A stretch of 43,949 bases of DNA from Microcaldota archaeon (GCA_021801385.1 JAJYYC010000007.1:1-43949), one strand, 5' to 3'. Positions 1 through 43,949 are shown, numbered from the stretch's first letter. Made by a program: numbers and translations. The notes: generated by a model not told the origin, from the sequence alone.

Positions 1-1005
1 ACGGTTAGTCATATTCTGATTCAGAAGGGGTTATACACCAAGGCACTCAGGCACATAATAGAAAGTGTTCCCCTTGATGACAGGACCGCGCCTACAGTCT
101 ATGAACGCCACCGTATGAACGTTACAATTGCAGGGGAAATGATGAAGGAGATCCTTCAGGCTAATTTCAGGTTCAAACAGGTGCTGAACGCTTATGCGAA
201 TGAACTCAAAGAATTCAAGTCAGCATATACTGCGATTGAGAAGCACACAGGCTTAATGAAAGATGAATTAGAGAGGAAAGAGAAGGATTATGTAGCATAC
301 AAGAGAATAAAAGAGCTAATATTATCATTGACTGCAATGATCGAGGATCGCTCTATCAGCATGGATTCCGTAGCAGCTTTGAAAAAGGAGCTTGAGAGGC
401 AGGAAGGCGATGCTATTGGCGCTGCCGAAGAACAAATAGTAGCATCAATAAACAAAAAGGCCAAGATGCTGTCAGAATTATATTCAAAGAGGGCGATTTT
501 GACTGATAAAATAGTAAGAATGACACGACCGTTGGAAAGAGCCGCGAAAAAGCTGGACCATATGTCCACTTCAAAGTTCCAATTATCGCCATTCTTATCC
601 GACCCTTATGGTACGGTAGCAACCGTATCTGATTACAATGAGTTCACCGAACTGTTAAAACAGTTGGAAACGAGCTTAAAAGATGGTAAAATAGATGTAA
701 AGAACGCTAATGAGCTTGCAGAACTTGCACGAGAGCTTCTAGACATAGATCTTTACAGCATGATATCAGAATTTAAGGAGATCAAAAACAGCGAGGCAAG
801 CATAACTGAGGAATCCGAAAAACTGAAAGCGGAGCTTTCAATGATAAAGGAGGCTGGCAGATCAAAGGGTGCGTTGATCTCAGAAATAGAATCGATGGAT
901 AAAAATATATACAACTTTGATTCCGAAATAAACGCCAAGTGCAGAATGATAGAGAAAGAGTTTGAACAGCAGTATAACAAACGCATCTCGATATTAAAAT
1001 TTTAA
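1..1005 (+). CDS. Coiled-coil hypothetical protein, 5' partial
   Basis: The reading frame is open from base 1 to the TAA at 1003, so the gene begins before the window; the ATG at 115 is internal or an alternative start. The 38 codons before it read as ordinary protein. The visible protein (about 334 residues) is rich in Glu, Lys, Leu and Ala with long heptad-like stretches, roughly residues 60-180 and 240-330 of the visible part. It has no membrane segment, zinc motif or catalytic signature. A Pro/Phe-containing break around 'SPFLSDPYG' separates two coiled-coil halves. I do not recognise the family. A structural or scaffold role (SMC-like arm, surface or cytoskeletal coiled coil) would fit but is not shown by the sequence. 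The following gene remnant is on the same strand but decayed, so no operon partner is visible. Confidence 0.75.
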   Translation, partial: TVSHILIQKGLYTKALRHIIESVPLDDRTAPTVYERHRMNVTIAGEMMKEILQANFRFKQVLNAYANELKEFKSAYTAIEKHTGLMKDELERKEKDYVAYKRIKELILSLTAMIEDRSISMDSVAALKKELERQEGDAIGAAEEQIVASINKKAKMLSELYSKRAILTDKIVRMTRPLERAAKKLDHMSTSKFQLSPFLSDPYGTVATVSDYNEFTELLKQLETSLKDGKIDVKNANELAELARELLDIDLYSMISEFKEIKNSEASITEESEKLKAELSMIKEAGRSKGALISEIESMDKNIYNFDSEINAKCRMIEKEFEQQYNKRISILKF

Positions 1006-1158
1006 TTAAAGATAAGTTTTCAGGCAGGTTCAACTATTAATATTCAGAGGTTGAAAATATATTATTTTTGTGTCAGAAATCTTTATCGTTTTTATTCTAT
1101 TGATGCCGTCTTTATCTTTCTAGAACCGTTTGTAGCAATTTTCTAGTTTATTCTGTAA

Positions 1159-1410
1159 TCAGCTGGCGAAGTTCTAGGTGTTGCCGACAAAATCTATAAG
1201 AAAGAGGAGCTTGACCGCATGATGGCGAAGGGTTTCCTGCCACATGATAAGGATACTTATAAGTGGTATACCGAGCTACGTGAATTCGAACTGCCACCGC
1301 ACAGCAGATTTGGCATATGAATAGAGAGGCTACTCAGGTAAATGCTAAGTCTGGATCATGTAAATCGCTATCCCATCCCAAGGCTCTATAACCATTTTGT
1401 ATATCCTTGA
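1159..1410 (+). pseudogene. asnS: Asparaginyl-tRNA synthetase C-terminal remnant
   Basis: One frame from 1159 to 1410 reads as the C-terminal end of a class IIb aminoacyl-tRNA synthetase: GEVLGVADKIYKKEEL, then YKWYTELREFELPPHSRFGI, then IERLLR, then MLSLDHVNRYPIPRLYNHF and a final P. This follows the order of AsnRS (WYLDLRR, PPHSGFG motif 3 with ER, then LDHV..IPFPR.Y). Two in-frame stops break it: TGA at 1318, where the family has the Gly of the motif 3 G-x-E-R (a GGA to TGA change would do it), and TAA at 1339. A stop at 1156 closes the upstream side and no catalytic core is present. It is therefore a dead fragment next to the intact AspRS. AspRS is the closest paralogue, but the IPRLYNHF ending favours AsnRS. 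Confidence 0.82.
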
Positions 1411-1422
1411 GTCTGGTTGAAC

Positions 1423-2778
1423 TCACGGAAAGAGGCGCTTTGGATCGCGCGGAGCAAAAGTCGCTTCCCTGACATTTTGCATGTTCAGCATCTGCTTCAC
1501 AACCCTAGTCGGGCTAAGGCCAAGTCCTCCATGCGGCGGCGCGCCATACCTGAAGAGCTCTATATAATAGGTTAGATGCTCCTTTTTCAGGCCCTTCTTC
1601 TCTATGTTGCTTGCAAGCCTATCCTGGTTATGCTCCCTCTGCGCCCCGGTTGTTATCTCAACACCGCGGTATAGCAAGTCAAAGCTCTTTGTGGTCTCTG
1701 TCCCGTTTTTCATCGGTTCGCCGAACATGTGGTAAAACGGTCGCGTCGTCAATGGATAATCGTACACAAACACGAAATCATTCTCGTATGTCTCCTTTAT
1801 GTACTTGGCAACCTCCCTCTCCCCATCTGGAGTCAAGTCTCCGTCCCCAGAAACATTGCCTTTTGAGACTAGCTCATACGCCTCCTCCATCTTTATCTTT
1901 GGTATCTTGCCAGGTGCCTCAACTCTTGTGTTCCGGTATTCCTTGGGTTTGTTAGCGCATTCGGCATCTACTTTCTTGAATATATAGTTAAGCATCCGCT
2001 CCTCCTCATCCATAACATCATGATGGGACCTTATATACGCGATTTCCATGTCAAATGAGGTATACTCTGTATCATGTCTTGTGGTGAAGGACGGATTGGC
2101 CCTGAACACAGGCCCCACCTCGAAGACCTTCTCAAAACCAGAACATATCGCCATCTGCTTGTAGAACTGGGGGGACTGCGCAAGGTATGCCTCACGGTTG
2201 AAATATGGTAATATGAATATCTCAGACCCTCCCTCGGTCGGATAGCCAACAAGCTTCGGCGTGAATATCTCAGTGTAATCATTTTTGTAGAAATATTCGG
2301 ATCCAGACATCACGAAAAGCGAGAGCAGCTCCAAAGGCAGCCTGTGGTCTGGATCTCTCAGGTCCAGCCATCTGTAGTCCAGACGCTTCTCCAAGCCGGT
2401 ATTCTGCCCGTCAAGCCCTATAGGTATCTGGTCTGAAGCCTTTTCTGTAAGCAAATAGAACTTCTTTACCTCTATCTCCATTCCCTCCTTTGCCTTGCCC
2501 TTTACAAGCTTCCCTACGGCCATCATGAAACTATACCTGGTAAGCTTGGAGATGTCCTTCATGTTCTCGCTTATGGAGTCCTTCAGTGTCAGCTGGATCT
2601 TCCCATACTGGTCATATAAATCCATGAAGCAGAGGCCCTTCCCGACCTCTCTGATGTTGTCTATGTAACCTGCAACTATGGCCTCATTCTCGAAATCCTG
2701 TTCCAACAGCTTGTTTGTTGTTTTTCTGAGCTTAAGCAGTTCGAATGCATTCTCCCCTTGCATTTTATCATTTGGCAT
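1423..2778 (-). CDS. aspS: Aspartyl-tRNA synthetase (archaeal type)
   Basis: 451 residues, close to archaeal AspRS length (about 430-440). It charges tRNA with aspartate in the cytoplasm. Residues about 30-110 form the OB-fold anticodon-binding domain (AIVAGYIDNIREVGKG). The class II core follows, with YPTEGGSEIF and QSPQFYKQ, motif 2 FRANPSFTTRHDTEYTSFD, and the specificity loop GAQREHNQDRL. The C-terminus PRDPKRLFP is the AspRS signature. Motif 3 reads GLGLSPTR: the invariant Arg is kept, but the usual Gly-x-(Glu/Asp) before it is replaced. The start is the ATG at 2778; a second Met six codons in is possible. With an AsnRS remnant next door, this enzyme may be non-discriminating (Asp-tRNA-Asn plus amidotransferase), but that cannot be decided here. 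Confidence 0.95.
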   Translation of the reverse strand: MPNDKMQGENAFELLKLRKTTNKLLEQDFENEAIVAGYIDNIREVGKGLCFMDLYDQYGKIQLTLKDSISENMKDISKLTRYSFMMAVGKLVKGKAKEGMEIEVKKFYLLTEKASDQIPIGLDGQNTGLEKRLDYRWLDLRDPDHRLPLELLSLFVMSGSEYFYKNDYTEIFTPKLVGYPTEGGSEIFILPYFNREAYLAQSPQFYKQMAICSGFEKVFEVGPVFRANPSFTTRHDTEYTSFDMEIAYIRSHHDVMDEEERMLNYIFKKVDAECANKPKEYRNTRVEAPGKIPKIKMEEAYELVSKGNVSGDGDLTPDGEREVAKYIKETYENDFVFVYDYPLTTRPFYHMFGEPMKNGTETTKSFDLLYRGVEITTGAQREHNQDRLASNIEKKGLKKEHLTYYIELFRYGAPPHGGLGLSPTRVVKQMLNMQNVREATFAPRDPKRLFP

Positions 2779-3089
2779 GTAATAACCTAAACCTGATATT
2801 ATATTAGTTAGCTAAGCCTAAAGAATTTTACTGCATTGCGAGAAAGATGGATATATTTTGTAAGAATATAGAACTTTCAGAATATATGAATTTAGAAGAC
2901 ACAATTAAAAAGTATTTTGAAAATCACAGAACAAAATGAAAGAAGTAGCAAAAAGGCCAATAGTTTATATATCCCCAGAAAAACTCTGTGGAAAAACTTT
3001 ATGGTCTGTATGCAATTAGATGCTTCATAGTTATCTGTTCTCTCCACGCTAAAACTATGTTAGAAAAGAGGGACATTACACAGAATATG
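2779..3089. other. AT-rich gap with two very short overlapping ORFs
   Basis: This stretch between aspS and the left repeat of the tRNA-Pro element has no recognisable gene. On the plus strand ATG 2847 to TGA 2939 encodes 30 residues (begins MDIFCKNIEL). Its stop overlaps an ATG (ATGA at 2936) that opens a 27-residue frame ending at 3019 (begins MKEVAKRPIV). The ATGA overlap is typical of translational coupling, and both frames have protein-like composition, but neither matches a family I know. They may be microproteins, decay products of a larger gene, or chance. The aspS promoter must also lie here, just above 2778. Confidence 0.3.
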
Positions 3090-3113
3090 TATAACCCCCA
3101 AACAAGAATGGGG
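3090..3113 (+). repeat. Left direct repeat (att-like)
   Basis: It starts TATAACCCCCAAAC and ends AATGGGG. It matches 5952-5975 at 23 of 24 positions; the only difference is C at 3103 against A at 5965. The segment is itself dyad-symmetric with the next bases (ATAACCCCC at 3091-3099 against GGGGGTTAT at 3111-3119), so it can also form a hairpin. Confidence 0.75.
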
Positions 3114-3151
3114 GGTTATATATAAGAAGGACTTTTTGCACCCCCCTAACC
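3111..3151 (+). repeat. Left inverted repeat of the island
   Basis: It runs GGGGGTTATATATA, AAGAAGGA, TTTTTGCACCCCCCTAACC and is the imperfect reverse complement of 5922-5961, differing by a few single-base changes and one- or two-base gaps. The most conserved inner part is TTTTGCACCCCCCTAACC at 3134-3151 against the complement of 5922-5938. It sits 36 bp upstream of the first cargo gene, so it may also contain that gene's control region. Confidence 0.75.
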
Positions 3152-3187
3152 TATAATTATTAATCTTAAAAGTGGAAATTATAACGT

Positions 3188-4534
3188 ATGGACATGAAGG
3201 AAGAAGATAAGATTGACCTTTTTGAAATACCTATCGAAGTTTGGCTAATGATGCAAGAGGTAGCAGAAGGGCTGGATATTGGAGAAGGCGGTGTCTATGA
3301 TAAAAGAATCGGTGCTATAAACCTGTGGGCGTCACCCGAAGATAAGCCTATTGATTATAATTACCCAATAGTCAGCAAAGTTAAATATCCAAGAGAGTTC
3401 ATTGCAGCAATATATACGGAACCAGATTTAGTAGTACCGTTTATAGAAAAACCTTCAGATTTTAAAAAGATAAAAACCGTTAAATTATATGCTGATTTTG
3501 TTGCATCTGAAGGAAAAAGAAAGAGATCAGAGGAGAAAAAACCCTTGATATCAGAAAACGAACATGATTGGGTCAAGCAGAAAATTTCAACCCTAAGAAA
3601 ACTGGCTGAAATGCTTATTAAAGTTGAAAATTCTCATAAAAGTGAATTAGACAAGTTAACAGAAGAGCAAATTAAGAATTTTAATGATGAAGATACTGCT
3701 TTATTGGATATCATTAAAAAATTAGCGAATGCTACAATAGATGAAATTCTAAGGCTCGGCAAATTATCTGCAAAGGCAACTTATGCTGACCCACAAAGTA
3801 AACTCTACCAATATAATGCCCCAATTCTTGCTAAGTATTGTCATCTAATAGGTGGAGTTTGGTACCTTTTGGAAAAGAACAATTATTATGCATCCTTAAT
3901 TATCGAAAGGTCAATGTATGAGATTAGAATGTATCTACGCTATTTTTACTTACATCCGGATGAGATTTCAGATTACGAAAATCGTAAGGAATATGTCAAA
4001 AAGTTTGGTTCTAAAGCATATAATGAAAAATTCAGCAAACCTGCTATTCTAAAGAAGTTACTTGTAAATCCAAAAGATTTTGATAAAGAATATGCCTATT
4101 ATCAATTCCTTTGCAATGTAGATCATCCTTCTACAAAGTTTGCAATATTGCTAAGCAGTTCCAAACGAATTGAAGATGATAAAAACAATAAAATTCATGC
4201 TCTGCTTGAATTTAATCCTACATTTGAAAAGACAAAATATATGATGGGTTTACTTTCTTTAATTCACTATAACAACAGCATCATAGAAACCGAATATGAA
4301 ATAATGAAGGAAAACCCTGAATTGAATCCAAATAAAAAATTACTTGAAGCAAGTGTTGAGGTCTCAAAAGTATTAGGTTATAATACAGTATGGGCGCAGG
4401 AGGGAATTAGAGAATATTATTCAAGACTAAAAGGCCGAAAGCTTGAAGATATAAATAAACCTTTTGCGCAGTTAGGAGAGTATAAGCAGGAAATACAGGA
4501 TTTTTTAGATAATATGTTGGTAGGCGTACTTTGA
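3188..4534 (+). CDS. DUF5677-like hypothetical protein of the island
   Basis: 448 residues from ATG 3188, about 36 bp inside the left inverted repeat, with an AT-rich promoter (TATAATTATTAAT near 3152). The N-terminal part (1-120) is unfamiliar. Residues about 120-200 are charged and helical. The middle, about 215-330, has an all-helical section with YYASLIIERSMYEIRMYLR and a later CNVDHPST, reminiscent of DUF5677-type helical proteins, which are often found among defence and mobile genes. That assignment is weak. There is no signal peptide or membrane segment. The frame ends at CTT TGA TGA, and a frame shifted by +1 stays open for 62 more protein-like codons to TAG 4719, so the full-length product may be about 510 residues. 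Function unknown; it is the largest cargo gene of the island. Confidence 0.7.
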   Translation: MDMKEEDKIDLFEIPIEVWLMMQEVAEGLDIGEGGVYDKRIGAINLWASPEDKPIDYNYPIVSKVKYPREFIAAIYTEPDLVVPFIEKPSDFKKIKTVKLYADFVASEGKRKRSEEKKPLISENEHDWVKQKISTLRKLAEMLIKVENSHKSELDKLTEEQIKNFNDEDTALLDIIKKLANATIDEILRLGKLSAKATYADPQSKLYQYNAPILAKYCHLIGGVWYLLEKNNYYASLIIERSMYEIRMYLRYFYLHPDEISDYENRKEYVKKFGSKAYNEKFSKPAILKKLLVNPKDFDKEYAYYQFLCNVDHPSTKFAILLSSSKRIEDDKNNKIHALLEFNPTFEKTKYMMGLLSLIHYNNSIIETEYEIMKENPELNPNKKLLEASVEVSKVLGYNTVWAQEGIREYYSRLKGRKLEDINKPFAQLGEYKQEIQDFLDNMLVGVL

Positions 4535-4721
4535 TGAGGCCGACTTTACCATAACCTATTCATGGTACAGGTTATTTTCCAGATTTGATTCTAACAATCT
4601 TTTTATGATAAAGGACACCAAAATCGCTGAACTTTTGAAACCAATGGTATTAGGTATGAGGAAAAAATTAGCTGAGTTAGAGTACTTTAAGAAAACAGTT
4701 AATATGATGGGATGCAAATAG
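4533..4721 (+). other. Open +1-frame extension after CTT TGA
   Basis: Directly after the stop of the 448-residue ORF, a +1 shift at CTT TGA (4529-4534) enters a frame reading DEADFTITYSWYRLFSRFD and on to ELEYFKKTVNMMGCK before TAG at 4719. No start codon exists in this frame before ATG 4605, while the 24 codons ahead of that ATG also look coding, so a separate gene does not explain all of it. Either the island gene uses a programmed +1 frameshift (CTT TGA is the core of the bacterial prfB frameshift site) or it carries a real or sequencing frameshift. Confidence 0.55.
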
Positions 4722-4762
4722 TATTAAAGAGAAAACGAAACATACATTAACAGGGTATAAAC

Positions 4763-5587
4763 TTGAAGACAGAAGAATTAGTAGTAAAACCGCTTAATTT
4801 TACTCTAAGCAAAAGAGTAACATTCCCTATAGCAAATGAAGATCTTACACCCATAGCTAAGACTCTAAGAAAATTAAAAGATATGACATATTACTTGGGA
4901 ATATGTGGCGGCGGAACCCAGAATCTATACTTGTTGCAAGTACTTAGTAAATCAAACAAATTTAAATGGAGAAGACTGATAGATAATGACAGGGAGCAGT
5001 TGCTAAACTTTATGGATCTAAAAGAGGCTTTAGTGTATTCGAAAGATGACCTGCATTACCTATCAAAACTTGCCAAACGTCAACACAGAGTTGAAGGAAT
5101 TTATGATAGGTACTTTTATTTCCTTTTCAAAAACAGATCCAATGGCTTTGAAGAAACAAATCTAAAAAGGCCAAAACTGAAGAATATGGAAATCGAATTA
5201 GTATATAGCGAATTCTTTAAGTACATTAATACAGAGAAACTACCAAGAGGAAAATATTTCATTTATCTTTCTAATATATTTAGTTATACAAAAATGTCCC
5301 GAAGACTTTGGTGGATCAGAAGATGGTATATACTTAAAGAGTTATACCACGGTAATTTTAAAACGCCAAGGCTAAAAGCGGAATTAAATCATACAACCAA
5401 AGAACTTCAAAATACCATAGGCAAAAATAAAAATATACTTGACGGTTCGGTGATTTTGGTGTGGATGGGTGGTGTATTGCTTAGGACAAAACATAAGAGT
5501 ATTGTATTATTTAAAAAATCAAATCATAAAGTAGAAATACTTGTTGAGGTACCCCTGATTCACAACGATATTGATCGTCTTGGCTGA
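4763..5587 (+). CDS. Rossmann/methyltransferase-like protein of the island
   Basis: 274 residues from a TTG at 4763. Residues about 45-90 read YYLGICGGGTQNLYLLQVL, a stretch of charged residues, then LIDNDREQLLNF. This is the layout of a nucleotide- or SAM-binding Rossmann fold: a glycine-rich loop, then an acidic residue at the end of strand 2 followed by D-x-x-Q-L. It recalls DUF3419/BtaA-like proteins (GGG..., D.NP.QL, later ...SNIF), and 'YFIYLSNIFSY' near residue 170 fits that comparison. No certain family match can be made by eye. The C-terminal third contains basic, Trp-rich helices. It lies between the DUF5677-like gene and the peptidase gene, five bases before the latter, so the two downstream genes are probably co-transcribed. 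Confidence 0.6.
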   Translation: MKTEELVVKPLNFTLSKRVTFPIANEDLTPIAKTLRKLKDMTYYLGICGGGTQNLYLLQVLSKSNKFKWRRLIDNDREQLLNFMDLKEALVYSKDDLHYLSKLAKRQHRVEGIYDRYFYFLFKNRSNGFEETNLKRPKLKNMEIELVYSEFFKYINTEKLPRGKYFIYLSNIFSYTKMSRRLWWIRRWYILKELYHGNFKTPRLKAELNHTTKELQNTIGKNKNILDGSVILVWMGGVLLRTKHKSIVLFKKSNHKVEILVEVPLIHNDIDRLG

Positions 5588-5592
5588 AAAAC

Positions 5593-5910
5593 ATGAATAT
5601 CAATGAAAGAACCAAAGTACAATATTCAAGAGTTTACGGTGATAGCATGTTTCCAACATTAAGGTATGGAGACCTTGTGAGGATTATTCCAATTTTACCT
5701 CGTACATATAAGGATGTCAAAGTTGGGGAAATAGTCTCTTATTGGTCAAAAGGTTTCAATAGAAATGGCCAACCTCGCTTTTGGCATAAAGCAAATGTAG
5801 TTCATCGAATAGTAGGAAAAACTTTGACTTTTGCATTAATTAAGGGAGATAACCGAGATTACATTGAAAAAGTGCCATACGATAAAATAAATGGGAGAAT
5901 CTTATTATGA
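5593..5910 (+). CDS. Soluble Sec11-like (S26) serine peptidase homologue
   Basis: 105 residues. It carries the signal peptidase signatures: GDSMFPTLRYGD (catalytic Ser19 in the G-x-S-M-x-P-T-L box), a later VVHRIVG (the His that replaces Lys in archaeal and ER-type Sec11), and KGDNRDYIEKVPYDKINGRI (the box D/E aspartate region). Archaeal Sec11 normally has one or two membrane helices; none is present here, and the protein starts only about 15 residues before the Ser box. It may cleave a cytosolic substrate, be a minimal S24/S26 hybrid regulator, or process a peptide made by the element. It is the last gene before the right inverted repeat and follows the previous gene by five bases. S24/LexA-like is the main alternative, disfavoured by the His. 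Confidence 0.78.
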   Translation: MNINERTKVQYSRVYGDSMFPTLRYGDLVRIIPILPRTYKDVKVGEIVSYWSKGFNRNGQPRFWHKANVVHRIVGKTLTFALIKGDNRDYIEKVPYDKINGRILL

Positions 5911-5921
5911 ATCCGTATTAG

Positions 5922-5961
5922 GGTTAGGGGGTGCAAAATCCCTTCGCTATATATAACCCCC
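5922..5961 (-). repeat. Right inverted repeat of the island
   Basis: The reverse complement reads GGGGGTTATATATA, GCGAAGGGA, TTTTGCACCCCCTAACC and pairs with 3111-3151. It begins 11 bp after the stop codon of the peptidase gene and ends about 10 bp from the 3' end of tRNA-Pro. Confidence 0.75.
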
Positions 5962-5975
5962 AAAAAAGAATGGGG
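5952..5975 (+). repeat. Right direct repeat overlapping the tRNA-Pro 3' end
   Basis: Second copy of the 24-bp repeat (TATAACCCCCAAAA ... AATGGGG). The last five bases, 5971-5975, are the discriminator and first acceptor-stem bases of tRNA-Pro read on the opposite strand. This is the arrangement expected if the tRNA gene supplied the attachment site. Confidence 0.75.
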
Positions 5976-6043
5976 AGTCCGAGATTTGAACTCGGATCTC
6001 CAGCGCCCAAGGCTGGAAGTCTGCCAGGTTAGCGTAACTCCCC
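5971..6043 (-). tRNA. tRNA-Pro(UGG)
   Basis: 73 nt. The acceptor stem GGGGAGT pairs with ACTCCCC; discriminator A. Anticodon stem CCAGC/GCTGG with loop CTTGGGC gives anticodon TGG (Pro, CCN codons). T arm CCGAG-TTCAAAT-CTCGG is perfect. The variable loop is four bases (AGAT). CCA is not encoded. The D arm is poor: with the standard register only one Watson-Crick pair and a G-U form, though the loop keeps the GG pair (AACCTGG). The 3' end forms part of the right direct repeat of the neighbouring island. It is transcribed toward the island and divergent from the RFC gene. Confidence 0.88.
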
Positions 6044-6120
6044 ATGGCAGTATAGGTATAAATCGGCAAAGTTAATAAAGCATTCATCGAAATAATAAAA
6101 TCATTAATCTTGTGATTATT

Positions 6121-7083
6121 ATGATAGATTTACCGTGGACCGAAAAATACAGGCCAAAATCGCTCTCAGATGTGATCGGCCAGAGGCTCATCGTCGACAG
6201 GCTTAAGTCGTTTGTGGAGCGCGGCAACTTCCCGAATATGATATTTGCGGGCTTGCCAGGCGTCGGCAAGACCGCATGCGCGATAGCTATGGCACGTGAT
6301 CTCTATGGAGAGGGGCTTGAGGGCGCTTTCCATGAGCTCAACGCAAGCGACCAACGCGGCATAGATGTTATACGCGGCAACGTCAAGGAGTTTGCCAAAA
6401 CCAGATCGATAACAAGAGTCCCAATCAAGATCATCTTCCTTGATGAAGCAGACTCGCTCACTGCTGATGCCCAACATGCACTCAGGCGAACTATGGAAAC
6501 CTATTCCTCTGAGACCCGTTTCATACTCAGCGCCAACTACCCTAGCAAGATAATAGAGCCGATCCAGAGCAGGTGCGTTGTATTTAGGTTCAAGCCGCTC
6601 AGCGAGGATGAGATGAAAGATTACATATCTAGAATTGGCAAGGGTGAGAAACTTGAAATAGATCCGAAGGCGGTCGAGGCTCTCATCTATGTAAGCGAAG
6701 GAGACCTTAGAAAACTAACTAACGTGCTCCAGAGCGCGGCGATGAAAAGCGCAACTATAAGCGAATCAAGCATATACGATGTCGCATCGAGGGCGCGCCC
6801 AAAGGAGGTGATCATGATGCTCAACAACGCGGTATTGGGCAACTTCGACAGCGCAAGGACCGAACTGGACAACCTCATGCTTAAGCACGGGATGAGCGGC
6901 GAAGACATACTGATGCAGTGCTACAAAGAGGTCCAGAACCTTGACGTTGACGAGCGTGCGAAGCTCGGCGTCGTGAGGGAACTCGGCGAATGCAACTACA
7001 AGATAGTTGGCGGGGCGAACGAGCGCATACAGATGGAATCGATGCTCGCCAACCTTGCCCTCCTCAACCTGAAGAAAAAGTAA
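6121..7083 (+). CDS. rfcS: Replication factor C small subunit
   Basis: 320 residues from ATG 6121. This start puts the AT-rich box AAATAATAAAA (about 6090-6100) near -27, giving a leaderless message; a GTG at 6112 would add three residues. It is a AAA+ clamp-loader subunit that, with RFC large, opens PCNA at primer ends. The N-terminus LPWTEKYRPKSLSDVIGQ is the RFC box II/III signature. Walker A is GLPGVGKT (about 44-51), Walker B IIFLDEAD, sensor 1 LSANYPSKI, and the arginine-finger motif QSRC. The C-terminal collar domain is complete, and length and motifs are normal. It stands alone between tRNA-Pro and a nucleoside phosphorylase gene; the large subunit is not in the window. Confidence 0.97.
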   Translation: MIDLPWTEKYRPKSLSDVIGQRLIVDRLKSFVERGNFPNMIFAGLPGVGKTACAIAMARDLYGEGLEGAFHELNASDQRGIDVIRGNVKEFAKTRSITRVPIKIIFLDEADSLTADAQHALRRTMETYSSETRFILSANYPSKIIEPIQSRCVVFRFKPLSEDEMKDYISRIGKGEKLEIDPKAVEALIYVSEGDLRKLTNVLQSAAMKSATISESSIYDVASRARPKEVIMMLNNAVLGNFDSARTELDNLMLKHGMSGEDILMQCYKEVQNLDVDERAKLGVVRELGECNYKIVGGANERIQMESMLANLALLNLKKK

Positions 7084-7230
7084 CTGTACTTAAATTTTCT
7101 TAATTTGATGCGTTTCTACGGTGCGGCGCGTTCGCCGCTTTGGACGCAAACCCAGACCTGATTGGCCCTTTTTTGGATGGAACTTAGTATTGGACACAAC
7201 TTATTTAACATCTATTAAATTAATGATAAT

Positions 7231-7977
7231 ATGCCTACATTCCCTAAAATCGGAAACAAACATAGATTCACGCCATTGTTCACTCCTGCGCAGGGTGTTG
7301 GTAGGATAGAACGGATTCCAGAGAAGGTCATACTGATATATTCCCGGAGTTTCGAGAAGCGGCTCAGAATGGATCTACAACTGAAACGTTTTCCAACTGA
7401 ACTTGAGGACAGAGTATTTATTACCAAAAACCATAGGGCCATAGTGATACGCCTTTCCATCGGAGCCCCACTCACCGCCGCTACGGTTGAGGAAGCGATA
7501 TTTTGCGGCGGCAGGCGGTTCCTCATACTCGGCACGGCAGGCGCACTTGACCGTAGGCTCTCCATATCTGATATCGTACTCTGCAAAAGAGCGATACGTG
7601 ATGAACGCACATCCCCCCACTATCTTGCTAATTCCAAGTATGCGTACCCAAGCAAAGGTCTCACAGATTCTCTTGCACGAGCCATGAGAACCGATGGGAT
7701 CAAGCATATTTCAGGAACCACGTGGAGCATAGACGCTCCTTATGCCGAAACTAAAGAGGAGGTAAGGCATTACCAGAACGAAGGGGTCAAGACAGTCGAA
7801 ATGGAAGCGGCTGCGCTCTTTGCGGTCGCAAAAAAGCGCAGAGTGGAGGCCGCAGCAATATTCACAGTATCAGACATGCTGGATGATGTGTGGAGCGGAT
7901 TTCAGACCAAAAATTATGAAAAAGATGGTTATGCGAGGCTTTCTAGGATCGCAGAACTGTTCAGCAGATTAGAATAG
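7231..7977 (+). CDS. Nucleoside phosphorylase (PNP/UDP family)
   Basis: 248 residues from ATG 7231, with an AT-rich box CTTATTTAAC about 30 bp upstream. It belongs to the purine/uridine phosphorylase family, which cleaves nucleosides with phosphate to a free base and ribose-1-phosphate in salvage. Visible signatures are LILGTAGAL (phosphate/base-binding region), ISGTTWSIDAPYAETKEEV, and VKTVEMEAAALFAVAKKR with the E-M-E motif that binds the ribose hydroxyls, then FTVSDML with the Asp typical of base recognition. The GTTWSIDAPY segment is most like uridine phosphorylase-type members. An MTA/SAH nucleosidase-like role cannot be excluded. There is no operon partner: 147 bp separate it from rfcS and the next gene is convergent. 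Confidence 0.88.
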   Translation: MPTFPKIGNKHRFTPLFTPAQGVGRIERIPEKVILIYSRSFEKRLRMDLQLKRFPTELEDRVFITKNHRAIVIRLSIGAPLTAATVEEAIFCGGRRFLILGTAGALDRRLSISDIVLCKRAIRDERTSPHYLANSKYAYPSKGLTDSLARAMRTDGIKHISGTTWSIDAPYAETKEEVRHYQNEGVKTVEMEAAALFAVAKKRRVEAAAIFTVSDMLDDVWSGFQTKNYEKDGYARLSRIAELFSRLE

Positions 7978-8006
7978 ATATGCCTTGTTGTCCATTTTGG
8001 CGCTGC

Positions 8007-8684
8007 TCACGAAACATAGAATACCAGCTCCCCAGAGTAGTTCTGTGTCGGGGCCTGTATGTGCATAGACATGATGTAACTGTTTGTCGAAATTATCTTA
8101 GCGGGCAGTGATGGGTCTGTGCTGACCAGCTTGAATGGGAACGAGACTGATATGCTGTTCACTGTCTCTCCGTAACCCAGCGCCTTGAAGAGCTGCACCT
8201 TCTCTATGAATATCTTGCCCTTTTCTATGTTCAGCATCCTTGACGATGCGGGTATCTCTATGCGTTTGCCGTTGCGCTCTATTATAGTCCTAGATATCTC
8301 TATGTGCACCATCTCAACCTGCTCCGAAGCGAAGCTTATCGAAAGCGGACCAGCATAGCTGTGCTCAGGCGGCTTTAGCACGATCTTAAACTCCGTTTTT
8401 GCGCCAGGTAGCACCTCGACCGGCGGTCTAGGTTGCACCGATACCGCTGTGAATGGCTCAGAAACCTCAATCTTCTCTATCTTTATCGGCTTCCCCTTCT
8501 CCGCCTTGAATACCCCTGCATCTGTAAGCATATCGGTATGGAGTTTGTTGCTGAAAGGTATTTTTATCTCTATCTTTTCGTCTTTAGATTCGATTCCTTT
8601 CATAGTATGGTTAAAACCCTGCAGCTTGAGGTTTATCACGGTTATCTTAGTTGTCCTGCCCCTTTTGAATGGATTAATGTTCAT
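8007..8684 (-). CDS. Hypothetical beta-rich protein
   Basis: 225 residues if translation starts at ATG 8684. A TATA-like sequence TATTATAAAA lies on the minus strand at about 8707-8716, between this ATG and an earlier in-frame ATG at 8723, so the shorter start fits a leaderless message; the longer form adds 13 residues. The protein alternates hydrophobic and charged residues with many Val/Ile and Pro-rich turns (SVQPRPPVEVLPGAKTEF, LKPPEHSYAGPLSISF), as in immunoglobulin-like beta sandwiches, probably two. It has no signal peptide, transmembrane segment, Cys or catalytic motif. I do not recognise the family. It lies downstream of a methyltransferase gene on the same strand but probably has its own promoter. 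Confidence 0.7.
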   Translation of the reverse strand: MNINPFKRGRTTKITVINLKLQGFNHTMKGIESKDEKIEIKIPFSNKLHTDMLTDAGVFKAEKGKPIKIEKIEVSEPFTAVSVQPRPPVEVLPGAKTEFKIVLKPPEHSYAGPLSISFASEQVEMVHIEISRTIIERNGKRIEIPASSRMLNIEKGKIFIEKVQLFKALGYGETVNSISVSFPFKLVSTDPSLPAKIISTNSYIMSMHIQAPTQNYSGELVFYVS

Positions 8685-8758
8685 AATATGATAGTTGTTT
8701 TCGTTTTTATAATACTTTTCCATGCTCCAATCGAACGGAATGTCAGAGTGTTAATCCG

Positions 8759-9343
8759 CTATCTAACAGACAGGATCGCACATATTACTCCAGCCTGTCT
8801 TTTTATGCGCTTCACTCTCATGCCCGCTTTCTTTGCGGATTCCCTTAGCTCTGCCTCTGTCATCGCATGTTTTGATAGTGGTCCTAAAGCCGCAAAGCCT
8901 CTCTTTTCCATCTCGTATATCCTTATAGTTCCATCTTTCTGCAAAAAGCGTGAGAGATAACGCAGAGACTCGGTTCTTTTTTCCCAGTGGTGGAATGATA
9001 GTGTTGATGTTATTATTGTAAATTTGCGCCTGAATGGGATGCTCCTGCTCGATCCTATCGCAAGCTTTATGTCCCTGCCGCTTACTCTCTTCATTGCTGC
9101 CTTTATCATCCATTCTGATGGGTCGACTCCGAATAATTCTATCCCTTTGCGGTCTGATATCATCTTAAGGAGGTCACCAGGCCCGCAACCGATATCGATT
9201 ACGCTGTCCGGATGCGCACTGATTATGTCGTCCTTTGCCACAGTATATATTATTCGCGGCAATGGAAGCGCTGAAGCTATTGAATATATGAATGACATGA
9301 ACGGCCCGAAGCGTTCCTCACCTTCAAGGTAATGATCCCTCAT
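8759..9343 (-). CDS. Class I SAM-dependent methyltransferase
   Basis: 194 residues from ATG 9343, preceded by an AAAGGTG ribosome-binding site seven bases upstream; the frame runs 16 codons further to a GTG at 9391, but that stretch contains AT-rich promoter-like sequence. It has the seven-strand methyltransferase motifs: motif I VIDIGCGPGDLL, motif II acidic loop LFGVDPSEWMI, a post-I/II region SIPFRRKFTIITSTLSFHHW, and motif III-like LSRFLQKDGTIRIYEME. It is like the Methyltransf_11/UbiE group acting on a small molecule or lipid; the substrate is unknown. The C-terminal helical part (AELRESAKKAGMRVKRIKRQ) is usual for the group. It is divergent from the peroxiredoxin gene, sharing a 95-bp promoter region. 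Confidence 0.87.
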   Translation of the reverse strand: MRDHYLEGEERFGPFMSFIYSIASALPLPRIIYTVAKDDIISAHPDSVIDIGCGPGDLLKMISDRKGIELFGVDPSEWMIKAAMKRVSGRDIKLAIGSSRSIPFRRKFTIITSTLSFHHWEKRTESLRYLSRFLQKDGTIRIYEMEKRGFAALGPLSKHAMTEAELRESAKKAGMRVKRIKRQAGVICAILSVR

Positions 9344-9395
9344 TAATTGCACCTTTGTATTTATATTGTATCTAATAAACCCTTTCCACACGCGC

Positions 9396-9408
9396 CCATA
9401 TAAATAGT
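9396..9408 (+). promoter_or_regulatory. TATA region between methyltransferase and peroxiredoxin
   Basis: CCCATATAAATAG lies about 30-40 bp upstream of the peroxiredoxin ATG (9439) and reads as an archaeal TATA box. Its complement CTATTTATATGG can serve the divergent methyltransferase gene, whose preferred ATG is at 9343. Confidence 0.55.
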
Positions 9409-9438
9409 TTCGCTGCTACTTTATTACCGTGTGATTTA

Positions 9439-9885
9439 ATGGTGAAAGTAGGGGACAAGGCACCGGATTTTAAGCTGATGGGTTCTGACGGCAAGGAGCA
9501 CACGCTCAAGGAGTTCAGAGGAAAAAACCTTGTGCTTTATTTCTATCCGAAAGACGATACTCCTGGCTGTACTGTAGAAGCTAACGAATTCAACAAAACT
9601 CTTTCAGATCTGGAACGGAAAGGCGCAGTTGTTGTGGGCATAAGCAAGGACAGCATTGAATCCCACGATAAGTTCAAGAAAAAGTACAAGCTAGATTTCC
9701 TTCTGCTCTCCGACCCTGAAAGCAAGACAATCAAGGAGTATGGATCGTATGGCGACAGGGGCATATTTGGTATGGGTACGCTCAGGAACACATATCTAAT
9801 CGGCAAGGATGGAAAGATAATGAAGGTCTTTGAGAAGGTAAGTCCTAAGGGCCATGGAGCAGAGGTCGCATCCTGCATAGGGTGA
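9439..9885 (+). CDS. bcp: Peroxiredoxin, Bcp/PrxQ family
   Basis: 148 residues, the normal length of bacterioferritin-comigratory-protein peroxiredoxins, which reduce hydroperoxides with electrons from thioredoxin. The thioredoxin-like fold starts [10 protein letters not shown]; the active site [16 protein letters not shown] contains the peroxidatic Cys44 with Thr41 and Pro42. PrxQ enzymes often have a resolving Cys five residues later; here that position is Asn49. The only other Cys is Cys146 near the C-terminus (EVASCIG), so the protein is either 1-Cys or uses an unusual C-terminal resolving Cys. Thioredoxin reductase is encoded at 23341-24270. A GTG-initiated M28 peptidase follows after four bases, so the two genes are likely co-transcribed. 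Confidence 0.95.
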
Positions 9886-9889
9886 ACAG

Positions 9890-10828
9890 GTGGGAATGGT
9901 CCGCGACATACGCGAGCTTGAGCGGTTCGCGCCAAGGCGTGGAACTAATGAGCATAGCGCACGTTCATACATAGAGTCCAGGCTAAATGAGGAGAACATA
10001 CCGTACATAGTGCAGAGCTTTGACTCCTTTCTTCCGAGATACGTTGAGCATAGTCTCACAGCTGACGGTGAACCTATCGAATGCATGCCGACCGCGCTTG
10101 TGAGCGGAGAGATCACCGAAAAGAATATCATCAGCTCAATGGCAGTCAGCGGACGTTACTATGAGGAGCCCAATATAAACTTCAACCCATACGCTGATAG
10201 TATAAGCCTTGCGACTCATTATCGTGCACCGTCCGTTGCGGTGAGACGGCGCGATGTCCAACGCATAATAGATTCAAAGTCCATACACGGCACAGTAACC
10301 GTGGTGAGGGAACCGCATAGCTGCGCCAATATCATAGCGGGCAACGTTTCCGAGCCTAAAAATGTGGTGATAGTGCATTATGACAGCGTGGCGAACGGCG
10401 CAGATGATGATGCATCTGGGGTCGCGATGCTGCTAAGGCTTGCGGAAGATGGCGCAGGTATTGACAACATGCTAGTATTCTCTGGCTGCGAGGAGCTCTC
10501 GTTCGATTCCCCGATATACTGGGGCAAGGGATACCGCGAGCTCGAAAAGCGTTTCTTTCCTGCACTTTCAAGATCCAGGAACATCATTGCTGTTGACATG
10601 ATAGGGTCAGGCATGCCGGGAATCATGAAAAACCCGAAGTACAGGCTTGCCGCATTCCCGATATCAGATAAGCGGTTATTTGACAGGTCCACTGTTATTG
10701 GCACGCTTGGCGATGAATGGTTCTCAACATACCATTCGTGCGATGACACTCTAAATAGAATCAATCCAGAATATGTTGATGCCGGGCTAGGTCTTGTGAA
10801 GGGTATCATTGCCGCACAGCCGGATTGA
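9890..10828 (+). CDS. M28-family zinc aminopeptidase
   Basis: 312 residues from GTG 9890; an ATG two codons later (9896) is equally possible. All metal-site residues of family M28 are present: His163 (VVIVHYDS), the bridging Asp in GADDDASG (172-177), the catalytic and ligand Glu pair in GCEE (201-202), Asp236 (AVDMIG) and His282 (STYHSCDD). Such enzymes remove N-terminal residues from peptides using two zinc ions. No signal peptide or membrane anchor is seen, so it should act in the cytoplasm, probably in peptide recycling. Residues 1-120 form an N-terminal segment and part of the fold; there is no PA insertion. It is coupled to the peroxiredoxin gene upstream. Confidence 0.92.
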   Translation: MGMVRDIRELERFAPRRGTNEHSARSYIESRLNEENIPYIVQSFDSFLPRYVEHSLTADGEPIECMPTALVSGEITEKNIISSMAVSGRYYEEPNINFNPYADSISLATHYRAPSVAVRRRDVQRIIDSKSIHGTVTVVREPHSCANIIAGNVSEPKNVVIVHYDSVANGADDDASGVAMLLRLAEDGAGIDNMLVFSGCEELSFDSPIYWGKGYRELEKRFFPALSRSRNIIAVDMIGSGMPGIMKNPKYRLAAFPISDKRLFDRSTVIGTLGDEWFSTYHSCDDTLNRINPEYVDAGLGLVKGIIAAQPD

Positions 10829-10831
10829 CAA

Positions 10832-10843
10832 CGCTTTATAATG
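10832..10843 (+). promoter_or_regulatory. TATA box for the PIF1-like helicase
   Basis: CGCTTTATAATG lies about 25 bp before ATG 10863. This spacing is that of an archaeal promoter for a leaderless message and is the reason to prefer 10863 over the upstream TTG at 10848. Confidence 0.55.
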
Positions 10844-10862
10844 TTCTTTGCGAAAACAGTTC

Positions 10863-12251
10863 ATGGGTTTTCAGAATGTGCTTTCCGGCGGAGCCTTCGG
10901 CGGAATAGAGATCAATCCTGAATTCAGGCGGGCGATATCGCTGCTCGAAAGCAGCGATAGCAATCTTTTCATAACAGGCAAGGCAGGTACAGGAAAGTCC
11001 ACACTGCTTAGGCATTTCAGGGCCACAACATACAAGAATGTGGCAGTGGTTGCGCCAACAGGTGTTGCCGCACTTAACGTAAAGGGTCAGACGATACATT
11101 CGTTCTTCAGATTCAGGCCGGACATAACGCCTGACGCGGTTCGCAGGCTCAGCAGATTCGGCTCTGCCATGTATAGGAAGATAGATACGATAGTGATAGA
11201 TGAGATATCGATGGTCCGTGCGGACCTGCTCGACTGCATGGACAGGTTCATGAGGATTAACGGGCGTGACGTATCGAAGCCTTTCGGAGGCTGCCAGGTA
11301 GTCATGATCGGCGACCTCTACCAGCTGCCGCCTGTCGTAACAAAGGATGAATCTGCAATATTCGATGGCCATTACAGGAGCCCCTATTTCTTCGACAGTC
11401 GCGTATTCCCGGAGCTTGACACTAAATTCATAGAGCTGACCAAGCATTACAGGCAGACAGAAGGAACATTCATAGAGCTCCTCAACGCGATACGCAGCAA
11501 CACTATAACTCAGTCCCAGATAGACCTGATAAACACAAGGTACGACCCAAACTCCGCAACCGATCGCATGTCATACGTCACATTGACCACCACCAACGCG
11601 GGCGCCGATCGGATAAACAGTGAGTGTCTTTCCAAGCTGCCGGAAAAGGAGCATGTCTACAACGCCGCTTTTTCCGGCGAATTCGATAAGAAGGTGCAGC
11701 CAGCAGATGAGATACTTCGCATAAAGAAAGGAGCACAGGTGATGATGCTAACAAACGACAGCGATGGAAGGTGGGTCAATGGCACAATAGGCGTGGTCAG
11801 CGCGATAGGCGAATCTGACGACCATAATGATACGGTTTATGTAGAACTTCCAAACGGAAGAGGGGTCGCAATAGAGCCGCATACGTGGGAGATATTCAAG
11901 TTCTCGCTTGATGATGCGCATGGCAAGCTAGTAGCAAAGCGCACTGGCAGCTTCAGCCAATACCCGTTGGCATTGGCTTGGGCTGTCACGATCCACAAAA
12001 GCCAGGGTAAGACATTTGATAGGGTGATAATAGACATAGGTCAAGGAACGTTCGCACACGGGCAGCTCTATGTTGCGCTGAGCAGATGTACGACATTGAA
12101 TGGCATCATATTAAGGAAAAAGATTGAGCGCAGGCATATACTGATGGACGAACGGATAGTGGAATTCATGTCAAAATGCAAGCTTGCCGATCGAAATTCA
12201 GATTCAGTTGGTGGACATAGTACGAATCAGATTGGTGATTCCCTCGATTGA
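10863..12251 (+). CDS. PIF1-like SF1B DNA helicase
   Basis: 462 residues. It is a 5'-3' helicase of the PIF1/RecD-like group, expected to act on replication intermediates or G-quadruplexes. Motifs in order: motif I FITGKAGTGKSTLLRHF, Ia VAVVAPTGVAALNVKGQTIH, motif II TIVIDEISMVRADLL, motif III VVMIGDLYQLPPVV, motif IV LTKHYRQTEGTFIELLNAIR, then the SH3-like insertion and UvrD_C2-type end with AWAVTIHKSQGKTFDRVIID (motif V) and LYVALSRCTTLNGI (motif VI). The order and the IHKSQG and ALSRC wording are diagnostic of PIF1. The last 48 bases overlap the convergent gene at 12204. The start at 10863 is supported by the TATA spacing. Confidence 0.95.
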   Translation: MGFQNVLSGGAFGGIEINPEFRRAISLLESSDSNLFITGKAGTGKSTLLRHFRATTYKNVAVVAPTGVAALNVKGQTIHSFFRFRPDITPDAVRRLSRFGSAMYRKIDTIVIDEISMVRADLLDCMDRFMRINGRDVSKPFGGCQVVMIGDLYQLPPVVTKDESAIFDGHYRSPYFFDSRVFPELDTKFIELTKHYRQTEGTFIELLNAIRSNTITQSQIDLINTRYDPNSATDRMSYVTLTTTNAGADRINSECLSKLPEKEHVYNAAFSGEFDKKVQPADEILRIKKGAQVMMLTNDSDGRWVNGTIGVVSAIGESDDHNDTVYVELPNGRGVAIEPHTWEIFKFSLDDAHGKLVAKRTGSFSQYPLALAWAVTIHKSQGKTFDRVIIDIGQGTFAHGQLYVALSRCTTLNGIILRKKIERRHILMDERIVEFMSKCKLADRNSDSVGGHSTNQIGDSLD

Positions 12252-12776
12252 TTCATTGAGTTTATCTCCGTATAGATCTCCGCATGCGTTCGCCGCTTTG
12301 GCCCAATCATATTTATGCAATATTCTTTCAGCATCGGCACGGGTTTTAACTCCCATATTTTTAACAATCTGGGCTCTTGCGGCATAATCCGAAAGAATCG
12401 CAGTGATCGCCCTTTGGTCAAGCGACTGTACGCCTAAATTCAGTATCCTCTTAGCGATTGATTCGCATTCGTCATCTTTTGGCGTGGCATAAACAGGAAC
12501 TAGATACCTGCTCTTCACAGGCAATCCGGAACTGATGCTTGCACCCCGTCTTAGCGTCATCATGTTTGCGCCGCTAAGCGTATAGGGATAGGTTTCTGCG
12601 AGCGTGCTTCTCTTTATGGTTCTGTCATCCCCAAATATGGCGCGAAATACCTTCATGTCGAGATCGAACCTCTCTTTTGCCGAGAACTGATTAAGCGCAT
12701 TGATTATGTCGCTTTGCGACTTGCGTCCGATCTGCTCGCCGATATTTGGCATTGCGCGATTAATGGTTGCATCCAT
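12204..12776 (-). CDS. Hypothetical protein, convergent with helicase
   Basis: 190 residues from ATG 12776. Mostly helical with scattered Arg and Lys (IGRKSQSDIINALNQF, AERILHKYDWAKAANACGD); a central stretch SRYLVPVYATPKDD looks beta. No motif is recognised. The reading frame is well formed, and its codon usage matches the neighbours. Its last 48 bases are read through the end of the helicase gene in the opposite direction, so the two messages overlap tail to tail. Function unknown. Confidence 0.65.
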   Translation of the reverse strand: MDATINRAMPNIGEQIGRKSQSDIINALNQFSAKERFDLDMKVFRAIFGDDRTIKRSTLAETYPYTLSGANMMTLRRGASISSGLPVKSRYLVPVYATPKDDECESIAKRILNLGVQSLDQRAITAILSDYAARAQIVKNMGVKTRADAERILHKYDWAKAANACGDLYGDKLNESIEGITNLIRTMSTN

Positions 12777-12830
12777 ATTAACATAAGATTAATGCAAATA
12801 GATAATATAAGCGTTCTGTTGCTCTCGGAT

Positions 12831-13055
12831 CTACATGTAGCCTAGCTCCTTCAGCCGCTTCTTTACCGCTTCCGCTTCATAATCCGCTTTGCTCGAACCG
12901 CCTGTTTCACTCAGCAATGTTCTCAGCACATATGCCACATATCCTGAAACTGATGGGAATCCGGTGCCCTCTATGTGGCGCTCTATTTTCTTGAACAGCG
13001 TCGTAGGTATTGATACGCTCGTGAATTCCACCTTGTTTGCCCTTTTTACCTTCAT
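12831..13055 (-). CDS. Ribbon-helix-helix transcriptional regulator
   Basis: 74 residues. The N-terminal half has the RHH (CopG/MetJ/Arc) pattern: a beta strand with alternating residues VEFTSVSIPTTLFKKI, helix 1, a Gly turn (EGTGFPSVSGYV) and helix 2 AYVLRTLLSE. Dimers bind palindromic operators with the paired beta strand. After a Gly/Ser linker the C-terminus is EAVKKRLKELGYM. It is divergent from the small-protein/cysD/cysN operon; a perfect 13-bp palindrome (13098-13110) and a symmetrical TTTAAA box lie between them. Autoregulation and control of the sulfate-activation genes is the obvious model, inferred from position only. Confidence 0.85.
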   Translation of the reverse strand: MKVKRANKVEFTSVSIPTTLFKKIERHIEGTGFPSVSGYVAYVLRTLLSETGGSSKADYEAEAVKKRLKELGYM

Positions 13056-13082
13056 ATAACCATTAAACTATTACAGCAAGGG

Positions 13083-13089
13083 TTTAAAT
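13083..13089. promoter_or_regulatory. Shared TATA-like box, RHH / cysDN
   Basis: TTTAAAT lies within GGGTTTAAATACC and is near-symmetrical, so it can be read in both directions. It is about 30 bp from the RHH start codon (13055, minus strand) and about 50 bp from the ATG at 13137, consistent with one TATA region serving both genes. Confidence 0.45.
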
Positions 13090-13097
13090 ACCTAATT

Positions 13098-13110
13098 ATA
13101 CATAATGTAT
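13098..13110. promoter_or_regulatory. Palindromic operator candidate
   Basis: ATACATAATGTAT is a perfect 13-bp palindrome around a central A, flanked on both sides by TAATTATA-type repeats. It covers the likely transcription start of the 13137 operon (about 25 bp after the TATA-like box), a natural place for a repressor. An RHH dimer is the natural candidate ligand; binding is not shown. Confidence 0.5.
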
Positions 13111-13136
13111 TGTAATTATAGATAATTGGTGTCCAC

Positions 13137-13436
13137 ATGCAGAAAAAAAACGTTGCTAATGCCAAAGACCCTGTAGCGGAACTTGAAAAGAATCCGACCC
13201 AGAAGAACTGGGAAGCCGCCCAGAAAAAGATACTTAAGGAAGGAAGATACTACTACCCGTTCTACCCTTCAGGGGTCAAGGGCAAGGGAAGCCTCAATGA
13301 TGCATATGTCGTGATATACGACAAGGGATACAAGAGCCTATACAGACTGCCGATAATGCGTAAGACAGGCAAAGGCGTGGAGGGCGCGACATGGTTCCTT
13401 AAGGGGCTTGAGATAAATAGGAGGCTAATGAAGTGA
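13137..13436 (+). CDS. Small hypothetical protein upstream of cysD
   Basis: 99 residues, very basic (LEKNPTQKNWEAAQKKILKE), with an aromatic middle (GRYYYPFYPSGVKGKG) and a beta-rich end (DAYVVIYDKGYKSLYRL, GATWFLKGLEINRR). There is no Cys, signal peptide or transmembrane segment. I do not recognise a family. It ends four bases before the ATG of cysD, so it is the first gene of a tight three-gene operon. It may be an accessory subunit or nucleic-acid-binding factor of the CysDN-like enzyme; this is a guess from position. Confidence 0.72.
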   Translation: MQKKNVANAKDPVAELEKNPTQKNWEAAQKKILKEGRYYYPFYPSGVKGKGSLNDAYVVIYDKGYKSLYRLPIMRKTGKGVEGATWFLKGLEINRRLMK

Positions 13437-13440
13437 TCGC

Positions 13441-14229
13441 ATGATGGAACAGAACATGGAGAAGCTGGAAGAGAAGGGGATATACATACTTAGGGAGGCG
13501 CGTTCGAGATTCAAGAATGTTGCTGCATTATGGAGCATGGGCAAGGATTCCACAGCTATGCTCGGCCTTGCAAGGAAAGCGTTCCTCGGAAAGGTTCCTT
13601 TCCCGGTCATACACATCGACAACGGGATAGACTTTCCGGAATCGTACGATTTCAGGGACAGCCTTGCAGATAGATGGGGGATGGAGCTTATCGTATCGAA
13701 GAGCGAGATAAGGCCTGAGATGTCCGGGTTCGCGTGCTGCGGCGCCAACAAGACAGATGCGTTGAAGCGCACCATGAAGGAATACGGGTTCGATGCGCTG
13801 ATCGTTTCTATACGAAGGGATGAGCATGGGATAAGGGCCAAGGAGCGCACGTTCTCCCCTCGCGACAGCAAATTCAAGTGGAACTACAAGGACCAGCCGG
13901 AGGAGCTCTGGAATAATTACAGCACAAAAGAGAAGGGCACAGATCACGTTAGGGTACATCCGCTTCTTGACTTCAATGAGATCGATGTATGGAACTTCAT
14001 AAAACTTAACAAGGTTCCAATGAACCCGCTCTATTTCGCAAAAGATGGCTACAGATATAGGAGCCTTGGCTGCACCCACTGCACCGTTCCGCTCAAGTCG
14101 AATGCGGATACGCTCGATAAGATAATGGCGGAACTGCATCACACGAAGGTGGAGGAGCGAAGCGGCAGGCAGCAGGACAAGGAGAAAGCGTATGTGATGG
14201 AGCGCCTCAGGGCTCTGGGCTACATGTGA
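13441..14229 (+). CDS. cysD: Sulfate adenylyltransferase subunit 2-like (CysD)
   Basis: 262 residues. It is a PP-loop ATP pyrophosphatase: WSMGKDSTAMLGLARKAF (32-49) is the S-x-G-K-D-S loop. KVPFPVIHIDNGIDFPESYDF, FDALIVSIRRDEHGIRAKER, PEELWNNYST, VRVHPLLDFNEIDVWNFI and SLGCTHCTVPLKSNADTL follow CysD in order. With CysN it makes APS from ATP and sulfate. It differs from bacterial CysD (about 300 residues) in being shorter and in having two Cys pairs, Cys99-Cys100 and Cys211-x-x-Cys214, which could bind a metal or cluster. No APS kinase or APS/PAPS reductase lies nearby, so the end use of APS is open. A PAPS-reductase-family or thiolation enzyme is the alternative, but the adjacent CysN argues for CysD. 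Confidence 0.85.
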   Translation: MMEQNMEKLEEKGIYILREARSRFKNVAALWSMGKDSTAMLGLARKAFLGKVPFPVIHIDNGIDFPESYDFRDSLADRWGMELIVSKSEIRPEMSGFACCGANKTDALKRTMKEYGFDALIVSIRRDEHGIRAKERTFSPRDSKFKWNYKDQPEELWNNYSTKEKGTDHVRVHPLLDFNEIDVWNFIKLNKVPMNPLYFAKDGYRYRSLGCTHCTVPLKSNADTLDKIMAELHHTKVEERSGRQQDKEKAYVMERLRALGYM

Positions 14230-14239
14230 TGGTGCCTGT

Positions 14240-15457
14240 ATGGAGAAGCACATCATAACAATGCTTGGGGAAAAGGACCATGGCAAGTCCACACTCATAG
14301 GAAGCCTGCTCATAGCGTCAGGCGCAGCCACTGAGCAACGCATAAACGAAGCGAAGAAGTACGCCAAAAACGGACGTTTTGAACCGGGCTACATACTCGA
14401 CAGTTTTGAAGAGGAGCGCGCGCAGGAGATGACGATCGACACAACAAGGGCGGAGATGGCCTACAAGGGCGCGATCTATGAGTTTATAGACGTTCCTGGG
14501 CATCTTGAACTTATAAAGAACATGATGAGCGGCGCATCGAATGGCGAGCTTGCGGTGCTTATGGTATCGATGAAAAAAGGGGAGGGGTTGAAACCGCAGA
14601 CAAAAAGGCACATCTTTATCTCAAACATGTTCGGCATAAAGTCTTTGATCGTGGCGGTCAACAAGATGGACATGGTAGGATACGAAAAGAATGCGTTTGA
14701 GAAGATGAAAAGCAGGATATCGAAATATCTCGATTCGATAGGTTTCTCTGGTTCTGTCGAATATGTGCCCGTATCGGCTTACAATTCCGAAAACCTCATA
14801 AGCAGGTCGAGCAATATGCCATGGTACAAAGGGAAGGTTCTTGCAGACTTAATAGCAGAGCATGCAAGGATGCCTGCCCCTGAGGGAAAAGGCGGCACGC
14901 GCGCGATAGTCCAAGACGTTTCAGAGGATGATGAGACGATTGCGTTCTGCATGCTCAGCAGCGGCTCTCTGAAGGTTGGTGATAAGGTAGTAATAGAGCC
15001 CTCTCGGACACAGGCCAAAGTGGTGAAACTGTTCGTCAAGGGGGCGCCAGCCAAGTCCGCGGTTTCAGGCACCAACATAGCGATCGGTTTCGGGATGAAA
15101 CAGAGAATAGCAAGGGGAGACCTTATATGCGGCGCGAATGACGAATCCCCTGACCATAAGCGGTTCAAGGCACTCGTCTTCCTTTCCAACAGGATAGATA
15201 GAACAGGTGAGCTTGCGATAAAAATTAACAACAACGCAATAGGGGCACGCGTCACTTCGATTGATAGTGTAATATCGCCTATCAGCGGAAAGAGGGAGCC
15301 TGCGGTAGCTTCTGGATTGAAACAGAACATCGCCGCGGTGATGGCGATAGAACTTGAGAAAGATTACCCAGTCGAGCGATATAAGGACTACAGGGAGCTG
15401 GGCAGGTTCGCACTCTATTCGAATGGTAAATTTGTAGGGATAGGCATCGTGGTATGA
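14240..15457 (+). CDS. cysN: Sulfate adenylyltransferase subunit 1-like GTPase (CysN)
   Basis: 405 residues. It is a translation-factor-type GTPase: G1 GEKDHGKST (10-18), the effector segment QEMTIDTTRAEM, G3 DVPGH (FIDVPGHLELIKNMMSGAS), G4 NKMD (VAVNKMDMVGYE), and a G5-like VPVSAYNSEN. Domains 2 and 3 follow as beta barrels. CysN hydrolyses GTP to drive APS formation by CysD. EF-1A is the main alternative, but the protein is shorter, lacks tRNA-binding signatures and sits ten bases after cysD. The phrase AYNSENL with MPWYKG (S..MPWY) is characteristic of CysN/EF-1A-like proteins. CysDN ATP sulfurylase is mostly bacterial, so transfer is plausible. Confidence 0.88.
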   Translation: MEKHIITMLGEKDHGKSTLIGSLLIASGAATEQRINEAKKYAKNGRFEPGYILDSFEEERAQEMTIDTTRAEMAYKGAIYEFIDVPGHLELIKNMMSGASNGELAVLMVSMKKGEGLKPQTKRHIFISNMFGIKSLIVAVNKMDMVGYEKNAFEKMKSRISKYLDSIGFSGSVEYVPVSAYNSENLISRSSNMPWYKGKVLADLIAEHARMPAPEGKGGTRAIVQDVSEDDETIAFCMLSSGSLKVGDKVVIEPSRTQAKVVKLFVKGAPAKSAVSGTNIAIGFGMKQRIARGDLICGANDESPDHKRFKALVFLSNRIDRTGELAIKINNNAIGARVTSIDSVISPISGKREPAVASGLKQNIAAVMAIELEKDYPVERYKDYRELGRFALYSNGKFVGIGIVV

Positions 15458-15520
15458 CACCGAAGCACCAGATGATATTTATAGCTTGGATGGCACGTTA
15501 TCCATACTGCGGTATATTTG

Positions 15521-17167
15521 ATGGCTTCGGCAAAGCATGCTGTGGAGAGCAGGAAGAGAATACCAGCGGATAGGAAGAAGATAATAGGTGCCATCTTCCT
15601 TGCACTTCTTGCATGTACACTTGTATATTCAATCGCCACTGCTGACGGGCCATCAAACTTCGGGGACGATCTCGCCTATTCATGGTATGCGCATGCGGCA
15701 TCGCAGGGCAGGTTCATGCAGAATACGTTCGACGTTCTTAGCATAAGGATAATGCAGATATATCCGATAGGGTTCTTCTACCTTTTCGGCGTGAGTTTGG
15801 TCACAAGCTCCGCATGGGACATATGTTCATTCATCGGCACTATGATCGTGATATTCTTCATTGGCAGAGAGTTATACAATGAATATGCGGGTCTGCTTGC
15901 CGCGCTTCTTTTCGCTTTTATGCCGGTCATTCTTAAGATATCTGGCACGATGAGCGACAGCATACCGGTCATGTTTCTCACATCGGTCGCGATGCTTTCG
16001 CTGCTTTACGGGCAGAGGCTTAAGTCCAGGAAGTGGTATCTTATTACAGGCATCGCGCTCGTCGCCGCATTCCTCGTTATGCCGGAGGGGCTGTTCGCAT
16101 GGGCGATAGTTGCGCTCTACCTTTTCGCAAAGTTCGTTTCGAATAGATTTAGAGTAAGGAAGAACGAGCAGTATATCGCATATGGGATGGCAATAGCGCT
16201 TATTTTGCTTTTCGCTTTCAACTACTTTACGGCTGGCAAGCCGTTCATAACGTTCAGTTTCACCTTTAGCTATTTCCAAACCCACACATACTCCTATTTC
16301 AGCCCTGCAAACGGCAATCTTGCTTTCTACCCCAATGAGATCTTCCCATACCATATAATTTCGACAGTTTGGAATAGCATCTCAACCAAAAACATATCAG
16401 GGATATTGGCGATTTGGAATCCTTCTGACGTGACCTTCAATTCGGCGGGCTTATATTTTTATGTCGCTATGCTCGCCATACTATTGCTAGCAGTACGCCG
16501 CGAGAAGAGGGCTTATTTTGTCCTTTTCTGGTTCATCATCGGCCTGCTAATAATGGAATTTGACCCGTATCATGTTTCAATTTCGCCATTTTCATACATA
16601 CTCCAGCAAAGGCTTGGTAGGTATCTCACACTGATAGCACCCGCCACAGTACTGATAATATCTATTGCTGCGATGCATACAATAGACAGCGCCAAGACCA
16701 AGAAAATGAAGCGCATTGCGATCGCGATTGTGGCGATCGTGTTCCTGTTGCTCATAATCAACGCGATACCGATCGACAGGCTCTGGCAGAGCCTGCAGCT
16801 CAACGAACGTTACAGCCAGTTCCAGATAGCGCAGTATCTTAAGACGCTCCCGAACAGCACTAGAATCTATTACATGAGCGGACAGTCGATCCCTGTTTAC
16901 ATGGGCTTCAACAACCAGAGCAGGTTCATTGTCTATGACCAACTTGACAACTGTTCGCAAATCTTGCCTGATTCATACATAGCCCTCCCGTTGTACGCGA
17001 AGATAGGGTCCACAACATATACGCCTGTCTCTGCGAACACGCTCTGCCCAAGATGGGTGCCTGCTTTACCATACACTGCTATGAACTTTAGCCCACAGGT
17101 GGAATCCGCAGGTAGTTTTGCGCAGACGCAGCTCTATTACATACCGCCAAACGGCATAGCGCATTAA
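15521..17167 (+). CDS. Polytopic GT-C-like membrane glycosyltransferase
   Basis: 548 residues from ATG 15521 (a TTG immediately precedes it). A first membrane helix at about 20-40 (IIGAIFLALLACTLVYSIAT) is followed by an outside loop with GPSNFGDDLAYSWYAHAASQ; the DD pair after the first helix is the expected catalytic acidic motif of GT-C enzymes (PMT/ArnT/AglB-like). About ten further hydrophobic helices follow, then a roughly 120-residue soluble C-terminal domain (QLNERYSQFQIAQYLKTLPN...). Such enzymes move sugars from dolichyl- or undecaprenyl-phosphate carriers to proteins or lipids at the outer face. The acceptor is unknown; the Ser/Thr-rich surface protein at the end of the window is one conceivable target. 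Confidence 0.82.
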   Translation: MASAKHAVESRKRIPADRKKIIGAIFLALLACTLVYSIATADGPSNFGDDLAYSWYAHAASQGRFMQNTFDVLSIRIMQIYPIGFFYLFGVSLVTSSAWDICSFIGTMIVIFFIGRELYNEYAGLLAALLFAFMPVILKISGTMSDSIPVMFLTSVAMLSLLYGQRLKSRKWYLITGIALVAAFLVMPEGLFAWAIVALYLFAKFVSNRFRVRKNEQYIAYGMAIALILLFAFNYFTAGKPFITFSFTFSYFQTHTYSYFSPANGNLAFYPNEIFPYHIISTVWNSISTKNISGILAIWNPSDVTFNSAGLYFYVAMLAILLLAVRREKRAYFVLFWFIIGLLIMEFDPYHVSISPFSYILQQRLGRYLTLIAPATVLIISIAAMHTIDSAKTKKMKRIAIAIVAIVFLLLIINAIPIDRLWQSLQLNERYSQFQIAQYLKTLPNSTRIYYMSGQSIPVYMGFNNQSRFIVYDQLDNCSQILPDSYIALPLYAKIGSTTYTPVSANTLCPRWVPALPYTAMNFSPQVESAGSFAQTQLYYIPPNGIAH

Positions 17168-17172
17168 TCGCG

Positions 17173-17997
17173 TTATAGAATCGCGATAGAAGAGTACCCG
17201 ACCACATGCTCGTTCGATTCTGATGATGCGGAAGTGGAATAATCGAGTAGTTTTGCTCGTTTTGCGCCCATAGCGGCCCCGAACTTCATTGATGCGATTA
17301 TCGGTCCAGGCCCGCAGACGCTGCTTGGCAGGGTCTTAACCAGATCCACGAAACCATTCGTATCAAGGCGCTCAATCGGATTAATTACGGCGCGATCTTT
17401 CTCTTTCGTAACCGCTTCAGGCTCGTAATGGTTGAAATCAGAGGTTGCGATAACAACGGATCTCCTACCAAGCTCTTTTGAGGCATCATATATGGATTTT
17501 GAAACCATCTCTGCCGCTTGTGCGCTTTGGTCCATCATGCATATGAATACGAACCTCTTTTCAGGAAATATCTGCTTCAGGTATGGCAGCTGGACCTCTA
17601 TAGAGTGCTCGTCCGAATGTGCGCGTTCGTCGGGCTCGGCTGATCCGACCTTAATTATGCGTTCGGATAGCTTTGTATCGTTCAGAGCGACACCGAGCGG
17701 TGTCGACCAATCTGCCAGCGATAACGATACAGGCTTGCCTATTCCGGTATGGTTAGGGCCTATTATCACTATCGTATCTGCATCCTTCGCCTTTGCGCCC
17801 ATAGCGATCGCTTTATATGCAAAACCTGCAGTTTTGCCAGAATACATGTACCCCGCATGCGGAACTATATAGGAGCATGCGTTCCTTACCCCACTCACAT
17901 TTGCGGCGCTTATGTTAGACCTGACAAGGTCTGCCAGCTCTTTCGCTGGCGCTGGATAGAACGTGCCCCTGAAAACGGCCTGCCGCATTTCTGGCAT
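17173..17997 (-). CDS. amrB: MEMO-family protein (AmmeMemoRadiSam B)
   Basis: 274 residues, the usual length. Signatures are RQAVFRGTFYPA at the N-terminus, IVPHAGYMYSGKTAGFAYK, IIGPNHTG, the EHSIEVQLPYL motif, VVIATSDFNHY and the CGPGPI segment near residue 225. The conserved His and Cys residues correspond to the metal site of MEMO/extradiol-dioxygenase-like proteins. In many archaea the gene accompanies AMMECR1 and a radical-SAM protein (the AmmeMemoRadiSam set); neither partner is in this window. Its biochemical role is unsettled. It is divergent from DNA polymerase IV with only 39 bp between starts. Confidence 0.95.
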   Translation of the reverse strand: MPEMRQAVFRGTFYPAPAKELADLVRSNISAANVSGVRNACSYIVPHAGYMYSGKTAGFAYKAIAMGAKAKDADTIVIIGPNHTGIGKPVSLSLADWSTPLGVALNDTKLSERIIKVGSAEPDERAHSDEHSIEVQLPYLKQIFPEKRFVFICMMDQSAQAAEMVSKSIYDASKELGRRSVVIATSDFNHYEPEAVTKEKDRAVINPIERLDTNGFVDLVKTLPSSVCGPGPIIASMKFGAAMGAKRAKLLDYSTSASSESNEHVVGYSSIAIL

Positions 17998-18036
17998 AAG
18001 AATAATTATACAGTTCTGCTAATAATATATGATGCT

Positions 18037-19083
18037 ATGGGTTTGATACTGCTTGTTGATATGGACTACTTCTTCGCAGCCTGCGAAGAGAGCAGACACC
18101 CTGAGCTTAAGTCAAAACCGCTTGTTGTCGGAACTGCGCCAGTCGAATCTAAGGAACATGGGGTTGTACAGACCTGCAACTATATCGCAAGAGAATTCGG
18201 AATCAGGAGCGCGATCTCTGTTGCTAATGCATTGAAGCTCAATCCGAACCTTGTATACGTGCATTCAGATGAATCTTTCTACGAGCAGATGTCCATTAAG
18301 GTGATGTCGATTGTAAGGTCTTATGGACTAAGGATGGAGGCCTTAAGCATCGATGAGGTAGCAATAGAATATAACGGCGACGATTATGAATCCGCGATGG
18401 AACTTGCAAAATCGATAAAAGAACGGATAAACGGCGAACTGAAACTCCCTTGCACGATAGGAATCAGCACTTCTAAGGTATATGCAAAGATGGTTTGCGA
18501 CGCAAACAAGCCAGACAGGATAGGCATGGTTAAGAAGGATGAGCTTCTGCAATTCATGCATGAAAAGGACGTTGGAACGATACTCGGGGTTGGCCCAAAG
18601 ACCAGGCAACGGCTCGAGCAGATTGGGGTCAAGACTATTTACGATCTCTCCCGCGTCGATGCAACTACGCTTTTAGAAATGTTCGGAAAGTTCGGCGGAG
18701 AGCTGCGCCTTATCGCTTTAGGCGAGGATACTAGCGGCGTGCTTGACGAATCTGAAGCGATTTCAATAGGAAGGGAACGCACCATCGGCGATACTTCGGA
18801 TATCAGCACAATTGGAAAGGCGATAATGGAGCTGACTGATGAGACGTTTGTTGAGTTAAAAAAGAAAAACTTGAGGTTCGGTGCTGTTGGCGCAAAGGTC
18901 AGATACCAGGACTTTAGTGTCAGGACAAGGATAAAGAAACTCTCTAAGCCCTCGGATTCAAAGGAGCTCGCATATAATACATGCATGTCCCTAATTGAAT
19001 CGATGCTATCAGGTCGGAAGGTGCGCAAGGTGGGCATAAGGCTAGCCGGGCTTGAACACAGCAAGGGTCAGAAAAGACTTTAA
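18037..19083 (+). CDS. dpo4: DNA polymerase IV (Y family, Dbh/Dpo4-like)
   Basis: 348 residues from ATG 18037; TAATTATACA at about -27 fits a leaderless start, and the open frame upstream of it is antisense to the MEMO gene. It performs translesion DNA synthesis. Motifs: LLVDMDYFFAACEE (metal Asp8; steric-gate position Phe13, as in Dbh), ALSIDEVAIE with the catalytic Asp-Glu pair, IGISTSKVYAKM, the helix-hairpin-helix IGPKTRQRL-like GVGPKTRQRLEQIGV, and a little-finger domain ending IRLAGLEHSKGQKRL. Many homologues continue from this Q-K-x-L into two aromatic residues of a PCNA-interacting peptide; here the gene stops, so the PIP box looks truncated. Confidence 0.95.
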   Translation: MGLILLVDMDYFFAACEESRHPELKSKPLVVGTAPVESKEHGVVQTCNYIAREFGIRSAISVANALKLNPNLVYVHSDESFYEQMSIKVMSIVRSYGLRMEALSIDEVAIEYNGDDYESAMELAKSIKERINGELKLPCTIGISTSKVYAKMVCDANKPDRIGMVKKDELLQFMHEKDVGTILGVGPKTRQRLEQIGVKTIYDLSRVDATTLLEMFGKFGGELRLIALGEDTSGVLDESEAISIGRERTIGDTSDISTIGKAIMELTDETFVELKKKNLRFGAVGAKVRYQDFSVRTRIKKLSKPSDSKELAYNTCMSLIESMLSGRKVRKVGIRLAGLEHSKGQKRL

Positions 19084-19088
19084 ATACG
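19078..19088 (+). promoter_or_regulatory. TATA box of the ABC exporter operon
   Basis: CTTTAAATACG lies about 25 bp before ATG 19110 and overlaps the TAA stop of DNA polymerase IV. The ABC operon therefore probably has its own promoter buried in the end of the polymerase gene. Confidence 0.5.
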
Positions 19089-19109
19089 CAAAAAACAAAC
19101 AATACAGGA

Positions 19110-19958
19110 ATGGTTTTCATGATAGTTGTGAAAGACCTCAAGAAAAAATATCCTGACGGTACAGCCGCGCTTAAAGGGGTCAGTTTCTCTATTGACAAGA
19201 AGATAACATGCATACTTGGCAGGAACGGCGCAGGCAAAACAACTCTCATAAGGATACTATCGACTCAGCTAAGGCCTAGTTCAGGCAGCGCCAAGATCGA
19301 AGGCCATGATATAGTAAACGAACCGATGTCTGCGCGAAATGATGTTGTTAGTATACCGCAGGAAGCTATACCGATAAATTATGTGAATCCTGTCGACTTT
19401 GTGGTTCTCTACCTTTCAGCACGTGGCATGGGCATAAATGAAGCAAGAAGGCGCGCAGATAATGCAATAAAGAGAGTCGGGCTTTGGAGCGTACGCGATA
19501 AGCCATCTGATGAACTTTCAGGCGGAATGAAACGCAAGATATTTGTTGCAATGGCGCTCGCCGCGGATGCGCCTGTTACTTTCCTTGATGAACCCACAAC
19601 CGGATTGGATCCACTCTCAAGAAGGGAGGTGTGGGCCGCAATAAAGGAGCTGAAAGGGCAGGTGGTCCTTACAACCCACTATATGGAGGAGGCTCAGGAG
19701 CTCTCAGATGAAGTCATAATGATGGAATCAGGAAAAGTGATATCAAAAGGTAGCATTAAGAAGCTCATGAGGCCTTTCGAAGGGATGGTCAGAGTTGAGA
19801 GCAAAGAGAAACAAAAGGGCGCGGTCAGGATTGGCAACACTTATATCTCGTACGTTGACAGGCGCCGTGCGGAATCGTATGTAATTAAGGGCAGCATTAT
19901 TAAACCGGTTACGCTTGATGACCTGTTTGTTAAAAGGGGTGTGGAGCTTGAATCTTAA
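19110..19958 (+). CDS. ABC transporter ATP-binding protein
   Basis: 282 residues. It has Walker A GRNGAGKTTLIRILS, Q-loop SIPQEAIPINYV, signature LSGGMKRKIFVAMALA, Walker B VTFLDEPTTGLDPLSRRE and the H-loop TTHYMEEAQELSDEV. This is the pattern of the CcmA/DrrA group of exporters, with a C-terminal regulatory extension (MVRVESKEKQKGAVRIGN) after the nucleotide-binding domain. It is followed by an overlapping ABC-2 permease gene, so the two form a small export system for an unknown substrate. The start is ATG 19110, supported by TATA spacing; ATG 19119 is possible. Confidence 0.95.
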   Translation: MVFMIVVKDLKKKYPDGTAALKGVSFSIDKKITCILGRNGAGKTTLIRILSTQLRPSSGSAKIEGHDIVNEPMSARNDVVSIPQEAIPINYVNPVDFVVLYLSARGMGINEARRRADNAIKRVGLWSVRDKPSDELSGGMKRKIFVAMALAADAPVTFLDEPTTGLDPLSRREVWAAIKELKGQVVLTTHYMEEAQELSDEVIMMESGKVISKGSIKKLMRPFEGMVRVESKEKQKGAVRIGNTYISYVDRRRAESYVIKGSIIKPVTLDDLFVKRGVELES

Positions 19959-20670
19959 GTATATCTGCATGCACGTCTGGCTTATTGGGGTGAAGCCGAT
20001 CAAGACTCTTTACATGTACATGATATCCAACATTGCCTATCCGCTCTCACTTCTTTTTGCGGTGGGCGTCTTATCAGATGGTAAGCTTCTTCCTTTCGCG
20101 CTTTCGGGAGGGCTAGTTGCGCTAACAGCCGCAAATACGCTCGTGATAGCCGGTGAAATTGCTGTATTCCGCCTGCAGAACAGGTACCAGGATCTCATAG
20201 TCAGCACCAATGCAGGTCCAATTGATTATATGATCGGCGAGACGATCGCAGGGATATCATGGGCTATTCCAGGTATAGCGTTTTATTTTGCAATGGACCT
20301 TGTTTATGGGATACTGAATCCGTACCGCATTGTCATGACGCTTTTCGTCTCTGCACTCCTGATAATATCTTTGGCATCGATAGCGTTTGTGATGGCTTCA
20401 AGGGTAAAATACGTTAGGAACATATGGGCGATCTCAGGCATACTCTCTATATTGCTCATGACGATATCGCCTACATTTTATCCTTATACATACATACCGA
20501 AATACGTTCTCTTTGCGCTTTCAATAATCCCGACCACGCCCGCCGCGGTGCTTGAGCAGGGCATATTCGGAATTGCGCCGATCGCATGGTATATGCTTCC
20601 GATACTCATAGTGGAGTGCATCATTTATGTTATGATAGCAAAATGGTTCATCCGATGGAGAGAGGACTAG
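19948..20670 (+). CDS. ABC-2 type transporter permease
   Basis: About 240 residues. The open frame reaches back to 19915, but the likely starts are GTG 19939 or TTG 19948, preceded by an AAAAGGGG ribosome-binding-site-like sequence and overlapping the end of the ATP-binding gene. Six hydrophobic segments are visible, for example YPLSLLFAVGVLSDG, FALSGGLVALTAANTLVIAG, IAGISWAIPGIAFYFAMD, VMTLFVSALLIISLASIAFV and MLPILIVECIIYVMIAKWF. The amphipathic piece between helices 2 and 3 (EIAVFRLQNRYQDLIVST) is typical of ABC-2 permeases. It forms the membrane half of the exporter with the preceding gene. Confidence 0.88.
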   Translation: MNLKYICMHVWLIGVKPIKTLYMYMISNIAYPLSLLFAVGVLSDGKLLPFALSGGLVALTAANTLVIAGEIAVFRLQNRYQDLIVSTNAGPIDYMIGETIAGISWAIPGIAFYFAMDLVYGILNPYRIVMTLFVSALLIISLASIAFVMASRVKYVRNIWAISGILSILLMTISPTFYPYTYIPKYVLFALSIIPTTPAAVLEQGIFGIAPIAWYMLPILIVECIIYVMIAKWFIRWRED

Positions 20671-20726
20671 AGCATAAAATGGGGCAACCGCATCTATTCG
20701 GATTTCAGTTTTTTAGATTGAAAAAA

Positions 20727-21386
20727 CTATTTTCGTCCTACCGCTTTTGAGATTGCTGAAAATCCAGCCGCTGCGTCGCTTTCCCTCAATATGAATATCT
20801 CCTCTGTCCTTGTCGAGACCATCTCAATTATGTTTATGTTCTCCCAGCTCAGTATCTTTGTGAGCGAATAGAGCACGCCGATCGAATCCGCCGCACTCCC
20901 GGATATCTTCACGATTAGTGATGCGAGGTTGTCTGCGCTGTAGATTACCTCCTTTTGCGAAAATGCCTTCCTGACAGTTTCTGCGTGCTTTGCGCTGAAT
21001 AGTATGGTCGATTCGTAGAGCCCCTGTGTGACCGCAAGGAAGTCGCCCTTTGAAGGGTCGAACTTAGAATATAGATGCTCAATACGCTTGTTTGCTGTAG
21101 CTGATTTGCTTACTGTTATTTCTGATATTCCCGAGATTACTGCAACCTCTGAACCATGTAGATTTAAGATAGAAGTTGCTACGAACGAATCGCTTAATGA
21201 TTCCGCAAGCCGTCTTATCGCCATTATGATCGCATATCTGTTGGTTTGTTTTCCAGTCATGCGCTCTATCTCATCTTTCAGCGAGTCCGCAAGATACGCC
21301 TGGTTTATGATTCCGCTTGCTAGTCCCTCCTCCAAGAATGGCCTTTGTTTAACGATCTCTGCGACCGCCTGTGTGATGTTCGGCAT
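20727..21386 (-). CDS. ACT-domain regulatory protein
   Basis: 219 residues. The N-terminal 80 are helical (ITQAVAEIVKQRPFLEEGLASG ... TGKQTNRYAIIMAIRRLAESL), similar to a winged-helix or HTH domain. The C-terminal part contains two ACT-like segments: residues about 80-140 (SEVAVISGISEITV) and 150-215 (ADNLASLIVKISGSAADSIGVLYSLTKILSWENINIIEMVSTRTEEIFILRE), the latter with the ACT pattern of a strand, the phrase GVLYSLTKILSWENINI and a closing strand. Such proteins sense amino acids. It stands alone, convergent with the ABC exporter and divergent from the GCS2-family ligase gene. The ligand is unknown. Confidence 0.72.
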   Translation of the reverse strand: MPNITQAVAEIVKQRPFLEEGLASGIINQAYLADSLKDEIERMTGKQTNRYAIIMAIRRLAESLSDSFVATSILNLHGSEVAVISGISEITVSKSATANKRIEHLYSKFDPSKGDFLAVTQGLYESTILFSAKHAETVRKAFSQKEVIYSADNLASLIVKISGSAADSIGVLYSLTKILSWENINIIEMVSTRTEEIFILRESDAAAGFSAISKAVGRK

Positions 21387-21495
21387 GCTATCGAATCCAT
21401 TTCACAGCAAAGGTTTTTATACCATAGTTATTTTGTTTATATTTTGTTATTATATTAACAATAAGTTAATATATTCCGTATTGGTAAATATCACT

Positions 21496-22677
21496 ATGGC
21501 AACTAGAGGAAGAGTTAGCGCCATAAGCAACGAATTGGAGTTCTCTGTCAGGAGCAGGGGCAGCGAATGCGCAGAAGGCATAATAAGGAATGGGGCCTCT
21601 GCAGGGATAAGCCTCAGCCCAGAGGTCAACCCCAGGAACGTTGTTGAGCTCAACATATCCAAGAAGATCGGCCTACGCGAACTTAATTCAGCGCTAGACA
21701 CTGACATATCCAAGCTCATTGCGGTAGCAGATAGATTGGATTGCAGCGTATATGGCGGTTCTGCGGTACTCGAGCCAACAGATGGCATTCTGCCACGTGC
21801 ATACAGGACAACGCTCCTATCAAAGAAAGTAGGTATTGGAATGATGCAGATCGTGAGCCAACAGATAGTCATAGGTGCAAGCAGTGAAGATTTTGGATTC
21901 AGGCTCTACAATAATTTCAGCAGGATAAACCCTGTTCTGCTCGCTCTTTCTGCCAGCTCGCCTAGACTTTACGGTGAATCAGCCAATACCCACAACAGCA
22001 GGCGCATGCAGCATTATGAAGATATGTTTGAGCATCTTCCGAAAATGATGTACAGGCATGAGCCGAAGATGGAACGAATTAGCGAATATAGGCGGAATCT
22101 GCAGCTGGTATCAGACGCGGTAAATGGTCTACTAAGAAAAGATATGGTTGACACCGATCTTGACAGAATGACTAATGAAAATACGTTCTTCCCTTTCACA
22201 ACGCTCGCACCGCATCAGGTGTATAATCCGACTAGAATAAGGCCTGACCACAGGGACACGTTCGAAGGCGGAAACAGTGTCATGTCCATAGAGCTAAGGG
22301 TATGTGACATACCCACAACCAGGTTCAGGATGCAGGCGATAAACACATTGGTGGTTGGGCTTGCTTATTATCTGCAGGTAAACGAGGCGATAGATATTCC
22401 AGAAGGCCTGAATGGCGGATTCGAAGTTCTAAAGAAAGCAGGAAAACACGGCATCAACGCAGATATCGGAGGCATTCGCCTGTCTGAGGTTGGAGCCAGT
22501 ATCGCAAAATGTGCATCTGAAGGGCTTTTTTACCAGGGATACGAAATAGAGGCAAAGCACATAATAGATATGGTGCGTTATCTGTCTAATAAAAACGATG
22601 CGATGATTATCTCCGATATGGAAACTGGATCAGACGTTGCGGAGCAGCTCATCTGCAGATTGATAAGGGGCGAATGA
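21496..22677 (+). CDS. GCS2-family carboxylate-amine (glutamate-cysteine type) ligase
   Basis: 393 residues from ATG 21496; the longer open frame upstream is antisense to the ACT gene. Signatures of the YbdK/GCS2 family are NELEFSVRSRG near the start, VVELNIS, MQIVSQQIVIGASSEDFGFR (the V-x-x-Q.H.G-like box), a helix with INPVLLALSASSPRLYGES, and SIELRVCDIPTT. These enzymes use ATP to join glutamate to an amine such as Cys. It ends one base before the class I amidotransferase start, so the two are translationally linked. The product could be a gamma-glutamyl compound (gamma-Glu-Cys-like thiol or a gamma-glutamylated amine); the true substrate is not visible. Confidence 0.85.
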   Translation: MATRGRVSAISNELEFSVRSRGSECAEGIIRNGASAGISLSPEVNPRNVVELNISKKIGLRELNSALDTDISKLIAVADRLDCSVYGGSAVLEPTDGILPRAYRTTLLSKKVGIGMMQIVSQQIVIGASSEDFGFRLYNNFSRINPVLLALSASSPRLYGESANTHNSRRMQHYEDMFEHLPKMMYRHEPKMERISEYRRNLQLVSDAVNGLLRKDMVDTDLDRMTNENTFFPFTTLAPHQVYNPTRIRPDHRDTFEGGNSVMSIELRVCDIPTTRFRMQAINTLVVGLAYYLQVNEAIDIPEGLNGGFEVLKKAGKHGINADIGGIRLSEVGASIAKCASEGLFYQGYEIEAKHIIDMVRYLSNKNDAMIISDMETGSDVAEQLICRLIRGE

Positions 22678-22678
22678 T

Positions 22679-23332
22679 TTGAACTTGCTAATACTTGACT
22701 GCGATTTTGACAGGAGCAGAGAGACAAACGGGTCATGGCTTCTAAAACGCATCGCAGATTCTTGCGGTGCCAGTACAAGAATATACAGGGCTTTCGGCCC
22801 GCATATGCTCAAAGGGTTTGAAGGTTATGACAGGGTAATCATAACAGGTTCGAATGCCTCTGTTTACGAACATAGAAATTGGATAGCCAGACTCGCAGGC
22901 GCAATACGCGATATAGACATGGCAGGGATAAGGACGCTCGGGATCTGTTTCGGCCATCAGGCAGTAGCTTCTGCGCTAGGAGGTGTGGTAGAGAAAGGGT
23001 GTGGGGAACAGGGTTTTAAATCGATACGCATGACCAAGGAGGGTATCAATGATCCCCTCTTTGGCGGCTTATCAAATGATTTTATCGCATATCAGAGCCA
23101 TAATGACTATGTTAAATCACTCCCGAGAGGCAGTGTCGTCCTTGCATCCAATAGCTCATGCGTTCAAAGTTTCAGGTTAAGGAATATCTATGGGGTGCAA
23201 TTCCATCCAGAGATATCAAGGGACGTAGCAGAGAGGATGTATAGAAGGGACAACAAACCCATTTTATTTGAAGGCGTACCTGACCATTATAGATTGCCTG
23301 AGAAGCTGGTAAGGAGTTTTATATCAGACTAA
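22679..23332 (+). CDS. Class I glutamine amidotransferase-like hydrolase
   Basis: 217 residues from TTG 22679, one base after the stop of the GCS2 ligase, with AAGGGG ahead of the start. The GATase-1 triad is complete: Cys90 in LGICFGHQAVA (nucleophile elbow), His176 and Glu178 in VQFHPEIS. A strand near the N-terminus ends RVIITGSNASVYEH, the oxyanion-loop region of GuaA-like domains. It is a stand-alone domain with no synthetase partner except the ligase upstream. It may donate ammonia or act as a gamma-glutamyl hydrolase on the ligase product. The C-terminal tail beyond the triad (YRRDNKPILFEGVPDHYRLP) is an extra helix. Confidence 0.88.
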   Translation: MNLLILDCDFDRSRETNGSWLLKRIADSCGASTRIYRAFGPHMLKGFEGYDRVIITGSNASVYEHRNWIARLAGAIRDIDMAGIRTLGICFGHQAVASALGGVVEKGCGEQGFKSIRMTKEGINDPLFGGLSNDFIAYQSHNDYVKSLPRGSVVLASNSSCVQSFRLRNIYGVQFHPEISRDVAERMYRRDNKPILFEGVPDHYRLPEKLVRSFISD

Positions 23333-23340
23333 ATATGAAT

Positions 23341-24270
23341 TCAGACAGAGCCAGAAGCGCCGTTCAAGTATGCCCTGGCCTCCAATGCCGCCTTCACGCC
23401 GCTGCTGGCCGCAGTGACTGCCTGTCGATATTTGTGATCTGCTACGTCACCCGCAACGAATACCCCTTCTATTGCAGTTTTTACCTCGTCAGTGGTGATT
23501 ATATATCCCTTTTCGTCAAGCTTCAGTTGACCATTTAAAAATTGGGTGTTTGGTCTATGTCCTATCGCAACAAAAACCCCACCGACTTTAAGCATGCTGG
23601 TCTCACCAGTCTTGAGGTTCTTTATTTTTACGCCCTCAACCTTTTCTGCTCCGATTACCTCTTCCACCACACTATCCCATATGACCCTTATTTTTGGGTT
23701 TGAAAGCGTCTTTTTCTGCATTATCTTGCTTGCCCTGAACTCGTTTCGCCTATGCACTATTGTGACACTGTTCGCGAATCTTGTCAGAAAGTTTGAATCC
23801 TCCATCGCGGTGTCACCGCCTCCTACGACAACGACATCCTTATTCTTGAAGAAAGGGCCATCGCATGTTGCGCAACTGCTTACTCCTTTTCCGGTAAGCC
23901 GCTTCTCAGATTCCAAGCCTAGCCACATCGCAGATGCGCCAGTTGCTATTATGACCGATTTTGAATAGTTCTTAGTCTCACCTACGTTAATCTCGAATGG
24001 GCGCTTTGATAGGTCTACGCTGGTCACATCATCATCTATTATTTTTGCGCCGAAGCGTTCCGACTGCTTCCTGAATAGTTCCATTAGAGTGGTGCCATCA
24101 ATCCCTTCTGGAAACCCGGGATAGTTTTCAACCACTCCCGTAAGGGTAAGTTGACCGCCCTTTTGAAAGCCCCCTACCAACAAAGGTTTGAAGTCCTCCC
24201 TTGCGGCATATAACGCTGCGCTGTAGCCCGCTGGGCCTGAGCCTATTATTATCAGATTATTAACTTCCAT
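23341..24270 (-). CDS. trxB: Thioredoxin reductase
   Basis: 309 residues, normal length. The FAD-binding motif is IIGSGPAGYSAALYAAR (8-24), the redox-active pair Cys133-x-x-Cys136 lies in SSCATCDGPFF, the NADPH domain has VVVGGGDTAMEDS, and the FAD C-terminal motif is GVFVAGDVADHKYRQAVTA. It passes electrons from NADPH to thioredoxin. No thioredoxin gene lies in this window. It likely feeds the peroxiredoxin at 9439-9885. The gene upstream on the same strand is separated by 66 bp, so an operon is possible but not certain. Confidence 0.97.
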   Translation of the reverse strand: MEVNNLIIIGSGPAGYSAALYAAREDFKPLLVGGFQKGGQLTLTGVVENYPGFPEGIDGTTLMELFRKQSERFGAKIIDDDVTSVDLSKRPFEINVGETKNYSKSVIIATGASAMWLGLESEKRLTGKGVSSCATCDGPFFKNKDVVVVGGGDTAMEDSNFLTRFANSVTIVHRRNEFRASKIMQKKTLSNPKIRVIWDSVVEEVIGAEKVEGVKIKNLKTGETSMLKVGGVFVAIGHRPNTQFLNGQLKLDEKGYIITTDEVKTAIEGVFVAGDVADHKYRQAVTAASSGVKAALEARAYLNGASGSV

Positions 24271-24336
24271 GAATAAATTAGCGTGTTAAAATATAAAAGC
24301 CTGATTTTTACGCACTCACCTGATATGAATTCATTT

Positions 24337-25248
24337 TTAGATTTTTGCTTGTGATGTGATTGACTTTATATCGAAGTTGGGCTCTGGTTTTAACCTTTTT
24401 GATAGGCGATCAAAACCTGCTTTGTCTGATAATGCGATTATTTTTACTCCGATCCTCGCCCATTCTCGCAGAATCGTTTCGTCTTGCTCACTCACAAATG
24501 TGTGCACAACAATATCAGGAACCGAATGATAACGGGTTATAAAACGCAATGGTGAGGGCAATTCAGATATTGCACATGCCTTCGAGCCGAAATAGGAAAG
24601 TTCATCATTCCTTTTTGTTATCAACAGTGCGCTCTCACGTTTGCATTCGGATCCGATCGCGTGTAGTATTGACTGACGGTTTGAATCTGCAAGAATTATG
24701 GCATTCTGATTTATATTGATAGTTTCAAGCTCATGCGCATCGTTAGCACGGCGCTTTACCGTTATTATTTTGTTATCGTGACGTATTATAACATCAAAAG
24801 TTTCGATCCCATCAATCGATTCACGACAGAGGTATTTTCGCTGTGATGATTTTGTGATGCATGAACTCAGTTCAGATATGAATTCGTATAAATTAACTCT
24901 TCCAGAACGTGTCCAGCCTTTATATGGCAGCATTAACCAGATGCTTCCTGATTTGTCTAAAGCTAGTTCATCTGCGCCTGATGCGCACAGGATCATGCTC
25001 GCAGTACCTAACATAAATGCGATGTGCACCGCATAAGTTGCTGTGAGCGTGCTATCGTCTGCGCCCGATTGTGCTGCGCAATCGGTAGCATATTCAAGCA
25101 ATTTTTCCACGCTTTGCTCTAATTCATCAAAACGCGTTGATATTGACTTTGCAATCGCAGTGTCCTTGCCCGACATCGCGACAATCCCAATTTTCCTTCT
25201 ACTAAACATCCCGTAAACAGCATCTAATTTCGATGAAATCATTCGCAT
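24337..25248 (-). CDS. Hypothetical protein
   Basis: 303 residues from ATG 25248. No family recognised. A helical N-terminal part (KSISTRFDELEQSVEKLLEY, then DDSTLTATYAVHIAFMLGTAS) leads to a middle with FDVIIRHDNKIITVK, a strand pattern seen in nuclease-like alpha/beta folds, but no PD-(D/E)XK set is complete. The C-terminal third (VVHTFVSEQDETILREWARIGVKIIALSDKAGFDRL) looks like an alpha/beta domain with alternating strands and helices. There is no membrane segment or signal. It stands upstream of trxB on the same strand and opposite the winged-helix gene, with an AT-rich 113-bp intergenic region between the divergent starts. Confidence 0.7.
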   Translation of the reverse strand: MRMISSKLDAVYGMFSRRKIGIVAMSGKDTAIAKSISTRFDELEQSVEKLLEYATDCAAQSGADDSTLTATYAVHIAFMLGTASMILCASGADELALDKSGSIWLMLPYKGWTRSGRVNLYEFISELSSCITKSSQRKYLCRESIDGIETFDVIIRHDNKIITVKRRANDAHELETININQNAIILADSNRQSILHAIGSECKRESALLITKRNDELSYFGSKACAISELPSPLRFITRYHSVPDIVVHTFVSEQDETILREWARIGVKIIALSDKAGFDRLSKRLKPEPNFDIKSITSQAKI

Positions 25249-25361
25249 TTTAACATTTTATTGTGATATACATTTATTTACTTAAGTATAAATAGCTTGC
25301 TAAATTAATTCATTTTTGGATAATACTAAATTATTTAAGCCTTAACCTCCTATCTTAAACT

Positions 25362-25688
25362 ATGGTAAAAAAAGACTCCGAAAAAGATGAGATATGGGCG
25401 CTTAGGAAGATACTGAGCAGACCCAATTATGCGGTGATATCGCTGCTGCTCCAGAAGTCACCCAGGACCACCAAAGAGCTTTACGCGATACTCGAAAAGA
25501 GCTTCACTCGCAAGACACTCATCATAACACTTAGGGAGCTTTCGCTTGATTACAACATAATACAACCAACCCACATCAGGACTGACAAGGGTTATGGGCT
25601 TGGATACCGGCTTAACCCAAAGGTAAAGGAGATTGCAAAAAGCATACAGAAGTTCTCCAAGGTTGTGGAAAACATAAGAGAAGTATAG
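25362..25688 (+). CDS. Winged-helix transcriptional regulator
   Basis: 108 residues. It has a winged-helix pattern: helix 1 RKILSRPNYAVISLLLQ, helix 2 RTTKELYAILEKSF, recognition helix RKTLIITLRELSLDYNII, and a wing with THIRTDKGYGLGYRLN, followed by a C-terminal helix EIAKSIQKFSKVVENIRE that can dimerise. It is similar in layout to HxlR/ArsR-type or archaeal TrmB-like small regulators; the exact family is not clear. An AT-rich promoter (AAATTATTTAAG about 30 bp upstream of ATG 25362) fits a leaderless message. Its target is not evident; the divergent gene at 24337-25248 is the nearest candidate. Confidence 0.75.
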   Translation: MVKKDSEKDEIWALRKILSRPNYAVISLLLQKSPRTTKELYAILEKSFTRKTLIITLRELSLDYNIIQPTHIRTDKGYGLGYRLNPKVKEIAKSIQKFSKVVENIREV

Positions 25689-25844
25689 TCGCCATCCCTG
25701 TACTATGTATTTGGCCGTCTTGCTCTTATCTTTTGATATGTTGGCAATGTTGCCCTCAACATAGCGTGCTTTGCATTCCAGTAGTCCAGCCAATCCACAT
25801 ATTATTACTTGTTAGGCCTGAATCGGCTGGAATTTTTAGACCGT

Positions 25845-27617
25845 TTATGGCTTAGACCCTACTCTCTTCTGGGATTTGAACATCTCGATTATCTCTTTTG
25901 TCGTTGTTGAGTCTTCTGGGCCCTTATCGCTTCTTATCGTTTCGTTGCCTACGAGCCTTGGGAAGCGCAGCGCATATCCGGATTCTACGCCGGCGTTGTC
26001 TGCAGACCTCCCGCATGTGTGCATAGGAGATCTGGTTATCTCATCTGCGTTTATCGTGACCACGTATTTTGGAGAGACCCAGAAATCTGGTTCAACAATC
26101 GAATCGACGCGCGGCGGCCTTGATTTCTGCTTTATCCTGCTGAGTTTCTCTTTGAGCTCCTGCATCTGGGACTCTGTGAATCCTGTACCTATCCTGGATA
26201 TGGTTTCAAACACGTCCTTTTCTTCATTGTAAACCGCGCAGAGCAGGCCCCCAAATCCAAATTCCGCACGGCTTCCCTTCCCAAGGTAATAGCCGACAAT
26301 CACAAGATCTACAGTATCTGACAGCTCCCCGCGATAGCTTCTCTTCAGCTTTATCCATGAGAATTTCCTTGCTCCGGCGCTGTATTGCGCGGAGAGATCC
26401 TTTGCCATGATCCCCTCAAGGCCATTCTCAACGCTCTGCTCGAAGAACTCCTCTAGCGCCTTTGGCTCTGATATGACCTCCATCCTTGTGGGCCTTATAA
26501 CTTTTTTATTACTGAACAGTTTCTCGATTGCGCGCCTTCGTTCTGTATATGGTTTGGTCAACATTTCTGTGCCGTCTAGATAGAGTATGTCGAACGCCAT
26601 GACACTAAGCGGTAGCTCAGCGCTCTTCTCTGATATGCCGTGCTTTCGCTTTCGTTGTATCGTCTCCTGGAATGGCAGGAACTCGCCGGTCGCTTCGTTC
26701 GATGCGAGCGCCTCCCCTTCGAATATGATGCTTTCATTAGGTATCTCAGACCTGACAGCGGCTGTTATGTCCGGAAACATCTCGGTGACGTTCTCCTGCC
26801 TGCGGGAGTAGATCTGTACCCTGTCGCCCTTCTTGTGTATCTGTACCCTGAAACCATCGTATTTTTGCTCTACTGCTGCCTTCCCGCCTGTCTTTTCTAG
26901 TATCTCCTCGGCTGTAGGAAGACGCTCAGCCAACGCAGGCCTCAGAGGTTTGAAGAGCGTGGGCTTGAACGCTTTTATCGACTTTATCCCATTCGAAAGC
27001 AGCGATTCCCCGACATAACCTAGATCGCTGCACAGGTTGTATGCGTTCTCCAGATCTGCCTTCGCATCCCTTGATCCGGTGTATGCGATTGAGAGCGCCT
27101 CGAGTATTGTCGAATCTCCTGCGCCAAGCCGTAGCGCGCCTAACGGATATCTCACTATGTATTTTGCTTCCTGTGGGGTCGATGATGCTATCAGATCCGC
27201 AAGTATTGTGATCTTCTTGTCCTTGCTTCCCTGCCCTGATTCTTTTGCGATTGAGAGCATCGTTGAGTATACCTCATTTACTGTGTATTTGTGTTCCTGC
27301 ATGCGGCGGATATGGCTTTTTGACTTGAGCGACTCTGCGGTAGAACCGAGATCGCCGAGCTTTTTGTATAAATCGTTGACCTCCTTCTTTTCATATCCGG
27401 TACCTTTTGCTATCGCTTCAACCATCAGCTTTTCGGCTATGCCGAACTCAAGCCCTTCGAAAGGAGGTAGCAATATACCTTCGGTCATGTATATTGCGGC
27501 TGACACCTCTGATATTCCGATCTTGGAGAACATCTTTCCCATAATCTCCATCATAGTAAGTCTTGAGGATACAGATTCGAGCTCGGTGTAAAAACCTGAG
27601 AGCTCTGAGAAGAGCAT
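25845..27617 (-). CDS. lig: ATP-dependent DNA ligase
   Basis: 590 residues from ATG 27617, which sits eight bases after the stop of the upstream surface-protein gene; the open frame extends 39 codons further but only through that other gene. It is the replicative type I archaeal ligase. An N-terminal DNA-binding domain (1-200) is followed by the nucleotidyltransferase: Lys252 in EQKYDGFRVQIH (motif I), IFEGEALA (motif III), GLEGIMAKDLSAQYSAGARKFSWIKLKR (motifs IV-V), then the OB fold with LRFPRLVG and an FKSQKR end. The active-site Lys position and total length match archaeal LigI (about 560-600). It shares an operon with the beta-helix protein upstream. Confidence 0.97.
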   Translation of the reverse strand: MLFSELSGFYTELESVSSRLTMMEIMGKMFSKIGISEVSAAIYMTEGILLPPFEGLEFGIAEKLMVEAIAKGTGYEKKEVNDLYKKLGDLGSTAESLKSKSHIRRMQEHKYTVNEVYSTMLSIAKESGQGSKDKKITILADLIASSTPQEAKYIVRYPLGALRLGAGDSTILEALSIAYTGSRDAKADLENAYNLCSDLGYVGESLLSNGIKSIKAFKPTLFKPLRPALAERLPTAEEILEKTGGKAAVEQKYDGFRVQIHKKGDRVQIYSRRQENVTEMFPDITAAVRSEIPNESIIFEGEALASNEATGEFLPFQETIQRKRKHGISEKSAELPLSVMAFDILYLDGTEMLTKPYTERRRAIEKLFSNKKVIRPTRMEVISEPKALEEFFEQSVENGLEGIMAKDLSAQYSAGARKFSWIKLKRSYRGELSDTVDLVIVGYYLGKGSRAEFGFGGLLCAVYNEEKDVFETISRIGTGFTESQMQELKEKLSRIKQKSRPPRVDSIVEPDFWVSPKYVVTINADEITRSPMHTCGRSADNAGVESGYALRFPRLVGNETIRSDKGPEDSTTTKEIIEMFKSQKRVGSKP

Positions 27618-27625
27618 TGGATCGC

Positions 27626-30571
27626 CTAACAGGATGCCTTTGATCCTGTAAGCCACGCGCAACCCGACTGCCTGCTGCACAGGTTCTGGCCCAGATCCAC
27701 CATCTCGCCTGCGCTTGCTGATGTGCCAATACATGCGAGCGCCACCCCGGAAGAGCTGAGGTTGTTCTCCTGGAATATGCCACCTGTTGTGCCGTTAAAC
27801 AGCGTGCCGTTGTAAGTAGAGATTAGCGCAGTATTCTTCAAGAAGCTTAAGCCTGTGTCGTTTATTATGTCGTATGCTAATGCGGCATCATGCACCAGGT
27901 TGCTTTCGACAGTACCGTACGGGGCATTGATGAGCCTTATTGCTACATCGTGTGCGGTGACATTGTTGTTGGTCACCGTTGAGCCGCGCAGTCCTCCGGT
28001 TATGTTCACGGCAGGCATGTTAGACTGCATAGAGTCCACAAATGTGTTGTTCATGACAGATATGTCAGACCCTGTTGACTCAACAGGAGATGTGAAATTA
28101 ACCAGGTTGCAGTTCTCAAGTATCGATCCGTCTGAACGGCTGAACTGGGCAAATATGCCCCCTTTTGTAGCTATTATGGTGTGGCCGTTGCAGTTTATTG
28201 TCGTGTCATTGCCTGTGACAGTAAAGCAGACAGAGCCATACCCATAGATGTAATCGGAAAGCAGGTTATATATTGCAGGTGCATGAGAGGAGCTACACCC
28301 AGGCTCTGGGCTGTTTTTGTCTATAGCCGCTAGCCATGTGCAATCCAACTTTGTGGTGCCGTAGTTTATTCCGCCCTTCTCTGTCCCAATACCGCTGTTG
28401 CCATCGCATACAAAGTCATACTTTGTTGAGAGTGAAACGGTGTTGTTTGATACTGTGTTGTTCTGTGAATTGCCAGATAGGACAATACCATATGCGTTCT
28501 GTTGCAGATTATTGTTGATGACGATATTGTCTATTGAATTGGCAAGCTTTATGCCGGTCGATGAACCGAGCCCTGATGATACTATATTATTCATAATGTT
28601 GCTATAACTCACGCTTGAGAACAGGAATGCATAATCGGAATCAAACTTTACTTTGCTGTTGGACACCGTTCCAGAGGTTACATTGTAAATAAGGAAGCCT
28701 GATGTCGATGTGTTTGTGGTGAGGTTCTCAAAGTTTAGCATTGGGTCATTATATGCGATGAAACCTTCTCCGAACCTTGAGACTGAGCAATCCTTTACCA
28801 GAACATTAGATTCATTGAATATGCCTACACCATACCCCTGTGATTGTATTCCGCCTGTAATCTGGTATTTGGCGCAATCAAGGCGCACATTGCTCGCGTT
28901 TACGGTTATGCAATCAGGAGACGCGGTAAGGATATCCTGGGTGAGCGTGTAGTTACCAGGCGAATTTATCGTGGTGCATGATATTATCGGAGTATATCCG
29001 AGGTTTGGCGAAAGATGGAGAGTGCACGGTGCCCATGCCGCATTGGTCTTATAGCATGATGTGCTTTGCATAAGGTTGTCCTGGCGCAACTGAGTTGTTA
29101 AGTCCGAATATACATCAAGGTTGGAGTTTCCTCTAGCTGTGACATTATAGAAGTTGTTCCCGATAGAATCCGATTCTGTATATATACCATAAGTGTTATT
29201 CAGTATGTTTGCGCCATATACAGAGTTTGTTTTTGAATTTGAGAAAATGAGCCCATATCCGTTGTGTGAGAGCGTAATGTGAGATAGAGACGAACCGAAC
29301 GATGAATTTATGTATATGCCGTTGGTGCTGTCAGACACGCTCACGTTTTTGATGGTTGAATTATAATCGTTAGAGAGTGTAACGCCTTGTAAGTCTGCAC
29401 TGGAGATTCTGCAGTTTGATAAGGTGAAGTTGCTCACGTTGTCTGCGACAACCGCATACGTTGAACTGTATATGCCATTGCCATCGCAGTTGAGCGATAC
29501 GTCGTTGGATTTTATTCCGATGCACGGTATGCTCTCGTTTATTGTGAGGTTGTTTGTTATGTTTATGAACGAATCCATCGATAGGCTGTGGCCAAGGTAA
29601 TAGCTGCCAGGGCTCGTTATAGATCCGCACGTATTTACCTGCTTTGCCAAGACAATTGTTGGTATATTAGCAGGTATGTTTGCGCCCTTGCAGCTCAAAA
29701 AGCCGCAGCCATTGTTGTTCTTGCATATGTTTCCAGATGCGGTGCTTGATGATGGGAAGCTGTTATTTACGCTGCAGTAAAATGAATACTGCGGAGTGCT
29801 GTTCATCGTGTTGTTGTAGAATGAGTCGTTGCTTGCGCTCACATTAGCCGCAAATAATTGGTTGAATAACATCGTATTGTTATCTACTGTATCGTAAGCG
29901 GAGCCGTTTGCAAGGTATAATGAACCATCTGCGCTAAGCGACTTGGCAAGATAGTTTGAACGTATTATGCTGTATAGGGTGTTGCTCAGGTATATGTTTG
30001 ACATATAGTTGGACTGAAGATCGTCGCCTGAAATCGATAAGTTTGATGAGGATATGCCGGTTATGCCGTATGAGAAGTTGCTCACAGAGCATCCATCTAC
30101 GGTCACGTTCACAACGTTTGCAGCATATATGCCATAGCTGTAAGGCGGAAGCGAGTCGAACGGACCCGAACCGAGAATTCCTTTGCCGGAGCATTCGAGG
30201 TTTACATTGCTGGTCCTGATTGATATGCACGCACCCCTATTGCTTAGATACCGTATATTTGATGAAAGCGCATATGATCCCGCCGCATCTATCGTACCGC
30301 ATTGTGAGAGCGAATATACACCGTTTGTGCTCTTTTGAATTGGAGGCACCGTAGTCGTGCTAGTGACAGGTTTAGGCACATTGAAGAACGCGAGATATAT
30401 GTATGCGCCCGCAACCGCTATTATGGCTATTATTAATATGTACTCGATAATTCGCAACGTTGGACTACCGTGTGGTATTGGGATGGTTGTGGATGGCCTG
30501 AATTGACCTGATTGATTGTAAGGCTTAGTCTGTTGTGGCTGGGCCGGATTAGCAACCTGTGTATATACCAT
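27626..30571 (-). CDS. Membrane-anchored parallel beta-helix surface protein
   Basis: 981 residues. A Pro/Gln-rich cytosolic tail (1-40) is followed by a membrane helix at about 41-63 (IIEYILIIAIIAVAGAYIYL) and a Thr-rich stalk. The rest is a repetitive outside part, rich in Asn, Ser and Gly. Four modules begin with a Cys, a Gly-x-Tyr-x-Leu and an N-x-x-L-x-C sequence: SQCGTIDAAGSYALSS, NTCGSITSPGSYYLGH, SCTTINSPGNYTLTQ and the last near SDYIYGYGSVCFTVTG. Between them PbH1-type repeats occur (NVTVDGCSVSNFSYGI, NNTVSNNTVSLS). This is the layout of right-handed beta-helix (NosD/CASH) surface proteins, which often bind or cleave carbohydrate. Many N-x-S/T sites suggest N-glycosylation. It overlaps no other gene; the ligase follows at eight bases. 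Confidence 0.88.
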   Translation of the reverse strand: MVYTQVANPAQPQQTKPYNQSGQFRPSTTIPIPHGSPTLRIIEYILIIAIIAVAGAYIYLAFFNVPKPVTSTTTVPPIQKSTNGVYSLSQCGTIDAAGSYALSSNIRYLSNRGACISIRTSNVNLECSGKGILGSGPFDSLPPYSYGIYAANVVNVTVDGCSVSNFSYGITGISSSNLSISGDDLQSNYMSNIYLSNTLYSIIRSNYLAKSLSADGSLYLANGSAYDTVDNNTMLFNQLFAANVSASNDSFYNNTMNSTPQYSFYCSVNNSFPSSSTASGNICKNNNGCGFLSCKGANIPANIPTIVLAKQVNTCGSITSPGSYYLGHSLSMDSFINITNNLTINESIPCIGIKSNDVSLNCDGNGIYSSTYAVVADNVSNFTLSNCRISSADLQGVTLSNDYNSTIKNVSVSDSTNGIYINSSFGSSLSHITLSHNGYGLIFSNSKTNSVYGANILNNTYGIYTESDSIGNNFYNVTARGNSNLDVYSDLTTQLRQDNLMQSTSCYKTNAAWAPCTLHLSPNLGYTPIISCTTINSPGNYTLTQDILTASPDCITVNASNVRLDCAKYQITGGIQSQGYGVGIFNESNVLVKDCSVSRFGEGFIAYNDPMLNFENLTTNTSTSGFLIYNVTSGTVSNSKVKFDSDYAFLFSSVSYSNIMNNIVSSGLGSSTGIKLANSIDNIVINNNLQQNAYGIVLSGNSQNNTVSNNTVSLSTKYDFVCDGNSGIGTEKGGINYGTTKLDCTWLAAIDKNSPEPGCSSSHAPAIYNLLSDYIYGYGSVCFTVTGNDTTINCNGHTIIATKGGIFAQFSRSDGSILENCNLVNFTSPVESTGSDISVMNNTFVDSMQSNMPAVNITGGLRGSTVTNNNVTAHDVAIRLINAPYGTVESNLVHDAALAYDIINDTGLSFLKNTALISTYNGTLFNGTTGGIFQENNLSSSGVALACIGTSASAGEMVDLGQNLCSRQSGCAWLTGSKASC

Positions 30572-30641
30572 TAGCTCACGCGATTTACGCTTATTATATA
30601 GCCTTATGTTATTAAAAAGATATTTGCTAAAGTAAAATTGT

Positions 30642-30715
30642 GCCTCGGTGGCTTAGCCTGGTAAAGCGCCAGTTTCGTAAACTGGATATCGGGGGTTCAA
30701 ATCCCTCCCGAGGCT
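30642..30715 (+). tRNA. tRNA-Thr(CGU)
   Basis: 74 nt. Acceptor stem GCCTCGG pairs with CCGAGGC; discriminator T, as usual for archaeal tRNA-Thr. D arm GCTT/AAGC; anticodon stem CCAGT/ACTGG with loop TTCGTAA gives anticodon CGT (Thr, ACG). T arm GGGGG-TTCAAAT-CCCTC pairs with one G-U. No intron and no encoded CCA. It stands before the 34-residue-repeat gene on the same strand. Confidence 0.95.
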
Positions 30716-30816
30716 CGTTATTTATGGTAACATTTATCATTGCCGTATTAAAATTTATGGACATTATTGTAAAATTGCCCTGAGAGTAACTAGACGATAT
30801 AAGGACGAAATAAAGT

Positions 30817-30824
30817 TTATATAT
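30817..30824 (+). promoter_or_regulatory. TATA box of the repeat-protein gene
   Basis: TTTATATA lies within AAAGTTTATATATTTG, 33-40 bp before ATG 30857, the expected archaeal promoter distance. Confidence 0.45.
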
Positions 30825-30856
30825 TTGAATAGTTCTAAAATCATATCAGTGATATA

Positions 30857-31477
30857 ATGGTAAATAATACTAAGAATACTACCGTGCTGCCAGCAGATAT
30901 TAAAAAGCAACTTAGACAAATGATAGAAACTAATGCAATCAATGCGTACAAAACTAGACTTTCTGAAGGAAACTTTGAGGCCGCCGCATATATCGCAAAG
31001 GAACACGAACTAACAGCAGAGCAAATGAAGGCAGCGGCAGTCAAGGCGTACGAAAAATGCCTATATGAAGGAAGTTTTGGGGACGCCGCACATATCGCAA
31101 ATAAATATGAACTAACAAAAAAGCAAATGAAGGCAGCGGCAGTCAAGGCGTACGAAACCTGCGTATCTAAAGGAAAGTTAGATGACGCCGAAAAGATCGC
31201 AAAGGAACACGAACTAACAAAAAAGCAAATGAAGGCAGCGGCAGTCAGTGCGTACGAAAAATGCCTATATGAAGGATACTTCGAGCACGCCGCAGATATC
31301 GCAGAGTACTACGAACTCGGAAAAGTCCTACAGCAGGCAGCGGCAGTCAAGGCGTACGAAGAATGCCTATCTAAAGGGCACTTAAGGCTCGCCGCAGATA
31401 TCGCAGAGTACTACGAACTCGGAAAAGATATAGTTGATGGCACCAACAAACTATTAGACCTACTCAGAATAAACTAA
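30857..31477 (+). CDS. 34-residue tandem helical-repeat protein
   Basis: 206 residues made of about five copies of a 34-residue unit, consensus AAAVKAYEKCLYEGxFxxAA followed by xIAxxYELTKKQMK. Each unit is two helices with an Ala-rich packing face, a Tyr and a Cys in helix 1, and the connection EG-x-F-x-x-A-A as in TPR/Sel1-like solenoids. Unit spacing is exactly 102 bp (repeat starts near 31021, 31123 and 31225), and the DNA itself is strongly conserved in the 'AAATGAAGGCAGCGGCAGTC' part, which points to recent duplication. There is no signal peptide. Protein-protein interaction is expected; partners are unknown. It may belong to a lineage-specific paralogue family. Confidence 0.8.
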   Translation: MVNNTKNTTVLPADIKKQLRQMIETNAINAYKTRLSEGNFEAAAYIAKEHELTAEQMKAAAVKAYEKCLYEGSFGDAAHIANKYELTKKQMKAAAVKAYETCVSKGKLDDAEKIAKEHELTKKQMKAAAVSAYEKCLYEGYFEHAADIAEYYELGKVLQQAAAVKAYEECLSKGHLRLAADIAEYYELGKDIVDGTNKLLDLLRIN

Positions 31478-31832
31478 GACGCCCTACATTCTCCCGCCCT
31501 TTAACATCTGGGGTTTAAACTTTATTTGGTGTATTTTAGTATTGTAAAAGCGTTTATTTTCATATCCTTTACATATGAAGTAAGGGGAGGTGTTAAACTG
31601 CACAATATTAAGCCTCTCAGGGTTTTTAACATAAAATGCATTATAATATGCAAATCAAAGAAAATTTGACAAATCCTAAGCCCATATACACAATTTCCGC
31701 CGCTTTGCCAAATGACACTCCCATATAACCACAAATCTGAGAGTTGCACGAAGGAAAAGCACTTCATCGTGACATCCGGATTAACTAGCCACTGCTTACA
31801 AGCCAATGGAAGTGAGATTATACGAAGCTTCT
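31478..31832. other. Gap with no supported gene
   Basis: 355 bp between the repeat-protein gene and the end of the Nudix gene. Open frames here (for example a 94-residue minus-strand frame) have poor protein-like composition, and no tRNA fold or strong terminator hairpin is visible. It is AT-rich. I see nothing in it that I can support. Confidence 0.6.
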
Positions 31833-32291
31833 CTAAAGTACCCTTTTTGCGCTCTTTATTGCTCTTTGCAGCTTAGGCTCGAAATATTTGGCAACTTCAT
31901 ACTCTGGTATCCATTTAATATCGTCATGTTCTGACTCATCATTCTTCTCTATCGTGAGATCGTACGGTTCATCCAACCGTACCAGAAAATTCTTATAGAA
32001 TGCACCCCTATATCCTGCCTTCTCCCATTGCTCCTTTTTGTAGTTAATGCGTATATTGCTGTTTGTGGGCATTATTAATCCTATGGCACTTTCGTCTACG
32101 TTACATTCCTCTTTCAGTTCTCTTATTACAGCATCCCTATGCGTCTCTCCTTGTTTTAAGCCACCCTTTGGTATCTCCCATCCAACCCAGTTCTTTATTC
32201 TATGTAAGGCTAGAAATTCGATTTTTCTGTCCACTTGACGATACACTATCGCTAGAACACCGTCTCGGAATTTATATTTTACGTAATTCAC
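31833..32291 (-). CDS. Nudix hydrolase
   Basis: 152 residues from GTG 32291, preceded by AAGAAGG. The open frame runs far upstream but through the promoter of the divergent aquaporin gene and without Nudix homology. The Nudix box GGLKQGETHRDAVIREL followed by KEECNV (residues 43-65; consensus G-x5-E-x7-REUxEExGU) is complete except that the late Gly is Asn. The protein starts YKFRDGVLAIVY, giving the usual first strand of the fold, and the tail is helical. Nudix enzymes cleave nucleoside-diphosphate-linked compounds; the WEIPKGGL wording resembles diadenosine polyphosphate hydrolases (Ap4A-type). It is divergent from aquaporin with 131 bp between starts. Confidence 0.88.
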   Translation of the reverse strand: MNYVKYKFRDGVLAIVYRQVDRKIEFLALHRIKNWVGWEIPKGGLKQGETHRDAVIRELKEECNVDESAIGLIMPTNSNIRINYKKEQWEKAGYRGAFYKNFLVRLDEPYDLTIEKNDESEHDDIKWIPEYEVAKYFEPKLQRAIKSAKRVL

Positions 32292-32422
32292 CCTTCTTAT
32301 TAAATGTATCTGAATTAAGTTATTTAAAACTATTATTGGATGAACTTTGTTAATTTTTCCATTCCAGCGGTTAAATCCAATAAAGTTTATATAGTTTTGT
32401 TGCTGATTGTCTGTGTGTTTGG

Positions 32423-33097
32423 ATGACAAAAATAACACTTGGAAAGAAGGTTGCAGTAGAAGCATTAGGTACGTTCTTCTTCGTTGTCCTTGGAGCAGGC
32501 GCAGTCGTTGCGGCAAGCTTTGCGGGTCTTGGAAGCTCATCGCTTCTAGTAATCGCGCTTGCAAACGGATTGGGTCTTGCGCTTGCGATATCTTTTGCAA
32601 TGGGGATATCAGGAGGGCACATAAACCCTGCAGTTACGATAGCGATGCTGGTCAATAAAAAGATAAACGTAAAGGATGCTGTCGCATACATAGTAGCGCA
32701 GCTATTCGGAGCGATACTCGCCGGTTTCATACTTCTTTTCATATATCCCAGGACTGTTGGCATACCGGTCCACTACGGCGCTCCTGCACTCAGTTCATCC
32801 ACAGGAATAATAGCAGGAATCGGGATAGAGGCTCTGATGACATTCTTCCTTGTCATGGCAGTATTTCTCACAGCTGTTGACAAGCGTGCGCCTAAGATCG
32901 CCGGATTTGGTGTCGGCCTAACAGTATTTCTCGATGTGCTTGTTGCAGGACCTTTGACCGGAGCCGCAATGAATCCTGCACGCGCGATAGGGCCGGCGCT
33001 CGCATCCGGATACTTCTCAAATTGGTATGTGTGGTTGATAGGACCAATAATAGGAGCAGTGATTGCTGCGCTTCTCTACAAGTATCTTGAAAAGTAG
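32423..33097 (+). CDS. aqp: Aquaporin / MIP-family channel
   Basis: 224 residues. Two half-helix NPA motifs are present: GGHINPAV (Asn68) and GAAMNPARAIGP (Asn184), with Arg187 of the selectivity filter. Six hydrophobic helices surround them (EALGTFFFVVLGAGAVVAAS, LLVIALANGLGLALAIS, AVAYIVAQLFGAILAG, LMTFFLVMAVFLTAV, GFGVGLTVFLDVLVAGPLTG and VWLIGPIIGAVIAALLY). It passes water or small neutral solutes through the membrane. The length is normal for an archaeal aquaporin. The selectivity cannot be told from these motifs alone. It starts 131 bp from the divergent Nudix gene. Confidence 0.96.
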   Translation: MTKITLGKKVAVEALGTFFFVVLGAGAVVAASFAGLGSSSLLVIALANGLGLALAISFAMGISGGHINPAVTIAMLVNKKINVKDAVAYIVAQLFGAILAGFILLFIYPRTVGIPVHYGAPALSSSTGIIAGIGIEALMTFFLVMAVFLTAVDKRAPKIAGFGVGLTVFLDVLVAGPLTGAAMNPARAIGPALASGYFSNWYVWLIGPIIGAVIAALLYKYLEK

Positions 33098-33131
33098 TAG
33101 TTCTGGCCAATTGGTTAACACCACATTAGTT

Positions 33132-33168
33132 ATTTATATTTTTTAAACCAAAAAGATGGTGTGGTGAA
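33132..33168 (+). promoter_or_regulatory. TATA box and GGTG ribosome-binding site
   Basis: TTTATATTTTTTAAACC at about 33132-33148 is a TATA region for the 33169 gene. GGTGTGGTGA immediately before the ATG is a typical archaeal Shine-Dalgarno sequence and decides the start. Confidence 0.55.
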
Positions 33169-33705
33169 ATGCCAGAAAAAACAACGGTCAAAACTGAAAA
33201 GTCAGATCCTGCAAAGCTACTCAGAAGGTATGCGTCTGTCGCAGTATTAGGCACTGCACTGGTTACATCCATACCGGGCTGCACGAGCACTGCGCCTAGG
33301 CTTAACGGTCCAGAAGTTAGCGGCCAGGTTAGCAGAACATTTGAAGGAACCATTGTCGGGATGGATCCGGTTAGAACAAACTATAATTCCAGATGGAACG
33401 GAAGTTCTGTTAATGTTATCGGTATGTTAAGGAACCATAACGTAGGGATAATAGGCGGCGTGAGTGGCTTGTTCTCCGACATAGGTGGAATTTTCCACAA
33501 TTCACCAACAGACAAGATGGAGGTTATGGTACAGCTGCCAGGTCCGGAACAGAATGTAAATGGTAAGATAGTTGTTATACCAGGTCAGGTTATTGGAGTG
33601 CTTCAGACCCTTAATCAAGCAAAATCACTCGCAGTTGGAGAATATGTTGATGTTATAGAGAACCCAAACAATGGCCTGTGCAATATCTTCCCGATAAATC
33701 AATAG
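33169..33705 (+). CDS. Putative lipoprotein (lipobox protein)
   Basis: 178 residues. A basic N-terminal region (KTEKSDPAKLLRRYA) is followed by a hydrophobic stretch SVAVLGTALVTSIPGC, a lipobox-like sequence with Cys38, then TSTAPRLNGPEVSGQ. The mature part is beta-rich with VSRTFEGTIVGMDPV and KMEVMVQLPGPEQNVNGK. There is no catalytic motif. Archaeal lipoproteins are best known from haloarchaea; here a Cys-anchored surface or periplasm-like protein is inferred. The hydrophobic stretch is short (about 16), so a cleaved Sec or Tat signal is not certain; RRYAS is not a strict twin-arginine motif. I do not recognise the mature domain. Confidence 0.7.
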   Translation: MPEKTTVKTEKSDPAKLLRRYASVAVLGTALVTSIPGCTSTAPRLNGPEVSGQVSRTFEGTIVGMDPVRTNYNSRWNGSSVNVIGMLRNHNVGIIGGVSGLFSDIGGIFHNSPTDKMEVMVQLPGPEQNVNGKIVVIPGQVIGVLQTLNQAKSLAVGEYVDVIENPNNGLCNIFPINQ

Positions 33706-33797
33706 CATAACCAATGATTTTAGGCCATATTGATGGCTAAAGCGACTTGATTTACACATACATAATCTATTCGGAAGTTAAATGATAGATATTTATA

Positions 33798-34010
33798 ATG
33801 CATGCGCAAAATATAGGTTTCGGTGATTTTATTACAGAAAAACAGAAGCTAGCAAAAGGACATACAAAGCCAGTAGAAGGAGATACAACCCCAGTAAAAG
33901 GACATAAAGTAGATGAATGCGGCATAAATTCAGAGACTGACTGGAAAAAAGCCGCGCGTTTAGAAGCGATGAGTAGAACTAATATAGGAGATAAGCTGCT
34001 CAGAAAGTAA
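33798..34010 (+). CDS. Small hypothetical protein
   Basis: 70 residues, ATG at 33798 shortly after the AT-rich GATATTTATAATG. It contains an imperfect repeat, KGHTKPVEGD then TTPVKGHKVDE, and is charged throughout with no membrane segment. It could be a real small protein, given the promoter-like sequence and good codon usage, or chance. No family recognised. Confidence 0.45.
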   Translation: MHAQNIGFGDFITEKQKLAKGHTKPVEGDTTPVKGHKVDECGINSETDWKKAARLEAMSRTNIGDKLLRK

Positions 34011-34182
34011 AAGATACCGGTTTTTTCAGAACCTTTTTATTCTTTCACTTATATTTTATATCGGAGATTGGATGGGAGGTTCTAGCGGAGGAGATTAGTT
34101 AATCTGAAGCCGTAATAGCATAAATTAGCTTTGGCTAATCTTTTACTAATCATATGCAAATTGCTGCATAAAAATATAAAAA

Positions 34183-34281
34183 TGGACTCCGCGGGATTTT
34201 CAATCTTTTCCTTAGAAAAGAAATTTGAACCCGCAACCTCTTGCATGCCATGCAAGCGCGCTACCGTTGCGCCAGGAGCCC
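34183..34281 (-). tRNA. tRNA-Ala(GGC) with a T-loop intron
   Basis: The mature tRNA is 72 nt: acceptor GGGCTCC/GGAGTCC (one G-T pair), D arm GCGC-AACGGTA-GCGC, anticodon stem CTTGC/GCAAG with loop ATGGCAT (anticodon GGC, Ala), five-base variable loop, T stem GCGGG/CCCGC, discriminator A. The T loop TTCAAAT is interrupted after its sixth base by a 27-nt insert; only with the insert removed do the T stem and acceptor stem close. It sits nine bases downstream of the Sm-like gene on the same strand, so both are probably on one transcript. Confidence 0.9.
34197..34223 (-). other. 27-nt tRNA intron, position 59/60, bulge-helix-bulge
   Basis: The intron folds as TTCAA against TTGAA (5 bp) between two three-base bulges (ATT and AAT), capped by TCTTTTC/GAAAAGA with loop TAAG. 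This is a relaxed bulge-helix-bulge: bulges on opposite strands separated by 5 bp instead of the usual 4. Splicing restores a seven-base T loop. Exact cuts can slip by a base or so because the ends share AAT. Confidence 0.85.
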
Positions 34282-34290
34282 AAAAAAACA

Positions 34291-34515
34291 TCATACTGGT
34301 GAGACAAAGATTATGTTGCCTCCCCTTAAGACTATTGTGCCTATCTTCGTCTTTAGTTCTGAACCTTCTAACTCTTCCGCATTTTCAAGGGCGAGGTTCA
34401 TGTGCATGTCAAAAGATTTTAACCTACCGCGAATTATCATGTTGCTCTTCATCCTTATCAGCACCTGCTGACCAAGCGCTTTATTCAGCAGATCGAACGG
34501 CCTTTCCTGTGTCAT
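34291..34515 (-). CDS. Sm-like archaeal protein
   Basis: 74 residues, the usual size of a single Sm fold. The Sm1 motif is LGQQVLIRMKSNMIIRGRLKSFDMHMNLALENA (with the G-x-L-x-x-F-D-x-H-x-N-L pattern), and the Sm2 motif is GTIVLRGGNIIFVS (I-x-x-R-G). Sm-like proteins form heptameric rings that bind U-rich RNA and act in RNA metabolism. The gene is followed on the same strand, after nine bases, by the intron-containing tRNA-Ala. Confidence 0.96.
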   Translation of the reverse strand: MTQERPFDLLNKALGQQVLIRMKSNMIIRGRLKSFDMHMNLALENAEELEGSELKTKIGTIVLRGGNIIFVSPV

Positions 34516-34678
34516 TCAAAAACACCTAAAATTACAATATAGATTGGCAACTCATGTTTTTAAACCCAATAGTCGACAGGCAGATAAAAGGATGCACTTA
34601 GGTTATTGCCGTATATTGTTTTGCGCTTTGTTATTACATATATTAATTAGCATTATCGTTTCTAATATTATTGTTGGT

Positions 34679-35197
34679 ATGAAAATAGATCCAACCGATG
34701 CAAAGTCTGTCATGAATATACTATGGCCAGGGGAGCGCATAGTCGGGACCGTCAAACAAAGACGTATCGGCCCTGGCGGATCGATCACTGTCCCAGCGTC
34801 AGTGGTATTGACAGACAAACGCGTATTGATAGTTAACAGAGCCACATTAGGCATACGCCACGATTATGAGGTCATACCGTACGGAGCCGTAACAAGTGTG
34901 CGTTTGGAGCAGGGAATAGTCTCGTCGAGTGTATTCATTCGCGTCTTAGGTTATGACACAGACAAGGGCCTGCTCAAGAACGGGAAGCAGGAGGGCGAGA
35001 TAGACGGTCTGAGAAGGGATGACGCGACAGAGCTGTCTAACTATATAAACTTTAAGCTCGGGCAGCGCAATGCCCCTGCACAGGAGGAACGTCTCCCTGA
35101 TGCGAACATCGGCGGGTATCTCTTCTGCAGAAAATGCGGCACCAAGAATCCTGTCGGATCAAACTTCTGCTCAGGTTGCGGTGCCCCGCTCAGATAA
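34679..35197 (+). CDS. PH-like domain protein with C-terminal zinc ribbon
   Basis: 172 residues from ATG 34679; the longer open frame upstream is AT-rich promoter sequence. Residues about 10-120 form a bacterial-PH-like beta fold (GERIVGTVKQRRIGPGG, VVLTDKRVLIVNRA, YEVIPYGAVTSVRLEQG, the phrase LTDKRVLI being typical). The C-terminus is a zinc ribbon: Cys150-x-x-Cys153 then Cys164-x-x-Cys167 (FCRKCGTKN, FCSGCGAPLR). There is no membrane segment. Such PH plus zinc-ribbon proteins are common and uncharacterised in archaea. It is followed by a SIMPL protein gene 53 bp later on the same strand. Confidence 0.82.
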   Translation: MKIDPTDAKSVMNILWPGERIVGTVKQRRIGPGGSITVPASVVLTDKRVLIVNRATLGIRHDYEVIPYGAVTSVRLEQGIVSSSVFIRVLGYDTDKGLLKNGKQEGEIDGLRRDDATELSNYINFKLGQRNAPAQEERLPDANIGGYLFCRKCGTKNPVGSNFCSGCGAPLR

Positions 35198-35250
35198 TGC
35201 TTTACCACATGGTATAAATTCTTTGGCTGCTTATTGTACATGTGCATATA

Positions 35251-35988
35251 ATGGGAAAAAAATCTTCCAACTGGCTTTTTGGTATAATCATCGCAGCGCT
35301 TGTGGTTCTTATTGCGGCAATTCTGTTTTATTACAATTCTGGCAATATCCATCTTTCTTCGGTCACCGTGACCGCAAACGGGCAGGCCTATTCTGCGCCA
35401 AACTATGCTGATCTTACACTATACCTGAATTCCACGGCAAACTCCACCGCGCTCGCTGTCGATGAACTCGGAGCGACAGCATATGCGCTGAACGCCACTC
35501 TTAGCAACTATACGAAAGGAAACACAAGTTCTGTCACGACAACCGGTTATAACACATATGTTTTGCCGCCATCATATCCGATTACAAACAAGAGCAGAAA
35601 CTATACGTTATATGAGGCATCTGAGGATGTCAATGTGAAACTCTCCAATTTCAGCATGCTTGAGCCGCTCCTTGCTCACATCTCAAAAATAGGAGACGTC
35701 TCTGTTAATTACGTCTCTGCTGGCGTATCCGGTCCTAAATCCACCATACTCCTAAACGAGGCTTTGGACAACGCTGTTGCGAACGCAACGGCGCAGGCTA
35801 TGACCGTGATGGGGAACTCAAGCATCGCATACAAGAACATCACATTCAACAGCTATTACGTTACTCCTCTCGTATATTCGAGCGCATCCGAAGTTGCCGC
35901 CATGGGCTCTGCATCCAAAAGCAAGCTGATATTCAATGGCACTGTTACTGTTTCAAGGAGCGTCAGTATCACATTCTATTACAGATGA
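35251..35988 (+). CDS. SIMPL-domain (DUF541) membrane-anchored protein
   Basis: 245 residues from ATG 35251 (a GTG three codons earlier is possible). One N-terminal membrane helix (WLFGIIIAALVVLIAAILFYY) is followed by an outside SIMPL domain: VTVTANGQAYSAPNYADLTL, NSTALAVDELGATAYALNATLS, VSVNYVSAGVSG, LLNEALDNAVANATAQAMTVMG and a final VTVSRSVSITFYYR strand. Many N-x-S/T sites suggest glycosylation. SIMPL proteins (YggE/BP26-like) form ring-like assemblies in bacteria and are linked to stress in some; the function here is unknown. TATAAATT about 35 bp upstream fits a promoter. Confidence 0.88.
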   Translation: MGKKSSNWLFGIIIAALVVLIAAILFYYNSGNIHLSSVTVTANGQAYSAPNYADLTLYLNSTANSTALAVDELGATAYALNATLSNYTKGNTSSVTTTGYNTYVLPPSYPITNKSRNYTLYEASEDVNVKLSNFSMLEPLLAHISKIGDVSVNYVSAGVSGPKSTILLNEALDNAVANATAQAMTVMGNSSIAYKNITFNSYYVTPLVYSSASEVAAMGSASKSKLIFNGTVTVSRSVSITFYYR

Positions 35989-35993
35989 GAGAA

Positions 35994-36560
35994 TCAACCT
36001 GAACTATCCCATAGCTCATTGAAGTGAGCGATAAGCGCATCGATCCTGTCTGGCTCTCTTATCAGCTCTATGTGCTCTACGTTCTTATGTGTGCCACTGT
36101 ATGTCAGATTGGCGCTTCCCACGATCGCGAGCTCATCCGATATGTACATCTTTTCATGTACGAAGCGCTCTGGTATTCTTACGTTTATGTTTGATTTTTT
36201 CTTCGAACGATGCCAGTATACTGCGAGTAGCGAGGATGTTATAGCAAGCGACGCCGCAACCTCGGATATTATTGTTATGCCTGTATATAATCCGACCGAT
36301 GCTGCAACGATGAATACCACCGCTGCCTTTGCCGCGGTCCACACCTTTTGCACTGAACCGTCCATTATACGCTTCGCCTGCTCAGCCGAACTTTGCGATG
36401 TTATTATCCTTACCCTCCTGTGTTTTCCTGCCCGCAGAACCATTTCGGCATAGTTGTTGCTTATGTAAGGCGATATTATGATGAGTTCGCCATTGCCTTG
36501 CTCTATGAGCTGGTCTATGTACTTGAATGACGAACTGCCAGAATAGGATTCAGGTTCCAT
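35994..36560 (-). CDS. Single-HKD phospholipase D-like protein with membrane hairpin
   Basis: 188 residues. The HKD motif is His135-x-Lys137-x4-Asp142 followed by LAIVGSANLTYSG, the second half of a PLD active site. The N-terminal part (YIDQLIEQGNGELIIISPYIS) is the usual first strand of the domain. Between them, residues about 77-115 hold two hydrophobic helices (AAVVFIVAASVGLYTGI and ISEVAASLAITSSLLAVYW), so the catalytic halves straddle a membrane hairpin. With one HKD it must dimerise, as Nuc-type nucleases do. Substrate (nucleic acid or lipid) is unknown. It follows ileS by 19 bases and so is probably in the zinc-finger/ileS operon. Confidence 0.87.
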   Translation of the reverse strand: MEPESYSGSSSFKYIDQLIEQGNGELIIISPYISNNYAEMVLRAGKHRRVRIITSQSSAEQAKRIMDGSVQKVWTAAKAAVVFIVAASVGLYTGITIISEVAASLAITSSLLAVYWHRSKKKSNINVRIPERFVHEKMYISDELAIVGSANLTYSGTHKNVEHIELIREPDRIDALIAHFNELWDSSG

Positions 36561-36579
36561 GATTTAGATTTATAGACGA

Positions 36580-39500
36580 TCATTTAATATGCTGTCCCGT
36601 CGCGCGTATTGATATACCTATTTTGACGCCCATGATCTCCCACTCCTTCTGGCCATCTCCTGTGCTGCCGGATCCTATCTCAATCTTGGTGGCCTTTACC
36701 GCCTCAGCAATCTGCTTCTCCATAGTCTTTAGCAGCGCCACCACATCAGGTTCTGCACTGATACTCAGGCTTATCGAATCGAGCCTTGTGAGGCCAGCAT
36801 CCTTTCTCATCATCTGCACCCTCCTTGTGACCTCTCGGTACATGAGCTCAGCGCGCAGCTCGTCCGTCTGAGTCGCATCTATCGTAACGACACCATACCT
36901 GAACCTTGTCGCATCGTCTTCTGATTTCTTCTCTGTTATCGCGATGTGTTCAGGTAGTATGTCGAATGTTCCTGCGTTCGTATGCAACAGGTATCTGCCG
37001 GTCTTGTCGATCTCTGCTCCAACCGCATCTCCATCCACCTTTGTTAGTTCATCCGCTATGATCTTAGCGTGCTGCTTGAACGCAGGGCCGAGTTTTGCGA
37101 ATAACGGCTTTACCTCTTTTCTGCCGCCGCCATCGGACTTTTTAACGTCTACCCTCTTCGCGTTCACGTATGATTCTATCGTCGAGGACATGTGTCTGAC
37201 TACGTCTATGACTTTATCATCGTAAGTCTCGATCTTGGCAGATAGTATCGGAGCCCTTAGCTTCACGTTCCTCTTCTCCCTGTTGTTAAGTATCGCAGCT
37301 ATTATCTCTTGGACTATCCCAAACTCATTTTCGAGTTCTGGATCTATAGATTTTGCCTTCGCCTTTGGCCAGTCCTCTAGGAATATGCTCTCCTTTTCCT
37401 TGTAAAGTTTTAAGTAAGAATATTCTGTCACAAAAGGGATGATTGGCGATGCTACGAGTATCGTCTTGTACATCACATAATCGACAGTCGCTGTTGTGTT
37501 CCTTGCCTGCTTGCCGCCTTCTGCAATTCTCTTCTTTGCAGTCTTGAGGTAGAACCTGCTGAAGTCTTCAACCACGAAATCGCGTATGTGTTCAGCTGCC
37601 CTTGCGATATTATAGCTCTCCAGGCTATCTGTGACTGCACCGACCATGCTCTCCACGCGCGAAAGTATCCATCTGTCTGATATGTCTGCCGCTTTGCCTG
37701 GTTTTTTCGCCCATTCTGCTCCGGATAGCTTCCTTGACTCCTCTATCAGGTTTGCGATGTTGTGCAGTATGTTGATTACCGATTCGCTCTCCTTTATCTC
37801 AGTCTCGCTAAGGTTCCTGTTGAGTATCGGATCGTGGTCGACATTCCAGAGCCTGAACGCATCAGCGGTAGCGAACGAAGCAAGTTCGCCCAACGGTCTA
37901 TAATTCCCGAAGCTCTTGCTCATCTTGCGACCATCGAGTCCTGCCATTATGCCATGCACCACCACATTTCTCAGTGGATTTTTGCCATATGTCAACATTC
38001 CTATCTTAAGCATGTACTGGAACCAGCCGCGTATCTGCTCCACGTATTCAACAATCAGGTCAGGGGCAGTGAATTGGCCAAACTGCTCCTGTTTGAGGCT
38101 CGCCCTGAACGCGATGCTTGAGTCGAACCAGACGTCCAGCACGTCTGGAACCCGTCTTTTCTCCCCACCGCACGAACATCTGATCACCACTCTGTCTATG
38201 TGCGGGCGGTGAAGGTCTTTTAGCGACCCGACATATGCAGAATCATTTGCCAGTTCTGCGAGCTCTTTCGTCGAACCGATGACGGTCCTGTCGCCGCATG
38301 CGCCGCAGACCCAGATGGGCATAGGTATCCCCCAGTATCTCTGCCTTGATACACACCAATCCGGTGAATTTTCGAGTATGGAGCGCTGCCATGCCCTGAC
38401 CTGCTCAGGATACCACGATGCTTTCTCGTTGGCTTTGAGCATGCGCGCCTTTATCTTTTGCACGTTGAAGAACCACTGCTTGGTGGCGATGAATATGAGT
38501 TTATTAGAGCATCTCCAGCAATGCGGATAGCTGTGGGATATTGTGCCCGTGTTCAGCAGCATGCCGGATTCTTTCAAGCTGTCGAGCACTATCCTGTTCG
38601 CATCAACTGGTACGGTTATGCCAGCGTATTCGCCAGCATCTTCGGTGTATTTGGAGTCAGGCCCGACAGGGCAGAAGACAGGTAGTTTGTTCTTAACTCC
38701 AAGCGCATAGTCTTCCACTCCGTTTCCAGGTGCGATATGCACAAGACCTGTTCCGTCGCCCATCGATACCATGTCCTTAGAGAATATCACTTTGTGGTAT
38801 CGTCTGAGTTCGCGCTGCTTCGGCACCTTGTTCTCTATAGGGCTACGGTATTTTATGCCTTCAAGCTCTACACCGCTGAACTCGCGCATTACTACGACGC
38901 TGAGATCGAGCAGAGCGGTGAAGCTTTCTAGGCGCGCCTTTGCGAGTATTATGTTCTTCTCATCAATCTTTACCTCTATGTAGGTTTCGTCAGGATTAGC
39001 GGCTATCGCAACGTTTGATGGTATTGTCCATGGTGTAGTTGTCCAGACCGCAAGATAGGTGTTTGGATTTAATGCTATGCGCGCTTTGGATGATCGTTCG
39101 TCCACTTTGAAGAGCAGATAGGTCGATGGGTCATTCTCATCTCTATATTCAACCTCCATGCTACCCTGTGAAAGCGGCGTTTCACAGTGCGGGCAATATA
39201 TTAACGTCTTTTTGCCCTCATAGAGCAAGTTGCGTTCGCTTATCTGCTTGAATATCTGCCAAGCGTTCTCCATATACTCTTTTGAATAGGGAAGATACGG
39301 ATGTGCGAAGTCAAGCGATATACCGTAACGTTTGAAGTCGGAGTCCATGCGGCCCATGTACCTATCGACATAATTCCTGCACTCTTCAGTGAACCGTTCT
39401 ATTCCTATGCGGCTCTCTATTTCACGCTTTGATGAAATCCCAAGGCTCTTCTCCACCTTGTTCTCTATCGGAAGCCCATGGACGTCGTAACCCGCTTTGT

Positions 39501-39717
39501 CTATTACCTCAAAATCCCTGAATCGTTTGTATCTTACAAACACATCCTTCAAGGTCTTGACCCATATGTGCCCCGGGTGCAGATCGCCGGTAACGTACGG
39601 AGGTCCGTCAAGGAAATAGAAGCGCTTCTTGCCTGTGCCCCTTTCGCGCACCTTCAGCTCTATCTGGTTCTCGTCCCAGTATCTTAAGACAGACCGCTCG
39701 GATTCTTGCAGGTCCAT
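36580..39717 (-). CDS. ileS: Isoleucyl-tRNA synthetase
   Basis: 1045 residues, normal for archaeal IleRS. The HIGH-like motif is PPYVTGDLHPGH (39-50), and KMSKS is GRKMSKSFGNY (598-602). The editing (CP1) domain contains YLAVWTTTPWTIPSNVAI, and the class I core has SRQRYWGIPMPIW and EYVEQIRGWFQYML. The C-terminal anticodon-binding region ends with the archaeal/eukaryal-type extension (RELRAELMYREVTRRVQMMRKD). It charges tRNA-Ile. It is preceded by a small zinc-finger gene with 12 bp between them and followed by a PLD-like gene, on the same strand. Confidence 0.98.
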   Translation of the reverse strand: MDLQESERSVLRYWDENQIELKVRERGTGKKRFYFLDGPPYVTGDLHPGHIWVKTLKDVFVRYKRFRDFEVIDKAGYDVHGLPIENKVEKSLGISSKREIESRIGIERFTEECRNYVDRYMGRMDSDFKRYGISLDFAHPYLPYSKEYMENAWQIFKQISERNLLYEGKKTLIYCPHCETPLSQGSMEVEYRDENDPSTYLLFKVDERSSKARIALNPNTYLAVWTTTPWTIPSNVAIAANPDETYIEVKIDEKNIILAKARLESFTALLDLSVVVMREFSGVELEGIKYRSPIENKVPKQRELRRYHKVIFSKDMVSMGDGTGLVHIAPGNGVEDYALGVKNKLPVFCPVGPDSKYTEDAGEYAGITVPVDANRIVLDSLKESGMLLNTGTISHSYPHCWRCSNKLIFIATKQWFFNVQKIKARMLKANEKASWYPEQVRAWQRSILENSPDWCVSRQRYWGIPMPIWVCGACGDRTVIGSTKELAELANDSAYVGSLKDLHRPHIDRVVIRCSCGGEKRRVPDVLDVWFDSSIAFRASLKQEQFGQFTAPDLIVEYVEQIRGWFQYMLKIGMLTYGKNPLRNVVVHGIMAGLDGRKMSKSFGNYRPLGELASFATADAFRLWNVDHDPILNRNLSETEIKESESVINILHNIANLIEESRKLSGAEWAKKPGKAADISDRWILSRVESMVGAVTDSLESYNIARAAEHIRDFVVEDFSRFYLKTAKKRIAEGGKQARNTTATVDYVMYKTILVASPIIPFVTEYSYLKLYKEKESIFLEDWPKAKAKSIDPELENEFGIVQEIIAAILNNREKRNVKLRAPILSAKIETYDDKVIDVVRHMSSTIESYVNAKRVDVKKSDGGGRKEVKPLFAKLGPAFKQHAKIIADELTKVDGDAVGAEIDKTGRYLLHTNAGTFDILPEHIAITEKKSEDDATRFRYGVVTIDATQTDELRAELMYREVTRRVQMMRKDAGLTRLDSISLSISAEPDVVALLKTMEKQIAEAVKATKIEIGSGSTGDGQKEWEIMGVKIGISIRATGQHIK

Positions 39718-39729
39718 ACAGAAGCACCG

Positions 39730-39942
39730 TCAGAGTTCAGGGCTCTTTGATACGGTGAGCTTGTTCTTGAATAGCTTCCTCTTTGCAGTATCAGTCCAGC
39801 AGTCGTTGCAGATGACAAGCCTTGTCACTTTCTTGACGCGCTGTGCGCTCTTTATGCATCTGTCGCATATATTCCTATTGCAATAGCTGCAGTTTTCGCT
39901 CTTGAATATCTCTCTCTTGCATCTGTCACAAGTAACTATCAT
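39730..39942 (-). CDS. Small eight-Cys zinc-finger protein
   Basis: 70 residues with eight Cys in four C-x-x-C pairs: Cys5/Cys8, Cys18/Cys21, Cys26/Cys29 and Cys45/Cys48. Two zinc ions in a cross-braced arrangement, as in FYVE/RING or B-box-like folds, are likely. The rest is basic (KSAQRVKKVTRL, DTAKRKLFKNKL), suggesting nucleic acid or protein binding. The gene is 12 bp upstream of ileS on the same strand, so co-transcribed. No specific family assigned. Confidence 0.78.
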   Translation of the reverse strand: MIVTCDRCKREIFKSENCSYCNRNICDRCIKSAQRVKKVTRLVICNDCWTDTAKRKLFKNKLTVSKSPEL

Positions 39943-40092
39943 AAAATCAAAAAAGATTTAACTTTCAGAGATAAAAGCCTTTCGCATCGTTGAAAACCAT
40001 AAGATTAATGCTAAAAACGATGAGATTTTAGATTAATGTGGGATTTAATCACTTGTACCATCAGGATTAAATAACTGTCATGCGCTTTTAAT

Positions 40093-40818
40093 ATGATGAC
40101 TAGTGAGGAGGCGGCCGCATTGGACCCTGAGCGAGTGCTCAATCTCAATGAGCTAGTCAAGATAGCCACATGGAGGGAACTCCTGCTCGAGCTTGTTGAA
40201 AGCAAGCGCATAGATCCGTGGGACATCGATATCACGCTGATGGCAAGAGAGTATGTCAATGCGGTAAAGCAGATGCAGCTGGTAGACCTGAGGGTTCCTG
40301 CGAACATCATACTCGCCGCATCGATACTGCTGAGGCTTAAGAGCGACAGCATACCAATATTCCAGCAGATAGAGGAGCCAGAACCGGATGGAGTTCACGA
40401 GGCAAGAATAAGGCCTGAGACAGGGGAATTAGTACCAAGGCTCAGGATACAGCCGCACAGGAGAATATCGCTAAGCGAGCTCATGTCAGCGCTTGATGAA
40501 GTAATAAAGATAGGTGAAAAACGGGAGCTGCATGACGCAGAAATCACCATGCCGATCACCATAGAGGTGGAAAAAGACGACATTGACAAGAAGATCGATG
40601 ATGCCCATAAGATCATCCTCAAAGATGTAGACTCAGAAGGTGTTGTTAGGTACAGCGCACTTGCAAGGTACTTCGCTTCGCCGCATGATGCTGTGCTCAA
40701 CATGTTCATACCGATGCTGTTCCTCGCACATAAGAAAATACTTCAGATAAGACAGGACGAATTTTTTGGGGAGATATTCTTGATACTTGAAGAAAAAAGT
40801 GGTGCTTCAGTTGGCTGA
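40093..40818 (+). CDS. scpA: Segregation and condensation protein A (kleisin)
   Basis: 241 residues. The N-terminal domain (LNLNELVKIATWRELLLELVESKRIDPWDIDITLMAREYVNAVKQM) matches the ScpA signature, with IDPWDIDI and the following helix AANIILAASILLRLKSDSI. The middle is a charged linker and a helical piece. The C-terminal winged helix (EGVVRYSALARYFASPHDAVLNMFIPMLFLAHKKILQIRQDEFFGEI) binds the SMC head. With ScpB it bridges SMC dimers for chromosome compaction. An SMC gene is not in the window. It overlaps the next gene by 32 bases. Confidence 0.94.
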   Translation: MMTSEEAAALDPERVLNLNELVKIATWRELLLELVESKRIDPWDIDITLMAREYVNAVKQMQLVDLRVPANIILAASILLRLKSDSIPIFQQIEEPEPDGVHEARIRPETGELVPRLRIQPHRRISLSELMSALDEVIKIGEKRELHDAEITMPITIEVEKDDIDKKIDDAHKIILKDVDSEGVVRYSALARYFASPHDAVLNMFIPMLFLAHKKILQIRQDEFFGEIFLILEEKSGASVG

Positions 40819-41269
40819 TGATGAATACAAAAAGATCGCGGAAGCCGCACTCTTCGTTTCAGGTAGATCAATGACAGATGCGGAGCTTGCCAAGGTGTTG
40901 GGGATAGGATCCATAGGGTATGTAAAAAACCTGATGGATACATTTGCCAAGGAATACAATAGCCGCAACTCCTCCCTTGAGATAAAGAAAGATGGGGAAT
41001 CATACTCGATAGGAGTAAGGCATGAATATACCGCAAAGGTGGCGGTTCTCGCTGGAGCGCCAGACATATCGCACCCTTCGCTAAGAATGCTCGCTTATAT
41101 AAGCAAGAATGAACCTGTGATGCAGTCTGCTCTGGTGAAAGCGTTCGGAAGCTCGACATATGAGCACATGAAAGAGCTTTCAGAAAAGGGTTTTGTTTTA
41201 GCCACAAAGACGGGAAGGACGAAAAAAATAGAGACTACACAGAAATTCAGAGAGTATTTCGAGCTATAG
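40787..41269 (+). CDS. scpB: Segregation and condensation protein B
   Basis: 160 residues from TTG 40787, or GTG 40799; no ATG is available near the start. It has the ScpB layout of two winged-helix domains: residues about 12-75 (DDEYKKIAEAALFVSGRSMTD, LAKVLGIGSIGYVKNLMDTF) and 90-155 (LRMLAYISKNEPVMQSALVKAFGSSTYEHMKELSEKGFVLATKTGRT), where the phrase ALVKAFGSSTYEHMKELSEKGF is typical. The 32-base overlap with scpA suggests translational coupling. Its end overlaps the convergent protease gene by six bases. Confidence 0.9.
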   Translation: MKKKVVLQLADDEYKKIAEAALFVSGRSMTDAELAKVLGIGSIGYVKNLMDTFAKEYNSRNSSLEIKKDGESYSIGVRHEYTAKVAVLAGAPDISHPSLRMLAYISKNEPVMQSALVKAFGSSTYEHMKELSEKGFVLATKTGRTKKIETTQKFREYFEL

Positions 41270-41932
41270 CCGCTTACCCGATACAACAACAAGATCGTTG
41301 TCGGTGCCGGTCGAATTCCATGCCTCTAAAAAGAGATGTTTTGGGATCCGAAGGTTCGGCTTCGGATAGATAGGGCCAGAGTCATGGAAATAGATGTTTT
41401 CTTCGTCAAATCCTGTTATGACCCCAATGTGTCCGGAATAGGTGCGGTTGCGCTGTTTTATTTTATTCCAATCGAGCAGTGCGAGCACCAGATGGCCATC
41501 GCTCACCTCGCTGCATATCTCAGAGAGCGTTGGTACCGTGGTCTCATATAGGCCAGAACGCATTAATTTTTTAACAGAATCCTTTAGAACAGGAATATCA
41601 GTAAGCCTTATAATATTTTCAGCGTCTGCGCCATAATTTCTTCGGATGAACTCTTCCCCTTTTAGCAACTGCGCAGGATCAGTTTTTGTATAATACATAA
41701 CGCTTAGGCCCATATTATGGAGCACAGGAATTATTTGCGGCGTCCATGTCTGATGGCCGAAGGTCCTGCCGGTCATCTTGTCAAGATTATCCGCAGGAAC
41801 CTCATATGCGAGGAAGTATTTTATTACTGATTGCATAGCAGTCTGAAAGCACCGATTGCCATCAGCAGATGTGTTTTGATAGAAAGGCACCTGCAACATG
41901 ACTTTGTTCGGTTTTGTTTTGATAGTTTGCAT
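41264..41932 (-). CDS. C39-like papain-fold peptidase
   Basis: 222 residues from ATG 41932, chosen because CTATAATTTG lies about 27 bp upstream (leaderless); the open frame includes 13 codons more. It has the C39/papain-fold order: Cys28 in VPFYQNTSADGNRCFQTAM (replacing the usual C-G-x-A), a middle helical region with FGHQTWTPQIIPVLHNMGLSV, then the His in SGHIGVITGFDEENIYFHDSG and the following Asp. It is like the stand-alone cysteine proteases that cut double-Gly leaders or other peptides; the natural substrate is unknown. There is no membrane anchor. It is convergent with scpB. Confidence 0.78.
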   Translation of the reverse strand: MQTIKTKPNKVMLQVPFYQNTSADGNRCFQTAMQSVIKYFLAYEVPADNLDKMTGRTFGHQTWTPQIIPVLHNMGLSVMYYTKTDPAQLLKGEEFIRRNYGADAENIIRLTDIPVLKDSVKKLMRSGLYETTVPTLSEICSEVSDGHLVLALLDWNKIKQRNRTYSGHIGVITGFDEENIYFHDSGPIYPKPNLRIPKHLFLEAWNSTGTDNDLVVVSGKRL

Positions 41933-42006
41933 TTGACAACCAGATGTTTTCAAATTATAGATGCAGAACAAACAGCTTTAAACCATAACGAGAAATATGA
42001 TGTCAG

Positions 42007-42078
42007 GGGCCTATAGTCGAATGGTAAGACGTCCGCTTCACACGCGGGAGACCGGGAGTCCGATTCTCCCTGGGCCCA
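42007..42078 (+). tRNA. tRNA-Val(CAC)
   Basis: 72 nt. Acceptor GGGCCTA/TGGGCCC pairs with one T-G; discriminator A. Anticodon stem TCCGC/GCGGG with loop TTCACAC gives anticodon CAC (Val, GTG). T stem GGGAG/CTCCC is perfect, but the T loop is TCCGATT: position 55, nearly always T (pseudouridine), is C. D arm keeps AGTC and the GG of the loop. No intron, no encoded CCA. Confidence 0.92.
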
Positions 42079-42130
42079 TTTCTGCTCAGGTTAAGCGAAG
42101 GCACAAAAATCAGAGCAATTAACTTATCAT

Positions 42131-43949
42131 TCAAGAGGATGGTTTCTTTGCGCTCTTGGTGCTTTTGCCTTTGCTCTGTTTTCCAGACTTTGTAGTGGCA
42201 TTAGATTTTGAATCGTTCGCATCGCCCGAACCAGTATCTTTTCCTTGTTTGGGGTTCTGCTCAAGCTGGCCTTCAGGTTCAGCTCCGCCCTCTTTTTCAG
42301 ACCCGGATGGAGCAGTATTGCTTAAATCTGCTGCTAAGCTAGCTTCTGCAGCCCCATCCATATCAGAATCTGAAGGCTCAGAATTTGCTACAGAACCTGC
42401 AGCCATACCTGCACCTGCGGTTTCAGCATCAGAAATAGCGCTATCAGCCGCAGTCTTCTTACGCCGTTTGGAGATTATGTAAAGTATCAGCAGTATTAGA
42501 ATTATGATTAGGAGCAATATGAGTATTATGAAGAGGTTTCTGCTTGTTGCTGGATGAACAGATGCAGGTGGGGCGATCTTATTGCTTGTCGTAGATGCTG
42601 TTGTGTTGCCAGGAAGGACTGTGGTTGTCGATATCGTTGTTGTTGCAATTGTTGTCGGCTTTCCTACAGTTATAGTTGATCCTCCAGTATTTGATACTGT
42701 AAACTTTACTGTTGTTGTTGGATTATGCCCACCATTTGATATTGTTGTTGTAGGTGGTATACCTCCTGTAAAGACTCCACCGCCGCCACCCCCTCCGCCG
42801 CCACTAGAGACTGTTGTAGTAGAGGTAGTTCCCCCAACATTTAGGGTTACATCGCTTGTTGCTGTTAGGCCAACAGAATCAGTAATAGTCACTTTATATT
42901 CAAAGGCACCGTTTTGAGTGCCTATTAATTCTATGCTTTGAGAATTTTCAGGCATCTTATATCCGCCTGTTACGTTATACCATGAATAGCTGATTGTCCC
43001 TGTTCCGCCCGATGCCATTGCGGTAAAGTATGCGGGCTGGCCTAGCACCACATCGCTCGTCTGTGGAACAACATAAACAGTTGGGTCTGGATTTACTATT
43101 ATATTACCTGTAGTCTCCTTTATTGAATCCATGCCGTCGTTTGCGTCCACGCTAAATGAACAATCTTGGGTAGACGATGTTGGAGTATAAATAAACGATG
43201 GGGTGTTTGCAGAGCTAAAGCCAGGACAACTACCTACAGCGCTCCAATCATAAACGAAGTTACCGGTTCCGCCATTGACTGAAACACCAACATTTGTACT
43301 CTGGCCGACGTCAATTTCATTCGCTGAAACCCCGCTGGATGGAACTATAGAAAGGATTGAAAGCGGCTTGTTAGTTGCTACAAATAGAGGATTTGATGTA
43401 AGAGTGGATTGTGGATTAGAGCTGTCTGTAACAACTGCGCAATAGTAGCTGCTTGAAGTTTGAACCGGTGAGGGATATGAAACAGTATTGCTGTTTACAG
43501 GGTAATTTACATAGAATGCTCCGGCAGATGAAGGGCATGTTGATGTTCCGGATTGGTATAATGATATCTTATAAGGCGCTGTGCCACCAGCTATATTGAC
43601 GGTGATTATGCTGTTGAACCCAGAATCAAGATTTGGAGGCGTAGATGAAATTGTTATTGAGTCTATATGACTAGGTGTTACAGTAGTTGATGTTGATGAG
43701 GATGATGTTGATGATGTTGATGATGTCGATGAAGAGGTTGATGAAGATGAAGATGAAGATGAGGAGGATGAGGAGGATGATGAAGAGGATGAGGATGATG
43801 ATGTCGATGAAGAGGTTGATGAAGATGAAGATGTTGACGTCGAAGATGATGTGGATGATGATGTGGAAGTTGTGGTGACAGGGCTAACAGTTACAGATAC
43901 AGGTTCTGATACAACTGAATCACCATTTTTATCATAGCCCACTATTTCG
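42131..43949 (-). CDS. Ser/Thr-rich cell-surface protein, 5' partial
   Basis: The frame is open to the window edge, so the start is missing; the visible part is about 605 residues. In order from the N-terminal side: an Ig-like end (GYDKNGDSVVSEPVSVTV), a Ser/Thr tract of about 65 residues, three Ig/PKD-like domains with Gly-rich connections (GGTAPYKISLY, GGTGNFVYDWSAVG, GGTGTISYSWYNVTG), a poly-Gly piece (SGGGGGGGGGVFTGG), a Thr-rich stalk, then a single membrane helix (RNLFIILILLLIIILILLILY) followed by a Ser, Ala, Asp and Lys-rich cytosolic tail. This is an anchored, probably heavily glycosylated surface protein, like S-layer or adhesion proteins. The Ser/Thr tract is coded by near-repeated TCx/ACx codons. 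Confidence 0.82.
   Translation of the reverse strand, partial: EIVGYDKNGDSVVSEPVSVTVSPVTTTSTSSSTSSSTSTSSSSSTSSSTSSSSSSSSSSSSSSSSSSSSSTSSSTSSTSSTSSSSTSTTVTPSHIDSITISSTPPNLDSGFNSIITVNIAGGTAPYKISLYQSGTSTCPSSAGAFYVNYPVNSNTVSYPSPVQTSSSYYCAVVTDSSNPQSTLTSNPLFVATNKPLSILSIVPSSGVSANEIDVGQSTNVGVSVNGGTGNFVYDWSAVGSCPGFSSANTPSFIYTPTSSTQDCSFSVDANDGMDSIKETTGNIIVNPDPTVYVVPQTSDVVLGQPAYFTAMASGGTGTISYSWYNVTGGYKMPENSQSIELIGTQNGAFEYKVTITDSVGLTATSDVTLNVGGTTSTTTVSSGGGGGGGGGVFTGGIPPTTTISNGGHNPTTTVKFTVSNTGGSTITVGKPTTIATTTISTTTVLPGNTTASTTSNKIAPPASVHPATSRNLFIILILLLIIILILLILYIISKRRKKTAADSAISDAETAGAGMAAGSVANSEPSDSDMDGAAEASLAADLSNTAPSGSEKEGGAEPEGQLEQNPKQGKDTGSGDANDSKSNATTKSGKQSKGKSTKSAKKPSS
43687..43878 (-). repeat. Ser/Thr codon microsatellite tract
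   Basis: About 190 bp of near-repeated trinucleotides (TCA, TCT, TCC, ACx on the coding strand; GATGAT-like on the plus strand) encoding roughly 65 Ser and Thr residues. Such tracts can gain or lose units by slippage, so its length may vary between strains. The opposite-strand Met-rich frame across it is not a gene. Confidence 0.8.

Follow-up and report, generated by a model that had tools for sequence, protein, structure and literature searches.

At the 3' end of a tRNA-Pro gene, positions 3113-5960 of the window (the whole stretch of 43,949 nucleotides that was analysed, from a Microcaldota archaeon) hold an island of 2.85 kb with three genes. Its features and those adjoining it are as follows.

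2835-3098, minus strand: remnant, by sequence match, of an older autonomous casposon (79% identity over 260 bp, E 3e-59)
3099-3112, minus strand: target-site duplication, distal copy CCCATTCTTGTTTG, 13/14 identical (from the sequence)
3113-3153, plus strand: left terminal inverted repeat, GGG(G)TTATATATAAGAAGGACTTTTTGCACCCCCC..., with a G run one base shorter than expected and than that on the right
3188-4534, plus strand: ORF1, 448 aa, weakly DUF5677-like (Pfam E 4e-4, below the cut-off)
4533-4718, plus strand: gene relic lacking a start (tblastn E 3e-5)
4763-5587, plus strand: ORF2, 274 aa, probable SAM-dependent methyltransferase fold (invariant GxCGG and D in the alignment)
5593-5910, plus strand: ORF3, 105 aa, small protein resembling archaeal signal peptidase I or S24 (TIGR02228 E 8e-8, below the cut-off)
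5919-5960, minus strand: right terminal inverted repeat, GGGGTTATATATAGCGAAGGGATTTTGCACCCCC... (repeat search and pattern scan)
5961-5974, minus strand: target-site duplication, tRNA-proximal copy CCCATTCTTTTTTG (from the sequence)
5970-6044, minus strand: tRNA-Pro(TGG), the integration target and "leader" (ARAGORN)
5983-5989, minus strand: TCAAATC in the T-loop, candidate casposase recognition motif (from the sequence; motif from PMC6614799; spacing conserved at 104 sites)

The three reading frames are open (3188-4534, 4763-5587, and 5593-5910), and the G+C content of 31-36% inside the island contrasts with 45-51% on both flanks, in agreement with the original prediction of three AT-rich genes between repeats. 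Inverted repeats of about 40 bp had also been predicted; they extend over 43 nt (3111-3153 and 5919-5961) with 77% complementarity, and their score of 18 exceeds the maximum of 13.5 among 60 dinucleotide-preserving shuffles of positions 2800-6300. The best long-range direct repeat scored 23.5, against a shuffle maximum of 16. The predicted direct repeat of 24 bp is therefore real and lies inside a repeat of 31 nt (3086-3116 and 5948-5978, 90% identity), but it is not a single unit. Its core, 3099-3112 and 5961-5974, is a target-site duplication identical at 13 of 14 positions. To the left of this core, both copies carry TATRTATAACCCC, which on the right is the outer end of the terminal repeat of the island itself, whereas on the left it is the outer end of the terminal repeat of an older element. 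The direct repeat is thus composed of the target-site duplication and the outermost part of an older casposon.

The termini of the island follow the pattern GGGGTTATATATA-N9-10-TTTTGCACCCC, in inverted orientation. Read on the minus strand from the tRNA outward, the order is TCAAATC-TCGGACTC-CCCATTCTTTTTTG-GGGGTTATATATAGCGAAGGGATTTTGCACCCCC..., and the distal boundary reads ...TTATATATAACCC-CCCATTCTTGTTTG-GGGGTTATACATATTC..., where the 14-mers CCCATTCTTTTTTG and CCCATTCTTGTTTG are the two copies of the duplication. This duplication includes the end of tRNA-Pro and starts with CCC, exactly 8 bp past TCAAATC. The insertion is not recent, to judge from the mismatch between the two copies (13 of 14 positions identical), from the complementarity of only 77% between the termini, and from the base missing in the left G run. 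Searches elsewhere gave no exact copy of the island.

Further copies of the terminal repeats exist in related genomes, where the original prediction had proposed to look for them. A scan of 164 genomes of the order for GGTTATATA-N8-16-TTTTGCACCC, with the reversed sequence as control, found GGTTATATA-N11-TTTTGCACCC in 18 genomes, always 30 nt long, and nothing in the control. Among 84,980 species genomes, the fixed pattern occurs in 20 stretches, all but two of which are titled Micrarchaeota or Mancarchaeum; one exception is a record titled Marsarchaeota that matches a genome of the same order (G109), and the other is a Thermoplasmatota bin. With few exceptions, these ends follow a gene for tRNA-Pro or tRNA-Glu at a distance of 10-12 nt. 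In the contig binned as Thermoplasmatota (L137, 3053-3082), the motif stands after CCCATCGTTTATAA and no tRNA was found nearby. The Thermoplasmatota are the phylum of the known hosts of Micrarchaeota, and transfer between symbiont and host, misbinning, or chance are all possible origins of this copy.

Target and terminus are linked by a rule of spacing. When the 164 genomes were scanned for TCAAATC followed by GGGGTTATATA, with any gap of 10-38 nt allowed and the rows counted by hand, 104 sites at tRNA ends were found in 73 genomes. The gap is 22 nt (8 + 14) at 95 sites, 21 nt at five, and 23 nt at four; other distances in the allowed range gave no sites, nor did the reversed control. Bases 9-22 of the 22-nt gap are the duplicated 14 bp, which at the tRNA-Glu sites starts with AGCA and not with CCC. 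Mutagenesis showed that the Aciduliprofundum boonei casposase, which acts at tRNA-Pro, needs TCAAATC at a distance of 8 bp before the 14 bp that are duplicated, and that these start with CC (PMC6614799). As far as motif and spacing can tell, the rule at these natural sites is that of the A. boonei enzyme. tRNAs of other types, whose 3' ends read, for example, GGGCCCA, also seem to bear a casposon end at the same spacing (G002:C15, G042:C6, and G122:C9). One contig (L079, G157 C21) has two copies of a tRNA-Glu 3' end with its duplication, at 2065 and 10165 and thus 8.1 kb apart, which are followed by two different types of terminus and share a repeated stretch longer than 14 bp.

Elements with these ends can be complete casposons. 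Genes for Cas1 are present in 18 of the 164 genomes, and four elements of 8.5-10.7 kb (L112, L113, L114, and L116) carry both cas1 and polB between the same termini as the island, with perfect 14-bp duplications at tRNA-Glu. A fifth, of 13 kb (L115), encodes Cas1 and PolB between ends of the TTTTGCACC type, as in the island. The Cas1 proteins have about 400 aa, and the best match in the PDB for the one tested is the casposase of Methanosarcina mazei, 6opm (E 5.5e-80, residues 3-398); the next Cas1 match has an E value of 5e-27, so that CRISPR Cas1 is far more distant. The polymerases carry YCDTDS or YCDTDA and are assigned as CDTDS-type B-family DNA polymerases from these motifs and a weak PHROG match; a sequence search of the PDB did not recognise the element polymerase. 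The polymerase of the A. boonei casposon belongs to the group named for the CDTDS motif (PMC7544198). A small HNH-like gene adjoins the polymerase gene (PHROG E 5e-4). In comparison with casposon family 2, this source lineage likewise targets tRNA genes, and its Cas1 of about 400 aa aligns with 6opm up to residue 398.

The island itself has two features by which casposons are recognised, terminal inverted repeats and a target-site duplication of 14-15 bp, and lacks the two others, since it encodes neither Cas1 nor a family B polymerase. No Cas1 match was obtained among its three proteins or by tblastn with a related casposase, and no family B DNA polymerase was found in it. In the host assembly, which is 77% complete, no credible cas1 was found; a candidate with an E value of 9e-4 was rejected because it falls in a different gene, of 138 aa and coiled-coil type. 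We therefore class the island solely as a non-autonomous derivative and not as a complete casposon, on the ground that its termini and target are common to the elements with Cas1 and PolB (L112-L116) and to the rule of TCAAATC-N22-terminus. It has counterparts that likewise lack both genes. In G101, an element of 4.15 kb (L083, 4365-8515) with terminal repeats of more than 100 bp is flanked by a perfect 14-bp duplication, and in G144 an element of 0.90 kb with a DUF5680 gene is likewise perfectly duplicated at its target. These observations suggest that Cas1-less forms do insert. The cargo of the 4.15-kb element consists of genes for a DDE transposase, a Y1 (IS200-type) transposase, and an FkbM methyltransferase. 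An engineered mini-casposon without cas1 has been moved in M. mazei in vivo and was found in tandem in an old target site (PMC10359463); we found no description of natural Cas1-less casposons in the open-licence literature.

The tRNA-Pro site also has a history. Positions 2835-3077 match the end nearest the tRNA in the G130 casposon with Cas1 and PolB (L112), and they also match G115 (L129). Inward from the distal duplication, this remnant consists of a terminal repeat, a subterminal box TCTAACATAGTTTTAG, and the frameshifted 3' end of a gene located behind polB in G130. Judged by these matches, the stretch of about 240 bp to the left of the island is what remains of an older Cas1/PolB casposon. 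In the same genus, G002 has a terminus of the older type abutting tRNA-Pro with a single copy of the duplication, as would be expected of the site before the young element was inserted, and G001 has the tRNA without any terminus; the empty site that the original prediction had proposed to seek thus exists. The order of events most likely was that the young element entered between the tRNA and the older casposon. G020 shows the same order: its Cas1/PolB casposon has tRNA-Glu on one side and another terminus on the other, with the new element beside the tRNA and the old one behind.

Two other loci bear on the arrangement of such ends. Directly beyond the full Cas1/PolB casposon of G130 (L112, 5437-5482; C22), an 18-bp palindrome, GGGGTTATATATAACCCC (5451-5468), stands between two near-copies of the 14-bp duplication; it consists of two bare casposon ends fused together and resembles a spacer-like micro-insertion. 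In G132 (L084, 1-3430; C24), a tandem pair of casposons lies at tRNA-Pro(CGG), in the first of which cas1 is broken. The repeat that separates the two is inverted relative to the tRNA-proximal copy, which suggests inversion through the terminal repeats.

The cargo varies among relatives. The three relatives in the same genus lack ORF1 and ORF2, and the outcome that was to refute the original prediction, the same genes in the same place in all relatives, did not occur. For ORF1, only one N-terminal relative (G158) was found among 197 relatives. The relic at 4533-4718 is the C-terminal part of a small gene whose neighbour in G132 and G101 (C24) is cas1 or what remains of it, and in G005 a casposon end; it appears AbrB-like by eye and has no Pfam match. 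The possibility that it is the C-terminus of a casposase was rejected, since full-length casposases have different ends. ORF2 is probably a SAM-dependent methyltransferase: its AlphaFold model (pLDDT 75) has methyltransferases as the top PDB folds, with low TM-scores. Among 301 genomes of the phylum, 14 contain a member of its family. In G033, which belongs to another genus, ORF2 and ORF3 are found together at tRNA-Pro with protein identities of 79% and 73%, which exceed that of the neighbouring rfcS (71%); dN/dS is about 0.1 for each, with dS near saturation. We take this recurrence, identity, and dN/dS to indicate selection on the cargo and perhaps exchange of cargo at the tRNA-Pro site; ORF2 and ORF3 look functional and appear to be under purifying selection. 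The pair in G033 (L190, 5940-9144) lies between a decayed end of the TTTTGCACC type and a different type of terminus, a second case of a tandem at tRNA-Pro with this pair as cargo. PADLOC gave no defence match for the cargo, and viral contigs searched with ORF1, ORF2, and the terminal pattern gave no matches.

Taken together, we estimate with a probability of about 0.9 that the island is a natural non-autonomous mini-casposon of a Micrarchaeota casposon lineage, presumably moved in trans by a casposase. It lacks Cas1, has its own cargo, and resides in an ultra-small archaeon. The mechanism that we propose starts from the observed termini, duplication, target motif with its spacing, autonomous relatives, and older relic. 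A casposase, presumably supplied in trans by an autonomous casposon, would recognise TCAAATC in the T-loop of tRNA-Pro and join one end of the element 8 bp beyond it, at the CCC of the acceptor stem; the other end would be joined 14 bp further, and these 14 bp would be duplicated. The site would already have held a Cas1/PolB casposon, later reduced to about 240 bp, and on such an occupied site the new element would be placed between the tRNA and the old one, leader-proximally, as are CRISPR spacers. Today the element lacks Cas1 and PolB and retains three cargo genes.

The most serious alternative, which is somewhat improbable though by no means negligible, is that a complete Cas1/PolB casposon was inserted by its own casposase and then lost both genes in place. 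It differs from the explanation above solely in the step of trans-mobilisation, and in both cases the island is derived from a casposon. Decaying casposons do occur (7.3 kb with a fragmentary cas1, L119; 5.3 kb with a partial cas1, L123; and G132 with its broken cas1), and the kinship of the relic at 4533-4718 with a gene beside cas1 fits such a loss; against it, the island has kept both ends and three open frames with no trace of cas1 or polB, and G101 and G144 hold compact elements that lack Cas1 and are flanked by perfect duplications. It is very improbable that the island is a cassette, invertible or regulatory, in which the host uses the inverted repeats as promoters or recombination sites: a TATA-like TTATATATA, noticed by eye in the termini, could drive ORF1-3 inward, but in 73 genomes these termini, which come with a target-site duplication, enclose unrelated cargo next to various tRNAs. 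The island's position at the 3' end of a tRNA gene, overlapped by a direct repeat, recalls the many viruses and plasmids of archaea that target tRNA genes with a tyrosine integrase, but such an origin is hardly credible here, since no integrase gene was recognised among the island proteins, the direct repeat spans only the last few tRNA bases, the inverted termini are shared with Cas1 elements, and the 8 + 14 spacing fits a casposase. The original prediction of a mobile element integrated at a tRNA 3' end, without an integrase gene of its own, is thus upheld by the termini, the duplication, and the relatives with the same ends, although the attachment is of the casposase mode and not of the integrase type that was meant. 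Its suggestion of a new recombination scheme finds no support, because inverted termini with a 14-bp duplication at a tRNA 3' end are the mode of Cas1 casposases and Cas1/PolB elements with the same termini occur in relatives.

Among known systems, the casposon of A. boonei (family 2) is alike in its target at the 3' end of tRNA-Pro, with TCAAATC 8 bp before a 14-bp duplication starting with CC, and in its inverted termini; elements related to the island also encode a CDTDS-type PolB and a Cas1 whose length is that of HTH-tailed casposases. The island differs in its size of 2.85 kb, its lack of Cas1, PolB, and HNH genes, and its host among the Micrarchaeota, and its lineage also uses tRNA-Glu and other tRNAs. 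MetMaz-C1 of M. mazei provides the closest solved casposase, 6opm. The M. mazei mini-casposon is alike in that a Cas1-less TSD-TIR-cargo-TIR-TSD unit moves in trans, in tandem into the old target (PMC10359463), whereas it was built in the laboratory and the island is natural, with genes of its own. Casposons have been described in the open-access literature from methanogens, Thaumarchaeota, A. boonei, and some bacteria.

The adaptation machinery of CRISPR is proposed to derive from casposons. In adaptation by Cas1-Cas2, too, the new unit enters the leader-proximal repeat and the repeat is duplicated; unlike a CRISPR locus, the island has no array of short spacers and no Cas2, and its "leader" is a tRNA gene. 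I would go further only as a speculation, itself rather unlikely: the tRNA genes of Micrarchaeota may naturally serve as leaders at which casposase alone builds stacks in the manner of CRISPR, in which full casposons, mini-casposons of 0.9-4 kb, and even bare fused ends are added successively beside the tRNA, each set apart by a duplicated 14-bp unit.

The locus opens up a large population of Micrarchaeota casposons, whose ends stand at tRNA genes in 73 of the 164 genomes and which includes natural Cas1-less elements and tandem insertion in the leader-proximal order of CRISPR. It offers about a hundred natural sites as a test of the laboratory-derived rule (TCAAATC, 8 bp, 14 bp), whose spacing they bear out. 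The locus also points to one route by which very small symbiont genomes may gain and swap cargo genes.
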